From positions 3,894,646-3,958,645 of the forward strand of contig NC_087391.1 of the NCBI RefSeq assembly GCF_963675165.1: 64,000 nucleotides of DNA, read 5' to 3'. Below the pieces are notes generated by a model that had not been told where the DNA came from, did not search any database, and was given only the letters and a program-made list of their open reading frames with translations. Position 1 is the first letter of the stretch, and every line of letters begins with the position of its first letter. Source of the DNA: Halichondria panicea. Taxonomy: Eukaryota; Porifera; Demospongiae; Suberitida; Halichondriidae. The translations under genes and the position numbers were made by a program. Shown in pieces: positions 1 through 64,000 of the stretch.

Positions 1-24
1 GAAAATAAAGTAATAATAATAATA

Positions 25-61
<37 letters not shown>

Positions 62-72
62 TTATAAAATAA
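1..72. repeat. AAT-type microsatellite
   Basis: A run of (AAT/AATA)n units fills the first bases of the window, upstream of the first recognisable exon. No gene is seen in it; it lies in an intron of the transporter gene that follows. Confidence 0.8.
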
Positions 73-142
73 ATAAAATAAGAAAATGTCGTCGACCTTT
101 ACAAACCACCATCTAGTTACATGCTTTTTTCCATCTTTGCAG

Positions 143-2937
143 CTTCACACCTGGATAAAGCTGTTGGGAATAGGGCTAGCAGTAGGTATGTGTATGTTCC
201 CAATAATTATCCTTGTCACCGTTACCTCCCACATTGTAGGCGGGGCTATAGAGTTGACTGTGACCGGTCAGAAGGGTGATGCTCCCTCCAACAACCACAC
301 CTCTCACTCCAACTCAACTGACTCTGGAATCAACTTACATGTGATGGGCTATGTTGCTCTCTTTGGTAACACCTTTTGTATGGTGCGTTACTTTACTGTC
401 TTATGGTAACCTATTAATTTTAGCATTATGAATAAAGTATTACTAGTATATAATAATACTCTGATGCCCAAATTTATATTTATCGCAGAGAATAGTACCT
501 GCAAATAGGTAGTTTTGCTGTGCATTGATACCTTGAGTGACGTAAAGTGGGCCCTACATAGTTTTGGGGAACTTATTGGGTAATTGCACAAATCTGTTTC
601 ACAAAACATTACAGTTGTCGTTGTTTGCTCTTTAGTCCTATATAATGAAATGATAACTCGTTTGTTATTTACAGGCTATTTATGTTCTCTTGCAAAAAAA
701 GTTCATCTTCAACAAACTAAATTGTGAGTTCATGACACTTTTCTCCACGTAATCTGTAAATGCACAGGAACTCTGGTTAACCAGAATTATAAAAAGCTTA
801 ATTTCAAGTTTAATGTCGTCACTTTTAGCAAGAGTCCACAATAAAAAAGGGAGAGTATCGAACAAAGCATTACTTTGCCTCACATGTATTTGGAAGGTAA
901 CGTGACTTCCTGCTTGGTAACTGACCAATCCGAGCGCCTGGAGCCGCCACCACTTGCCTCGAGGCAGCAATAATGTTATTGCATATTGATCACGCGTTTC
1001 AGACAGGAAGTCATGTTACTTTCTGAATACATCTGATGCACAGGTGCATTGTTTGATACTCGCTCTCTTTTTAGTTACTGTTGCTTTGCAAAGGTCAACT
1101 GACACCAGACCCTACTCTATCAACACACAGGTCGATGGCGAGATTATCCTGTGTCAGTGACCGCGTACTCATACGTATTTGGTGCTATGTTCATGGGACT
1201 AGCCGCCACCATCTACCTCCCAGCCATGGGTCAGACCGACCACTTTATATTGCCAAGCAATGTGAGTTAGTAAAATCTTCTGATGTCAATGTTCAATCAG
1301 CAGTCATGCATGTATAGTTACGTCTTATTTACAAAAAGTCTAAACTTCAATACATTTTCATAGCCCTATGGTAAGGTATTTTTATTAAATAACTGTTTAT
1401 GTCTGCCTTCACATCACCCTTAGACTGACTAAGTATCTCGACTGATAGAAGGAGTGTTTATAAGATAGTGCTGATTCTCTTTCCCTTCTCAGGCTTGGTA
1501 TGCCCTGGTGTATGCAGTGTTTATCACATCGGCTCTTTGTTACCTCCTCATCACCTGGTCCAACATGCACCTCTCTGCTACCATAGTCACTGCCTTCTGG
1601 CCATTCCAGGTACCTACGTACCTGTATGTATTTTGTGTGGATGCATTCACTGATAAATTCTTCGCAAAAATCTATTTTGGCCCTACATCTTTCTGGGAAT
1701 CAGGTTTACTAGAGTGGTCCATCTACTTGTATTGGTTCTCTTTACCACAAGCTTATAATTATTTAGTGGTCTATAGTAACGTACAATATTTACTTTTACT
1801 TTATTCAGGTACTTGTGGCTGTGTTGGCGTCGTACTTCATTACTGGAGATGTTCTAGCTCCATTGGTAAGAACAGCAACACATTTTTTTACTGCCTGTGT
1901 TCGCGTGGTTACCGTAGTGCTAGAAGCATAAAATGTTGCTGTCTTGGGCCAATTTTAAGGCTACGAAAAGGTTATGCGATTTTGCAATTATTTCCTCGAT
2001 TAAACACCACAATTTCAATGGGGATTGCAGGCCTCGAATAAAAATATTTGTGCCATACAAATTAATTTATGCGACATGGTGGCCGCTTGTATCACGCATT
2101 AATCTCTAGCTACTATGATGTACTGTATTATAGCCGTAATACAAGCTATTATATAATAGAACTATTATGCGATTTATTAAGAGTCAGTCTTTGTGCCGTA
2201 AACAATACAATCTTCCCTCCAGCAATACTTGGGTGTTGTCATGTTAATTGTCGCACTGTTCCTGGTGTTGGTGTCCAATCACATGGACGAACGGTTGGCT
2301 GAAGGAAAATCTGTAATTCGATTGAAAGCCTGTTTCGTAGAGCGCAGGAGACAAGAGTCGATATCCTCCGAGAGAGAGAAAGAAGTAGGTGGAGTATACA
2401 ATGAGCACACTTCCCTCATTAAGAACGGACATACTGGAAGCAAGGTGAGTCTCGTTTGTATAATTGCATGAGAGCTTCAGTTAAAATTATAGCGAAGAGG
2501 CCACATACTTTGATTATGATCTCTATCTCAAAGGAAACACTTTTAGGACATCTTAACTACAGTATAGCCGGTAATTTTCGGGGGGGGGGGCAAAACATTC
2601 GTGGTTGACCAATATTTATAATCACTTCGCTTGCACTGCAGGTAAAGGTAGTCATCGTCACTTTATTCGTGGTCAGAGCTTCAACCACAAAAACCACGTA
2701 TATTTTCCCCCCAAGAAATTACCAGCCGTACGGTGTACTAATCTAGTAGTCTTAGCATGTACACACAAACAGCTAGTTTTCATGCATGTAAAGGTGAGTA
2801 ACATATTCTGTGCAATGCCCCCTCCCTTCCTCACCCTGCCCCCCGCCCCCATTGCATATGTAAAATGATGTTACTAAAAAATTCCCATGCAGAATCACGA
2901 TGAGAAGAGAAAAATGCTGAATGCTAGAGTGAACTGA
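143..2937 (+). CDS. EamA/DMT-type multi-pass transporter, 3' part
   Basis: Seven exons join in phase: 143-382, 675-723, 1131-1261, 1493-1609, 1809-1865, 2223-2444 and 2893-2937 (TGA). All introns are GT-AG. The protein reads as alternating hydrophobic helices (IGLAVGMCMFPIIILVTV, then GYVALFGNTFCMAIYVLLQKKF, TAYSYVFGAMFMGLAATIYL, WYALVYAVFITSALCYLLIT, VLVAVLASYFITGDVLAPL, QYLGVVMLIVALFLVLVSNH) and a charged cytoplasmic tail. The order helix, charged loop, PVSVTAYSYVFGA, and the final GDVLAPLQYLGVVMLIVALFLV pair are typical of the EamA half of drug/metabolite transporters, including plant WAT1-like proteins. Between the first two helices an extracellular loop has several N-glycosylation sequons (NNHTSHSNSTDS). 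The 5' exons lie outside the window, so the start is missing. The substrate cannot be told. Identification of the fold is fairly firm; subfamily is inference. Confidence 0.75.
2560..2736. mobile_element. Possible MITE with imperfect terminal inverted repeats
   Basis: The left end (GCCGGTAATTTTCGGGGGG, near 2567) and the right end (CCCCCCAAGAAATTACCAGC, near 2708-2727) are imperfect inverted complements. It sits in the last intron of the transporter. Similar ends occur near 10.28, 12.24 and 62.56 kb, suggesting one small family. The edges are approximate. Confidence 0.4.
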
Positions 2938-3111
2938 TTACTGATGACTTGTGTGACTCTTAATAGTTATAATTTTGAATGAAACCACTCCAGTATCACC
3001 ATTTTTTTACATTGCACATTGTCATACATAGAAACTAGGACACACATAAATAGAATATATATTATATAGAGGTTAGGGTATTGCTATATATAAGTGTTCA
3101 GCTCTCTATAG

Positions 3112-6100
3112 CTAAAACACTCTGATGGTGTCGTCTCTAGCAGGACCAGTGCCAATCCACTGAACTGTGATGGAGAGGAAAGAATATAAAACAAGATGCT
3201 CATAGAGCATTCACCCCGTGCGTTGAGCTTCATTGCACAGCAGCAAAACAAACACGATAACTTTTACTGTAATGACCTTTATAATTATGGGGATGATCGT
3301 GAATCTATAAAGCATCGATTAGAAAACAGTGTGTTTTTATCGCCTTCACTACAAGTTTCAACTATAAAATAGCCTATTATTTTTCAACCACTGTCTCATT
3401 AGCAGTTAAAGCAGTCCATGAAAGTGTCTAGTTCGCTCAAACAGCTCCTTTTTGTGTCCACACACACCAATCACCCTACCTACCTACCCCTGCTGCGCAC
3501 ACACAGGGTAAATAATTATAGAGACTGCAGCTGTGCATGACATGCAGGTGTATCGGTGGGTAGGGTAGCTGATTCAAATAAAAGCAAGAGTGCCTACTAG
3601 GAAACTGCACGTAGAGCTAAGGAGAATAAATTCTCATAAGTTTAAAACAAAAGGGTGCAATGTACCAGCAGTCCAGAACGTATAATATCAACGCCTAAAA
3701 TGTTTACTCGGCTAATTAGAGATGTCACTGAACTGACAAGAGTACACAATGGATTCTTTTTGTGGAGCCTAACATGCATGTATGCCTAACATGCATGTAT
3801 GCCTAACATGCATGTATGCCTAACATGTATGCCTAACATGCATGTATAACACTGCAGGCAGTGCAATTTACTTACCTTTCATTCCTGTCAGCTCGCTAAG
3901 TCTGCTCACATAGGCCCTAGCATTGGGGGGTAGCTTCTCCAGTGACTTCATGTGAGCTAAGCTGGTCTTCCAGCCTGGCATCGAGACGTACTCCACCTCC
4001 ACCTTCTCTAATAGAGCCTGTGTGGCTGTGTGTGTGGGTGGAGGGGGTGGAAGACTGTGAGGGTGTGCATGGGATGGGAAAGACGATAAAAATTATTTAA
4101 TCAAGATACATCACAACTGTACACGAAGATTCAGTGAGCCTATCTATAACTTGCTGATTATGCTGACCTGGCATTGAGTCCAGAACCTTGCCATCCAGCT
4201 TATAGCACACACCAATTTTTATCTCATCAAAGGTGTCCAAAATATCCATTTTGGTCAGACAAATGCTGTACAGAACAAAAAATAAACAATGCCTACACAA
4301 TTCCTCACATTCACATGCACACAAACCTATCGAATCCGTTGATCATGGCACTGTACTTTGCCACGACAACATCGAACCAGCCACACCTCCTGGGACGTCC
4401 AGTGGTCACCCCGTACTCATGACCAATCTCACGAATTTTCTCACCCAGTTCCTACACAAGAAGCAAGAATGGTCTGCATAATATTGAGTAAAACGTATCG
4501 CAGTCATAATCCGTTACCGTATGTCAGGTTTCAAATGGATAGTTATATCATTTGCGAATCTGTGCAAGCACTATCGTTTTTAATTACTGCAGGACTTGCT
4601 CACTTGCGATCTATGCGAAAACTCGCAATTCTCAATCAAAACCTGATATACGAGAACAAGAATTCACTGCACTCATAGAACAGTTACAGAAACAATTGAT
4701 TTAACACTGAAGCGCACTGTATATATACTCACATTGTTGAGCTCAGTAGGGAAAGCCCCCGCCCCCACTCTAGTGGTGTAGGCCTTGAAAACTCCATACA
4801 CTGTGTTCACGTTTCTAGGGGGAATCCCCAGTCCAGTGCACACGCACCCCGCAGTGCAGTTGGACGAGGTCACATACGGATAAGTTCCTGCAAGAGGAAA
4901 AAGCACATGCACTGGCTCATTAATTTAAAGGTTCCTGAAGTGACAACGAATTTAACAGACCATTAAAGACTATAATTGTATATCGGATTTCAAATGCACT
5001 ATTAATCGAATGCGAATGACACAGCACAAGCCTGGGACAATTGCGATTTATGCGAAAACCAGCAATTTGCAATCGTAAGAACCTCACATTCGAAACCTGA
5101 TATACATAATTATGGTACAGTGTTAGGGGATATTCAGTTAAGAGACATATCGAGGCCACTTGCAATTTAGATGAGTTTAACTGTTCAACTGTTCATCTAT
5201 ATAAGTATGTGTACACAATAGTCCGTACCAAAGTCAATGTCCAGCATTGCAGCATTAGCTCCCTCCACGACAATCTTCTTGTTCTCCTTTATCGCCTTGT
5301 TCATAAAGAGCACTGTATCGGTGACCATTGGTTTGAGTCTCTCCCTGTACTCCTGTAGCTTTTTGACCTCTGAGTCCTCATCCTGTACCATCTGGGGGAA
5401 TCTGGAAAATGGGGGGAGGAGGAGTAGGCTCAAGTTTGAATAAATAATGCAGTCTCGATCGCATCTCATTCAAAACTAACCTGCACATTAGGTGACCAAA
5501 AACATATTATATTCTACTGAGATGCTAGCTAGACTGCACGCACAATGCTACTCACTGACCTCTTAGCTAGTGCATTCATGGGTGGTGATAAAACAGGGAA
5601 TGAGAAATGAGGAAATAAGAAATGAGGAAATGAGGAAATAAGAAATAGGAAATGAAGAAATGAGAACGAGAAATGAGAAACAAGCTGTTAGGCAGAGCAT
5701 ATCTATGGTCAGAGCAAGTCTGAAGACGAAGCTAACATCTACTGAGCTACAGGTACCTCCTGGTGACAAGTCTCCTGGTGCTCTGCCACCATACAGAACT
5801 TATGTTCCTCTGGTACACGGTGTGACACTCTCTACCTCTATCTACTTGTGTGCCATGTACGACTGGCATGGTTCAGACATCAGATCTACCTACATAACGG
5901 TACTTACATGTACTGTCCTACAGTCCCACAGTCTCAAACAATTTACCTATGCATGGCTATACTGGCAATACATTCACCGATTTCACAATCCGGTGGGCAA
6001 GTGATAGTCAATGGACTGGACTCAATGTCAACATCTACATGTAAGTAACAGCAAAGAAACTTCCAAAACTGTTTGTCAAACCAAGCAAATTCTAATCTGC

Positions 6101-8579
6101 CAGTCCTGTCGTAAAGCTGCAGGAAGTAATGACATTAGTACACTGTACTGGTATCGTATCCAATCTCGCTACAGGGTGAAGAAAGCAATTCCCATTACCA
6201 TTCTCACAAGCAATGCCTAGTGAAAGCTGATGCTACCTTTAATGAAGACAGCCTGCTGTGCCTGGTAAAATTTAATTCTTACAATGTGTCTGACAACCTG
6301 TACTGTGTGGAGGTGCCACTATATATATTTGATAACTAAATACTTAGTCACCTACTAGCTTCTTGGCTGATATCAGTCATTACTTTTGTGCATCTATATA
6401 ATAATTATTATTATCAATGTCATAATTATTTTGATGAAAATTAATGCCATGGTGATGATCGTAACCATAAATTATTCTTATTCTATTTCTTATTTCCTCA
6501 TTTCCTCATTTCCTCATTTCTCATTCCCTGTTTTATCACCCCCTGCATTCATATCAATGGCCAAGCTTTACATGTGACTTAAACTCTATTTACACAAAAA
6601 CCATGATGCTGCTTTTAATCTGGGTTTAAATCTGGGTTTAGTTTGACACAGACACAGAGTTTTAGCCTAGTACAGTACATGTGTAACTCAAATGCACATG
6701 TAGTTTCCCAGGGAATGCTCCTAGTCTCATACCCGGATATTACTCCAATCATGGATATTGATTGTAGTTAGCAGAACTGAAACACATGGAAAGTAATTAG
6801 TTATATATATATATATATATATACCTGCGTTTGTACTCATCGAACATAGTGTGCACTCTGTGGACAAAAGAAACAATAACACGTGAGCACCTGTGGGTAT
6901 CGTTATTATTTACAAAATACACTCATTGCTAGCTGTACAAGGTGAGCTATTAATAACTTTAACAGCTGGTACAAGGTACTGTAGTTACAAGGGAACGCAT
7001 ACAGTAGTGAGAACACAGCATACACAGTGAAATTCTATTTGACAATGCAATTTGCCAATGGAACTAACTTGTCTCTGAGTGTGTCATCGTCAAGGAAGAG
7101 GTCGCAAATCCTTAGACCAATGCGAGAGCTTTTGGCTGAGTAGGTGGGTCCAATACCCTTTTTGGTGGTGCCAATGCTGGACTGGCGCTTGGCCTTCTCA
7201 GCCTCTATCAGTCCATCCACTTCTTGATGGACATCTAGCACTATGGGGGCCGGAGATCAATGGAGGGGGATAAATTACTTTTGGTACACCACACATACTG
7301 TAACATAATTATAGCCCCCAAAGAGCTTAATGGGAACATTCAAGGGGGAAGTCTAGGTCCAAGAATCACCTCCAACAGTAGTACTAAATACTTCAGGGAA
7401 TGTACTTCGCAGATGTTTTTTTTTTTACTAACTACTAGAGTAGATATTCACTCTACAACCCAAATTTGAACCTATTCCGCCACACAAACAACCACTGACC
7501 TATGTGTGCTCGTGATGAGACCACCAGCCTGTCTTGCCAGCCACTGAGTCCCTTTGCTTCGTTCTTTTCTATCTCCTCGAACAGCCCAGGCAGGTGCACC
7601 ACCATGCCGTTACCTGGGTAACAGGGATAATTCATACTACGTAACCACACATTGAAATTCAAAAGAACAGCTAGCTGGATTGTGTGCTTACATTAGCATA
7701 TAATAGTGCTTTAATGCTCACCTATTACTGACTTGCAGTTAGCATTGATGATCCCACTGTGATAAAAGTAGTAAAACCAGTTCACAACAATAATTATTCA
7801 AATACAACAATGCACATGTACGAGTACTAGACAATGTGGTAGTCCACACCCCGACCTGTACACTATGTGCAGGCTGGATCAGTAATCTAAAACTGTTATT
7901 CATTCTGGGAAACTATACAATGTTCAGCTGGGGGAGGAAAAATGAATATTATATTAGCGGTCGTTACTATAATTACAAATGAACACTATTTGCATAGTGG
8001 CTACACCACCACCAGGATTCCAGGATTTGGTTTGCATTCTATTAAAAGTGCCACAACACACGAGACAACAAAAAAGACTACAGGTATATCCAATGCAAAA
8101 TATGATGGACAGGATGTTCAGTGGTTACCTTGGAAGTAAGTGGAAGTCATAGCTTTGTGACCCGATCTTCACCGTGTGACCAGCATTATTTCCACCCTGT
8201 AATTCATTTTTGCAACTAATTAATTGTTACATGTAGAATGGGGAACATTTGCACAGCGAAAGAAGACCATAATAATTATTTATAGTCAATCTGACTCATT
8301 GTCAACTTTTTTCGTACATCGGAATCGGGTTCATTTAAGTTTTTATGACTACTAGCTTCGCATAAGTGTACTATAGATTAAATATCTCAGCTACATGTAT
8401 TTTACTGCAAGATGCAAGATGCTTAGGGTTAGGGTGCCAAGAGATTACCAATTCCATACCTGACACCTTGCAACAATGTCTGCCTGCTGAGCCAGAATGT
8501 CCACAAGCTTGCCCTTGCCTTCATCTCCCCACTGACCTCCCAGCACCACAGTGACACCGCTACTCAGACTAGTAGCCAT
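3112..8579 (-). CDS. ADSS: Adenylosuccinate synthetase
   Basis: Catalyses IMP + aspartate + GTP to adenylosuccinate, the first committed step to AMP, in the cytosol. Twelve exons join in phase with GT-AG introns: 8579-8460, 8196-8129, 7756-7722, 7613-7500, 7240-7069, 6857-6825, 5401-5229, 4887-4733, 4451-4327, 4265-4168, 4025-3876 and 3164-3112 (TAG), giving 431 residues, the usual length. Visible signatures in order: [14 protein letters not shown] (GTP loop, about residues 14-27), [47 protein letters not shown] (IMP site), [65 protein letters not shown] and the C-terminal [10 protein letters not shown]. The start is the first ATG before the GTP loop. Introns hold a 964-bp transposon and two small MITEs. 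The family's GG[VA]CTGLG appears here as GCVCTGLG. It looks functional. Confidence 0.96.
3767..3847. repeat. 17-bp tandem repeat
   Basis: About five copies of CCTAACATGCATGTATG, one shortened, lie in the last ADSS intron just downstream of the 3876-4025 exon. The unit contains the palindrome ACATGCATGT. There are no spacers, so this is not a CRISPR array. Confidence 0.85.
4516..4653. mobile_element. Small MITE (TATCAGGTTTCAAAT family), copy 1
   Basis: The ends CGTATGTCAGGTTTCAAATG and (inverted) ATCAAAACCTGATATACG are complementary with few mismatches. The middle carries TTGCGAATC and GCGATCTATGCGAAAA, also present in the copies at 4979-5106, 17043-17217 and 35880-36017. It lies inside an ADSS intron. 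Confidence 0.6.
4979..5106. mobile_element. Small MITE (TATCAGGTTTCAAAT family), copy 2
   Basis: Ends GTATATCGGATTTCAAATG and (inverted) CATTCGAAACCTGATATAC. It lies in the next ADSS intron from copy 1 and shares its internal GCGATTTATGCGAAAA block. It is noncoding, with ends and core resembling the 17.0 kb copy. Confidence 0.6.
5580..6543. mobile_element. 964-bp non-autonomous DNA transposon with 9-bp target duplication
   Basis: Terminal inverted repeats begin GGGTGGTGATAAAACAGGG on the left and GGGGGTGATAAAACAGGG on the inverted right end, continuing into shared GAGAAATGAGGAAAT purine-rich blocks for about 90 bp. The element is bracketed by the direct repeat TGCATTCAT at 5571-5579 and 6544-6552. 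It occupies the 5402-6824 intron of ADSS. The interior contains only short open frames with no recognisable transposase. The 8-9 bp duplication fits hAT-type or foldback elements. Confidence 0.85.
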
Positions 8580-8662
8580 AGCCGAAAACTTCACTCAGTG
8601 CAGTAGCAGAGAAAGCCTCAGAGAACTAGAAAAAGCGTCTCTAATAAATTATAGGTATAATT

Positions 8663-8716
8663 TAGTTGGGCGGAGTCCAACCAACCCTATGCAGTTGGTT
8701 GGACTCCGCTCAACTA
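8663..8716. mobile_element. 54-bp foldback hairpin with 9-bp target duplication
   Basis: Two 23-bp arms (starting TAGTTGGGCGGAGTCC) with a single mismatch enclose an 8-bp loop. Direct repeats GGTATAATT flank it exactly at 8654-8662 and 8717-8725. It sits about 85 bp upstream of the ADSS start codon, in the probable promoter or 5' UTR. It is much smaller than ordinary MITEs. Confidence 0.85.
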
Positions 8717-9542
8717 GGTATAATTAATGACCCAAGATTTCCTGTTTCCCTGATACATCCTGCTATACAGGACGTTTGACAAAAAAGGAGTGGCAGGCTT
8801 CTCAATAATTGCACATGTTGAAACTGAAATGAGTTTAGGCATATACTATACTATCTATGATTTAGGTTGCAATGGACAAGTTGAAGATATGCCCCAACTG
8901 GTAGGTGCACCGGTGTTTCATTTTCTGCTGATTGTGATAAATAATACAGCCGCCAAGCAATTCCCTCAGCAAACTTCGATGTTCATGAGAGCACCTGTAA
9001 GCATCGCATCACCTTCTGCCTTGAGTGTAGCACAGCAGTACGCAACAGTGAGCTGGCTAAGCACAGAGAGGAACTCCACCAGCCGAGACCCTGTCAGAGT
9101 GTTCCTACACAACTGACGGATGAGCACAAGGTTAGTCGGGCTAGGATCAGGAGTAGGTATCCAGGCTAGCAACTTACATGTATTTAGCAAGTTTGTCAAC
9201 CTCATAAATCATGTAAATACACCCAGAATCTTTAAGTGTTGGTTATTTCTACATGATTGTGGTAAGCAGGCCGGTGTACGTGTGTTGAGAGGTGGTTATA
9301 GATCTAGTACATGTATTCCCCCATGAACCAGTGTGCCTGTATCTCCCTCCCCCCACCACTATTTTTGAGATTCGTCCACACTTTTTATTATTATATCTTT
9401 GGAACACATGTCTCCTTGCTATCAGACTTTGTTAATAACAATACTCTATCTGTGTGAAGAGAAGGGCATACATATACATTGTGCAAACTTGATCAATCAA
9501 GAACTAGACTAACAACTTGAAAAATAGAAGGAGGAACCATGA

Positions 9543-9904
9543 CACAAACTAGACTGGAAACCACTCCCCTTCTCTCAGGAGAAAGGGACTGGCAAGCTGC
9601 CGTGTTGAGAGTTGTCCCAGTGCGTGAAGAATGTCACGCTGCCACGAGAATGTAAACGTCACAAATAGTCATGTGCCACCGCCCACACGCTAACTATTAC
9701 TGAACAATTTATTATCGGCCTCGAGTATAAAGTACATCACTGGCGGTCTGTTATCGAGGCTGAAATAATATCACACACGCATTACACATTAATTTTTGTG
9801 GTTTGTTCTAATTGCATTCCAACGGGACAACTCTCAACACGGCAACTTGCCAGTCCTTCCCAGAGCCCAGAGCGAAGGGAGTGGTTTCCAGTCTAGACAC
9901 AAAC
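9543..9904. repeat. Imperfect inverted repeat with open reading frame in both arms
   Basis: The left arm (9543-9621) and right arm (9823-9904) are inverted copies with scattered differences and about 200 bp between. Read outward-in, both arms encode the same peptide pattern (RLETTPxxxG, DWQxAVLRVVP): on + at 9540-9653 and on - within 10005-9808. No protein family is recognised. It could be an inverted duplication of an exon or the termini of a transposon. Confidence 0.6.
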
Positions 9905-10279
9905 AAGTATTGTTCTGTTGCAATGAGCAACAGATAATCGTGGCGTTTCGGCACGGTCTCTGATTGTATTTCTAAGCCTTTCTTCTCGAAGCACCCCGCC
10001 GACATGGACCAGCTTCTTATGTTGAATCCTTATACTGAATAATCAGCATCATAATTATATTCTGATTAACGGATCATCAGTATGATCCTCGAGGAGCCTC
10101 TAAGCATTCTTGCTACAGCTTTGTTGGACATATTTAATTTTTTTTTATTGCTTGCTGCTTTTTATTTAATATTCCACCACAGTTCTATATACAGTTAGTG
10201 AACTGTGATGGAATATTACCAAGCCCTGTCACATTCTTAGCTAGCATGTACTTGACTTATTACGTAACTTACTACCTTA

Positions 10280-10451
10280 TACCGTATAGCGGGTATATTT
10301 CACAAGGGTGTAAACTTTCGCGGAATAGCAGCCTTTTTGCAGCATGCATGCGATATTAAATTCGTGGGTATAAAATTAATGTTCGTAATACATGCTTGAT
10401 CAGTGAAAATCGCCAATATTTATATACCTTCAAAATATACCCGCTACGGTA
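10280..10451. mobile_element. MITE with TACCGTATAGCGGGTATAT ends
   Basis: Left end TACCGTATAGCGGGTATAT and inverted right end TACCGTAGCGGGTATAT are near-perfect complements; the middle is AT-rich and noncoding. It lies just upstream of the PARP gene's first ATG (10493), so it may carry promoter sequence. Relatives: 12237-12440 and 62555-62697. Confidence 0.75.
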
Positions 10452-10492
10452 CTATACATGTATAATAACAGAATATTTGTGCTGAGGAAATT

Positions 10493-12132
10493 ATGTTTTG
10501 CGAGTACTGTGGTCTGGAGAAGAGGAGGAGAGAGCTACAAGGTCATATGCATTCTTGTGATAGCAGAACCGAGGTCTGTCAGCTGTGCTTTAGTAAAGTG
10601 AGACTACGTGATATGGAGGTGAGTTCTTGCTTGCATGCATTGGGCCATGTATACTACGTATGTTCATGCTGTGGTCTTGGCATACATGTGTATACAGGAA
10701 CATCAAACCATGAATTGTGAACGTATACGCACTGAACGTCAATGCACTCCGGAAAATTCCCCATCCTTCTACGCTTTGACTAGCCAAATTACTCAAACTG
10801 GGAATGAGAGACAGCAGCTTACAGGGAGTGAATGGGTAGACTCGCTACTTCCTCAGAATATGTCCTATATACAAACCAGTGCAGGTATATTATAAGAGAC
10901 TCTTTCAATTACAATTTTTGGAAAGGGCATACAGTAAACTATATACACACAGTATTTGTCCCCCTATAGGAGCTGCATTTTGCACATATGAGGATGACAT
11001 TGAACTGGCTCGCAGACTACAAGAGCAAGAAAACAGTAGGGGCAAAACTTTTAATTTGGACTACACTCTGGCGAAACAACTTCAGCAGGGAGAGACCCCG
11101 CATGCACACACTGCCTACAACGAAAGTGAACTTTTGCAGACGCTTCGGGCTGAAGAAAAAAAGCACAGAATTTGTGACTCTGATTTACAGCTAGCTCGCA
11201 AACTACAAGAAGAAGAAAATCTCAGAAACAAGATAAGTGAACCACGTCCAAGTACTGATGGTGACATAGCAATGGCTCTGAAACTACAGGAGGAAGAGGA
11301 CAAAATATCTAAACAGGAAGATGGCTCATCCTCAAAGCCACGTCCAACCATTGATAGTTACGTGCACCAAGTGGAACTGGCAACATCTGTATCAGTCCCT
11401 AATACTAGTAATGATATGGGAGACAGATATTTGGCAGAACAGCTCCAACTTCAACAGGCACAGCAACTAACTACTGACAATCAAACGAATACAAAAGTGG
11501 ATGATCCCATACAAAAACCTCCTGATTGGCAAAAGCAAAGCGACTCACGTACAACAGAAGTGTTTTCTGTAGCCCAAGGAAGTACTGAATGGACAAGAGT
11601 GGAGCAGAAGTTTAAAGCCACTTTAGCATATCAGATTGTGTCAATCTCTAGGATTCAGAATACATGGCTGTGGGAAAACTACTGCTTTCATCGAAAAAAG
11701 CTTCACCAGAAAAATAATGGGACTGTGAATGAAATAGAATTATTTCATGGTACTCGTCTTAATGATCCTAAATTGATCTACGAAGGAGAGCACGGTTTCG
11801 ATATGCGTTACAGCAATACAGGAATGTGGGGAATGGCCAACTACTTTGCTGTCAATGCTAGCTATTCGAATCGATATGCCTTTCGCACTCCGGATAACTG
11901 TAAAGAAATCTTTCTGGTCAAAGTGCTCACTGGGGAGAGCTACAGATGTGCTCCTAATAAAAGCCTTCGTAAGCCACCCGAGAAACCATTGGTGACTGGA
12001 TCTGCTGGAGGGAATGTGCTTTTCCCGAAGATGGATTATGATACTGTGACTGGTGACACGAATGGATCTCAAGTGTTCATGACTTATGACACTTACAAAG
12101 CTTATCCTGCTTATTTAATCAAGTACCGGTAA
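10493..12132 (+). CDS. TRAF-type zinc finger / MIU-like repeats / PARP catalytic domain protein
   Basis: Exons 10493-10618, 10698-10884 and 10970-12132 join in phase to 491 residues. Residues 1-50 hold two C2HC fingers (CEYC..HMHSC and CQLC..HQTMNC) like those of TRAFD1. Residues 110-270 carry repeated DxxLAxxLQxEE motifs (ELARRLQEQE, TLAKQLQQGE, LQLARKLQEEE, IAMALKLQEEE, YLAEQLQLQQ) resembling MIU/UIM ubiquitin-binding helices. Residues 300-491 are a PARP catalytic domain: H364 (FHGTR), Y396 (NYFA) and V473 where PARP1 has its catalytic glutamate, so the H-Y-hydrophobic triad predicts mono-ADP-ribosylation. The end, YDTYKAYPAYLIKY, is typical of PARP14/15-like enzymes. Inferred role: reading ubiquitin and attaching ADP-ribose, perhaps in innate immunity. 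Further 5' exons are possible because the open frame extends slightly upstream of the ATG. A decayed copy of the catalytic exon lies at 21.4 kb. Confidence 0.9.
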
Positions 12133-12236
12133 AAATAACAAACACAAGTCACAAACTATTATGTGGCTACACTAATTGACTTTACCGTGGAATTTCACCA
12201 TAAAAATATTTTCTTTATTTATAAGCTTTCATTACT

Positions 12237-12440
12237 GTAACCATATAGCGCGAAATTTTCAAAGGGGCTTGTTTTTGTGGGTTAGCAATCCTACACGAAA
12301 ATAATTACTCTAACGTGCAAAGATTTAAGGCGTGGCTTCCGGTAAGCAGTCAATCCACAAACATTATGCAACGAACGAAATGCTTTTAGAGGCCATTCCA
12401 CGAAATATAAGTGCCTCGAAAATGTTGCGCTATACGGTAG
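12237..12440. mobile_element. MITE with AACCATATAGCGCGAAATTTT ends
   Basis: Left end ACCATATAGCGCGAAATTTT pairs with inverted right end ACCGTATAGCGCAACATTTT. It lies about 100 bp after the PARP stop codon. It is noncoding and absent from the matching point of duplicate B, so it probably inserted after the duplication. Confidence 0.6.
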
Positions 12441-13174
12441 TTGATGCATGTAATTACAGCACCAACTCAGGTGAAACGCAGGTCTTAAAAAGCGGCATTG
12501 CTTCTTTTGCTGCTTATAGAAAGGCATGTTTGTGATGCCAAAGCAGTCAGCTTAATTTCCCATTATGCATGCGCATGTGTTTGATGCAGAGCTGTATACT
12601 GTTAACTGTATAGAAGCAGCTGTAAATACAATTTAACCGTAGATCCACCTTCGTACTAAGAGATTGCACTCGACACTAGACTATAGCTGTAGCGCATAAT
12701 TGTATTAAAGCGCCAGCTCATGCAGATTGAATGCAATTTTCAGGGTTCTGAAAATGTGCCACTCAGAAGTTTTTTCTTCTTTTGGTGTTGTAATTACATA
12801 TGATATGAATTTCGAAAGCACGGCTGAACTCCACATTATTCAAGCTCAATTAAGCTATATAATTAATAGGTCAGCTAGATTTATTCTTGGTCTCCCCATG
12901 CATCTAAGCTGTGAACAGTATTACAGTCGTACTATCCACATGCAGGGAAAGTTAAGGTGCTCAGATATATTAATTGCAAATGTTGTGGTAACAGTATGTA
13001 ACTTGAACACCCAAGGGAAAAGGCTACATTGAAACAGCTCTAAAGCCCGGCCTGCAGTTAAATAAGGAGTGGTATATAATATACTGTACAATAAAGGAGA
13101 CAGTATTAAAGAAGTGCTGCCTCATTTAAGGTTGATTACACTAGAAAAGTCCAGGTGAGTGGTGGCCAAAAGCA

Positions 13175-13285
13175 AGAGCTACTACTGTTGCCCTCGGAAA
13201 CCTCTGCATTACAAACTCACAGAAGAACTAACTCAACAAACATTTTTGGAACGTCACAAAGATATAGCTAGTAGCCTCAGTTCTA
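13175..13285 (+). pseudogene. CapA-like exon relic
   Basis: The stretch containing CCTCGGAAACCTCTGCATTA closely matches exon 2 of the intact CapA-like gene (22608-22710), including CATTACAAACTCACAGAA and TCACAAAGATA. Reading frame is lost and no other exons remain. It is the CapA side of the duplicated PARP-CapA pair. Confidence 0.75.
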
Positions 13286-13522
13286 AAATCTGCCTGGATT
13301 TGGGGCTACAAAGAGTGAAAAAGGCTCCTGGCTGACACATGTATCTAAGGTGATGCGACCAAACCCACTTCCTGGGTCTACATGTCATTCCACGCTCGAT
13401 AGTAATACCCACCCACCTTGGTTACATCACCATGGTGACGAGCCTCAGGTAGAGCTATAAATATGTCTTCTAGTGTGCATACAATTACTGTACAGATATC
13501 TTTTTGTTACTTTTTGCCCCAG

Positions 13523-14340
13523 GCTACTGGTCACACTTTGAACGAGTTGCTGTCTCTGTGTAGAAGTAGAGTGCTACAACAGTGAACCGTTAGTCTACAG
13601 CTGCTAGCAAAGGTAATTCAGAGAGCAAGGCACAAGAATACTTGTGTGCATGATTAGTTGATCTCGTGACGTGTGAGGTCCGGATATAGTGACTTTTGAC
13701 CAGTTGCTTTTATTTTTTATTTTTTTATCAATTCAGCATAACACCATAGGATATACACAATTAGCTAGTAGCTAGATGTAAAGTGCATCTTAAAGAATGT
13801 GTACTTAAACACACTGACAGTAACAATATATCTTAATTCTATATTGTGTGTACTAACAAGTTTGTTCCATATAAAAATTACAGCGTGTGGGAAGAATGAG
13901 TATTGGTACATTGATGTTCGAAATCTAATTGGTACCAGGGAGAGACCATTAAGTACAAGTGACACATTTTTGCAATTAATCTTTTTGTCTCTAGAGTTGT
14001 AAGGCCAGATGCTGACAGTAGTTCTTCCTGCTTTAGATCCCATGCACTGTCCCATGCTTGCAACTGATGTCCCGCTGTTGCTAAAATACGCTTTGGACGA
14101 CAATGTAAGCTCTGTGATGTTTGCAGCAGCTGCTGGGCTATATTATAATTATTGGTATTGTCAAGAACTGGTGTACATTATCTATCTCCTGCATGCAGGT
14201 ATATATAGTTGGAGGAATACATGCTCTGTTACTCTGGATGTTTTTTGCCGGATTTGAGATCACATGGCAGATCACATGACAAACAAACTGAGAAGGAGGA
14301 TGGAAACGAAACTGAAATATTACATCGTGACATTTACATT
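13523..14340 (+). pseudogene. RPAP1-like fragment (RNA polymerase II-associated protein 1)
   Basis: Three exon-like pieces resemble consecutive parts of the RPAP1 C-terminal region. At 13523, ATGHTLNELLSLCRSRVLQQ, then an in-frame TGA, then TVSLQLLAKVIQRARH. At 14008, MLTVVLPALDP and DVPLLLKYALDDNV. At 14205-14340, LEEYMLCYSGCFLPDL and KEDGNETEILHRDIYI, ending at a GTAAGA donor. This order mimics the family's 'RSxxxxQRxLALxxLAxxxxRA' to 'FLLRFxLDD' to 'ED..xxDxxxRD' progression. No flanking exons of this long protein are found and the TGA interrupts it, so it is called a relic. The assignment is from memory of the family and moderately sure. Confidence 0.5.
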
Positions 14341-14439
14341 GGTAAGATACCTATAATATATACACTGCATGTACCATGTAAGGAAATCACGAAGCCAAAA
14401 TAGTTATTGGAACACCCTTAATTATGCTTCGGGTGAGTA

Positions 14440-14700
14440 TGCACAGTGAGGTATACTAGCTGTTGGTAGCTGCAGGAGCAAGAAAAGAGCTGCAAAGCTG
14501 CTGTATACGTAGCTGTTCATGCAGCCATTAATTGTGTGGACTTTTTGAACTTTGGTATCCTTTTTAGCAACGATCATTTTGATCATTTCCCACTTTTTGC
14601 AATCTACCTTCATGTCTTATACATGTACATGTAGCTTTGGCAGTTTGGTGCTTCTACCGAGGCATCAGCACCTGCGATGCTTTCATTACACGTTGTTGTA
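14440..14700. repeat. Dispersed noncoding repeat, old copy
   Basis: The blocks AGAGCTGCAAAGCTGCTG, TGCAGCCATTAATT and ACCGAGGCATCAGCACCTGC recur near 31,680-31,910, where the same order is kept. Neither copy is coding. It is an unclassified transposon-derived repeat. Confidence 0.6.
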
Positions 14701-14799
14701 AATAGTTATACTTTACATACATAAGCAACTACTGCAAGTTAGTAGATAAAAGGATAATTCATGATGAAAGGTGTTACTATTCGTGATGCTCACTAACAG

Positions 14800-15540
14800 G
14801 AAGAAAACAGGAAAGATTACCATTCAGTTAAAGGGTGAAAGCGTTAAGGAAATGGACTCAATCAAAGAGTCACTGTAGACAGAGACCTTAAATGGACCTC
14901 ACACATCAGTGGTGTAAGGAAAAAAGCATCAGCTGGAATTGCCTGTCTCAGAATAAGCCCAAGTATCTCCATCAACACACGGAAACTCCTCTTTTAATGC
15001 CCTGGTTCGCCCCCACTTGGACTACTGCTCAGTAGTTTGGCATGCCTGCAGCAGCAAGCTCACAGATCAAGTTGAGAACTATGGCATGAGGGTCATCCTG
15101 GGCAAGTCTCCTAGAACTTCGTTGCGTAGCCAGCTAGGATGGATTATATACTCTTGAACAGCATAGAGAAGAGCTAATGCTATAGTACTAGTCCACTGCA
15201 GCATCATTAAACCTGCACCTAAATACATGCAAGAACTCTGAACATACACAAGTACAAGTATCAACTCCACCACCCAAGACCATCCACTGAGCTATTCAGG
15301 AAAAGTTTCTGTTTTCAAGGAGCTCTAAAGTACAACTCGCTTCCACAAGAGCTCAAGAGAATAATAACAGTACCATGCAGCGTTCAAGAATAGTGTACGC
15401 AAACTGTGTCTGACTGCAACTCATATAATTATAATTATTTTTCTAAAACTCTTTGTCTTTTGTTTTGTTTGACTGTTTTTTCGTTTACAGGACCTACGCA
15501 ACATTTCCTGCCCAAATAAAAAGTTATCTATCTCTCTATC
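14800..15540 (+). mobile_element. Degenerate non-LTR retrotransposon, 3' end of reverse transcriptase ORF
   Basis: Conceptual pieces in shifting frames read ITIQLKGESVKEMDSIKES, TVDRDLKWTSHISGVRKKA, INTRKLLF, NALVRPHLDYCSVVWHACSS, ILGKSPRTSLRSQLGW and ALKYNSLPQELKRI. This is the typical C-terminal region after the polymerase domain of CR1/Jockey-type elements. Frameshifts and stops make it inactive. It ends in an AATAAAAAG and ATCT-rich tail at 15520-15540, abutting the 3' end of the ankyrin-death gene on the other strand. Confidence 0.8.
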
Positions 15541-16901
15541 TAATTAAAGGAGTAGTTACATTTCACATAATTATGTATAGCAACTACAGCAAGACATATG
15601 GAAACATAAAACAAACATAAGAAATGTTTATTGTCTAAATATATCAATCTTATTTTATTACTTACTTTTATGTTTTGTATTGGGTATAATATGACAGCCA
15701 ATGCCACATCTTCCCAAGAGGCTTCTCCGTCGTTGACGTAAGCCTCAATACATCTAAGCTTTAAAACTGATACTTCTAATCGGGAGTGCCTTAGTTCATC
15801 TATTAGGCCAGTTCTGATCCCTAGGTTAACACACAGTGCCTCCCAGTTACCAACGTCTTCAAGCATTAAGTACAGATCCTTGACACTGGTAATTGGATGG
15901 TAATTTAGATGGCTTTGAATACCATTTGAGCTGAGTTGGTGGTTTCTTTGTGATGGCCACAGTCCCTTGTTGTCAGGTTTGTCTTTTGCTCCCCATTTTC
16001 GGAGTATTTTTTCGCACTGTCTATCATTTTTGCGGATTGCTTCATGTAACATTGTTGTTTTCCTTTGAGGGTCCAGATATACTTGATTGACATCGATTTC
16101 GTATTTTTGACACATATACATCACCTGTTCAATCTCATGGTGTTTGTTTCTACTGATGAGGTAGTACCATGGTGTGTTCCCTTTACTATCCGGTACCAGA
16201 AGTACTGGTAGCACGGATGTATTAAGCTTTGCACAAACTGTTAGTAGACTTTGAAAGTATTCAAGGTGACCACGTTTAAAGGCCTTGTGAAGAAGAGTTG
16301 TACCACTGAGTGCATGGACCCCTGTCAGGTGTGCTAGTACTCCATGTTCAATTGAGAGCTCAAGTAATACTTGAACTGCTTGGAAATGGCCTAACTCGAA
16401 TGCCAGATCCAGTGGCACATATTCTTTGTTGTTTTTTGCCTTTAGAGAATGTTGGGTGTATTTTGGGATAGTGCTTGCGAAAACTGACACGTAAGCTGGA
16501 TCAGCCATTCCCTTGATTGCCGAGTGTAGGGGAATGTCCCCATCATTGTCCATCATAATTAGATAAACATCGTACCCTTCATCCTTCAAATAGTGCAGAA
16601 TTCGTGTAATTAGGTTGATTGGGAACACCTGGTAGGACCGTGCAATTTGCGAAAGGATAGTTCCTCCAAATAGGCTGTCTCTTTGCTCCAATATACAACC
16701 TCTAAACACTATTTGTAAATCAGTTGATGTGAGGTTAGACCAGTGGTGTTGGAGCCATTTTGACAACAGGACTTGGTTAGAATCTGTGTTGAAAATCTCT
16801 TCTACACCAGTCCTACATGAGTTTTTGTTGGGTTGAACTGTCCGTACCAAGAGAAGGACTACTACAATAACTTGAAAGACTTGAACAAAGATGTTTCTCA
16901 T
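15540..16901 (-). CDS. Ankyrin-repeat / death-domain protein with N-terminal hydrophobic segment
   Basis: One open frame of 453 codons. Residues 1-23 (NIFVQVFQVIVVVLLLVRTV) form a signal peptide or signal anchor. Residues 40-320 contain ankyrin-like repeats: DGDIPLHSAIKG, YVPLDLAFELGHFQAVQVLL, GTTLLHKAFKRGHLEYFQSL, GNTPWYYLI, TTMLHEAIRKNDRQCEKILR. Residues 340-415 resemble a death domain (LYLMLEDVGNWEALCVNLGI..ASWEDVALAVILYPIQNIK). A consensus GTAAGT donor lies right after QNIK (exon boundary 15666), so the last 41 codons, including a hydrophobic stretch, may be intron read-through; no following exon was found before the retrotransposon relic. Ankyrin-death proteins are common in sponges and act in apoptotic or immune signalling; a secretory N-terminus on one is odd. 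The start codon lies in a tandem duplication. Confidence 0.75.
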   Translation of the reverse strand: MRNIFVQVFQVIVVVLLLVRTVQPNKNSCRTGVEEIFNTDSNQVLLSKWLQHHWSNLTSTDLQIVFRGCILEQRDSLFGGTILSQIARSYQVFPINLITRILHYLKDEGYDVYLIMMDNDGDIPLHSAIKGMADPAYVSVFASTIPKYTQHSLKAKNNKEYVPLDLAFELGHFQAVQVLLELSIEHGVLAHLTGVHALSGTTLLHKAFKRGHLEYFQSLLTVCAKLNTSVLPVLLVPDSKGNTPWYYLISRNKHHEIEQVMYMCQKYEIDVNQVYLDPQRKTTMLHEAIRKNDRQCEKILRKWGAKDKPDNKGLWPSQRNHQLSSNGIQSHLNYHPITSVKDLYLMLEDVGNWEALCVNLGIRTGLIDELRHSRLEVSVLKLRCIEAYVNDGEASWEDVALAVILYPIQNIKVSNKIRLIYLDNKHFLCLFYVSICLAVVAIHNYVKCNYSFN

Positions 16902-16944
16902 GCTGCTGGAAAGACTTGAATGAAGATGTTTCTCATGCTGCTGG
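16876..16944. repeat. 35-bp tandem duplication across the start codon
   Basis: Two nearly identical 34-35 bp units (16876-16909 and 16911-16944) each contain, on the minus strand, CAGCAGCATGAGAAACATCTT. The upstream copy therefore offers a second ATG (16936) out of frame with the gene. It opens a 12-codon upstream frame whose TGA overlaps the main ATG (ATGA). Confidence 0.85.
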
Positions 16945-17042
16945 GTCTGTAGAATGAGAATATTTCAATACGCATTAGTTCCACGTGCATGTATGTGTAA
17001 ATGTATGTGTAATTGTATTTTAGTTGAAAAATGGTGACTTAA

Positions 17043-17217
17043 TTGTGTATCAGGTTCTTTTGATCGCAAATTGTGAGTTTTTGCATAAATCGCATCGAAA
17101 GACACGCAAAGAGTGAGCATGAGCATGCAATTCGCAATTTAGTTTAAAATACAATCAAGCTTGTACAGTGTCATTTGCAATCGATTACCTCGCATTCAAA
17201 ACCCGATATACGGATAG
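17043..17217. mobile_element. Small MITE (TATCAGGTTTCAAAT family), copy 3
   Basis: Left GTGTATCAGGTTCTTTTGAT and inverted right TCCGTATATCGGGTTTTGAA ends, with internal TTTTGCATAAATCGCATCG as in copies 1 and 2. It is noncoding. Confidence 0.55.
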
Positions 17218-17429
17218 TTTAGTTACTGCGTGCTTTATTGTGATATTTGAACATACAGAAGTTCCTTCCCCATCTCTGCTACATCCTGAAGTGTGTGCCC
17301 GCCCCCTCCATTCATATTACCTGTTAGACGTGGTCACCATCGGAGCAAAACACTCTGTCTAGAGGTAAGCCATAAATTCTGTTGACAGCTGCATGCTGCC
17401 AGTGAGTACAGTGCATCCAGCTTAGAGAG

Positions 17430-17920
17430 TAGATTACCACAAATGTGTGAGTGGTTGTACTTAAATATTGATTGGAACCTTTCAAAGAAATGGTGCTGAT
17501 ACCATTGTGTATATTGTGTAGGTGAATGAATAACATGTCCCAAAAAATTTCCATGAAAACATGAGGTGGTGCATGGGTTTGGGGGGATTAATAAAACAGC
17601 AAATTGTAGTATAGTGGGTAATCGGTTAGAGTAATAAAACACTAAACCTTAAACAGCTAAGGTCTCAGACTTCATAAGATAATTTTTGAATGGTTTAGGT
17701 ATCCTGGCTATTCTTTTATGAGTCTTATATATATTCACAGTGTATATAATTCATGATTTACTGGTTTTCAGATATATTTCCTTGGTGTCAAAATAAGCAA
17801 ATTTCTTTTGTTTATCTATGGTTTGTGGTTAGCATGCAGCTGCTGTCATCAAAACAGTAGAAAATAGTATGTGTAGTTTTCAGTGTTATTATGCTACAAC
17901 CACTCACACATTTGTGGTAT
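17430..17920. repeat. Inverted repeat of about 25 bp spaced 430 bp
   Basis: ACCACAAATGTGTGAGTGGT (17434) recurs inverted as ACCACTCACACATTTGTGGT (17899). These could be the ends of a MITE, but no target duplication is evident. The interior lacks recognisable coding sequence. Confidence 0.5.
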
Positions 17921-18008
17921 GCACTGTAGGTGATTTCCCTGGGACTGTCCCAGAGAAATTACTCAAGTGAAACATGTTACAGTACAGTAATTAGTAATGT
18001 AGTGCTAT

Positions 18009-18232
18009 CAAGGGCGTATAAGAGAAGAGGGCATGCAACAGTCCACGAGCAAAAACTGAATGGGCGGAGTAATGTTACTGGAAAAGTACAGTAATATCTA
18101 AAAATAGATTTCTGTTAAATGGAGTTTGGTGCAAAGTACAGGTAGCTGATAGCTATAAATAGATCGAATGCAGTTTTGCTCGCACGTTGGACTAATAGTG
18201 AGTTGCATGCCCTCTTCTCTTATACGCCCTTG
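18009..18232. mobile_element. 224-bp MITE with perfect 31-bp inverted ends and 7-bp target duplication
   Basis: The arms at 18009-18039 and 18202-18232 (starting CAAGGGCGTATAAGAGAAG) are perfectly complementary. The 7-bp direct repeat GTGCTAT flanks the element at 18002-18008 and 18233-18239. It is noncoding. Perfect arms imply a recent insertion. Confidence 0.92.
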
Positions 18233-18351
18233 GTGCTATGCAATCAAAGGAAGGGGATTGGAAACGAACGGACCTCCCTGTGTAAATGGTTGAAACACTC
18301 CATGTTATATTTTCGTGATTGAACGTTCTGTGTTGTATTTAACTGTTTCTA

Positions 18352-20910
18352 GCTCTCCTATCCACTAGCGATCACTCATGCAGAAGCTGAGAGGAAGTAA
18401 GTTTATACCACTGACAAGCTCTAAGTCCGTTGTCTTTACTCTGTTTCCAATTTTTGTTGAATTACTCTATGTCAACTTTTCTCTTTCCCTGCTGTGAAGT
18501 CAAAACAGCAAAGGACATGCCAGTGCCGTACATGCCAGTTGATCCCATGATGATACTACTGTGATGTGTATTTATTATCTCTCTACCGCAGAGTTACGCA
18601 GTTTTCTACTTGTACGGGATGCACGTGTGCTGGCAATGCTGCACTGTGTATCTGCCACATGCTACCACCTCTCCCTTGCCAATGCAAGCTTTATTAAATA
18701 TGCAAACACACACACACACACACACTGTTGTAAGTTTCTACAAAACATTACCTTCAATACTGAGGTGTTTCCAGCAAATTTTTCAGAGCTCCTTACACAG
18801 TTGGTTAAAAGTTAAGTGCAGTCAACATGACCACTAATGCATTTATAGTAGCAAGACATACAGTGTGTGGTCATGGTTGATGTTACAAGAGTGTAGTCAG
18901 TGTACTGTAATACAAGAGTGAAGAAGAGACCTTCTTGGTTCACCTCTATTAGATGCTCTGCTAATTATCAGGCTCTGTTTACATAGTTTGTGGTTGCCAA
19001 AGCTCTTTGAGACTATAAAAGAAGATTTTTTGGGGAATACATATCTCCACAGAGGAGGTATGACATCCACGTGTCAAAGGAAGTGTTTAGACTCACTTTC
19101 CTTAGGTAAAAATTCAACTGCGTGTTACCTGCCAAACACAAGCACTGCGCTATTTTTAGCTGCCAAGAGTCTGATTCATGCGCACTGTTTTGATATAGGT
19201 TATAGCTACTAGCATAGCTTAATCAACCATCGTATCAGCTTCAGAATCTTCAGGAGGGATGCCTAGCCTCGATCCCAGGCCGAGTTTTCGCTTTTATAAC
19301 GGTTAGGCGAACAACCAGTTGTTCGCCTAACCGTTATAAAAGCGAAAACTCGGCCTGGGATCGAGGCTAGAGGGATGCCTGGAGTTGCTGCTATGCGTAT
19401 CACTTTGTTTGATGTCAAACTTTGACTTTTGAACTTTGACCCGCGGATATAATAAGGAATGTGACTCGCGGATGTCGTACCTCCTCTGATATCACCCTAC
19501 AGAGAAATTATGGTATTGTGATACCCCGGCACATCTCCACCATCCTCCACCATCCTCCCTACCCTCATATGCACTTCACATTCCCACACCCAGCAAGCCT
19601 GCAGTCTATGGCTGTCCCACGATGCAGTCATGCAGGTGACTATCACAGTCTAGTACACTACAACCTCACAGCAACAGGGCCACTACCACTAAGGTGATGA
19701 GTTGTGTTTGAAGCTAGCTGTGCACGTAGCTGGAGCGGTATATTGTGCAATTTCAAAGCTCTCAGAATTACCTTTCCAATGTGATTAGTCAAAGCTATAT
19801 AGTGTTCAATATTTTGCAGCATACGACTTTCAGTTTTGATTTCTCTAGTTGCATGTGTCTTTCCCTAAACAAGATTAGCGTATGGGCAAGTCTAAAATTT
19901 CAGCCGATATGGTAGCTATCTTTGAGAGCATGTAATTTGTGATCAGTAGTCAAAAATAGCTCTCAGAACACCTTTCCAATTGTGCTTAATTATACTTTCG
20001 TGATCAGTCGAAATCCAGCAATTTTAACAATAGCCAAGTGTATATATAATTATAGCCTTGCACTTTTTTCTAAAATTTCTGCCGATTTGGTAGCTATAAT
20101 TATTTGAGATGTGTTCAGATCACAATTAGATGAAAGCAGTTATTTTTTTCTATCTTCGTAATAGCTGGAGTTTACTTATAATAATTTATAGGTGGCTGCG
20201 ATAGTTGGCAAACCAGTGTATCTTGAGTATCTCAAGAAAGTGGCACAGTCAGAGGGTTCAAAGTTGAGTTGTCCCCAACCGCGCTAGCTAATAAACATAC
20301 TTGCAAGTATCTCTCTTCATGCAGTCAGGGGTCTTCAACAATTGACCTTGTTGAACTGCATGCAAGCATGTTCTCTACCTCTGTATACAGATGCTTCAGT
20401 CTCTCGTAAATTACGTATTCTGTATTCTATGTAAACCTAGGTGGAGTTTGGCTTGTCCGTCCCAGAGGGGTATATGGTCAATTTACGTTTGATCTTGGTC
20501 ATCTGCACTGGAGTATCGTATGGGATCTATATTCTCCACAGTTATATTGCACCTTTCACTTTAATATCAGGTATTCATGATTATTTTTTCAGGAGTATCT
20601 ACTCTTGATATTAGACAGCTTGCACGTACACACTACTCACACTCACGCCCACACACACACATCTACATCCACCCTTCCACACACAGACTTGCCCTCCAAG
20701 CACAAACATGACAAGAAATCAATCTCTATTTCTGGGACCAGACATCAACAGCTTGTCGCTAAAAGACCAGCCGCAGCCAATCACATGTCAGGATAGATTC
20801 ACCAAGACAGACAGCATCTCTGACCTACCTACCCACCATCAGAAGTACCTACCAGCTGGCATTGAGGGAGAGTGGTGTCTACTCACATCCAAAGATCGCC
20901 CTTCTGCGTA
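18352..20910 (+). CDS. Possible unrecognised multi-exon gene (weak)
   Basis: Several exon-like pieces with splice signals occur on the + strand: 18352-18394 (SYPLAITHAEAERK), about 20193-20258 (VAAIVGKPVYLEYLKKVAQSE), and 20441-20571 (VEFGLSVPEGYMVNLRLILV then ICTGVSYGIYILHSYI, a membrane-helix pattern, followed by a GT donor). A 3' exon after 20591 leads into histidine/threonine-rich sequence. No consistent full frame could be built and no family is recognised. A hairpin transposon sits in the middle. It may be a real membrane protein gene, a decayed one, or chance. Confidence 0.25.
19263..19370. mobile_element. 108-bp perfect hairpin element with 8-bp target duplication
   Basis: Two 52-bp arms are perfectly complementary around a 4-base loop (CCAG). 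Direct repeats AGGGATGC flank it at 19255-19262 and 19371-19378. Its first 20 bases, CTAGCCTCGATCCCAGGCCG, match the ends of the 735-bp element at 46492-47226, so both belong to one family. Two arms with no mismatch imply very recent insertion or active correction. Confidence 0.93.
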
Positions 20911-21036
20911 AGTTGATTTACCGATTGGAGTCCCTCAAAGTGATGTCGTGAATATAATTATAACATTCCGGTCACTTACCATAAGATGTTGTAAACAGAC
21001 GTGTGTATAAAAGGAGGCAGCTGACGTTTCTAAGTC

Positions 21037-21181
21037 AGCTTTGCGCAGTGGCAGTACCATAGCCAATGAGGTTTTACCGAGGCGTGGTTATTGCTAGTTG
21101 AAAACTTATCCCAATATCCCGCAATGACGACGTGAAATACCGTCGGCATTTGCAATTTTTGGAGACCACCACGGTGGTCGA
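21037..21181 (+). ncRNA. U4: U4 spliceosomal snRNA
   Basis: The 145-nt stretch starting AGCTTTGCGCAGTGGCAGTA matches the U4 plan throughout. It has the 5' U6-pairing region, the 5' stem-loop with k-turn (CCAATGAGGTTTTACCGAGG), GAAAACTTATCCCAATA, the central GTGAAATACCGTCGGCATTTG block, an Sm site (AATTTTTGG), and a short 3' hairpin GACCACCACGGTGGTC. U4 pairs with U6 in the tri-snRNP. A TATAAAAGG motif about 30 bp upstream (21005-21013) is the likely basal promoter element, although U4 genes are usually driven by a PSE. It stands alone between gene relics and there is no sign of decay. Confidence 0.95.
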
Positions 21182-21397
21182 ATCACAAAACAAAATTTCT
21201 GATGTGCTGTGAACGATGTCTTATTTTTTCACAGCTTTACGTACTTATTTCAAGATTATAAACTTGGAAAGACCCTTAGAAAAGATTTTGCAATATGCTA
21301 CACCCACTGTATGGCATATTCATCATACCTGAGGACTGGATCCTAGTTGTTCTTCATTATGCTCAAGTGAAGAATTCTATGAATTAATGTGTGTGCA

Positions 21398-21800
21398 TAC
21401 CAGATTGTGTCAATCTCTATGCAGGATTCAGAATACATGGTTGTGGGAAAACTACTGCTTTCATCGAAAAAAGCTTCGAATGATGGAGTTGTGAATTAGT
21501 ATCGAATTATTTCATGGTACTTGTCTTAATTGATCTACTAAGCACCGTTTTTCGATATGCATTTACATTTACTTCGGATAGCTGTATAAGATTCTTGCTT
21601 ATTGGGGACGGCACATGCAGATTTGTTTCAGACTAATGAAAGCCTTCTTATGGCCACCCAAGAAAAGATCGGTAACTGGATCTATACTGGAGGGAATTAA
21701 CTTATAATTATGATACTGTGACTGTTACACAAATGGATCTTTTTAGTGTTCGACACTTACAAGGCTTATCTCGCTTAATAACAAACAAACACAATTATTC
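21398..21800 (+). pseudogene. Decayed PARP catalytic-domain exon
   Basis: Closely matches 11628-12150 of the intact PARP gene: CCAGATTGTGTCAATCTCTA, GGGAAAACTACTGCTTTCAT, ATTATTTCATGGTAC, and the end ACAAGGCTTATCTCGCTTAA. Deletions, insertions and early stops (for example GTGAATTAG) abolish the frame, and the zinc-finger and MIU exons are missing. It lies upstream of the intact CapA-like gene, as the intact PARP lies upstream of the CapA relic in copy A. Confidence 0.9.
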
Positions 21801-22710
21801 TAACTCTAATTGAATTGACTTTCAATGTGCAATTTTACCCTAAGCTTATATCTTGAATAAACGTTTGTACATATATAAACAAACTTTAACCGAGTGCCAC
21901 AAGATTTATTACATTTTGAAGACACGGCCGTGGGCTGGACTCAGAGCTGTATGTTAGCTAGATTTAGTCTCCTCACCCTGTATAACAGTGCACTGTATGC
22001 ACCCCATTATATTACAGTTGTGCTATTCTGGCTAGCATGCAGGGAAAGTTAAGGTGCTGTCATATACAGGGATGTACAAAATGATATGGTAACTTACAGT
22101 AGATCTACATCTATAATTATGAAAACCTATTAAACAGTTATATGAAGCCCTGCACTGCCTGCAGTTAAATAGGGGTGGGGCTGGTATGCAGCCACCTATA
22201 ATAAAGGACTGTTGTTCAATCATGGTTGGTCAAAGAAGGCTCAAGCGACTGTCAATTGTCTTTGTTGTCCTCTCAGTATTGCTTTGGGCAGTAGACTATC
22301 TTGTAAACTCCAATGTGACCTGTGCCATATCACTGGACAGAGGCCTTGGAGCTCACTACTCTGACAAAGGGGTGGTACAAGATATCAGCAGTAAGATCAG
22401 CTACTTTAGAATAATTTATTTCTGATAATAATTGATTGCATGTTGTTTGTTTTACCATAATTATAGATGTTTCAACGTGGTTCTCTAAAGAAGTGACAAA
22501 GAACTTCGAGTCACTGACACAGTCAATGTGTCTGCCTGTAGAGGCTCTGTCTGGAAGCCGTGAGTCATACTCAATATCAGAAGATGAGCTGAAAAACAAG
22601 TATGACTACTTTGGAACTCTTGTTGCTCTCGGAAACCTCCGCATTACAAACTCACAGAAAAACCCGCTCAACAAAGCAATTGAACTTCTTAGTAACATCA
22701 CAAAGATAGT
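21398..22710. repeat. Segmental duplication, copy B
   Basis: Counterpart of 11628-13285. In this copy the PARP exon has decayed while the CapA-like gene is complete. Spacer homology runs through 21890-22170. Confidence 0.8.
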
Positions 22711-25009
22711 GAGGACAGCTGGACCAGCTTTTTCTTCCCTCTCTGGAGATATTAACCAGGATGACATCGCTTTGGAAGCACTCAAGTGAGCTATAAGCAA
22801 TTAGTATATTATGCATACAGGGGCTGGGGGTTGTATAGGACAGTGTTTGTTTTACATATGGAACTGTTTGTCAGCTTAAATGCTTGTTTACTATAGCCCC
22901 TGTGTACATTGTATACCTTGGCTCGGACGCTTAGCGTACACGAATTCCTGTTTCCATAGATGAAACTTCAAGTTGTCTCTTAGGTTGATCTGACATGCAC
23001 TTTATTGTACAGATTACTGGTGGATGGAGGAGTGAATTTGCTATCAATAGCCAACCCCCAGGTCTCCTCTCTAGTAACCACACAATTGGTGCAGCCAATG
23101 GTGCATACCATGGAAGCCTCTGGAATCCACTGGTTGGGGCTCAACGCCAAGTGTCACCACATTGCTGTTGTGGGCGGCCAGAGGGTGGGATTTATAGCAA
23201 TGTGTGCTGGTCACGGACAGTGTTTACAGTCTTCACAAACTCCGTTTGCTCCAGTAAAGTACACCTCTAAAGTAGCCACTTCCGTGGTGAACAACATAAA
23301 AGGGGTAAATAATATAGACTGCATGCATGGTTGCATTGAGAGAAATCCCCTATCATTTGTCACATTCCTAATTATACTCATGGTTCAAAAGCAATGAACA
23401 GAACCCTAGCATAACTATATGGAACTGTGTATTCATAGTATGGAGTTGAAGTGATGGTGGTGCTACTTTCCTGGGGAAGAGACAGTGGTACCTATGCAGG
23501 CGAAACAGTTCTACCTATCATCAGAAAATTGGCTCAGTTGGGAGTGAATGTGATTGTTGGATATGGACCCAACGCTGTCCAAGATCATGCCTACTTTGGA
23601 AGCACCCTTGTGATATTCTCTATGGGTAACCTATTGAGTTATGAGCCAGACACACCCTACTGCTGGAAAAAGGTTTGTAAGCTTATACCACCATATAGCA
23701 TATTATTTTCAAGGCACTACATTTTCACAGATATTACTTAACTAAACATTTCACCGATTTTATTTCAAGGATATAGATATTCAAATGACCACACCCCCAC
23801 AGTAGAGAAGTCTTTCAATACCGAAAGCAAACAATGATTCATAAATTTTCGAGGTTCAAAGTCGATCCGTGAAAACTGCGAATTCAAAATTTATTGCCTC
23901 AAAAATACCCTGCTGTACGATAATAGTATGGGCTATAAGTACTGCTAGAATAGGGCCAACTTTAAGGTATGCATTATTAGCATAGCTGGGCAGGGGGTTG
24001 CTCGTTTTTATACATTTAATTTGTGGAATGTACTGTTACAAGCCAAGTGCATAGATTAATAATTCTCTGCATTTCTGGCACAATCATGCATGCAGATCAA
24101 CATTAATTTACAGCATCGTTACTGTATTTACATGCAGGAGTCTGGGAAGTGGGTGTTTGACGATGCAAAGGAACATTGCAAAATAATTCATCCTTTAGCA
24201 CGAGAAAACCTCCTAGAGAGAGAGACACATACCAGGGTGTACAAACTGTACTTATCAAGGTATGAACCACCCAGTTTCTATACATGCAATCGATCTGTAT
24301 GATGTGTTATTCCTATGTTAGAGTGTTATTTTAATAAAAAGATTCCTCCGCCATCATTTTTATACCCGTGTATGTATAATTACAGTATAGACTCTCGTTA
24401 ATCTGGTCACCCTTGGGACAGTGCAGCTTGGCTGGAATAGTGAGGTGGACGCATTTCAGAAATAGCCGCGGCCAAAAAAACTACCCTACCTTAAATCTAA
24501 TGACTAATTTTGCGGTTCTATCTCCAGGATAAGGAATCATTGCTCTCAAGTGTAATCCAATTTTATCTGCCAAACCATACCCAAAACATATTATCCAGCC
24601 GTAACCTAGTTTGGGGCAGCCAGTATACGGAATAGCGAGCTCGAGTGGCCGCATTTCAGGGCAAGTTTTGTGCAGTAAACATCTAGCTAGCAATCTGTGA
24701 AACCAAATGGCCGGTATATCGAGCTGGCCGTACTTCAGAGAGCTGGAAGCGAGACTCTACTGTATATATAAACATGTTATGGAGCGTTTTCGTGTATATA
24801 GTTAATAATATTACGTAACACTTTTTACACTTCCATGCAGATCACAGCCAGCAATGGCTGAATACATCACTCTACCAATGAGTTTGGACAGCAACCCAAC
24901 AAGCAGTACCCACAATCTGAGAGCACCAATCACGCCTGACACAAATGAACACTGGACTACAGTGTGTGGTGCCTCTGATACAAACTGCCTATCATGCAAA
25001 CCTTTCTAA
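22222..25009 (+). CDS. CapA/PGA_cap-fold protein, type II membrane anchored, active-site residues apparently lost
   Basis: Exons 22222-22390, 22467-22785, 23013-23304, 23439-23672, 24138-24259 and 24841-25009 (TAA) join in phase to 434 residues; an in-frame ATG at 22186 would add 12. Residues 11-30 (SIVFVVLSVLLWAVDYLV) form a signal anchor. The rest follows the bacterial CapA (poly-gamma-glutamate capsule) metallophosphatase-like fold: LLVDGGVNLLSIANPQV, MEASGIHWLGLN, VEVMVVLLSWGRDSG, LGVNVIVGYGPNAVQDHAYF, STLVIFSMGNLL. The metal-site residues usual in the family, as I recall them, are replaced: ANNH is ANPQ, HWG is SWG, and G-H-x-PH is GYGPN. A non-enzymatic lumenal or extracellular role is therefore inferred. 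The two partial copies here show the gene duplicated locally. Confidence 0.82.
24387..24766. mobile_element. Tc1/pogo-type MITE (AGACTCTCGTTAATC ends)
   Basis: Starts TAGACTCTCGTTAATCTGG and ends GCGAGACTCTACTGTA, an imperfect inverted pair. The internal phrases CCGCGGCCA, ACCTTAAATCTAATGACTAA and GCCGCATTTCAGGG recur inverted at 32190-32345. It lies in the last intron of the CapA-like gene. It is noncoding. Confidence 0.6.
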
Positions 25010-25247
25010 ATCACTTTCACTCAGCATTAATTTGTTCATCTGATACCCATAATTATTGAATAATTGATACACGACAATAATATTTATCGATTAGAATATT
25101 TCACAATCTTATATAATACGTACAGCATGGAATAAATATACATGTATTAGATACATGTTACATGTAGAACACATAACATAAGAGGCATGAGGAAGTGATG
25201 CGATACACAGCAGTACAGCTGCGATGATCGATGCTCTAACAAGTTGC
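25010..25247. other. Intergenic gap between convergent genes
   Basis: Short AT-rich spacer between the CapA-like stop codon and the stop codon of the oppositely oriented acidic-protein gene. AATAAA-like signals occur (25131). Nothing else is seen. Confidence 0.6.
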
Positions 25248-27244
25248 TTAATTGAATCTATCGGGCTTGCCTCTCTTGGAGAGACCCAGTCGAAGTTTTG
25301 GCTTGCTCAGATTGAGTCTAGTAGTAGGGCAAAGCTCTGACACCACACCTGCACGGGGGAATGAAGTACAGTGTGAAATAATGGTTTGTTGACCAACATG
25401 CACACGTTTATATTTAATTACGCTAGTGTATAATAATACTGTGAATGTAATACAAAACCAAGAGGCACACACTAGGCAAACGAACAAGACATACCTGTGT
25501 TAACGTTGTGTCTGAAAGAGAAGCAATTTTGCCGTTTAGAATCCACCCTCATGCTTTTGTCGCCGTCATCGCTAAGATCAATCAGGCGCACAGTTTGGGT
25601 CGTCTGGGTCGTCTTGCTCTGCTGAGACTCCATTCTTTCTAGGGCAAACTCTATCACAGAAGTATTGTCCATATTCTCAATGTTGACACCATCCAAAGAG
25701 GTAGTTTTTTGCTCCAATTTATCATCCTGCTCATCTGGGTAGAGAGACGAGAACGAAGAATCCAGGGGTAGCACATTGGGAACGACTTGATATTCCAACA
25801 CGGGGCTGAGACTTGTCTGCTGAGGGCTCGGTGTCATGTCATACGTTCGTACTGGAGAAGAATGGTCAGGTAGGTTGCCAATAATTACAATGGCTGCTGT
25901 TTCGTCTTTCTCCTCATCATCGCTGTCATCAGAGTCCAGGTCGTCCTGCTGGGCACATCGTGGTAGGTTGGGGATGAGGGCGTGTTCTCGGGCACACTCG
26001 ATGGGGAGAGCTGCCTCTACCGTGTCCAGGCCATCATCAACCCACTCATTGGGCTCTTGAGGGTAGGGTACAGGCAAGGCAGGCTCAATCATCATTGGAA
26101 GAGTTGAGATGTCGTTCATGTGGATAGCTTCACATTGCGTCACTTCATTGTTTTTGTCAATAACATCCATTCGAACAATGGGTAGGCCTGGTTGAAATTC
26201 ACTCAATGGTACTGAGAGAGGAATAACACTATCTTCTACAGGCTCAGTTATCTCCATTTTTTGCCTTTTAGCTAAAGGCTCTTCACACTGTTCAACTTGA
26301 TCTGATTTCTTACGGCTTTCATCTGTGTTTGGACCACAATCTGCCGTTTCATTCATAGGGGGTGATGATTCAACACATTGTTCTTGGTCAATACTTCCTG
26401 AATTGCTATTGTTCTGGGCAATATCTTCATTGTACTGTAGAGAAGGTATATGTATCTCAAGTTCACTGTCTGAATCCTCTAGCAGTTGTTCTTTTTCAGC
26501 CACAAAGTCGACAAACGGATTCTGAAAACAGCTCTGTGATACGGTTGGCAGATTAAGTTGCGAGGTGCAGCCGAACAACGGCTTTGATTTATGTTCGGTT
26601 ACTGGAGTTGCAAGCATCTCAACTGGTTCAGGGTTGCTAGGAAGGTCGTTTGTCTCCTGCTTAGAGAGAGACACGATGCTAGTAGCCAAAGCATTGATAA
26701 TTTCCTCTCCAAATCCAGTACCATCATCAGGTGGTTTTAGCGTGTTCTGTACGTCGATGTCGGGTATATTCGAGCACGAGGGAGAGTCTGGTATTACACA
26801 CACTTCAGAGCAGCCTCCACTCTGTGCTGCATCAAGTTCAGGAGTCACCATCAATGGGTTAGGTACAGCCTCATCGGTAGATACTGTCACTGGTGGCACA
26901 GGAGGTAAGCAGAGTTGTTGCACTTTATAAGGTTCATCCGGTAAGACGGTAATTTCTGGAGGATGAGAGAGTAAGCTCATTGGAGGGTAGCTGTTTCCAG
27001 GAACATTGCCCTGTGCTAGACACCTTGCAAACATGGAGTCACTCAGTATGATCAAGGGTCGATCAGTCAGCAGTAGAGAAGATGGAATGCTGCGGCTTTG
27101 TGCAATAACAGAAGTCCAAGGGCTGACAGTTGTAACTGATGGTGTAGATCTTGTAGCACACTTTGTATCTTCACAGGAAGGTTCCGCTGATTGCTTGTTC
27201 TCTACAAGGATGTAAAGGAGGTAGCTAAATAAGCAACACAACAT
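25248..27244 (-). CDS. Large acidic, disordered protein with LRLGLSK-type basic tail
   Basis: A large exon (25495-27201 or to 27244) joins in phase to a last exon 25248-25348 (TAA). The protein is rich in S, P, D and E, with an acidic run DDLDSDDSDDEEKDE, an SLLxxDRPLII segment near the start, LIDLSDDGDKSM, and a basic C-terminus (RLNLSKPKLRLGLSKRGKPD). The tail recalls the RAD51-binding LRLGLSR tail of RAD51AP1, which would suggest a nuclear recombination or repair role; this is only a resemblance. A consensus acceptor at 27202-27203 means the true start may be an upstream exon; the candidate at 27570-27715 does not join in phase directly. An in-frame ATG at 27244 is used here. Confidence 0.6.
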
Positions 27245-27569
27245 GAATATCTACAATGCTAGGTCTACATTGCATCACTGAGCTTTATATTTACTAATAC
27301 GGTATATATCCCAGCCGTATCTATCGTCCATTGCTGCCAAGTATGTACGAGGCGATAGCTTGGCTCGGACAACTGGTGAATTAGGCTAACACCCATATTA
27401 AATGTACGGCAATGTAATTAATAAACCATGTAGTTAAATACATTCGAGACAGTACAAGAGATAGTAATGTTAAAATAATTAGTACAGTAAACACATGTGT
27501 ACAAAACTGCTTGCTTCAGGTGTGTAATTCTATTTCATATTTTTCACATGCACAACGTCTAAAACTCAC

Positions 27570-27715
27570 CCATTTTTCTCAACCTCAACCTCACACTGCA
27601 GGCAGGTACTTGGTTTTATAGTATTCTCCACTAGTACTAGCATATACTGCGTACTGATAATGACAGAGAGAAAATCTCTATGAGAAAACTCCAGCTGCAT
27701 GCTATTAGTACTCAT
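27570..27715 (-). CDS. Probable 5' exon of the acidic-protein gene
   Basis: An ATG at 27715 opens 48 codons (MSTNSMQLEFSHRDFLSVII, ending STCLQCEVEVEKN) that stop at a strong GTGAGT donor. It probably begins the gene at 25.2-27.2 kb, but its phase (2) differs from the acceptor phase (1) of the large exon, so at least one small exon between them is missing from this model. The CLQC pattern could be half of a metal site. No family is recognised. Confidence 0.45.
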
Positions 27716-27795
27716 TTTCACTTTTCGTAGTAACGACCCGTTTAGGAGCACCCACGTGGCAGCAAACCTCTCTGAGGAACTAACTGATGATCAAC
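27716..27795. promoter_or_regulatory. Compact bidirectional promoter candidate
   Basis: Only 80 bp separate two divergent ATGs (27715 minus, 27796 plus, NAA40). It includes ACCCACGTGGCAGC with a CACGTG E-box. Head-to-head spacing this short implies shared control, assuming both starts are right. Confidence 0.4.
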
Positions 27796-30700
27796 ATGCC
27801 ACCTAAAGTAAGCTACTTGCATGTACTTGTACTAAATTGCATTGTACACATAGTCCATTGAAGGTAAATCAGGCATTGCTGTAATGAATTGCACAAAAAT
27901 CTGTCTCTACAATACATGCAAGCTTTTTTTTTTAATTGCTGCAAGCTATCTATACTGATCTGATAATCCCACTAGAAAAAATCTGGATCTGCAAAGAGCA
28001 AAGAAAAAAAGCTCAAATGGAAGCAAGTAAATGATTGCACACCTAACGTTGCATTGCACTCACCCTATGCTTTAATCAGGAGCAAGCCGAGGTAGCTGCG
28101 TCCCTCTCTAGAGTGAAGGTGGCCTATGATGTGAGTCGATCAGTGTTGTTCACTGTGTACGTGTGTGGGTGTATTATACTGTACTGTTCGTTATGTGTGT
28201 GGGTGTATTATACTGTACTGTTCGTTTCTTAGGAGGTGAACGAGTATATGGAGAGTCTACCTGCTTTCCAGAAATACTCTAGAAATGAGTAAGCATTTAA
28301 TGTTATGGTTTCTACAAGTTGATTCTGATCTGTTTTAGAATTTAGTACACATAACGTTAATTGTTGTCAACTGTAATTTTTGATACGTCTATGTGCTAAT
28401 GATTTCACACCACGTAGACTTGATGTGGCCGTCTCTCTTTACCGAATGGCAGACCTGACAAAGGACGACGTCAAGTGGGCCTTTGACCTGATGAAGGAGT
28501 GTGTGGAGGAGCTGTATGTTCTCATCACTCCTTTGTTGAGCACTGATTTACCCTTGTTCCTTATGTGCAGGTACGTCAGTGGTGGGTGGGGCTGGAACGA
28601 CAGGAAGAAGTGGGACGAGTTAACACACGACTCTGCATGGTGAGTGAATCAATTATTACTGAGATTCAACCATATAAACTAACAACTCAAATGGTGGATA
28701 TTTAACCACTGCTATAATGTGTCTACTTAATATATGCTTTTTATCTGTTTTACCTGCTCACAATGTGCCCAGAAAGCAGGTACAGAACTTATATAATACC
28801 CCTCTTCTCCCCCGGTATAGCTCAGCTAAAGCACAATAACTTGTACAGTAGCTCAACTAGGGCTCATTAATGTACAAGTGCTGAGCTTTTATTATAATCC
28901 TTTCCCGTTCAGCCGGCCGCACACAGTCTGGAACAGTTCCATCACTTTAGTTTGCTAGTTTGCATCTGAGCCCAACCCACCAAATTAGCTTGATGTTATC
29001 TCCGCCCCCAATGAAGTGGCTTGTAGAGATGGGCGTGGGTCAATGGCTGTGCACAAACTAACCATCGATTTTATGCCTTGCTGCTGCCTCGATGGAAGTA
29101 TGTGTGGCCTTTAAAAGCTGCACTCTGGTCAACTAAGCTGCTTAGCAAGCATGTAGCTATTGTAGAGCTTGTGTCCACTTGTGAAGTGCCTGTGTACACA
29201 AATGGCTTGCTGCTTCCTCTTCGAAAATATTCTATGGCTACCAAGATGGTCCAGAGGTTCTACCAATGGATACTACTCAGTCCTACATGCTGTATAGCTT
29301 GTTTTAAACCTTTTTTTTTTTTTTTAAGTGTCCTAATTGAACAGCTCAGCAGAACATCAAAGGATAATCGCATTCATGATACTATCCAATCTGCCACAGA
29401 ATCCAATATCATGCAACATTCACAAGTTGATAGCACGCTCCCTCCCAGATTGTTGTTGTAAAATTTACAACATTTTGAACGGTAAAGGGATACAGCTACT
29501 TACTATTACTACCATGTCCATGTTAAAAAAAGATCTTGTAGTGATTCAGAGTAATGGCCTGTGTACATAATTATGCTCTGGTCATATGTAGCCTAGACTA
29601 TAATATCATTGCCGGTTATAGTGAGAACGTAATTATTAGTGATTGATCGTTATGATGACTAAAAAAATGCTGAAAATTAACTAGCTAGAGCTACTAATCC
29701 TGCACTGTCATATTAATTTCATAGTCTACACATTCTATAGAGTTGCTACAGTACGACTCTGAAAGTCTTCCTGGTCTTATCAGTATCCTGGGAGAGTGCA
29801 TCATTAAGTCATGCCGCCCCGGGTCCTCATCATAGATGATAATTGTGATGTACCTCCACCCGCTACAGCTCTCCCCAAAATTCAACTCTTTGTTCCAGAC
29901 GGGAAATTTTGTCCCTGATATCACTTTAGTGCACTGTCTGTATCGAGTGTTCAATCTATTTACAGCCTCCACACAAGCGTACGGGTCTGGCTCGTTCCAC
30001 CAGCCGTCACTGTCTGGGAGGTGTTTGGCCTGAACAATCTTCACCTTTAGTATTCCCTTGTAACTTTCTTCACGCTTTTGACGAACCTACAATGTACATA
30101 AATGATTATTGCAGTTAGTGGGTAGTAATCATCGTTTGGTTTGTTTGCAACACATTTATTTTATAGAAATTACAATTTCCTAAGCCTTAACACATATCAT
30201 TGGATAATTATAGTGCATGCTTTGTTGTTATACCTTGTGTGAAGTAACTAACCTCTTGATGATCCACAATGTCTATGATATCAATTGTGGACAAGTCTTC
30301 GTTCATGGCTCTACTACTCCTGTCGTTGGATTCTCTTTGCTCTCGGCTCTCCTCACTTGTTGCAATAATGTTTAGTTGATTCTGTAGCTCTCTGTTACGA
30401 GCAATGGCTGAATTAGCTAATGGGGCAGCTAGTAGTAGCCACAAAGTCATTGTTAAAAGCATCTTATACTGAATATATGTAGTCTTACACTTACATTTAC
30501 CTTTTTAGCACATGCCATTTATATACCCAATAACAACTGTTGTTAAGGCTTCAGTGATAAACAACTTGCTACTGTGTACGTGTATGTGCATTTGAATCTA
30601 AACACCAGCTGTATACAAGCAAATACGTATGGTTTGTACGGCTCAACTTAATTCTATTCAGGCTTGCATATTATGGTCGTAGTGGTTGGTAATGCCATTC

Positions 30701-32509
30701 ATAGCTAATGCACATTGCATGTACATGTAACCCAACACTAACTAGCACGTGGTGCTGTTGAAATGTGTGGGCTTCTTAGAATCTTGTGTACATGTAAATA
30801 GACACTGGTGCAATAAAATATTGCCTCCATTGTAACTGAGCCTGACACTCTGAGGATTGTTTTTTGCATAGCAGAAAATGTAGCCCTTCAGTATACTGGT
30901 AATAATTATAACTGTATATAATGCAGCATTAATTTGCATGTAGGTAATGTCATCAATTCAGTAGACGCACAGTACTGTTTAGCAGACTTACGTTTACCGT
31001 TTATACTTGATCAGAGGTCGCTCTTGTATAAAGGCTGCATATTCAAATAGTAGCCTTTGAGGCTATGTCTCTACACGTGGCAGCTATATTGATACTGGAG
31101 CTAGCTAGGTACCAACTTGTTAGTGCTTTTTACACTTTTTATTTTTGTAGCAGAGATCAAGTTTGGTGCAGGTGAAAAGAACTTTTGATGACAAACTAAA
31201 GGTTGTTATGCCTTGGTGCGCGTGCGCAAGCGAGATATACGGTAGCAGGGTGTCATACAGGATTTTGAAGTAGAGGGGGGAAATAAGAAAAGTAACCAGA
31301 AAATTTTGCTAAAAAAAGGTCAACTGTTATTTCATAGTATGTAAAATTGCCAGCTATGGACCCTCAGTCAGCAAAAAAGGGGGGGAAATTGGAGATAGGG
31401 GGGGGATATCCCCCCTTTTCCCCCCCCCTGTATGACACCCTGGGTAGTGTGTCTGTGTAGACTGCTACATATACAGCTGCTCAATCAATGAAATAAAAGT
31501 ATAGGCTTCTAGTCATGTTTTCTTTTAATTCGTGGACTTTGCAAAATAATGCTTCGTTCTCGAGTTATTCCTACTTGGAATGCCAATGCAGCCTTTTCAG
31601 AAGAGTGCGTAGCAAAACTTGTTCACCGAGTGTTGCTACTCTACTTAGTAGTTAGCTCTGCACTAGAATGCTAGCTGAAGAGAGCTGCAAGGCTCTGCTG
31701 ATGCAGCCATTAATTTTAGATTTGAATCGATCGTTTTTAACCATCATGGTCGATCATTACCCACTCTTCTGGATTCTGCCTGCCTGCAGCAAAATTAATG
31801 CAAAAATATTCTTCATGATAATTATAATGTGTGTATAAAAGCTATTAGTAGTTTTATGTTATGTAGCTTTGGCACCTCCACCGAGGCATCAGCACCCGCG
31901 GTGCTTCCATAATTGAATTAGCTGGGGTGTTGGTATATATACAGTAGAACCTCGATATCCAAACACCTTGGTTCCAGAGGCAGTCCGGATAATCGCCATT
32001 TTTTTGCCATGTCGGATAATCGAGGTTCTACTGTAGGCCTAAAAAACGCCTGTCTCGAACAGTGGCCTCTCTCGAATTGTAGCTTCCTCTGCAAGCAAAA
32101 TGAAACATTTGAAACATTATTTCATATATACAGTACTTGAACAATCAAATTTGCCCATTTTAAAAACTTTGCCAGCGAGCAGAATGACTCATTATCCTTT
32201 ATTATCTCTAGACAAGAACCACAAAATTAGTCATTAGATTCGAGGTAAGGTCGTTTTTAAGACGCGGCTATTTTCTGAAATACAGCCACCTCGCTATTCC
32301 GGCCAAGCTGCACTATCCCAAGCGTGGCCGAATTAACAAGAGTCTATAATTTGAAGTTCGGTAGGCTTTTATGAGCAATGGGTCTATACACTTGCTGCTA
32401 AGTAATGTAGCTTGTTATAATTATAGCACTAAGTCATATACCCCCCGAGTATGAAACCTCAATTAATTATGCCTCGAGGCGTAGCCGTACGAGGGATACG
32501 GTAAAGCTG

Positions 32510-32569
<60 letters not shown>

Positions 32570-35500
32570 TGTTCCAGCTGTATAACTGCTTAACGGTTGC
32601 AATGCGACGAAAACTAACAGCATCTATAGGCTTCTAGCCACGATTTTGATTCGTGGGTTTGCAAACTAAAGCTTCTTTCCTGAGTTATGGTTAGTTTGAC
32701 TCACATGCATAGTGAAGGCTGTTGCAGTCTCTTAAAAATATTTCATAGCATCATCTGTTTGCATCATCTGTTCGCACAAACTTTCTATTCAGCTTATGAG
32801 TTAGCCTTGCACTAAAGCGCTAGCTGTTTGTTAGCTACAAGAGTCAGAAAAAACTACAAAGCAGCATGCACGTACACTGCTAACCTTCTATGGTTAATTA
32901 CATGTATTGCGCAAGCACATGCGTAGAATTTCTAATTGTAGCCCACCTACCTTAGACATACATGGTCATGTCAAACCACACAGTTTACATTACTACAAGT
33001 GTTTGTGACGTAGTGAGACAACACTGAATTTATATGGTGTGTATAGTAGTTGCTCACTCCCCTTCATGTACTCCTGATATAACCCACATTATTATTGAAA
33101 TGAAAGCTTTCGTTAATGTAAAATAACTATTATAAGCAACGTTTTTTGAAAGCTATTATCGCTTACCAGCACTGCTATATAGTTGGTGCGTTCCAAAAGC
33201 CTTTGGCTCAAAAAATCAAAGGTCAAAACATTCATACCCTCGCTTACAACTTGCACCTCGAGTGGTACATTTTAGAACTCAATACTATGGCTACAGTTTC
33301 CACTGCTTACAGTTATAAAACACTACTAGTGGGTACAGTTAAGAACCAGAGGAGGGAGGACACAATTAACCATAGGCACTATGTGGTGGGCGTGGAGTTA
33401 TTAAGAAAGAAAAAATGAAACGTTAAAAGCACTGAATCAACTGGACATTCTTGCATCTAATGGCAATGAAGAAAAGCAATATTTGGCAGTGGGAGTAACC
33501 ATCAGAATTTATCTCTGAGGACGAGGGCAAAGCCCCGAGGCCAAGGATGGTTTACGTTTGCCATAAATTCGAATGTTGTGGACAATAAGTGTTATATACC
33601 CACTTGAATGAAAAGTTGCTTGCTACCTAAGCTACCTCACCTTGGATACAACTAGCAAACAGTCTCAAAAACTATTGAAAACGAACAAAAAGCTTGAGCG
33701 TATAGCTTGTAGCCAGTCCTAAGCTTCTAGCTCCACGCACTAACTTGTCAATGTCCAAGCAGTGAGTCACACCCTTCCTCCAGCCTTCCTGGGTGTTTTG
33801 CGAGCCCCACCCATCTGTCCTGCCCTTGTCAACAAGTCAAGGCAAGGGAGTTTATGAAGAATGCAGGAGTTTATGGTAGTTAAACCCCACCCAGTTGCTA
33901 TGATACAGACCCCAAGTGGGGTATATTATACTGTTATGTCTTCATCATTTAGTGTAGTTGGACAAATCGCATGTTATAGGGTTGTTATGTATTACCCCTA
34001 GGCCAAGCTTTGTATAAGTAGGCAAAATGTCTCAGTATATATAGCTAGCAGTTCAATGACCGTTTCTGTCTCTTTGTCACAACAGAGAAACTCTCTTTGG
34101 CAGGAAGTCAAAAGCAAGCTGAACTGTTTGAGATATACTGTTCATATCATTAATTTCAAAACATTTATATGTTTGCTGCATGTTAATACGTAAGTATAGT
34201 TTTGTATAATTATATAGGTGTATATATTAACTATACTTCGTAATGGTCACAATTATTGTGCCTTTGAATAGTTAATTGTCTTGACCGTTAGAGAATTCAG
34301 TATGGGTGTAATTCTTCTTCTAATGGTTGAAGAGGTCTTATACCACCAGACGAAGAAGGTCGACGTGGAGGAGGAGGAGGATTGTACATGTACCGCTCAC
34401 ATCTATTCCCTACATAGAATTTTGGGCAGCTACAAGAAAAGCCACAAAATTGATCTCGACAGGTTCCTCTTACACAGGGATTCGAGCTGCAGTGATTTAC
34501 ATTTGCATCTTCAAGTCTGTAGTTGTAATCAACACATGGTGCGAACAACCTAGTGTTGGTAGTGCAACTAGGAGACACCCAAACTGTTTCTGTGCCAGTC
34601 ATATTGTCATCTCCACCATTGTCACTGTCGTATACTGTGATAGTGAAGTAGCGCCATCCTACACTGCTGTGTCCAAAATCTAGTTCCTGGTTCCAATATG
34701 GATTGCAAGTGCCTCTTTTAACTACAGTGCGCTTTTCTTGGCGATTGTTCGACTTATCGACAGCCACAACGACAGCGTAGGGGTCTGGCTCATCCCACCA
34801 TCCGTCAGTGTCTGGTAGACCCCTCGCTCGTATCATCTTCACCTTCAATGTACCTTTATAGCCAGGACTTCTTCTTAGGATAACATGATTCTGTTCTCCT
34901 GGAATGTTGAAATCGCCTTTGTCTAGTTGACTATTCAGTGCTTCGTTGCGACTGAGGGCCGGGGTAGCTTCTTCACCGATCACTAATACCGGGGTTGCTA
35001 TCACTAGCCACAGAGCAATAACAAGGGAGTACATCGCTGTAGTTAGTGTGTAGATCAAGCTGCAGTAGTGTGTAGATCAAGCTGCAGTAGTGTGTAGATC
35101 AAGCTGCTGGCTATAAAATGAGATGATTGTCCTTATATATAAACTTTCTGTCTTGAAAGCTAATAGGATCAAGTATTTTGTAGCATGTGTTCACTCAACC
35201 ACCACCTGGTAGACCACCATCATGGATTCACAACAACCTCAGAACCATGCAGTTTAACAATCAAGTACAGGTATAGTGGTGGCGTCTGAAATCTGTATCC
35301 ATTACTTTCAACCCTCTTTAAAGACACTTCACACGATTTATACGCCTGCTGTGGTCTGCAATGTAGGCAGCAACAGTTGAAATGATTGAGGCTGTTTTGT
35401 ATGGGATCTTTCTAACTTTCAGTTTTATAATCATGAACGCTCACTGTGTCCTATAGCTAGAACTGTATAACATGGCCTGCTGTATATGACCATGTTAGGT

Positions 35501-38500
35501 ATTGTATGATCGAGGTAGCCGTATTACATGTACCTTTTTCGATCATAATGACAAAACGAAAACACGTGTTTTCCAATCAAGGCAGTAAATTGCTACTATA
35601 TATAGTAGCAGGGTGTCATACAGGGGGGGGAGGGGAGATATCCCCCCTAGCTCCAATCCCCCCCCCCCCCTTTCAATTATGACTGTGTGTTTAGCTGGGT
35701 ATTGAAATAACAGTTGACCTTTTTTTAGCAACATTTTCTGGTTACTTTTCTCATTTCCCCCCTCTACTTCAAAATCCTGTATGACACCCTGAGTAGTGTG
35801 CTACATTATAGTATATAAGCTGCTGCTGGTCATGAATGTCCGTATATATAAACGTTCTACTTTAGTTTTGAACTTTGAATATACCGTATTCTAGGTTTCG
35901 AATGTAATTAATTGTGAATAATACGTACTGTACATGCAAGCCTGGTTGCGTTTTCTAATTGTATGCTCCTTGCAATTAACTTATGTAAAAACCAATCGAA
36001 ACCCATGTATGCGGTATATTGAGCTATTTTGTGTTTGTTTACATCTAATCACCAATTGGTACGTAAGACCACCATAAATTGATACGTAAGACCACCATAA
36101 AATAGAGCTACAACCATTTAATTATTAGTGCAGTTGTACATGTGGCGTCTGAGCGTCTTGTTGTCTAACTCTGTCATACTACGTTGTAAAACGCCCACAT
36201 CTCAAGTGGTTGTAACTGCACTCAAAACAGTGTGGTTAATTACATGTATTGTGCAAGCACATGCGTAGAATTTCTAATTGTAGCCCGCCTACCTTAGACA
36301 TACAGTTTGTGACGTAGTGAGACAACACCGAATTTATATGGTGTGTATAGTAGTTACTCACTCCCCTTCATGTACTCCTGATATAACGCATTATTGAAAT
36401 GAAAGCTTCGTTAATGTAATATAAGCAACGTTTTTTTGAAAGCTATTAACGCTTGCCAGCACTGCTATATAGTTGGTGCGTTCCAAAAGCCTTTGGCTCA
36501 AAAAGTCAAAGGTCAAAACATTCATACCCTCGCTTACAACTTGTACCTCGAAGGTATATTTAGAACTCAATACTATGGCTACAGTTTCCACTGCTTGTTC
36601 TAAAACACTACTAGTGGGTACAGTTAAGAACCAGAGGGAGGGAGGACACAATTAACCTTAGGCACTATGTGGTGGGCATGTCCAATAACGGAGTTATAAA
36701 GAAACAAAAGATGAAACGTTCAAAATTGTGTCTTCCCCTCTGGTTAACAACTACGACTATAATTTTACTCTATAATGCACGTGATCAAACGCTAGTGACT
36801 TTTTGACCCTGTCGAACCAACTCTGGTGGCTTATTCCTCATACATGCTATACCACTCCTGCTATTTGTAAGACATGCTATAAGGCTAATACAGCCACACT
36901 TCAAGCCAAGGGTCAAAGGTTTAGTACTTCAGTGCTTTTGACTAGTTGTGCCTCGAGGAATAGTCTCATGAAGGATACGGTAAAGCTGACTGTGTTGTTC
37001 CAGCTGTAAATGCTCAACGGTTGCAATGCGACAAAACTAGCAGCTTCTACAGGCTTCTAGCCACGTTCTTTTGGATTTTGATTCGTGGATTAGCAAACTA
37101 AAGCTTCTTTCTTGAGTTATGGCTAGTTTTACTGACAGTGAAAAGGCTGTTGCAGTCTCTTCACAACATTTTTATGGCATCATCTGTTCTCACAACTTTC
37201 TATTCAACTCATGAGTTACCCTTGCTCTAAAGCACTAGCTATTTGTTAGCTACAGAGTCAGAAAAGAGCTGAAAAGCTGCATGCCTACACTGTACTGCCA
37301 GAAGCAGCCCTTGTAAACTCTGACCTCATTGCAGATCCACCCCCTTTTTATGCAAAACTTATTAACATTGTAGATCTACAAGCTTCTATACTTGAAGATC
37401 CATTCATCAAGCCATCAGATAGACTTCTGTTTCCATTCAGCTCCTCTTTTATAATGACTATGTGTTTATTGTCAACAATTGCATAATAACATTATACAAA
37501 GCAAACTACTGTATAAGCTCTAATTTAAGGCGCCACATTAAAATAATTACGCTGGTAAAAATGGCCATATTAGGAGGTTGGAAAAGCCGTTTTTTACCTG
37601 CAATTAGAAGGCGGCCCTCTAAAAAAACGCCATCCAGCCTCAAAACTAATTTTCCACCTCTGAATACAGCTACCTTTACCAGCGTAATTATTTTAATGTG
37701 GCGCCTTAAATAGAGCTTATACAGTACTTACCTCTTCTATAACACTCTAATACTTTTTGAGTTAAAGTAAAACATGGCGAGAGACATTAGCACATGCAGC
37801 GCAGCTTAATTGCACAACTCTTTCTATTCAGGAGTACATATAATTCTAGTGATACCGTTATGTCTCATTTGTTGTAGCTGGACAAATCGTATGTTAGGGG
37901 GTGTTGTTATTTATTACCCCTAGGCCAAGCTTTTGTATAAAGGAAAGTAGGCGACCGTTTCTATCTTTGGCACAACAGAAAATTGGCAGGAAGTCAAAAG
38001 CAAGCTAAACTGTTTGAGCATACTGTTCACATCATAATTTCAGGACATTGTGTGTTTGCTGCATGTTAATATGTAAGTATAGTAGTATATGCTAAAGGAA
38101 TACTAACTGGTCACAATTATTGTGCCTTTGTCTTGACCGCTAGAGAATTCAGTCCAAACACTTAATGTGTTAAGGAATAGGTCGTGTACCGCCAGAGGAA
38201 GGAGGTCGAGGAGGTCGAGGTGGATTGTACCGATCGCATCTCTTTCCAGAGTAGTTTCTTGGGCAGCTACAATAGTAGTCACAAAACCTGTCTTGACAAG
38301 TTCCTCTTACACAGGGATTTGGGTTGCAGTTATTTACATCTTCAAGTCTGTAGCTGTAGTCAACACATCGTGTGAGACTGTAGCAAAACCTCCTCGTGTG
38401 AGTAGAACAACTAGGGTATACCCAAATAGTCTGTGTGCCAACCATCTTATCATCTCCACCGTTGTCACTATCATATATTGTGATAGTGAAGTAGCGCCAT

Positions 38501-41500
38501 CCCTCATTTCTATTTCCAAAGTCTAGTTCCTGGTTCCACTGTGGATTGGTAGTGCCACTTTTAACTCCAGTGCGCTTTTCGCGGCGATAGTTTGTCTTAT
38601 CCACAGCCACAACAACGGCATAGGGGTCCGGATCATTCCACCACCCGTCAGTATCTGGTAGATTCCATGCTTGTATCATCCTCACCTTCAGTGTACCTTT
38701 ATAACCAGGGCTTGCCTCAGGGCAGTTATAAATTCTGTTTATCTGCTTAATATCACTGCTGCTGAGACTTGAACTAGGTGCTATTGAATTTGATGATTCT
38801 TTAGGAGTAATTGTTTTACGTCCATTTTTACTAAAGGCAGTATCAGTATAGTGCATGATTGATCGGTAATCATAGGGTTCTCCCTGATAGTCGACGTTCT
38901 GGCGTTTTTTGAAGTTGTGACTTTTTCCACTTTGTACGTTTTCCAAGTGTATATTCACATGACGATCTCTGTCAGGCCTGCTCTGTTCGTGCCATAGTCC
39001 AATAGCATGTCCAATCTCATGTATAATGACGTGCTCTGAGTTGCACCTTCCTGGCAAAGTTATAGTTTGTATTCCGCCTTTCCTACCAATAGAATCAGAG
39101 GAACAACCGCTACCTTGAGCCGTGAATTGAATGCGGTTAGCAACACCTGTTCTTCTGAACAGTAAACATGTTTCTCTTTCATAAACAGTGATTGCACTTA
39201 TAATCTTGCTTCTAAGAGATGAACTGACACTCCAATGAAAGTTATAGTTGATTATCCCACCAGGCCATCTCTTCTCATTAATAGCTCCACGTTTTTCTCG
39301 CACCTTATACATATAAACAGCAATGTCAATGTACTTGGTAAAACATATATAAGTTCACTTTACCTAATCCTAACACTAACTTCCATTAATAGGCTTGTAA
39401 ATTTTGACATTAAGATGTACTTTTGTGCAAATAAATTTATTCCAGACTACCAATGGCTCACATTTTCTGTTGGTGGATGATATGCTTCCATAAACTGTTC
39501 TCGTGGAATGTTGAGATCACCTTCAAAATATTCTGGATTTTCCAAGAGTTCACCCGTGTTGGATAGTGGGTCCATCTCTCCACTCCCACTGCCAAATATC
39601 GCTTCGTTATCACTTTCTCCATTGCCGTTAGATGCAAGAATGTCCAGTTGACTATTCAGTGCTTCGTTGCGACTGAGTGCCGAGGTAGCTTCTTCATCGA
39701 TTGATAAGACCGGGGTGGCTATCACTAGGGCGGCTGCTACTAGCCACAAAACGATAGCACGTGTCTTCAAGTCAAGAGAGTACATCGCTCTAGTGATGTA
39801 TAGATGAAGCTGCTGGCTATGATTATGAGATGAATGTCCTTATTTATATACTTGTGAAACCTTAGGTTTGAGCCTTGTGTTGGGAAACAGGTTGTGGCAC
39901 ATGTGTTGTTGCATGCATGCACCCAGCCACCAATTGGTAAGAGGTATAACCCTAATTAATTACAAAAGCCTCAGAACACTTTCACTAGTGCAGTGGTGGC
40001 GTCTGAAATCTGTAGTCCATTAGTTCAACCCTTCAAAGGCTCTGCACAGACCTACGCCTGCAATAATCTGGCAATGTAGAGCAGCTGCTGTTTAAAAAAG
40101 TGTGGCTACTTTGTAATGGGATCATAGATTTGCAGATTGATCATGCATGAGCTTTCACAGTTCTACAGTTAGATAACATGGTGTTCTGTATTTTTCTCTT
40201 GAGTATTATCTGTACGTGAACCATGTATTGTGTGAAACAAGCATTATAATTTTATTTACTAATGATGATGATTAAAATACTACTTTCTAAATGTTTTTTA
40301 AACCACACTTATGTCACCATTAATTGATCTCATTGGTCAACAGCTATAGGATAAATAACATACAGCCCCAGAGATGCACAGTTTTCAAGGTTTTTTTTCT
40401 TCATTTGTTCAAGAAAGTAAGCATAAAAAAAAAGGGCCATGCATGCTTGATGGTACTAAGACTTCAAAACAACGGCAGAAACACGGAAGCTGCTCTCCAA
40501 CAAGATGGCTAAACCTCCATCAAAGCAATAACAAGGGAGTACATCGCTGTAGTTAGTGTGTATCTAGATCAAGCTGCTGGCTATAAAATGAGATGATTGC
40601 CATAAACTTTCTGTTTTGAAAGCTAATAGGATCAAAGTATTTTGTAGCATGTGTTCATAACTCAACCACCACCTGGTAGACCACCATCATGGATTCACAA
40701 CAACCTCAGAACTAGATGCAGTGGTGGCGTCTGAAATCTTTATCTATTACTTTCAACCCTCTTCAAAGACACTTCACACGATTATACGCCTGCTGTGGTC
40801 TGCAATGTAGAGCAACTACAGTTGAAATGATTGTGGCTGCTTTGTATTACTATCTTTCCAACTTTCAGTTGTATTGTAAGTTTTCACTGCCCTATACGTA
40901 GCTAGTATTACAACCAGGAGTACATAAAGGGAAGTAAGTAACTACTATACAGCCCATACAAACCTGTTGTTGTAAACTGCACATTTTAAGTGGCTGTACA
41001 AACGAACTATGGTTAATAAATTACATGTATTGCGCAAGCACATGCGTAGATTTTCCAATTGTAGCCGCCTGCCTTAGACATACATACATGGTCATGTCAA
41101 TCCACACAGTTTACATTACTACAAGTGTTTGTGACGTAGTGAGACAACACTGAATTTATATAGTGTGTATAGTAGTTGCTCACTCCCCTTCATGTACTCC
41201 TGATATAACGCATTATTGAAATGAAAGCTTTCGTTAATGTAAAATAACTATTAGGATTCCTAACTGGATCTCTATGTTATTAGTATAGCTGTCTATACCT
41301 GCTATTTAGATTCGTATACACTACACTTTTTATAATTTATAACACGTGGCTGACACTGTCACCTGACGTGCGCGAGATATATAGATAATAAAACGACAAT
41401 CAGTGGTGACGTAAGTATAACTATATACATCAATGAATACATTACAATTATAAGCAACGTTTTTTGAAAGCTATTAACGCTTACCAGCAGTGCTATATAG

Positions 41501-44500
41501 TTGTGCGTTCCAAAAGCAAAAAGTCAAATGTCAAAACACTCATACCCACACTTACAAAGGTACATTTTAGAACTCAATACTATGGCTACAGTTTCCATTG
41601 CTTGTTCTATAGAGCTGGGGCCACTCTACTGTCTGCCCCCATTGACAACTTTACGGTGGAGTGTAAATACATTCGAATTGCAGCTTGATACGATTTTTGA
41701 TATTTCTCTTGTGTTTTCGACCACTGATGAGCTGGCAATGCGACGAAAACTAACAGCTTCTATAGGCTTCTAGCCACGATTTTGATTCGTGGGTTCGCAA
41801 ACTAAAGCTTCTTTCCTGAGTTATTAGTTTGACTCACATGCACAGTGAAGGCTGTTGCAGTCTCTTCAGAATCAGGGTTTTGCAGAATTTTTGCAACAGG
41901 GCTAAACAGACACGACAATGACTTCCATATATGGAAGTCAACTGCTGACTTATAATAATATTATAGTACAAGTCCAGGTTGAAAGATGTCCCGTGAGCCT
42001 AAGAGAGCATCAGCTTATTCACAAGATTTAATTAAAGTGGTGGATGGTGCACCAGGTGAAAATGCAGGGCAAATATTGTTGTGAAGTTGGTGTGTGCAGA
42101 ACTAGAACTGTTGGCATATAGCTGTGTATTGACTGACAATTATTATCATTATCAGTTGATGTTAGTACCATTTGGAGGTTTTTGCGTTCTTCAAAATATA
42201 ACTCGTGACCAGACAGAAGATGGTTCTTGTTGCAAAGCAAAGAAGTGTGAGGAGCATACCTTCAAGACATGCAATGGTTATCCTGAAATGTTGATTTTGG
42301 TTGATGAGACAGGCTGACAGAAAAAATTGCCAGAGGAGATTTGGTTACAATATAACGCCTAAGGGGCAAGCCTCCTGTCTTTAAGCTTATCAATATTAGC
42401 CAATACCACTGTTTGGAGGGTGTTTCGTTTATCAACTGTTCCGGTATCATTGAAAAGAGCAGCAGTTCTTCAGACATTCAAAATCTCACCAACTTCCCCC
42501 CTTTTGTGCTTTGTCAACTCCATGCAACTTAGCTTGAATCACTCTGGATCTGTCAATGTATTCTGCAGTACTGCATGCATAGTTACTAGAATGATGTCAT
42601 GTAATTGATATGTGGGCAGGGCCATCTGATGCGCATGCTTAATGCTGAGGAAAAGTGATGACCTTTTTTTTAGTGAATAAACTTTAGCGCCTATGCTTCA
42701 ACAATTTGAGCCCTGCCCTTCCCAAAATCCTGGATACGCCGGGCCATCTGATGCGCATGCTTAATGCTGAGGAAAAGTGATGACCTTTTTTTTAGTGAAT
42801 GAACTTTAGCGCCTATGCTTCAACAATTTGAGCCCTGCCCTTCCCAAAATCCTGGCTACGCCACTGTCAGTCATACGACTGAGTACCTGAATGCAAATTT
42901 TAGGGGGGGAGGGGGGGATTGGAGCCAGAGGGGGATAATCATATATCCCTGTATACTGCATACATGTGCATGTACACAAAATATTATAGTCAGCAGTTGA
43001 CGTCCATATATGGAAGTCATATTGCTGTGTCTGTTTAGCCCTGTTGCAAGGATCTTGCAAAAACCCTGTAAAACACTACTAGTGGGTACAGTTAAGAACC
43101 AGAGGAGGGAGGACACAATTAACCTTAGGCACTAACGTTTTTTTTCTTTGGCCATGTGGTGGGCGTGTCCAATAACGGAGTTATAAAGAAAGAAAAGATG
43201 AAACGTTCAACGAATTTTATTAAAAGGTGCCTAATGTTAATTGTGTCCTCCCTCTTCTGGTTAAGAACTACCTGACTATAATTTTACTATAATGCACGTG
43301 ATCAAACGCGAAATTGCAATTAGTGACTTTTTAGCCATGTCGAACCACCTCTGGTGGCTTATTCCTCATTTTTACACCACTCCTGCTATTTGTAAGACAT
43401 GCTATAAGGCTAATACAGCCACACTTCAAGCCAAGGGGCAAAAGATTAGTACTTCAGTGCTCTTGACTAGTTGTGCCTCGAGGCGTAGCCGCATGAGGAT
43501 ACGATAAAGCTGACTGTGTGTGTGCATGTGCGTGCGTGTTCCAACTGTAAATGCTCAACGATTGCAATGCGACGAAAACTAGCAGCTTCTATAGGCTTCT
43601 AGCCACGTTCTCTTGGATTTTGATTCGTGGATTAGCAGCCCTTGTAAACCTCATTGCAGATCCACCCCCTTTTTATGTAAAAATTTCTACATTGTAGATC
43701 TACAAGCTTCTATACTTAAAGATCCATTCATCAAGCCATCAGATAGACTTATGTTTCCATTCAGCTCCTAATGACAATGTGGTTTATTGTCAACAATAAT
43801 AACAACATAACATAATATTATACAAAGCGAACCTCTTGTAATACTTTTGAGCAAAAGCAAAACATGACGAGAGACATTAGCACAGCGCAGCTTTCACAAC
43901 TCTTTCTATTCAGGAGTACATATAATTCTGTTATGTCTTTCATTTGTTGTAGCTGGACAAATCGTATGTTTAGGTTTGTTATTTATTACCCCTAGGCCAA
44001 GCTTTTGTATAAAGGAAAGTAGGCGACCGTTTCTATCTTTGGCACAACAGAAAATTGGCAGGAAGTCAAAAGCAAGCTGAACTGTTTGAGCATACTGTTC
44101 ACATCATAATTTCAGGACATTGTGTGTTTACTGCATGTTAATATGTAAGTATAGTTTATACATAAATGTGTATGCTAAAGGAATATTAACTATACTTCGT
44201 TGGTCACAATTATTGTGCCTTTGTCTTGACCGCTAGAGAATTCAGTCCAAAAACTTAATGTGTTAAGGAATAGGTCCTGTACCACCAGAGGGATAAGGTC
44301 GAGGTGGATTGTACCGATCGCATCTCTTTCCAGAGTAGTTTCTTGGGCAGCTGCAATAGTAGTCACAAAACCTGTCTTGACAAGTTCCTCTTACACAGGG
44401 ATTCGGGTTGCAGTTATTTACATTTTCAAGTCTGTAGCTGTAGTCAACACATCGTGTGAGACTGTAGCAAAACCTCCTCGTGTGGGTAGAACAACTACGG

Positions 44501-47500
44501 TATACCCAAATTGTCTGTGTGCCAACCATCTTGTCATCTCCATCGTTGTCACTATCATATATTGTGATAGTGAAGTAGCGCCACTCCTCATTTCTATTTC
44601 CAAAGTCTAGTTCCTGGTTCCACTGTGGATTGGTAGTGCCACTTTTAACTCCAGTGCGCTTTTCGCGGCGATAGTTTGTCTTATCGACAGCCACAACAAC
44701 GGCATAGGGGTCCGGCTCATTCCACCACCCGTCAGTATCTGGTAGATTCCATGCTCGTATCATCCTCACCTTCAGTATACCGTTATAACCAGGGCTTGCC
44801 TCAGGGCAGTTATACATTCTGTTTATTTGTCGAATATCACTGTAACTGAGACTTGAACTAGGTGCTATTGAATTTAATGATTGTTTGGGAGTAATTGTTT
44901 TACGCCCATTTATACCAAAGGCAGTATCCTTATAGTGCATAATTGATCTGTAATCGTAGGACTCTCCCTGATAGTCAACATTCTGACGTTTTTCAAAGTT
45001 GTGACTCCTTCCACTTTGTATGTTTTCCAAGTGTATGTTCACATGATAATCTCTGTCAGGCCTGCTTTGTTCGTGCCACAGTCCAATAGCATGCCCAATC
45101 TCGTGAATAATTGTTTTAATGGATTGGCATCCACTTGGCAGAGTTATAGTTTGTATTCCGCCTTTCCTACCAATAGAATCAGATGAACAACCGCTACCTT
45201 GAGCCGTAAATTGAATGCAGTTAGCAACACCTACTCTTCTGAACAGTAAACATGTTTCTCTTTCATAAACAGTGATTGCACTCATGATCTGGCTTCTAAG
45301 AAATGAACTGACACTCGAATGAAAGTCATAGTTAATTATCTCACCAGGCCATCTCCTCTCGTTAATAGCTCCACGTTTTTCTCGCACCTTATACACATAA
45401 ACAGCAATGTCAATGTACTTGGTGAAACACCAATTACTAACAGTTAAATTAATTCTAACACTAATAGGCTTGTAAATTCTGACATTAAGATGTACTTTTG
45501 TGCAAATAAATTTCTTCCAGACTACCAATGGCTCACATTTGCTGCTGGTGGATGATATGCTTCCATAAACTGTTCTCGTGGAATGTTAAGATCACCTTCA
45601 AATTATTCTGGATTGTCCAGGAGTTCACCTGTGTTGGATAGTGGGTCCATCTCTCCACTCCCACTGCCAAATATTGCTTCAGAATCACTTTCTTCATTAC
45701 CGTCAGATGCAAGAATGTCCAGTTGACTATTCAGTGCGTCATTGCGACTGAGTGCCGAGGTAGCCTCTTCATTGATTGATAAGACCGGGGTAGCTATCAC
45801 TAGGGCGGCTGCTACTAGCCACAAAACGATAGCACGTGTCTTCGAATACATCGCTCTAGTGATGTATAGATGAAGCTGCTGGCTATGATTATGAGATGAA
45901 TGTCCTTATTTATATACTAGTGAAACCTTAGGTTTGAGCCTTGTGTTGGGAAACAGGTTGTGGCACATTTGTTGTTACATGCATGCACCCAGCCACCAAT
46001 TGGTAAGAGGTATAACCCTAATTAATTTACAAAAGCCTCAGAACACTTTCACTAGTGCAGTGGTGGCGTCTGAAATCTGTAGTCCATTAGTTCAACCCTT
46101 CAAAGGCTCTGCACAGACCTACGCCTGCAATAATCTGGCAATGTAGAGCAGCTGCTGTTTAAAAAAGTGTGGCTACTTTGTAATGGGATCATAGATTTGC
46201 AGATTGATCATGCATGCATGAGCTTTCACAGTCCTACAGTTAGATAACATGGCGTTCTGTATTTTTCTCTGAGTATTATCTGTACGTGAACCATGTATTG
46301 TGTGAAACAAGCATTATAAGACTAATGATGATTAAAATACTACCTTCTAAATATGTTTAAACCACACTTATGTCACCATTAATTGATCTCATTGGTCAAT
46401 AGCTATATAGGATAAATAACATACAGCCCCAGGGATGCACAGTTTTCAAGGTGTTTTTTCATTTGTTCAAGAAAGTAAGCATAGAGAAAGGTAGCCTCGA
46501 TTCCAGGCCGCGATGCGCATGCGTGTACATTACCCCCAAAAGGGGGTAATCCGTGTATTTGTGGATACTGTCAGTAAAATAAACCGTATACTATTTGTAT
46601 TCTGATTTTATAGTCCGTTACATAGAGGTATTGTGCAAAGATGACTGAGTTCTTACTCCCTTTATTGTATCAAGCCAAGTCTCTACTTAACGACACCCTA
46701 CTACGGATGTTATAGGAAAGGCATGATGTGTTCCTATGGGTCCCCTGATGAGGCTGTGGTAATATGGACCAGGCAAGTCTTCTGCTACTAAATCTTGCCT
46801 TTATGTTTGACAAGAAGTCATTGCTGAAGATAAAGAAGCTAATGATGACTCCTGAAAGCTTTTAATAAGCTTTAACTCGACACTCAGGAAGTTATTCACT
46901 CAAGATCTACTGATGTATTAAAGAGTCCACCACTCTTCCTAGCTGGAAGCTCTAGCTGTCTGGGAGGCTTTCTTGAACTGTCTCTTTGATAAACAGAGCT
47001 AGAAGAAGCAACACTGCTGCAGCATAATTATTCTACTTTGATTAGTGTCTCTGAAAGCTGCCATTGTGGTCACATTGTCATACATATTCTTCCCTTTTGT
47101 AACTTTGTCCGTTTTTTTACAATTTGTATGATGAAATTGTTGTCAATTATTTCGCGCATGCGCATACAAGGTATACCAGGCCGCCTTTCTCTTCGCCTTT
47201 CTCTTCGCGGCCTGGAATCGAGGCTAAGAGAAAGGAGCCATGCTTGACGGTACTAAGACTCCAAAACGACGGCAGAAACACGGAAACTGCTCTCCAACAA
47301 GATGGCTAAACCTCCATAGGTCAATGGGCGTGGTTTAGACACATTTTAACCAAGAAGGACCAAGGAAGCTCTTGAGTATCTGTAGGAGTCAACGTGTTAC
47401 TCAACTAGCTCTTTGACGGCTGCAAAATCCGGCATATAGTCTTGTTTTTTCGCAGTCTGTATTGTGGATTGAATTGTTGCTAGGGGGAGGTCCTTTTATA

Positions 47501-50500
47501 GTGCTGCGGTCCATGGTATAAGTCACACCTACTCGGAGGATATGCACCCCATATATCCTCCTCTTAGGTGTGGTATATCCTATACTTGTCTAGCTAATAT
47601 AAGTTGTTTCCTAGTACTGCATCGAAGGAGGTTTGGCAGGGTCAAAAGGAGCTCAAGGATTATGCTAACGGTAGAAAATTGTTGCGAATTGCATTCCTGA
47701 CCCAATGTGTTAGTAATTAACACCATTAATTAATTGTTTTTAAGCACATTAATAGTTCTAAGAAGCTTTCTGCAGATTACAGAAGGATTGTCTTACGTTG
47801 GGAATCGCATCTCGTGCAAGTTTACAAAAATTAAAGCATGACGTCAGACCTTATAAAACCGCTAAGTGGGTGATAATCATCTGCGGGCAAGTGCTAATTG
47901 AGCTAATACCATTTTCATAGGTCAATAAAAAGTGTAGCTAGCTATAGGCCTGGTAGTAAGCTCTCTCTTCTAAGAACCCCAGTAAGACTCCCTACTGCAA
48001 ATCTAATAAATTTTCTCTTTACAAAGTGACTGGATATGCTTCTATTTCAGAACTTTCTGTACCTCACCAATGACAGTCTCTTCCATGATGTATATCAACA
48101 TTCATCAAAGATCTAGCTATTCATTTTAGCTCTTTCTGGCTCAACCTAGCTCTCCTGCTGCTGCACTACATACAAAATCCGTTCATAATGATATCACAGG
48201 ATGACTGCGGTCTGTAGTTATTTTATGTACACAGTACTTTTTATAATGAAATGCGGCGATTAGGAAAACACACGAGATGCGATTCCTAAACTTAGACGCT
48301 CCTTCTTTCATGTGTCCTGCTAATACCAAGCAATATTTGTAAGCAGTGCTATACTTCATGCGTTTCAAAAGTGGCATATTAAGTTATATAGAAATCACAA
48401 ATTTGAATGTTAAATGTCTATGTACGACAGACATAGCTCCGTTCAGATGTTGAGTAGCTGAGGGATAAACAAGGTCGTGTGGACACGCCCACCACCAGGC
48501 CTAGGATGAGGGTTATCCACAAAGAACTGATAATAAGTCCTCCTATCACAACAAACACGAGAGCATAGTTGGCTTTCTTCTGGGCTCTGGGAAAATCTTT
48601 CGTTTTCTTTTGAATGTTTTTGCTCTGTGTGAGTACGACGAGAAACCGGTATATGGCTGTATTATAAATTTAGTATACTTACTCTTTGTGCAAAGTGAAG
48701 AGCTGGAGCAGCACAAAGTATTGAGAACGCATATGTCAAGCAAATTGTAAATGCTGCAAACACCATCAGTAGGATTGCAGCTGGCTCGAACGTGTGCGGA
48801 CCAGGATGAGGCGGCTCAGTATCTTGAGGATTCTATGAGAACATAATTAAATATATTACCGAAATCTAGCATTGGAAATGTGTACATTGAAGCTGGTGTA
48901 CCTGCAGCATTGGTGGTGGCAGGAAAGGCGGAGCCATACCTGGTGTCGGTATGAACTGCTGACTGGGCTGAGGGGCTGAGAAAAATGGCTGCCCACTGAC
49001 TGAGGCCATGTGACTCATATTCGGGGGTGGATAGCTAGTAGGAGGAGGCTGCTCAGCCACGGATGCAAAGTAGTCTGGAGGTGCTTCATGGTACAGGGGT
49101 GGGCCTACACACAGAACAGCAGGGTAACCATAGATACTGTCTATACCTCTGATACGTACCTTCATCTCTCATTGGAGCTGACGGTTGTACTCCCTCTTCT
49201 TTACCAGGCTTGAAGGGCTCATCAACTGAAGATACTCCCGTGGCCATTGTGATCTAATAGATGATTTCTTTGTAACTAACTACGACCGCCGTTGTTGTTT
49301 CTTTAGTTTGTAAAATACCCTTTGCACATATTTGTACATTGTGTTTGTAACTAGTATGGCCTTGATGAATCTCAAATGCATACATAAAGTGTTCTCACTG
49401 TGGCTTCAATGCCTTAGTTGTTTGTGTGTATTAATTTTTTGTTTGCGAGTATTTAGGTGCACTGACTGCAGAATTTTTTGGCCATTTTGAAGAGTATTAA
49501 TTACGCCTCGAGACGTAGCCACACGAGGGATACGGTAAAGCTGTCTGTGTGCCTGTTCCAGCTGTAACTGCTCAACGGTTGCAATGTGACGAAAACTAAC
49601 AGCTTCTATAGGCTTCTAGCCACATTCTCTTGGATTTTGATTCGTGGATTAGCAAACTAAAGCGTCTTTCCCGAGTTATGGCTAGTTTGACTCACATTGA
49701 AGGCTGTTGCAGTCTTTTCAGAATCTTTCGTAGCATTATCTGTTCGCACAAAGTTTCTATTCAACTTATAAGTTAGTCTTGCACTAAAGCGCTAGCCCCA
49801 CACATGAGAGAATAATATCCAGATCCAGATCCTCCTGGCAGAAACATATTTTTCTTGAGGGCCTGTAAGCCACAAAACACTACCATATGCAATAGATAAC
49901 AATATTAAAGATAACAATGCATGTACACATAACAATATGCATGTACTTATAGACACTGAACTCCAGATCCTGGAAGAATCAATTTTCTTCTTTCTTGAGG
50001 TCCTGGTAAGCCACATAATACAATAGATAACAACAATAGATGCATGTAAATAAGTCTTTTCTTCTCGGTGAGTTTATATAGATAAGCTAACTTTAATGTA
50101 AAATTCATTATAGAAACTACTATAACACTCTTGAGCCAAAGCATAACATGGCGAGAGGCATTAGCACAGCGCAGCTTGCAACACTCGTTTATATGGTGTA
50201 CTTGATTTAGCCACATGTTCACTGTGCTGTACATTCAGTTGTCCTAATATGGTAGAGGGATTGAATCACTAGACATTTCTTTATTGGACGTTCACATCAT
50301 TTGAGATTTGAACAGATTTTTACAATAACTGAATCATTGAGGTGAAATCATTGAGGTGACGATAAAACAGCTAGGTGCCACATAGGCCAGCCATAGATAC
50401 TATAAATTACATGGATATGAAACGCCTCCGTAAACGGACGTTTGGGCTGGGATGATGGTTGCCTCGGATGTAACGGTCTAGTATACGAATTTTTCCAAAT

Positions 50501-51713
50501 AAAAATGGCTACTGAAAGTGTGTCTCTAGTTCCAGCTCTGAGAGCGTCTCAGATGACTTTTGAAATTTCTGACTGAGAATGATGATGATGGAGGCTTGAC
50601 AATAACAAGGATACGCTTTACATGTGCATTCTGGGATTTAATATAGCACAAAATAGTATTATTATTTAATAACCAACAACTATGTGTCTAGATAGATTAG
50701 AAATGAATGAATCATGATAATGCTTGGCTATAATAGCTGATGTGGAGTAGAGGCTTTGACATAGACATGTGGACATCACACTCTCGTATCGTTCTTTCGC
50801 CAGTCAATGAATGGTTCCTTCTTTCTTCTCGCGAGGCATTGTCTGAGGTGTAGTCTGGCTGCATAACATAAGCAAACAGTCAAGTATGACATTGTAACTA
50901 CTATAATAATTATACAAACGAATAATAATTATGTAGCTATAATAAATAATCAACAACAATTCATTGAGAGCGTGAATTTTTCGTACATTTAAACTTGATT
51001 TTAAGACATGTGCATCAATAAAACTTAGTGGACCCAGTGAACATGCCCTTACTCTGCGTAATAAAACTTAGTACAGACATTCAATAAATGTGGTTCAAGA
51101 AATCAACTGACACAAATTAAAGAAGGACACTTGAAAACACCTTCAACTGTTTGTAACCAGATAGTTAAAGTATACACAAGGTCAGAAGTAAGTGGACCCA
51201 GTAACTATACCTACTGGCTAACTACTACACAAAAAATAAACACAGCAATTCTTTTCAAATAGCAGATCAACTGACACAAAGTTATTAAAAGAGTGAATAT
51301 AGCCATTTTCAGCTCCACAAATCAGCTACATGCAACGTTCTAACTGAAACAATCATAACTAAAACTTACTTTACAGACCTAGTTAAAGCCAATCATAGTG
51401 GTATCACTTCAGCTTTCAATCGTAGACTCTTGTGACAACAGATTCTTTGCTTGCCAGTAGCTCTTCATTTTCTGGTAGCTGCGAGACAATCCTCCTCCCA
51501 GCAAAACTCTGGATACTATCTAGAATCACTGTAATCTAGAGCCGTTTCATATCCATGTAATTTATAGTATCTATGGGCCAGCAGTTGTAAAACCCTGAGA
51601 CAACATGACAGACGTGTTAAGTTTGTAATCGATAGCCATACTCTTTAATTTTCATGGCACAAGCTTAAAATACTTGGATATGTGATAATTAAGTGCCTAT
51701 CACTGCTATTTCA

Positions 51714-51765
<52 letters not shown>

Positions 51766-54562
51766 ACACACAGTTTCCTGATGGCTCGAGAGGTTGATTC
51801 TGATAGACCTGTTGGTTTCGTCAACTTCAGATTTGACTTGGATGACAATGTTGAAGTGATATATTGGTAAGCCTACACATACGTAGTCTACGTACGTGGC
51901 ATACTTTTTGGGGCTCGAAAAAATTAAGATTTGTTGGACTGCTTTTAGTGACACTTCCAACACAATGAGTTACGTATGTGAAAGTGATTTAATTGTCCTT
52001 TCATGAAGCGCTGTCTGTGCCTTCATGTGTGGGTGTACTTGTTTACTACGAGTCGGTTGAAACGATACGTAATATGTAGCTCCAAACCCATAATTAGGGT
52101 GAATTTGGAATGTGCCGAATAAAGGTGCGATTTGCGTTAATTAAATTACTATCTCATATGCACTAAAATAATTGGGCTTCAAATAACATGTATTTTGAGT
52201 TTTACTTTATTAAGGCACTCGGCAAGTCTTCATTGTGAGTCTAGCCTTTTGTGGGGATTGAGGTGATATGAGTACAGCTACGTGGTGTACTGACACACTT
52301 TTAGCTCTATATACTCTTTCCTTTTTGGGACATTTTAAAGCTGTAAGTAGCTCTTCACATGTTTCTATAGTGATTTGACCTTGCACCTATACCAACTGCA
52401 CGAGTACTAAATTAAGTTTCAACTTCCTGGCAACTGCCCACCTTTGCATTGCTATAGGTCATCAGTAAAGGAAGTGATCAGTCCTGCACATGACCTTTCC
52501 TTCCTGGGGCATGCTGAAAATGTAGATACAATTACCTGGGACTCGATCACTACAACTGCAGGTTATTTTTTTAAGGGTGCATGGGTAGAGCATGAAGGAC
52601 GAATTTAATGGTTGAATGCACATGCAGCAATTGTTGGCTGCAGTTGTATAGACTGATATTTTACATGTAGTAAACACCAGGTGTGGTTATGCTCTTATAC
52701 GTATTGGGGATTTTTCCCCTGCTAAAATAACCAATTTGTAGGGCCCAATTTGTAGATGTTTTTTCCCTAGCATCTGTTGTGAATGTAACCCATAAACTGT
52801 ATAATACAAACCCCATCTCTCTGAAACCAGTCATACAAAAACTGATGTCATCAATGTTCGAAAAAGTAACTTGTAACTTTTTTGTAGATGGCTTTTTAGT
52901 TATACCTTCTTACCTCCAGAATGCATTTACTATGAGTGTTTTTTTGCAGCTATGAGATTCACATGTGCCCTGAGGTCAGAAGAAAGGGCTTGGGGAAATT
53001 TTTGATGCAGATTGTGGAGTTAATTGGACACAAGTAAGCGTATTGCCTCATTGTGTGATTAATCTTGTGACAGGTGACCAGATCATGTGCTGGAATGATC
53101 TAGTGTGTGGTCTGAGCATTGGTCACACTGCCAACGCGTGACTATACTACTTTCTCACTTTTTTGTTTTATCAAATGTTTGTACCAAATACAGAGCAAAC
53201 ATGACGAAAGTTGTGCTGACGGTTTTTAAAGGTTTGTTTACACAGAAAATGTTCTCTAACCAGAGTATAGCTGTACATGTACATGGTATTCGTCCTGTGT
53301 TTTCTTGTAGGTCTATTTAGCCATTAATTCAGTAACACACACACCCACATATGCAGACAATGGAGTATCTAATGCTTTCTTCAGAGACCGAATGAAGTGA
53401 GTTATCGTAATTATTGATTGTAAGGTGTTGTATAATAGCTTCTATAATTATAATAATTATACAAACCTGATTTGGTCAATAAGACGTGCATAATGAAGGG
53501 AGTCGGGCTATGGGGACAGATGGCTATTTTTGTAGGGAATTTTGAAATTGTGTTAAAATTGGCCTCATGCAGTTCGCTTCCCGTTGACCACAGGGTATAG
53601 AAGATCATGTTTTATTGGCTAATTAGGTGGTGTATTCAGTGGGTAAAACTATACCAGTAGGTGTGTTACTTCTATGGTCTATCACGTACTATAACCCAAG
53701 GGACTTACGCATTTGGTTTGTGGTAGGTATCAACACATGTAAGGTTGTCTTCCCATGTCAATTATATCACCAGATCTGCCATGCATGTGCCATGCATGCC
53801 TCTTATTGTAAAGGGTCTGCTGTATATTTCCTGAGTCTACTGGTTTCATGCACTCAATCAATCTAGGCGGTACTTTCACTTGGTTAATAGCTAGAAAAGG
53901 TATTTTTACCATAACTTGCATTGTAGCATTTTGTATCTGTATGAAGGTTACGCATTACCCTTCTATTTCAGTAAGTGTGTTTCCGAATACTTTTGTGTAT
54001 GCTTTCATAATCATTACCTTGTTGAATGAAGCTCTGAAGTCTACGTTCGTTTTGTACTTTTGGTTTTCTAATCATAAAAACATGCATAGTGTGTTATGTA
54101 CCTACATGTATGTCATTATAATTTATTATACCCTAGCCTGTTTTGTTTTTGTTCTCAAGGTATGTGAACATTGTGTGTGACGCACATTTTAAGTATACAC
54201 ATTCTCTGTACAGATATGTTGATGATGACACATCACCCATCTTTACCGACCCTCTCAACGAACAAGACTACACGTACTCAATCCTCAGCAAACCCCTCAT
54301 CAAGAAACCCACCAAACCTGCTGCTAACTCTGCTAAACCGGTCGCACGAGCTTCTGGCCATAGCAATGAAGCACAACGAGCACAAAACGGTAACCCACGG
54401 CCACTGCACAGAGCCAAAATAGCTCCACCTAAAGCTGAGACTTCTGACGATACTCCTCCGACAGCTAGTGGTTGCCATAGAGGGGATGATGCTACTGCGA
54501 GAGTGGATGATACGAAAGATTCACCGAGCTGTCTGGATGCAAACACAGAGGGACATTCGTAG
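27796..54562 (+). CDS. NAA40: N-alpha-acetyltransferase 40 (histone H2A/H4 N-terminal acetyltransferase)
   Basis: Transfers acetyl from acetyl-CoA to the N-terminal serine of histones H4 and H2A. Eleven exons join in phase: 27796-27807, 27976-28026, 28080-28130, 28233-28288, 28418-28513, 28571-28639, 51774-51866, 52950-53033, 53194-53231, 53357-53396 and 54214-54562 (TAG), giving 312 residues. Order matches human NAA40: KSGSAKSKEKK, LPAFQKYSRNE, VKWAFDLMKECVEELYVSG, GWGWNDRKKWDELTHDSA, PVGFVNFRFDLDDNVEVIYC, VRRKGLGKFLMQI (acetyl-CoA loop, residues 152-164), TKVVLTVFK, NAFFRDRMKYVDDDTSP, DYTYSILSK. The last exon adds a 110-residue Pro/Lys/Ala-rich tail in place of the vertebrate His/Cys-rich end. 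Intron 6 is 23,134 bp and encloses at least five opposite-strand genes; the others are far shorter. At the long-intron junction the human Trp becomes Cys (TG|T). Confidence 0.95.
28640..29693. other. Start of the long NAA40 intron, no gene seen
   Basis: After the GTGAGT donor there is about 1 kb without a recognisable gene. A plus-strand open frame at 29078-29461 has poly-T-derived phenylalanines and no family resemblance. Confidence 0.5.
29694..30462 (-). CDS. Secreted perforin-type C2 domain protein (protease-free, EGF-free)
   Basis: Exons 30462-30253 and 30086-29694 (stop) join in phase to 200 residues. Residues 1-20 are a signal peptide (LTMTLWLLLAAPLANSA). A charged linker follows, then from about residue 77 a C2 domain: YKGILKVKIVQAKHLPDSDG, WWNEPDPYACVEAV, TKFPVWNKELNFG, GWRYITIIIYDEDPGRHD. 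The DSDGWWNEPDPY and YDEDPGRHD clusters supply likely calcium-binding acidic residues, as in the perforin C2. It lacks the EGF domain of its neighbours but shares the C2 pattern and strand, so it is the most divergent member of the nested cluster. Inferred role: calcium-dependent membrane binding outside the cell. Confidence 0.85.
30463..31255. other. Upstream region of the C2-only gene, no gene seen
   Basis: AT-rich sequence with no recognisable coding exon on either strand. The first 100 bp likely contain the promoter and 5' UTR of the C2 gene at 29694-30462. Confidence 0.5.
31256..31442. mobile_element. MITE with CAGGGTGTCATACAGG ends and 5-bp target duplication
   Basis: Terminal inverted repeats CAGGGTGTCATACAGG, direct repeats GGTAG at 31251-31255 and 31443-31447. 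Near one end it carries long G and C runs that can pair with each other (31379-31430). An inverted copy is at 35609-35791. Confidence 0.9.
31480..31920. repeat. Dispersed noncoding repeat
   Basis: Shares GGCTTCTAG..ATTCGTGGA..GCAAA with the repeats at 32.6, 37.1, 41.8, 43.6 and 49.6 kb. Its end, GCATCAGCACCCGCGGTGCT, matches the 14.6 kb copy. It is older and more diverged than the copies inside the tandem units. Confidence 0.55.
31940..32036. mobile_element. Short Tc1/mariner-type MITE (ACAGTAGAACCTCGA ends)
   Basis: Left ACAGTAGAACCTCGATATCC and right GGATAATCGAGGTTCTACTG are inverted complements with one insertion. The ~97-bp unit has no coding capacity. Confidence 0.8.
32037..32345. mobile_element. 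Pogo-type MITE fragment
   Basis: Contains CTCTCGAATTGTAGC, TTAGTCATTAGATTCGAGGT and CCGAATTAACAAGAGTCTAT, inverted relatives of the element at 24387-24766. The edges are unclear. Confidence 0.45.
32513..32569. repeat. (GT)n microsatellite
   Basis: About 28 uninterrupted GT units inside the dispersed repeat at 32460-32870. The same repeat position holds a short GT run at 43516-43524, so the array expanded in this copy. Confidence 0.95.
33429..33497 (+). pseudogene. Inverted fragment of the astacin-gene propeptide exon
   Basis: On the + strand this reads GCACTGAATCAACTGGACAT and ATATTTGGCAGTGGGAGT. These match the minus-strand exon encoding EALNSQLDILASNGN..IFGSGSG of the 39.5 kb gene. It is in opposite orientation to every intact member and has no other exon near it. 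Confidence 0.8.
34297..35034 (-). CDS. Secreted C2-EGF protein, protease domain lost
   Basis: A single exon encodes 245 residues from the ATG at 35034 (an ATG at 35058 would add 8; 35034 aligns with the paralogues' MYSL start). Order: signal peptide (residues 1-19), short pro-like segment SRNEALNSQLDKGDFNIPGEQ, C2 domain (YKGTLKVKMIRARGLPDTDG, WWDEPDPYAVVVAVD, NPYWNQELDFG, VYDSDNGGDD), EGF domain (CSSNPCVRGTCRDQFCGFSC, then CPKFYVGNRCERY) and a proline-rich tail. KGDFNIP aligns with EGDLNIP of the astacin paralogue, so the propeptide switch remnant remains although the whole protease domain and the intron before it are gone. Inferred role: secreted calcium-dependent membrane binder, perhaps competing with the active protease. 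Confidence 0.88.
   Translation of the reverse strand: MYSLVIALWLVIATPVLVIGEEATPALSRNEALNSQLDKGDFNIPGEQNHVILRRSPGYKGTLKVKMIRARGLPDTDGWWDEPDPYAVVVAVDKSNNRQEKRTVVKRGTCNPYWNQELDFGHSSVGWRYFTITVYDSDNGGDDNMTGTETVWVSPSCTTNTRLFAPCVDYNYRLEDANVNHCSSNPCVRGTCRDQFCGFSCSCPKFYVGNRCERYMYNPPPPPRRPSSSGGIRPLQPLEEELHPY
35044..35108. repeat. 22-bp triple repeat in the promoter of the C2-EGF gene
   Basis: Three copies of AGTGTGTAGATCAAGCTGCAG lie immediately upstream of the start codon at 35034. The homologous region at 40555-40580 has one copy, so the array expanded in unit 1. TATAAAA at 35111 on the + strand lies beyond it. Confidence 0.85.
35609..35791. mobile_element. MITE with CAGGGTGTCATACAGG ends, second copy
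   Basis: Inverted relative of 31256-31442 with the same ends. Direct repeats AGTAG flank it at 35604-35608 and 35792-35796. It contains long G and C runs at its left end and AACAGTTGACCTTTTTTTAG, as in the first copy's complement. Confidence 0.9.
35880..36017. mobile_element. Small MITE (GGTTTCGAATG family), copy 4
   Basis: Left ATACCGTATTCTAGGTTTCG and inverted right ATACCGCATACATGGGTTTC with the internal phrase CAAGCCTGGTTGCG similar to copy 2. It lies between tandem units 1 and 2. Confidence 0.55.
37509..37724. mobile_element. 216-bp Tc1/mariner-like MITE
   Basis: Inverted ends of about 48 bp start CTGTATAAGCTCTAATTTAA and CTGTATAAGCTCTATTTAAG. The flanking dinucleotide TA at 37507-37508 and 37725-37726 fits a TA target duplication. 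It is absent from the matching place in unit 3 (43,800), so it inserted after the unit duplication. Confidence 0.9.
38170..39785 (-). CDS. Secreted astacin metalloprotease with C2 and EGF domains
   Basis: Exons 39785-39462 and 39303-38170 (stop) give 485 residues. Signal peptide at residues 1-28 (IVLWLVAAALVIATPVLS). Propeptide with YFEGDLNIP, the astacin Asp switch (FxGD) that caps the zinc. VREKR at the exon 2 start is a furin-type site before GAINEKRWPGG, the usual mature start. Catalytic motif HEIGHAIGLWHEQSRPDRD (H203, E204, H207, H213) and Met-turn SIMHY (M258, Y260) are complete. A perforin-like C2 domain follows (about 309-410: LPDTDGWWNDPDPY, NPQWNQELDFG, YDSDNGGDD), then an EGF domain (CNPNPCVRGTCQDRFCDYYC) and a Pro/Arg-rich tail. 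Expected to be a secreted zinc endopeptidase placed on membranes through calcium-bound C2. It is nested, antisense, in NAA40 intron 6. Astacins joined to CUB, EGF or ShK domains are common; I know of none with a C2. Confidence 0.93.
40517..40640 (-). pseudogene. Orphan promoter and first codons of a C2-EGF-type gene
   Basis: Matches 35010-35170, the upstream region and first codons of the C2-EGF gene, including GAGTACATCGCTGTAGTTAG and GCTGGCTATAAAATGAGATG. On the minus strand it encodes only MYSLVIAL before the homology stops. It is a truncated gene copy. Confidence 0.75.
41877..43072. mobile_element. Degenerate DNA transposon with ~80-bp inverted ends and transposase relic
   Basis: Left CAGGGTTTTGCAGAATTTTT and inverted right CAGGGTTTTTGCAAGATCCT begin complementary ends that continue through GCAACAGGGCTAAACAGACA and CCATATATGG. 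Inside on +, MSREPKRASAYSQDLIKVVD (41986) and ANTTVWRVFRLSTVP (near 42400) recall the helix-turn-helix start of IS630/Tc1-type transposases (KRxxYSxDLR.., VHRxxKLF), broken by stops. It interrupts the CTTGTTCTATAAAACACTAC block of unit 3. Confidence 0.7.
42619..42862. repeat. 122-bp tandem duplication
   Basis: Two almost identical units, 42619-42740 and 42741-42862, each from GGGCCATCTGATGCGCATGC to AAAATCCTGG(A/C)TACGCC, lie inside the degenerate transposon. Confidence 0.92.
44263..45851 (-). pseudogene. Astacin-C2-EGF paralogue with premature stop in propeptide
   Basis: Same two-exon design as the 38.2 kb gene: exon 45851-45537 and exon 45387-44263. The paralogue's Tyr codon TAT in NPEYFEGD is TAA here (45605-45603), one residue before the Asp-switch motif, so translation would stop after 82 codons. 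Exon 2 is otherwise fully open and conserved, with VREKR, HEIGHAIGLWHEQSRPDRD, SIMHY, C2 and EGF all present. Its frame runs on through the 149-bp intron to an ATG at 45528. Exon 1 also lacks four residues after MYS. It is therefore a very young pseudogene, a null allele, a sequencing error, or a gene using a new start (which would lack signal peptide and switch). Confidence 0.85.
46492..47226. mobile_element. 735-bp element with TAGCCTCGATTCCAGGCCGC ends and 8-9 bp target duplication
   Basis: Inverted ends TAGCCTCGATTCCAGGCCGC are perfect. Direct repeats AGAGAAAGG flank it at 46483-46491 and 47227-47235. Unit 2 (near 40430) has the same flanks joined without it, an empty site. The interior has no recognisable transposase. 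The 108-bp hairpin at 19263-19370 shares its ends. It appears to be a non-autonomous, possibly hAT-like, family. Confidence 0.93.
47321..48417. other. Gene-free stretch between unit 3 and the proline-rich membrane gene
   Basis: No convincing exon on either strand. Sequence is AT-rich with a short palindromic spot near 47540-47575 (GAGGATATGCACCCC / ATATATCCTCCTC). Still inside NAA40 intron 6. Confidence 0.5.
48418..49247 (-). CDS. Proline-rich small membrane protein with two helices
   Basis: Exons 49247-49160, 49104-48902, 48832-48683 and 48579-48418 (TAG) join in phase to 200 residues. Residues 1-97 are disordered and rich in Pro, Ser and Gln (EQPPPTSYPPPNMSHMASVS, PPFLPPPMLQ) with a PPDY that could bind WW domains. 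Two hydrophobic helices follow (AILLMVFAAFTICLTYAFSI and ALVFVVIGGLIISSLWITLI) joined by a short basic loop HFAQRKKANY, then a 20-residue tail. The plan resembles dispanin/CD225 (IFITM-like) proteins, but the usual GD and conserved Cys pairs are not evident, so only the topology is claimed. It is nested antisense in NAA40 intron 6. Confidence 0.75.
49248..50391. repeat. Dispersed repeat copy and unannotated intron sequence
   Basis: 49505-49800 is another copy of the CCTCGAGRCGTAGCC..GCTTCTAGCCAC repeat found in all three tandem units, here outside them. At 49810-49890 and 49960-50030 the phrase CCAGATCC..TTTCTTGAGG..CCTG.TAAGCCACA is duplicated. No gene is seen. Confidence 0.6.
50392..51575. 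mobile_element. 1184-bp element with perfect 33-bp inverted ends and 7-bp target duplication
   Basis: Arms 50392-50424 and 51543-51575 (starting CATAGATACTATAAATTACA) are perfectly complementary. The direct repeat GGCCAGC flanks them at 50385-50391 and 51576-51582. The interior contains repeated AGTGGACCCAGT phrases (51030, 51193) but no recognisable transposase. It lies near the end of NAA40 intron 6. Confidence 0.88.
51716..51773. repeat. (CA)n microsatellite forming a splice acceptor
   Basis: About 27 CA units run directly into the CAG acceptor of NAA40 exon 7 (51774), replacing the usual pyrimidine tract. Confidence 0.95.
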
Positions 54563-55104
54563 ATATCACATGCATGTAGTGATACTTTAATAGTGCTTCT
54601 CATGGTGTGTATACAACACTGCACTTTGGTCATCATCATCCACAAATTCCTCATGGTGCATGTTTGTTGATCATTTCCTTTCCTGTCTATAATAATACTA
54701 TTTTTTCATATACTTACGTGCATGCAGTGGAACAAGAATATTGCATGCATGGCCTATATAGCTCGAAATTTCCTATTATGCTGCATGTATACGTGCATAT
54801 GTGCAACAAGAATTGCACCCATGGCCTATAGATAATAATCTATAGCTCGGAATTTCTTTTATATATAATGACCTTTTTTAGAGACATATACTTGCAATCC
54901 CTCTATATAGCATAACACATGCAGTACTAACTATAGTGTGATCATGTTCAGTGTATCAGTATTGCTCTAAATCTTATTGAAAACAGATAGAATGAAAGTT
55001 TGACGAGAACAAAATAGGCATGCAAGGTTAAGAGTGCAGAAAATTTAAAATCACAAACACACGACACACGACACACAAACAACACAAGTCATGTATACAC
55101 AGTT

Positions 55105-57508
55105 TTAGTATATCCATTTCAGAGCAGCAGCTTTTGCGAGAAGAGAATTGACCTGTAGGGAGACAAAAGATATACTATTATGCCATGGCCAAGTATGAAC
55201 ATTCGTACATTATTATTTAAATGCAGCTAATGAAAACTTTTCAAGGCTATAACTATAGTAAATGTTTACCTCAGCAGAGCCTGCTATCTCCAGGGCAGTG
55301 TCACCCTCGTCTGTTTGTAGGTCTGGGTTAGCTCCTTGGGAGAGGAGGTAAGCAGCTGTTGAGATATCGCCTCGTCCAGCAGCTATGTGTAGACAGGTGC
55401 ATCCAGTAAACGTGGTTGCATTCACGTCAGCGTGGCAAGTTTCAAGGAGAAATTGGACATCCCTTAGAGACGCGTTCTCAACTGATAAATGGAGAGCAGT
55501 TCTTCCACTTTTGTGATCCTGTTGTGTGTGCGTGCGTGTGTTTGAGCATGGTCACATGATATGGATGAATGCTTCGTCTGTATCTACAGATTGTTTACTC
55601 TGGCACTTCTACAGTTATGTGCACACTAGCAAGCGGGAGACACCCAAATTAACCACCGACTGTCAGCAGAATTTATTCACAGTCCAATAAATCGCATTAG
55701 CAATACCAACAGGTGGGGGTGTGTTGCATACTACACCATGCAGGTGGTGTATATGCATAACGGGGTACTAACCTATCAAAACCTTTGCAACAGGGATTTT
55801 ATACTGGACTAACCCTATGTACTAAATCATACACTAAAAAGGAAGTTGAAGCTTTGATAGCATGCAAAATGTGTTGTATACAATTCTTGTATACACAAAA
55901 CCCACATACTCAGTTACAGAAGCAGCTTAGATCATAACCACACGGCTTATTGCAAAATAAACCAACATTCCCAAAATAAGCTCTACTCCTCGTTTACTGA
56001 CCTGCATATCAATATTGACTCCATAGCTTTTCAGTTTTCGTAGCACGTCTGTGTTTCCGTATTGAGCAGCAACATGTACACAAGTTTGTCCCTCGTTGTT
56101 TCTCGTGGTGGCCACTTCTAACAGTGTCTGCATGGGCACGTACAGAGCGAGTTCTTCTAACGACTTGGTAGAGCTGAATTGTGCAGCTATGTGCAAGGCA
56201 GTGTTTCCTTTGTGGTCTGGCACATTCAGAGAAGCGCCTGACAACAGGAGTTTCCGGATAATGTCTATTTGCTGGGTGTGTACAGCCAGATGTAGTGCAG
56301 TCTGTGGGCAGAGAAATGATATTATGATTATGATAATTACAGTGTTTCCCCATGATTTCAAGTCACATGAGATCATGACCTTTCAAGTCTTTCTAAACAA
56401 GGGTTCTGTACAACCAGTATTCATAACAGTGGTTAAAGGTAGCATAACAAAGTATGGGCATGAATAACAACGGTACCTACCCTACTGCATGCCTATATGT
56501 TAGTGAATAGATTGAAGCACTTGCCCAGCTACCATTCAAAGGAGGGAAATAACCAGGTAATGTTAGCACAAAGGTGAAACTGCTTTCATGATAACATCTA
56601 AGTACATCATTCCTCGTAGCATATCACCTTACTGGCTCACATCTTTAATTACATTCCCTATCTGATCAAAACATACCTGATACAAGGCATTCTGCTCATC
56701 TATAACTGCTTGTAGCATTGGCTCCTTTGTCATGAGGTAAAGAAGTCTATCCAGTACGTCAGGTTGGGAATGTATAACTGCCAAATGCAGTCCTCTGCAC
56801 AAAACAAAAAAGTGTAAATCACCATGAATTTGAGGCATGCACACAGTGTGTGTAGGTTATGCAACTGCATGCAACTTACGTGTCACCTTCTTTGTCTTGC
56901 ATGAAAAAGTGCAGGTTTTCTTGTAGCATGGAACGCACGTCAACAAAATGTTGCTGCTGTGGCTGCTGTGTGTAGGTGGTGTAGTGATGCATTGGTGTGC
57001 TGTAACTCGAAGGGTATTGTCCGTAACTAGGTTGTGTTGAACTATAGGTTAGTGATGGACTGTTTGATCTCAGGCTTGGAGCCTGTACTGTGCTGCTGTT
57101 GTTGCTTTTGCTCATTTCTACAATTCTTGTAGTCTTGGCTTGTCCAACAGTGGGTCGCCTGATTTTATTGTTGCCTTGATGGTGATTATGAGATGGTTGC
57201 AATTTGGGGTGTGAAGAAATAGTCATAGACTTCATTGAACTATCAAGTCCTCCAGAATATATTCCGGAGTCTGCTCTTGTGAGACCTTTTCTAACTTTGT
57301 CTGTAGCAACTGTGTCGTCTCCACCTTGAAAATGGGAACCATTTTGAGGAAAGATAAGGCCACGACTTCTTGTACCGTGGTAGCTTGGCTCTTCATTCAA
57401 GCCTGGGTCGGGAAGTCTCACAGCGCCCATTGGTTTGACATACTGTGCGCCGCTTGGTGCTGGGCCACCTCTTGACATCAAACCTCGAGGAACTATACGG
57501 TCGCTCAT
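55105..57508 (-). CDS. I-kappa-B-like NF-kappa-B inhibitor
   Basis: Exons 57508-56880, 56794-56677, 56301-56002, 55518-55270 and 55152-55105 join in phase to 447 residues. The N-terminal half is disordered and carries DSGIYS at residues 80-85, matching the DSGxxS phosphodegron read by beta-TrCP after IKK phosphorylation, followed by GLDSSMKS, similar to the sequence after the I-kappa-B-alpha degron. A Gln/His/Tyr-rich stretch precedes the ankyrin repeats (from about residue 208): GDTGLHLAVIHSQPDVLDRL, TALHLAVHTQQIDIIRKLL, GNTALHIAAQFSS, GQTCVHVAAQYGNTDVLRKL, GRTALHLSVENASLRDVQFL, GCTCLHIAAGRGDISTAAYL, GDTALEIAGSAEVN. Order and spacing fit I-kappa-B or BCL3. Expected to hold Rel/NF-kappa-B dimers in the cytoplasm until degraded. 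There is no acidic PEST tail; it ends soon after the last repeat. Confidence 0.9.
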
Positions 57509-57780
57509 TTTTTACTTGCTTGGTAGATTCTATTAAACTGGCTTGTACTGTTTGACTAGCTGTCAGTTTGTCTTGGACAGCAAATTTGTTGGCTATATAT
57601 CACGTACACCAAGGGGAATATTCTGACAAGAAAAAGTCCCATGCGACAGCCAACAAAGCCACACTTTACATTACATTAGAAAACATCCGGGAAATAAAGC
57701 TGTGCATATAAAACCACAACAAAAATTTTTATTTTTACATTGACGTTTGCATGTCTACATGTACGTAATTACAATGAAGT

Positions 57781-60485
57781 TCACAATACTGACATATGTG
57801 CATTGTCTTGTCTATTGTCCATTTGTGAGAACAGTCTGCAATAAAAGTCAGCTACTGGCACTCTGAGTCCAAAGTTAGCAGCCATCTCTTCAATCTTTCG
57901 TTTGCGCTTTACATGAGGAGGGCAATACCTACAATGGGTAAATTATTGGCAAACAATTTACACACAATTGTGTCCACCATGCACAAACAATGACTATGAA
58001 AAGCAATTTACAGACACATTCCCGCAAGGAGTAGCCAACATTTGCTGACTTAATTCGACTGAGTGCATGACCATGTGGGGATACAAACATAAGTATCCCT
58101 TCCATCTCTAGGACACCACAACACACCCTGATAACAGCCCCAACCGTGATCTTTGACTGAAAATAATATTTCACTTTCAATTTTATATCTTGCTTGGTGT
58201 ACTATACTAACAAACAAAGCCGGGATAAACCAAACACCAGGGAAGGATTTGTCCAGGTACAAACAAACTGAAACCTCAAATCTTTCAAGAATACCATTAG
58301 GTGCACAGCTATAAGGAATGTACTTTCACCCATTCTATTTCCCATGATCAAGGGTTCATGGGTATGATATAATAAGATATTTGCATTCCAATTAACAGAC
58401 AAGAATGGAGTATATAAACCAAGGGAGAGACCCCCATTCTTTAAGAGGTTGGATGAAATCACAAGCCAATGAATATAGTAGCCAGTGCCAGTGATCTCAA
58501 TAGGACTATCCCTGGGGTACTTTAGTGGTTCACAAGAGTGCTGACTTGTTACAAGCAGTGCAACACATATTGAATACAGGTCTGATCCACGATGAGCAAA
58601 CAGTGAATCAACATTAATTAGAACACAGCATGATGTTGCTCTACAGTATTAGCATTCTATCAAGCTCTAATGTTGCATGGGTAATCCCAAGAAATAGCTT
58701 AAGAATTACAAATCCCAAAAGCAAAATACGGTATGGAAATCAGAACTATAACATTTAGGCTTCTTCCTCACCCTTCATTTTCCATCCTGTGTCGCTGACA
58801 CATGTTGAGAGTTGTCTGACGTACTAGGATACTGAGTGAGCGTCGACTGACCACCATCCCATCAATGAGTGGCCCAGCCATGGTGTCAGGTCTACAGTGA
58901 ATACACACAATGACACCTTCCTCCCAGAGAGGATTTGAAGTATTACATGGTGGGTGCAAACAACACAAGCACAAAAGAAGAGTGTACATGTATTTCAGGT
59001 ATACATCAAGTTAAAAGCTTAGTGTTTACACTATTAGGCTTGACCAAAATCACATTAAGGCTTGTACCACATCCCTTAGGACTTACAGACTGACTGCACA
59101 GCGGGCTTCTGTACAACCACTAGCTATGGTGCCCAGCATTCAGAGGGCTTCTGTAATTACCACACAACCTATGGATTCCTAGCACACCTGCTTTTTGGGT
59201 TCTTTGTGATGATCTGAAAGAGCCCAGATGAGAGCATGTGAATAAACACTACCGGTAGCCCCTTCTTGACAAACTTCTGACTCCCAGTCACACCTCCACT
59301 GTGTAGAATACCACTCAGTGTCTCCAGGGGAAACGTCGAATGATCCTCAAACTTCTCCAGCCAGACAACAATAGCTGCACAGTCCTGAGGCACTGCTCCT
59401 CTTTTGCTACGTGGTGTGTCCAGCGCGACTATCTCCGGTTTGCTGCTGTGTCTACGACTAGTACCGCCACCACCATCGGCAGTCACTGCAGATTCGCCCA
59501 CACCACTGCCCTGTGTGTCCTTCATAGGGGGTTGCATAGAGGATAGAAGCTCTCCTTGATGGCTGGACAGGGAGTTGGTGTCTTGACCGGAGTCAGATGA
59601 TTCGGTGCTTCGAATACTCAACGCTGAATCACTCGACGAAGGTTTAAGAGTTGGCATTATAAAGGCTACTTCAGAGATAGCGTCGGCATAGTACGGGAAC
59701 GGTTTTAGTGGGATTTCAGCGGATAACCCTATAGGTCGAGATTGGTCAAAGGATTTTGCCTCACGGATACGACCTGAGAATCCTGGGTGTGAGATGGGGT
59801 CCACTATCCATCCCAGGCCGTGTAGAAACTCTATGTACTCGGCAGGCTTATCCATCAGTTTCTGTGTGGTGTACATGTGTATGTGTTACGTGAGAAATCG
59901 CTAAGTGTTCATGAGTTAACCTTTACACACAAGTTCACAACGATCATTTTGGCTGTTGATGGTGTTGCACAAAAAAATAGTAACCTGCCAACTCAGCTTA
60001 TTAAGCATTGTGTATTGAACACATGAAACTAATTGTGAGAAAGTTGTGACAGTGTTTAACAACAATTAGTGCAATTCGCAATTGATAATCATACTCTATA
60101 CTGACAAAGGGACTTAGCACATGTGTGCAACATGCTTGGTGGGATTGGCATAATTGGATGAACATGATCTTATAACACATGTCAAGTACAGTAGTAACAA
60201 TAGTACGTACAGGCCGGGTAATCTTACAGTAATACTAGACACTTAGGAATTAGGAGCTGATTTACAATTCTGAAACAGCAGATATATAGGCCACTAAAAA
60301 ACAAGCACAAAGGTCACCTGTGTGAGTAAGATATCTTCAGGTTTAGAGATCCCCTCTTTGAGGTAGAGTACAAACACTGTGTTACAGTAACGAGAGGGAA
60401 GGCGGTCCAGAGTGCAGAGGCTGTTCAGCAGGTTCGGACTGTTCTCTAGCATAGTCAGGGAAGACTGTTGGCTGTCAGCACGTTC
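57781..60485 (-). CDS. RALGAPB: Ral GTPase-activating protein subunit beta, C-terminal part
   Basis: Four exons join in phase: 60485-60318, 59861-59188, 58891-58772 and 57928-57781 (TGA). They encode LDRLPSRYCNTVFVLYLKEG, a segment YIEFLHGLGWIVDPISHPGF, YYADAISEVAFIMP, a Ser-rich disordered insert, VVWLEKFEDHSTFPLETL, VVFIHMLSSGLFQI, PLIDGMVVSRRSLSILVRQT and YCPPHVKRKRKIEEMAANFG. The order matches the C-terminal Rap/Ran-GAP-like domain of animal RALGAPB, the non-catalytic partner of RALGAPA in the complex that inactivates RalA/B upstream of mTORC1 and exocytosis. 5' exons lie beyond the window or were not recognised in 60.5-64 kb. The insert is longer and richer in Ser/Gly than I expect for vertebrates. 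The stop is 273 bp from the I-kappa-B start. Confidence 0.92.
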
Positions 60486-61369
60486 CTGTGTGTGTGTGTA
60501 TGTGTGAGTGTGAGCGTGTGTGTGTGTGTGTGTGTGTGCGTGTGTGAGCGTGTGTGTACATGCAGTGACATCATCCCAAAACTTTTAGCCAAGCACCTAC
60601 TGACAAAGAATTATAAAGGATGAAGGCGCCTGCTCTGAAACCATATTCAGAGGCTCCATTGTAACAGTATTGGTATTTTAATTTTCTGACTTTACTTTTT
60701 GTAGATTACCACACACTCAACAATGTAAGTAGTAAAAGGTATTGGCATACATGGTGTGGGAATGTTTCCAAGGCTAAGGGTTGGCATGCACTTCAAACGA
60801 TTTATCATACACATCATAGCCACAACAAAGTGCTAGCAACTGGGTCACCCAGCAACATCCCATTATGACCTACTGCACTGGACAGGATTCCGTTATTGGA
60901 GCCAGCAGATGAGATAGCAGTGGACAATGATAATCATGAGATCATTGGGTGGGGGAATTTTAAACTTTAATTTTGAGAACAACCTAGCGATTATGAATAT
61001 CAAAACTCACTGTTAATTGTAAGCAGAGTATTAACAGCATTGCTATGAAGCTGAAGGATCACCATAACAACGTTAAGTTATGCAATGCTAAGGAATAAAT
61101 AACCAAAAGTTAACGTATTATTTTAGCAAAGCATTCAGGGCGCACATAATTATAATTATAGCCTTTTATTTTTATGCATAAATGTTTCATAAATTATGTA
61201 CACTGATACAGGTAGTACGTAACGTATAATTATATGATTATGTAAATAAAATAATTTATTACACAATGCAAATTGTGTGGCTGTAACCAAGTCAGGAAAG
61301 GATTAGTGCATATATCTAGTGACTTCACTCCTGAGAGGAAGGAAAGAATAATATTAACATGACATAAAG
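60486..61369. other. Intron-like stretch, (GT)n repeat, no gene seen
   Basis: A GT/GCGT microsatellite at 60487-60555 forms the 3' end of a RALGAPB intron (acceptor at 60486-60487 on the minus strand). The remainder is AT-rich and noncoding by eye. Confidence 0.5.
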
Positions 61370-61381
61370 TAGCCTACATAT

Positions 61382-61560
61382 CACATCGTCTGCCCACATA
61401 GCGAACAAGGCTTCTCCGTACAAAGCTTTGTACTGCATTTCATTATTTCCTCTACCTTCCCCATTCACCAGAATTTAACAGATCATTCATATCCATGTCC
61501 TGGTTCCTTGAAGGGTTTCTTATGATCTAAAGTAGCTTTGAATTCCTGAAACTACCATAA
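61382..61560 (-). pseudogene. Possible broken coding fragment
   Basis: Across two frameshifts the minus strand reads EFKATLDHKKPFKEPG, MDMNDLLNSGEWG and GNNEMQYKALYGEALFAMWA. The composition is protein-like but the family is unknown and no splice model fits. It could be a relic or chance. Confidence 0.2.
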
Positions 61561-62055
61561 TGAAGAATTACATGCAATGATTTAATTCAGCCCGTATTAA
61601 AGTATTCAAAGTATTTGTTTTCTTTTCCACTGAGTCAGAGCAACAGGTGATAGCTATTTATGTACATATGTACATGATTATATTATCTAAGGTTGATGTC
61701 ATACGCATATTTATATCATCACGGTCATAATGACAGTCCCATGCTGTGTCCCTCTTACAAGTAGTTGAGCTCATTTCATTACCTGAATATTCATTATTGG
61801 AGCTACCCACCTTGAAACGTTGACAGTACACATCATTCCATGCTAATTGTTATAGTTGTGCATGAGTAAATGCAGGAAATTAGGTTACCAAGGCCAAGGA
61901 AAACTTAGTACCCATTATCCATTTATTGCATGTGTAAGTACGTACGCATGACAAAGTAAAACATCAACATACGTACGTTAATCAGTGGAATATAGTGCGT
62001 ATGGTTCGGGCTGCATCATAATCAGGCAGTAGCTGCATGGAGTCATACTGCTGAG

Positions 62056-62297
62056 AGTGGGAATTGTCAGTTAGAAACTTCCTCTACAACCTACTATTTA
62101 TTTTCCTCGAACAAGAAACCCAGCTACAGTACCAAACAGACTACATACAATCCAACAGACATTTAGTAACACCGTTAGTGGGAATTGTCAGTTAGAAACT
62201 TCCTCTACAACCTACTATTTATTTTCCTCGAACAAGAAACCCAGCTACAGTACCAAACAGACTACATACAATCCAACAGACATTTAGTAACACCGTT
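62056..62297. repeat. 121-bp perfect tandem duplication
   Basis: Units 62056-62176 and 62177-62297 appear identical by eye (both from AGTGGGAATTGTCAGTTAGA to AACACCGTT). Because 121 is not a multiple of three, any frame is shifted between units. No gene is recognised. Confidence 0.93.
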
Positions 62298-62554
62298 CCA
62301 GTTAGATATTCCCTGGAAGAGAGCAATAAAATGTATGAAGGAAATATGCACACATACGTACTTCCAGGTCTTTGAAATGAATAGCTTAGTGGGCCAGCTG
62401 AACAGTAACATGATATGTCTACAAGTCAAGTCTACATCATTTTCACGCCCATAAAAATAATAATGACAAATGCGATATTATTATACGAGAAACACGTACA
62501 CAATTGAATCATTAGAATAGTGTGCTCGTTCTAATACAGCCATGTAATCAATAG

Positions 62555-62697
62555 GACAGCGGGTAATTTCCGTTGCAGTGCATATTTTCGTGTGAACTAC
62601 GTTTTCTAAATATTCGCACAGCTCAGAATAGTGACGTAGATTCAATATCTCATTTACAACTAATGCTCTAAATACGAAAATAACCCGCTATACGGTA
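62555..62697. mobile_element. MITE with CAGCGGGTAATTT / TACCGTATAGCGGGTTATTT ends
   Basis: Left GACAGCGGGTAATTTCCG pairs with inverted right ACCGTATAGCGGGTTATTTTCG. Same family as 10280-10451. It is noncoding. Confidence 0.65.
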
Positions 62698-63605
62698 GTT
62701 AGGTTATGATAATTATGAATATATGCACCTCCATATATACCAGTAAACTACTCAAGGTACTGTGTGAGCACGATTGTTATGGCTATGGGGACAATAGCAG
62801 GAGTACCACAGGACAGGTGGACAACCCACACTTTAATTGACAGCTGCAATTACCACACAACAGCAAAAGTCCCACACATTCAGCTCATTGTATTAACACC
62901 CCCACTATACACATTGTGAATGCTGCATGGCTACTGCAAGCTGTTGTACCTATCAACACTAGCTCCTTGTATACACTGTGAATGTTTACACACGTATACA
63001 CAGTTGCATGGTTGTATATACATGTATGTATGACTCAGAATTCAGTAGGTGGGGGCACAGATTATTTCATAGCGTGGGAAAAAATAACTAAAAACTCGCA
63101 ATGAGCTTTAAAAGGGGATGAAAAACATTGCTGTGGTTCCATACAAGGAAGTTTCAAGGATATGTGAGACAATACATTGATGTGAATAACTGAGTGGGTT
63201 TAAAATAAGGTTTTAATTGGTGGTGGTTTCACTATGAATTCCCTTAGAGTGAGAATGTATACCCCTTGAAAACAGGTTGTAATTTCAGTATTTTGTGTAC
63301 ATGTAGTAGAAACGACATGTAGTAGAAACGATTTCACTTTGGGTATATACATTGTACATTGTAGTACTCTCCATGTATTTTCTACCAAGTCTGATCAAAC
63401 TGACCCGGATCAGATACTCTACGCTGTTCTCTGCAATGAGCCTAAACCTAAGCGTCATTATGCAAGGATTGAAATTAAGTTTGCTACTCTCACTTTGCTA
63501 CTCCCAGCTCTCAGCCCTATAATGGATAATTCCCTTAATTTATATAAGGTGTATAAGTGGTGCCAGTAACCTTACAACTCAAAGGCAGTTCTACAGTAAG
63601 TTAGA

Positions 63606-64000
63606 GTAGGGGATTACGCCAGACACATAGGGCAGCACCCCTAGAGAGTAGGGGACTACACCAGACACATAGAGCAGCACCCCTAGAGAGTAGGGGACTA
63701 CACCAGACACATAGGGCAGCACCCCTAGAGAGTAGGGGACTACACCAGACACATAGGGCAGCACCCCTAGAGAGTAGGGGACTACACCAGACACATAGGG
63801 CAGCACCCCTAGAGAGTAGGGGACTACACCAGACACATAGGGCAGCACCCCTAGAGAGTAGGGGACTACACCAGACACATAGGGCAGCACCCCTAGAGAG
63901 TAGGGGACTACACCAGACACATAGGGCAGCAACCCCTAGAGAGTAGGGAACTACACCAGACACATAGGACAGCACCCCTAGCAAGAGAGTAGGGAACTAC
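63606..64000. repeat. 42-bp minisatellite, about nine copies, running off the window
   Basis: Unit TAGGGGACTACACCAGACAC plus ATAGGGCAGCACCCCTAGAGAG, repeated from 63606. Copies differ by a few bases; one has an extra A at about 63931 and the last full one an insertion CAAG. Since 42 is a multiple of three, two minus-strand frames stay open (SLGVLPYVSGVVPY repeats), but no gene context supports translation. CCCCTAGAGAGTAGGGG is an internal palindrome. Confidence 0.95.

What the first reader, a model, noticed from the sequence alone, without database searches (positions are those of the whole stretch)
38170..39785. Astacin protease fused to a perforin-type C2 and an EGF domain
The zymogen parts are all visible: signal peptide, FEGD Asp switch, REKR furin-type site, HExxHxxGxxHExxR zinc site and Met-turn. 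They are followed by a C2 domain with the W..DPY and DSDNGGDD acidic clusters of secreted perforin-like C2 domains, then EGF. I know of no described astacin with a C2. This suggests a calcium-triggered, membrane-placed protease system and is my best candidate for an undescribed system here.
Basis: partly seen in the sequence, partly recalled or inferred. Interest (0 to 1): 0.85.

Follow-up and report, generated by a model that had tools for sequence, protein, structure and literature searches.

The report
Secreted astacin protease with C2 domain
A secreted animal (probably sponge) zinc protease of the astacin family carries a C2 domain of the kind that binds membranes with calcium, an accessory domain that a recent review of astacins does not list, and it belongs to a small gene family rather than being a one-off.

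Summary
Window 38170-39785 (minus strand) is a two-exon gene for a 485-aa secreted zymogen: signal-like N-terminus, FEGD, REKR, astacin domain (Pfam 1.5e-54), C2 (4.1e-14) and a C-terminal EGF-like module that is below Pfam's cut-off here. It is not a chance fusion: I count 13 loci in the genome where an astacin domain is followed by a C2-homologous region, one of them (L001) a single ORF reading pro-astacin-C2-EGF-C2. Five of the 13 keep the complete acidic calcium-loop pattern; six have lost it; two were not scored. Beside the gene lie a tandem relative with a premature stop and two neighbours that keep signal and C2 but have lost the protease. A C2-only model has perforin C2 as top Foldseek hit, but other C2s tie by Z, and several beat perforin by sequence. 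Best reading: a furin-activated astacin held on anionic membrane by its C2. 'Calcium-triggered' is unlikely: perforin's C2 binds calcium at 0.1-0.4 mM and seawater holds about 10 mM (recalled). No paper found describes the combination. New variant of a known kind; lipid binding, activity, expression and occurrence in other animals are untested.

The parts
39462..39785 (-). Gene A exon 1: signal peptide (about 39702-39785, end placed by eye) and most of the propeptide, with FEGD motif at 39516-39527
39304..39461 (-). Gene A intron, phase 0, GT..AG (inferred)
38170..39303 (-). Gene A exon 2: REKR site, astacin, C2, EGF-like module, Pro-rich tail, stop
39289..39300 (-). REKR furin-type site, next to GAINEKRWPGG
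38719..39270 (-). Astacin catalytic domain (Pfam 1.5e-54); zinc site 38977-39021, Met-turn SIMHY 38848-38862
38344..38706 (-). C2 domain (Pfam 4.1e-14; the Pfam match covers its first 92 residues); CBR1 38620-38655, CBR3 38449-38475
38230..38340 (-). EGF-like module (six Cys; below Pfam cut-off in this copy)
44263..45387 (-). Gene B exon 2: astacin-C2-EGF, 89% identical to A
45537..45851 (-). Gene B exon 1 by comparison with A; in-frame TAA at 45603-45605 just before FEGD, so this copy is broken in the assembly
34297..35034 (-). Protease-less neighbour: signal-like start + propeptide remnant + C2 + EGF-like in one ORF; astacin domain absent
29694..30086 (-). Protease-less neighbour, exon 2: VRQKR followed directly by C2; calcium pattern kept, no EGF match
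30208..30462 (-). Open frame that holds the probable exon 1 of the C2-only neighbour (ATG 30460-30462, signal-like; frame closes at 30208); its splice donor was not fixed

Best explanation
Gene A encodes a secreted astacin metalloprotease whose C2 domain holds it on anionic or phosphatidylserine-exposing membrane surfaces. Steps: (1) secretion by signal peptide [sequence; not tested]; (2) latency by the FEGD aspartate switch [motif present, function inferred]; (3) removal of the propeptide at REKR by a furin-like convertase, freeing a catalytic domain with a complete astacin zinc site [motifs present, cleavage inferred]; (4) calcium ions bound by CBR1 and CBR3 aspartates, with a Trp pair (GWW) at the loop tip placed to enter a bilayer [residues shown, binding inferred by analogy with perforin]; (5) proteolysis restricted to proteins at or near that surface, the EGF-like module acting as spacer or contact [inferred]. 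Since calcium outside the cell should already saturate such a site, calcium is a constant requirement; the likely switches are release from the secretory pathway, convertase cleavage and exposure of anionic lipid. The fusion is an established gene family with gene birth, protease loss and calcium-site loss.
For: Pfam and PDB matches for astacin and C2. Complete catalytic motif set. L001 carries pro-astacin-C2-EGF-C2 in one ORF: Astacin 1.6e-52, two C2 stretches (2.9e-21 together), EGF exactly at cut-off. 13 loci with astacin followed by a C2-homologous region: A and B, L001-L005, three copies in L006, L007, L008, L009. Six acidic loop positions are invariant in the 8 sequences of A4 (8 of the 13 calcium-type C2s; 32-75% identity to the first); 6 of 6 when 19 of 118 positions are invariant has chance 8e-06, a post hoc figure. 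Purifying selection: dN/dS 0.30 for A against B exon 2, 0.28 for A and 0.37 for B against the 34.3 kb C2-EGF. C2-only model with mean pLDDT 74.8 has perforin C2 as top Foldseek hit.
Against: No lipid binding, activity or transcript was tested. 6 of the 19 C2s scored for the loop pattern lack it, all six attached to astacins, so calcium-dependent membrane binding cannot be the role of the whole family. The CBR1 loop is the least confident part of the model (pLDDT under 50 at residues 23-26). The full exon-2 model failed (mean pLDDT 43.6), so the arrangement of C2 and protease is unknown. C2 domains also bind proteins (recalled). The A-B dN/dS is blurred: B is broken, and its C2 end is far closer to A than its astacin end (dS 0.07 against 0.31).
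Confidence: 0.55

Rival explanations
1. The C2 is a calcium-stabilised structural or protein/glycan-binding module that positions the protease on matrix or partner proteins, not on lipid.
For: 6 of the 13 astacin-C2 loci have C2s without the calcium pattern and 2 more were not scored, yet L006c, L007 and L009 keep an open astacin-C2 exon. The 2023 review lists many extracellular accessory domains of astacins such as CUB, EGF and MAM (PMC9848320, section 5 part 1); that these act by protein contacts is recalled.
Against: In A, B and L001-L003 the acidic loop pattern and at least one Trp at the CBR1 tip are kept, and the six acidic positions are invariant where much else has diverged.
Confidence: 0.27
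2. A calcium- or pH-gated effector stored in acidic granules and switched on by release, in the manner proposed for perforin; used in defence or self/non-self reactions.
For: Perforin's calcium affinity falls at pH 5.5 (human KD 1.54 mM against 0.38 mM; PMC10400287, passages). Tandem gene family with losses and degenerate copies.
Against: Another paper finds that perforin still binds membranes through its C2 at acidic pH with 1 mM calcium (PMC11850619, passages), so pH gating of C2 binding is not clear-cut even there. No evidence for granule storage here. A furin-type site fits constitutive secretion (inference). The four MACPF matches of the genome lie 210 kb or more from the nearest C2 match listed.
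Confidence: 0.09
3. An ordinary digestive or matrix-remodelling astacin in which the C2 has little role and the family is decaying.
For: Several copies are broken: B (TAA), L002 (two stops), L004 (TGA), L005, L006a and L008 (frame breaks), L006b (frame break and stop); L003 lacks an ATG at the expected place and reads FERD.
Against: A, L001, L006c, L007 and L009 look open in the exons read. The 34.3 kb gene lost the protease but kept signal and C2-EGF under constraint against A (dN/dS 0.28).
Confidence: 0.09

Closest known systems
BMP1/tolloid proteases
   Same: Best PDB sequence match to the catalytic domain (6.7e-39); furin-type site and EGF module (recalled for BMP1)
   Different: No CUB domain found in A by Pfam; C2 instead
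Meprins and other astacins with accessory domains (CUB, MAM, MATH, PLAC/PLAT, ShKT, SRCR, Ig and others)
   Same: Astacin domain plus C-terminal accessory domains; the listed PLAC/PLAT domain (PS50095) is also a lipid-binding beta-sandwich (recalled)
   Different: C2 is absent from the domain list of PMC9848320 (Figure 1 legend); no MAM or MATH found in A
Perforin-1, and the fish C2 protein SmC2P1 (named in PMC10400287; that it is PDB 3w56/3w57 is recalled)
   Same: Extracellular C2; top Foldseek hit 4y1s (E 1.1e-05, 26% identity); Z 11.7, rmsd 2.6, 106 aligned (3w56: Z 11.3, rmsd 2.5, 106 aligned); an EGF module next to the C2
   Different: No MACPF domain; protease instead; order C2-EGF here, EGF-C2 in perforin
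Gla-EGF-protease clotting factors
   Same: Works alike: calcium-dependent lipid-binding module, EGF and protease in one secreted protein (recalled)
   Different: Unrelated lipid-binding fold and protease class; only an analogy

Membership tests
Astacin family (M12A) | Pfam Astacin over its cut-off | tested here: met
   185 bits against 22.5
Astacin family (M12A) | HExxHxxGxxHE zinc site with family Glu, and SIMHY Met-turn (as described in PMC9848320) | tested here: met
   HEIGHAIGLWHEQSR, SIMHY
Astacin family (M12A) | Signal peptide and propeptide with Asp switch | tested here: met
   Hydrophobic N-terminus and FEGD by sequence; meaning of FEGD recalled; no signal-peptide predictor was run
Astacin family (M12A) | Proteolytic activity; new N-terminus after cleavage | not testable with these tools
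   Needs the protein
C2 domain | Pfam C2 over its cut-off | tested here: met
   53.1 bits against 22
C2 domain | C2 fold | tested here: met
   Model pLDDT 74.8, pTM 0.73; the listed Foldseek and VIA rows are C2 domains or proteins that hold one
Calcium-binding C2 | Acidic residues in CBR1 and CBR3 | tested here: met
   DTDGWWNDPDPY, YDSDNGGDD
Calcium-binding C2 | Calcium-dependent lipid binding | not testable with these tools
   Needs an assay
Perforin-type C2 | Closer to perforin C2 than to other C2s | tested here: inconclusive
   Top by Foldseek, tied by Z, behind several single C2 domains by sequence
Perforin (MACPF) | MACPF domain | tested here: not met
   No MACPF match in A by Pfam; the four MACPF matches of the genome lie on other contigs
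BMP1/tolloid | CUB domains | tested here: not met
   No CUB match in exon 1 or exon 2
Meprin | MAM and TRAF/MATH domains | tested here: not met
   No such match in exon 1 or exon 2
EGF domain (Pfam PF00008) | Pfam EGF over its cut-off | tested here: not met
   14.7 against 21.5 bits in A, so called EGF-like only; met in paralogue L003 (32 bits) and just reached in L001 (21.5)

The most novel reading that the evidence does not exclude
The four-gene cluster (two astacin-C2-EGF genes, one of them broken in this assembly, one C2-EGF gene and one C2-only gene, the last two without protease) is a two-part surface system: C2-borne proteases act on membrane-bound targets, while their own protease-less paralogues occupy the same lipid sites and limit or mark where cleavage happens.
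Probability: 0.12. Interest if true: 0.68.

Novelty: new variant of a known kind. Interest (0 to 1): 0.45.

Why it matters
Extracellular proteases are usually targeted by CUB, MAM, Gla or transmembrane parts (recalled). An astacin that carries its own C2 would be a direct way to confine proteolysis to exposed anionic membrane in an early-branching animal. The family also offers a natural series (calcium-type C2, degenerate C2, protease-less C2) in which the role of the C2 can be tested.

Tried and rejected
Chance fusion or misassembly: rejected. The order recurs at 13 loci on four contigs (C15, C5, C2, C13) and stands in one ORF in L001.

Perforin relationship through MACPF genes: four MACPF matches in the genome, each 210 kb or more from the nearest C2 match listed, whose list is a lower bound.

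Structure of astacin plus C2 together: the model from four window sequences failed (mean pLDDT 43.6) and was not used. A C2-only model was used instead.

Relatives elsewhere: genome contigs (14 pattern hits) and viral contigs (4 pattern hits) gave no confirmed relative. These are prokaryote and virus collections, so this says little. No animal protein collection was available; public sponge proteomes may well hold the architecture under automatic annotation.

Trees: FastTree on astacin domains put the 8 no-C2 astacins used into one group (support 0.86), but deep nodes are weak (0.40-0.54), so a single fusion is likely, not shown. Left out of the astacin tree: L005, L006b and L020. Left out of the C2 set: L005 and L008.

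Papers (held open-access library, no supplements): astacin + C2 domain + sponge, 0 papers; astacin + C2 domain, 6 papers, passages of 2 of 6 seen and unrelated, the other 4 seen as listing only; astacin + Amphimedon, 12 papers, passages of 4 of 12 seen, the rest as listing; PF01400 + PF00168, 1 paper, where the two accessions stand in unrelated rows; Peptidase M12A + C2 domain, 0 papers; broader searches, listings only, 20 of 689, 15 of 107 and 12 of 52 papers shown.
Full report
What is there. The finding's coordinates are right. On the minus strand an ATG at 39783-39785 opens exon 1 (39462-39785), followed by a phase-0 intron (39304-39461, GT..AG) and exon 2 (38173-39303, TAA at 38170-38172). 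The spliced protein has 485 residues: a strongly hydrophobic N-terminus, FEGD at 87-90, REKR at 110-113, then GAINEKRWPGG and a complete astacin domain with HEIGHAIGLWHEQSR and SIMHY. Pfam gives Astacin 1.5e-54 and C2 4.1e-14; the EGF-like module scores 14.7 bits, below its cut-off of 21.5, but has six cysteines in order and matches single EGF modules in the PDB (factor IX, 1.2e-4). Exon 1 matches no Pfam family. No stretch after residue 40 looks like a transmembrane segment (best 19-residue hydropathy 0.65), so the protein should be soluble and secreted.

A family, not a single gene. The window lies in a 131.5 Mb genome of 39 contigs. No tool names the organism. Astacins, introns and at least 213 SRCR matches fit a sponge, since PMC10855680 reports massive SRCR expansion in the sponge and the sea urchin (title and passages), but this is inference. 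Astacin matches: 98 at E up to 0.001, counted exon by exon and including weak fragments. C2 matches: 74. Searching with gene A's exon 2 gave 56 matches. I cut out 20 regions and with the window count 13 loci where an astacin domain is followed by a C2-homologous region: A and B in the window; L001, L002, L003; L004 and L005; three tandem copies in L006; L007, L008; L009. The evidence is uneven. A, B and L001-L003 have clear Pfam C2 matches. L004 (0.097) and L009 (0.0021) are below Pfam's cut-off, and L007 and L006c gave no Pfam C2 match; L005, L006a, L006b and L008 were not put to Pfam one by one. A local BLAST at 1e-3 found the C2 in L004, L005, L007, L008 and L009 but in none of the L006 copies; these rest on the genome search, where gene A aligns through the C2 (to residue 308-325), and on the alignment. 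Nine other fetched astacin regions (L012-L020) showed no C2 in that same BLAST, a test that also missed L006; one search lists no C2 there. Most of the other astacin places were not fetched. L001 is the cleanest proof: one open frame with signal-like start, FEGD, RIERR, astacin (1.6e-52), C2, EGF (at cut-off) and a second C2.

The C2 domain. 13 of the 19 C2 domains that I scored keep the pattern D.D...DPY in CBR1 and D.D...D in CBR3; 6 of 19 (L004, three of L006, L007, L009) do not. L005 and L008 were not scored. Of the 13 with the pattern, 12 belong to the window cluster, L001-L003 and L010, and one is L011, a separate EGF-C2 protein. In alignment A4 (8 of those 13; B, L002a, L002b, L003b and L010a left out) the six loop aspartates are among 19 invariant columns; drawing six of six by chance among 118 profile positions has probability 8e-06, a post hoc figure. 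A C2-only model from four window sequences has mean pLDDT 74.8 and pTM 0.73, weakest in CBR1. Foldseek ranks perforin C2 first (4y1s, E 1.1e-05; 4y1t, 2.9e-05). VIA-align gives perforin 4y1s Z 11.7 (rmsd 2.6, 106 aligned) against CAPS 11.8 (2.9, 109), PLC-beta3 11.6 (3.0, 109) and cPLA2 11.4 (3.9, 117), which is a tie. By sequence perforin (0.002) lies behind several single C2 domains (1wfj 3.4e-07, myoferlin C2A 1.5e-05, 7as6 2.2e-05) and behind synaptotagmin-1 (8.7e-08, two C2s summed; its better single domain has 0.011). The strand order, starting right after the protease and ending with the CVDYSYRLE strand, fits the so-called type II arrangement of perforin and cPLA2 (recalled; inference).

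The neighbourhood. Four related genes lie in a row on the minus strand. B (44263-45851) is 89% identical to A in exon 2 but has a TAA in exon 1 just before FEGD. Between A and B dS is 0.31 in the astacin part and 0.07 and 0.12 in C2 and EGF, which suggests recent exchange at the C2-EGF end. At 34297-35034 a single ORF keeps a signal-like start, part of the propeptide, C2 and EGF-like module but lacks the protease; DNA alignment with A jumps from the propeptide to the C2, and C2-EGF is under constraint against A (dN/dS 0.28). At 29694-30086 an exon begins VRQKR, the counterpart of VREKR in A, and runs straight into a C2. So in two neighbours the protease is gone and the C2 kept. Elsewhere L008 has HKLGH in place of HELGH and a frame break in its C2; L002, L004, L005, L006a and L006b carry stops or frame breaks; L003 has no ATG at the expected place and reads FERD. 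The family is gaining and losing genes.

How it most likely works. Shown: domain content, motifs, calcium-type loop residues, constraint. Inferred: secretion, latency by the aspartate switch, convertase cleavage at REKR, calcium binding, membrane binding, local proteolysis. For perforin the high-affinity KD at pH 7.4 is 101 uM (mouse) and 380 uM (human), and half-maximal lysis needs 92 and 842 uM calcium (PMC10400287, passages). Seawater calcium is about 10 mM (recalled), so outside the cell a similar C2 would be loaded throughout. The triggers would be release, cleavage, or exposure of anionic lipid on damaged, dying or foreign cells. A low-pH granule that holds the C2 off until release is a rival, but PMC11850619 (passages) finds that perforin still binds membranes through its C2 at acidic pH with 1 mM calcium.

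Known and new. The astacin and C2 families are textbook. A 2023 review lists the accessory domains of astacins (Figure 1 legend: CUB, EGF, MAM, MATH, PLAC, ShKT, SRCR, Ig and others) without C2 (PMC9848320, section 5 part 1 of 2 read; the term 'c2 domain' occurs 0 times in its main text). The paper searches found no description of the fusion; they cover only the held open-access library without supplements, and of most papers I saw the listing alone. Public protein databases may list such proteins under automatic annotation; that could not be checked. I rate it a new variant of a known kind.

Noticed in passing
window 45603-45605: In-frame TAA in exon 1 of the tandem copy B, just before FEGD; the C2-EGF end of B is far closer to A than its astacin part (dS 0.07-0.12 against 0.31), which looks like gene conversion.
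   Followed up: partly
window 34297-35034 and 29694-30462: Two protease-less relatives that keep a signal-like start and the C2 beside the proteases; the second keeps a VRQKR site directly before the C2.
   Followed up: partly
L008, 1245-2360 (+): Astacin paralogue with HKLGH in place of HELGH: the catalytic Glu is lost, so a likely pseudoprotease; its C2 also has a frame break.
   Followed up: no
L004 1030-2022 (-) and L005 967-1961 (-): Near-identical neighbouring copies broken at the same spot in SRPDRD, one by a TGA and one by a frame break.
   Followed up: no
L011 1302-1958 (+): Separate EGF-C2 protein with a signal-like start and calcium-type loops; possible source or relative of the astacin C2.
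   Followed up: no
window 23439-23738 (+): Open frame matching the bacterial capsule-synthesis family PGA_cap (1.1e-09) in an animal genome; a possible old transfer.
   Followed up: no
window 10840-12129 (+): Open frame with a PARP catalytic domain (2.4e-15) and a charged, repeat-like N-terminus.
   Followed up: no
window 63594-63996: Repeat array open in three frames, by eye a minisatellite rather than a gene.
   Followed up: no
G000, C3:4.78-5.01 Mb: Dense cluster of astacin exons with no C2 match listed nearby; accessory domains not determined.
   Followed up: no
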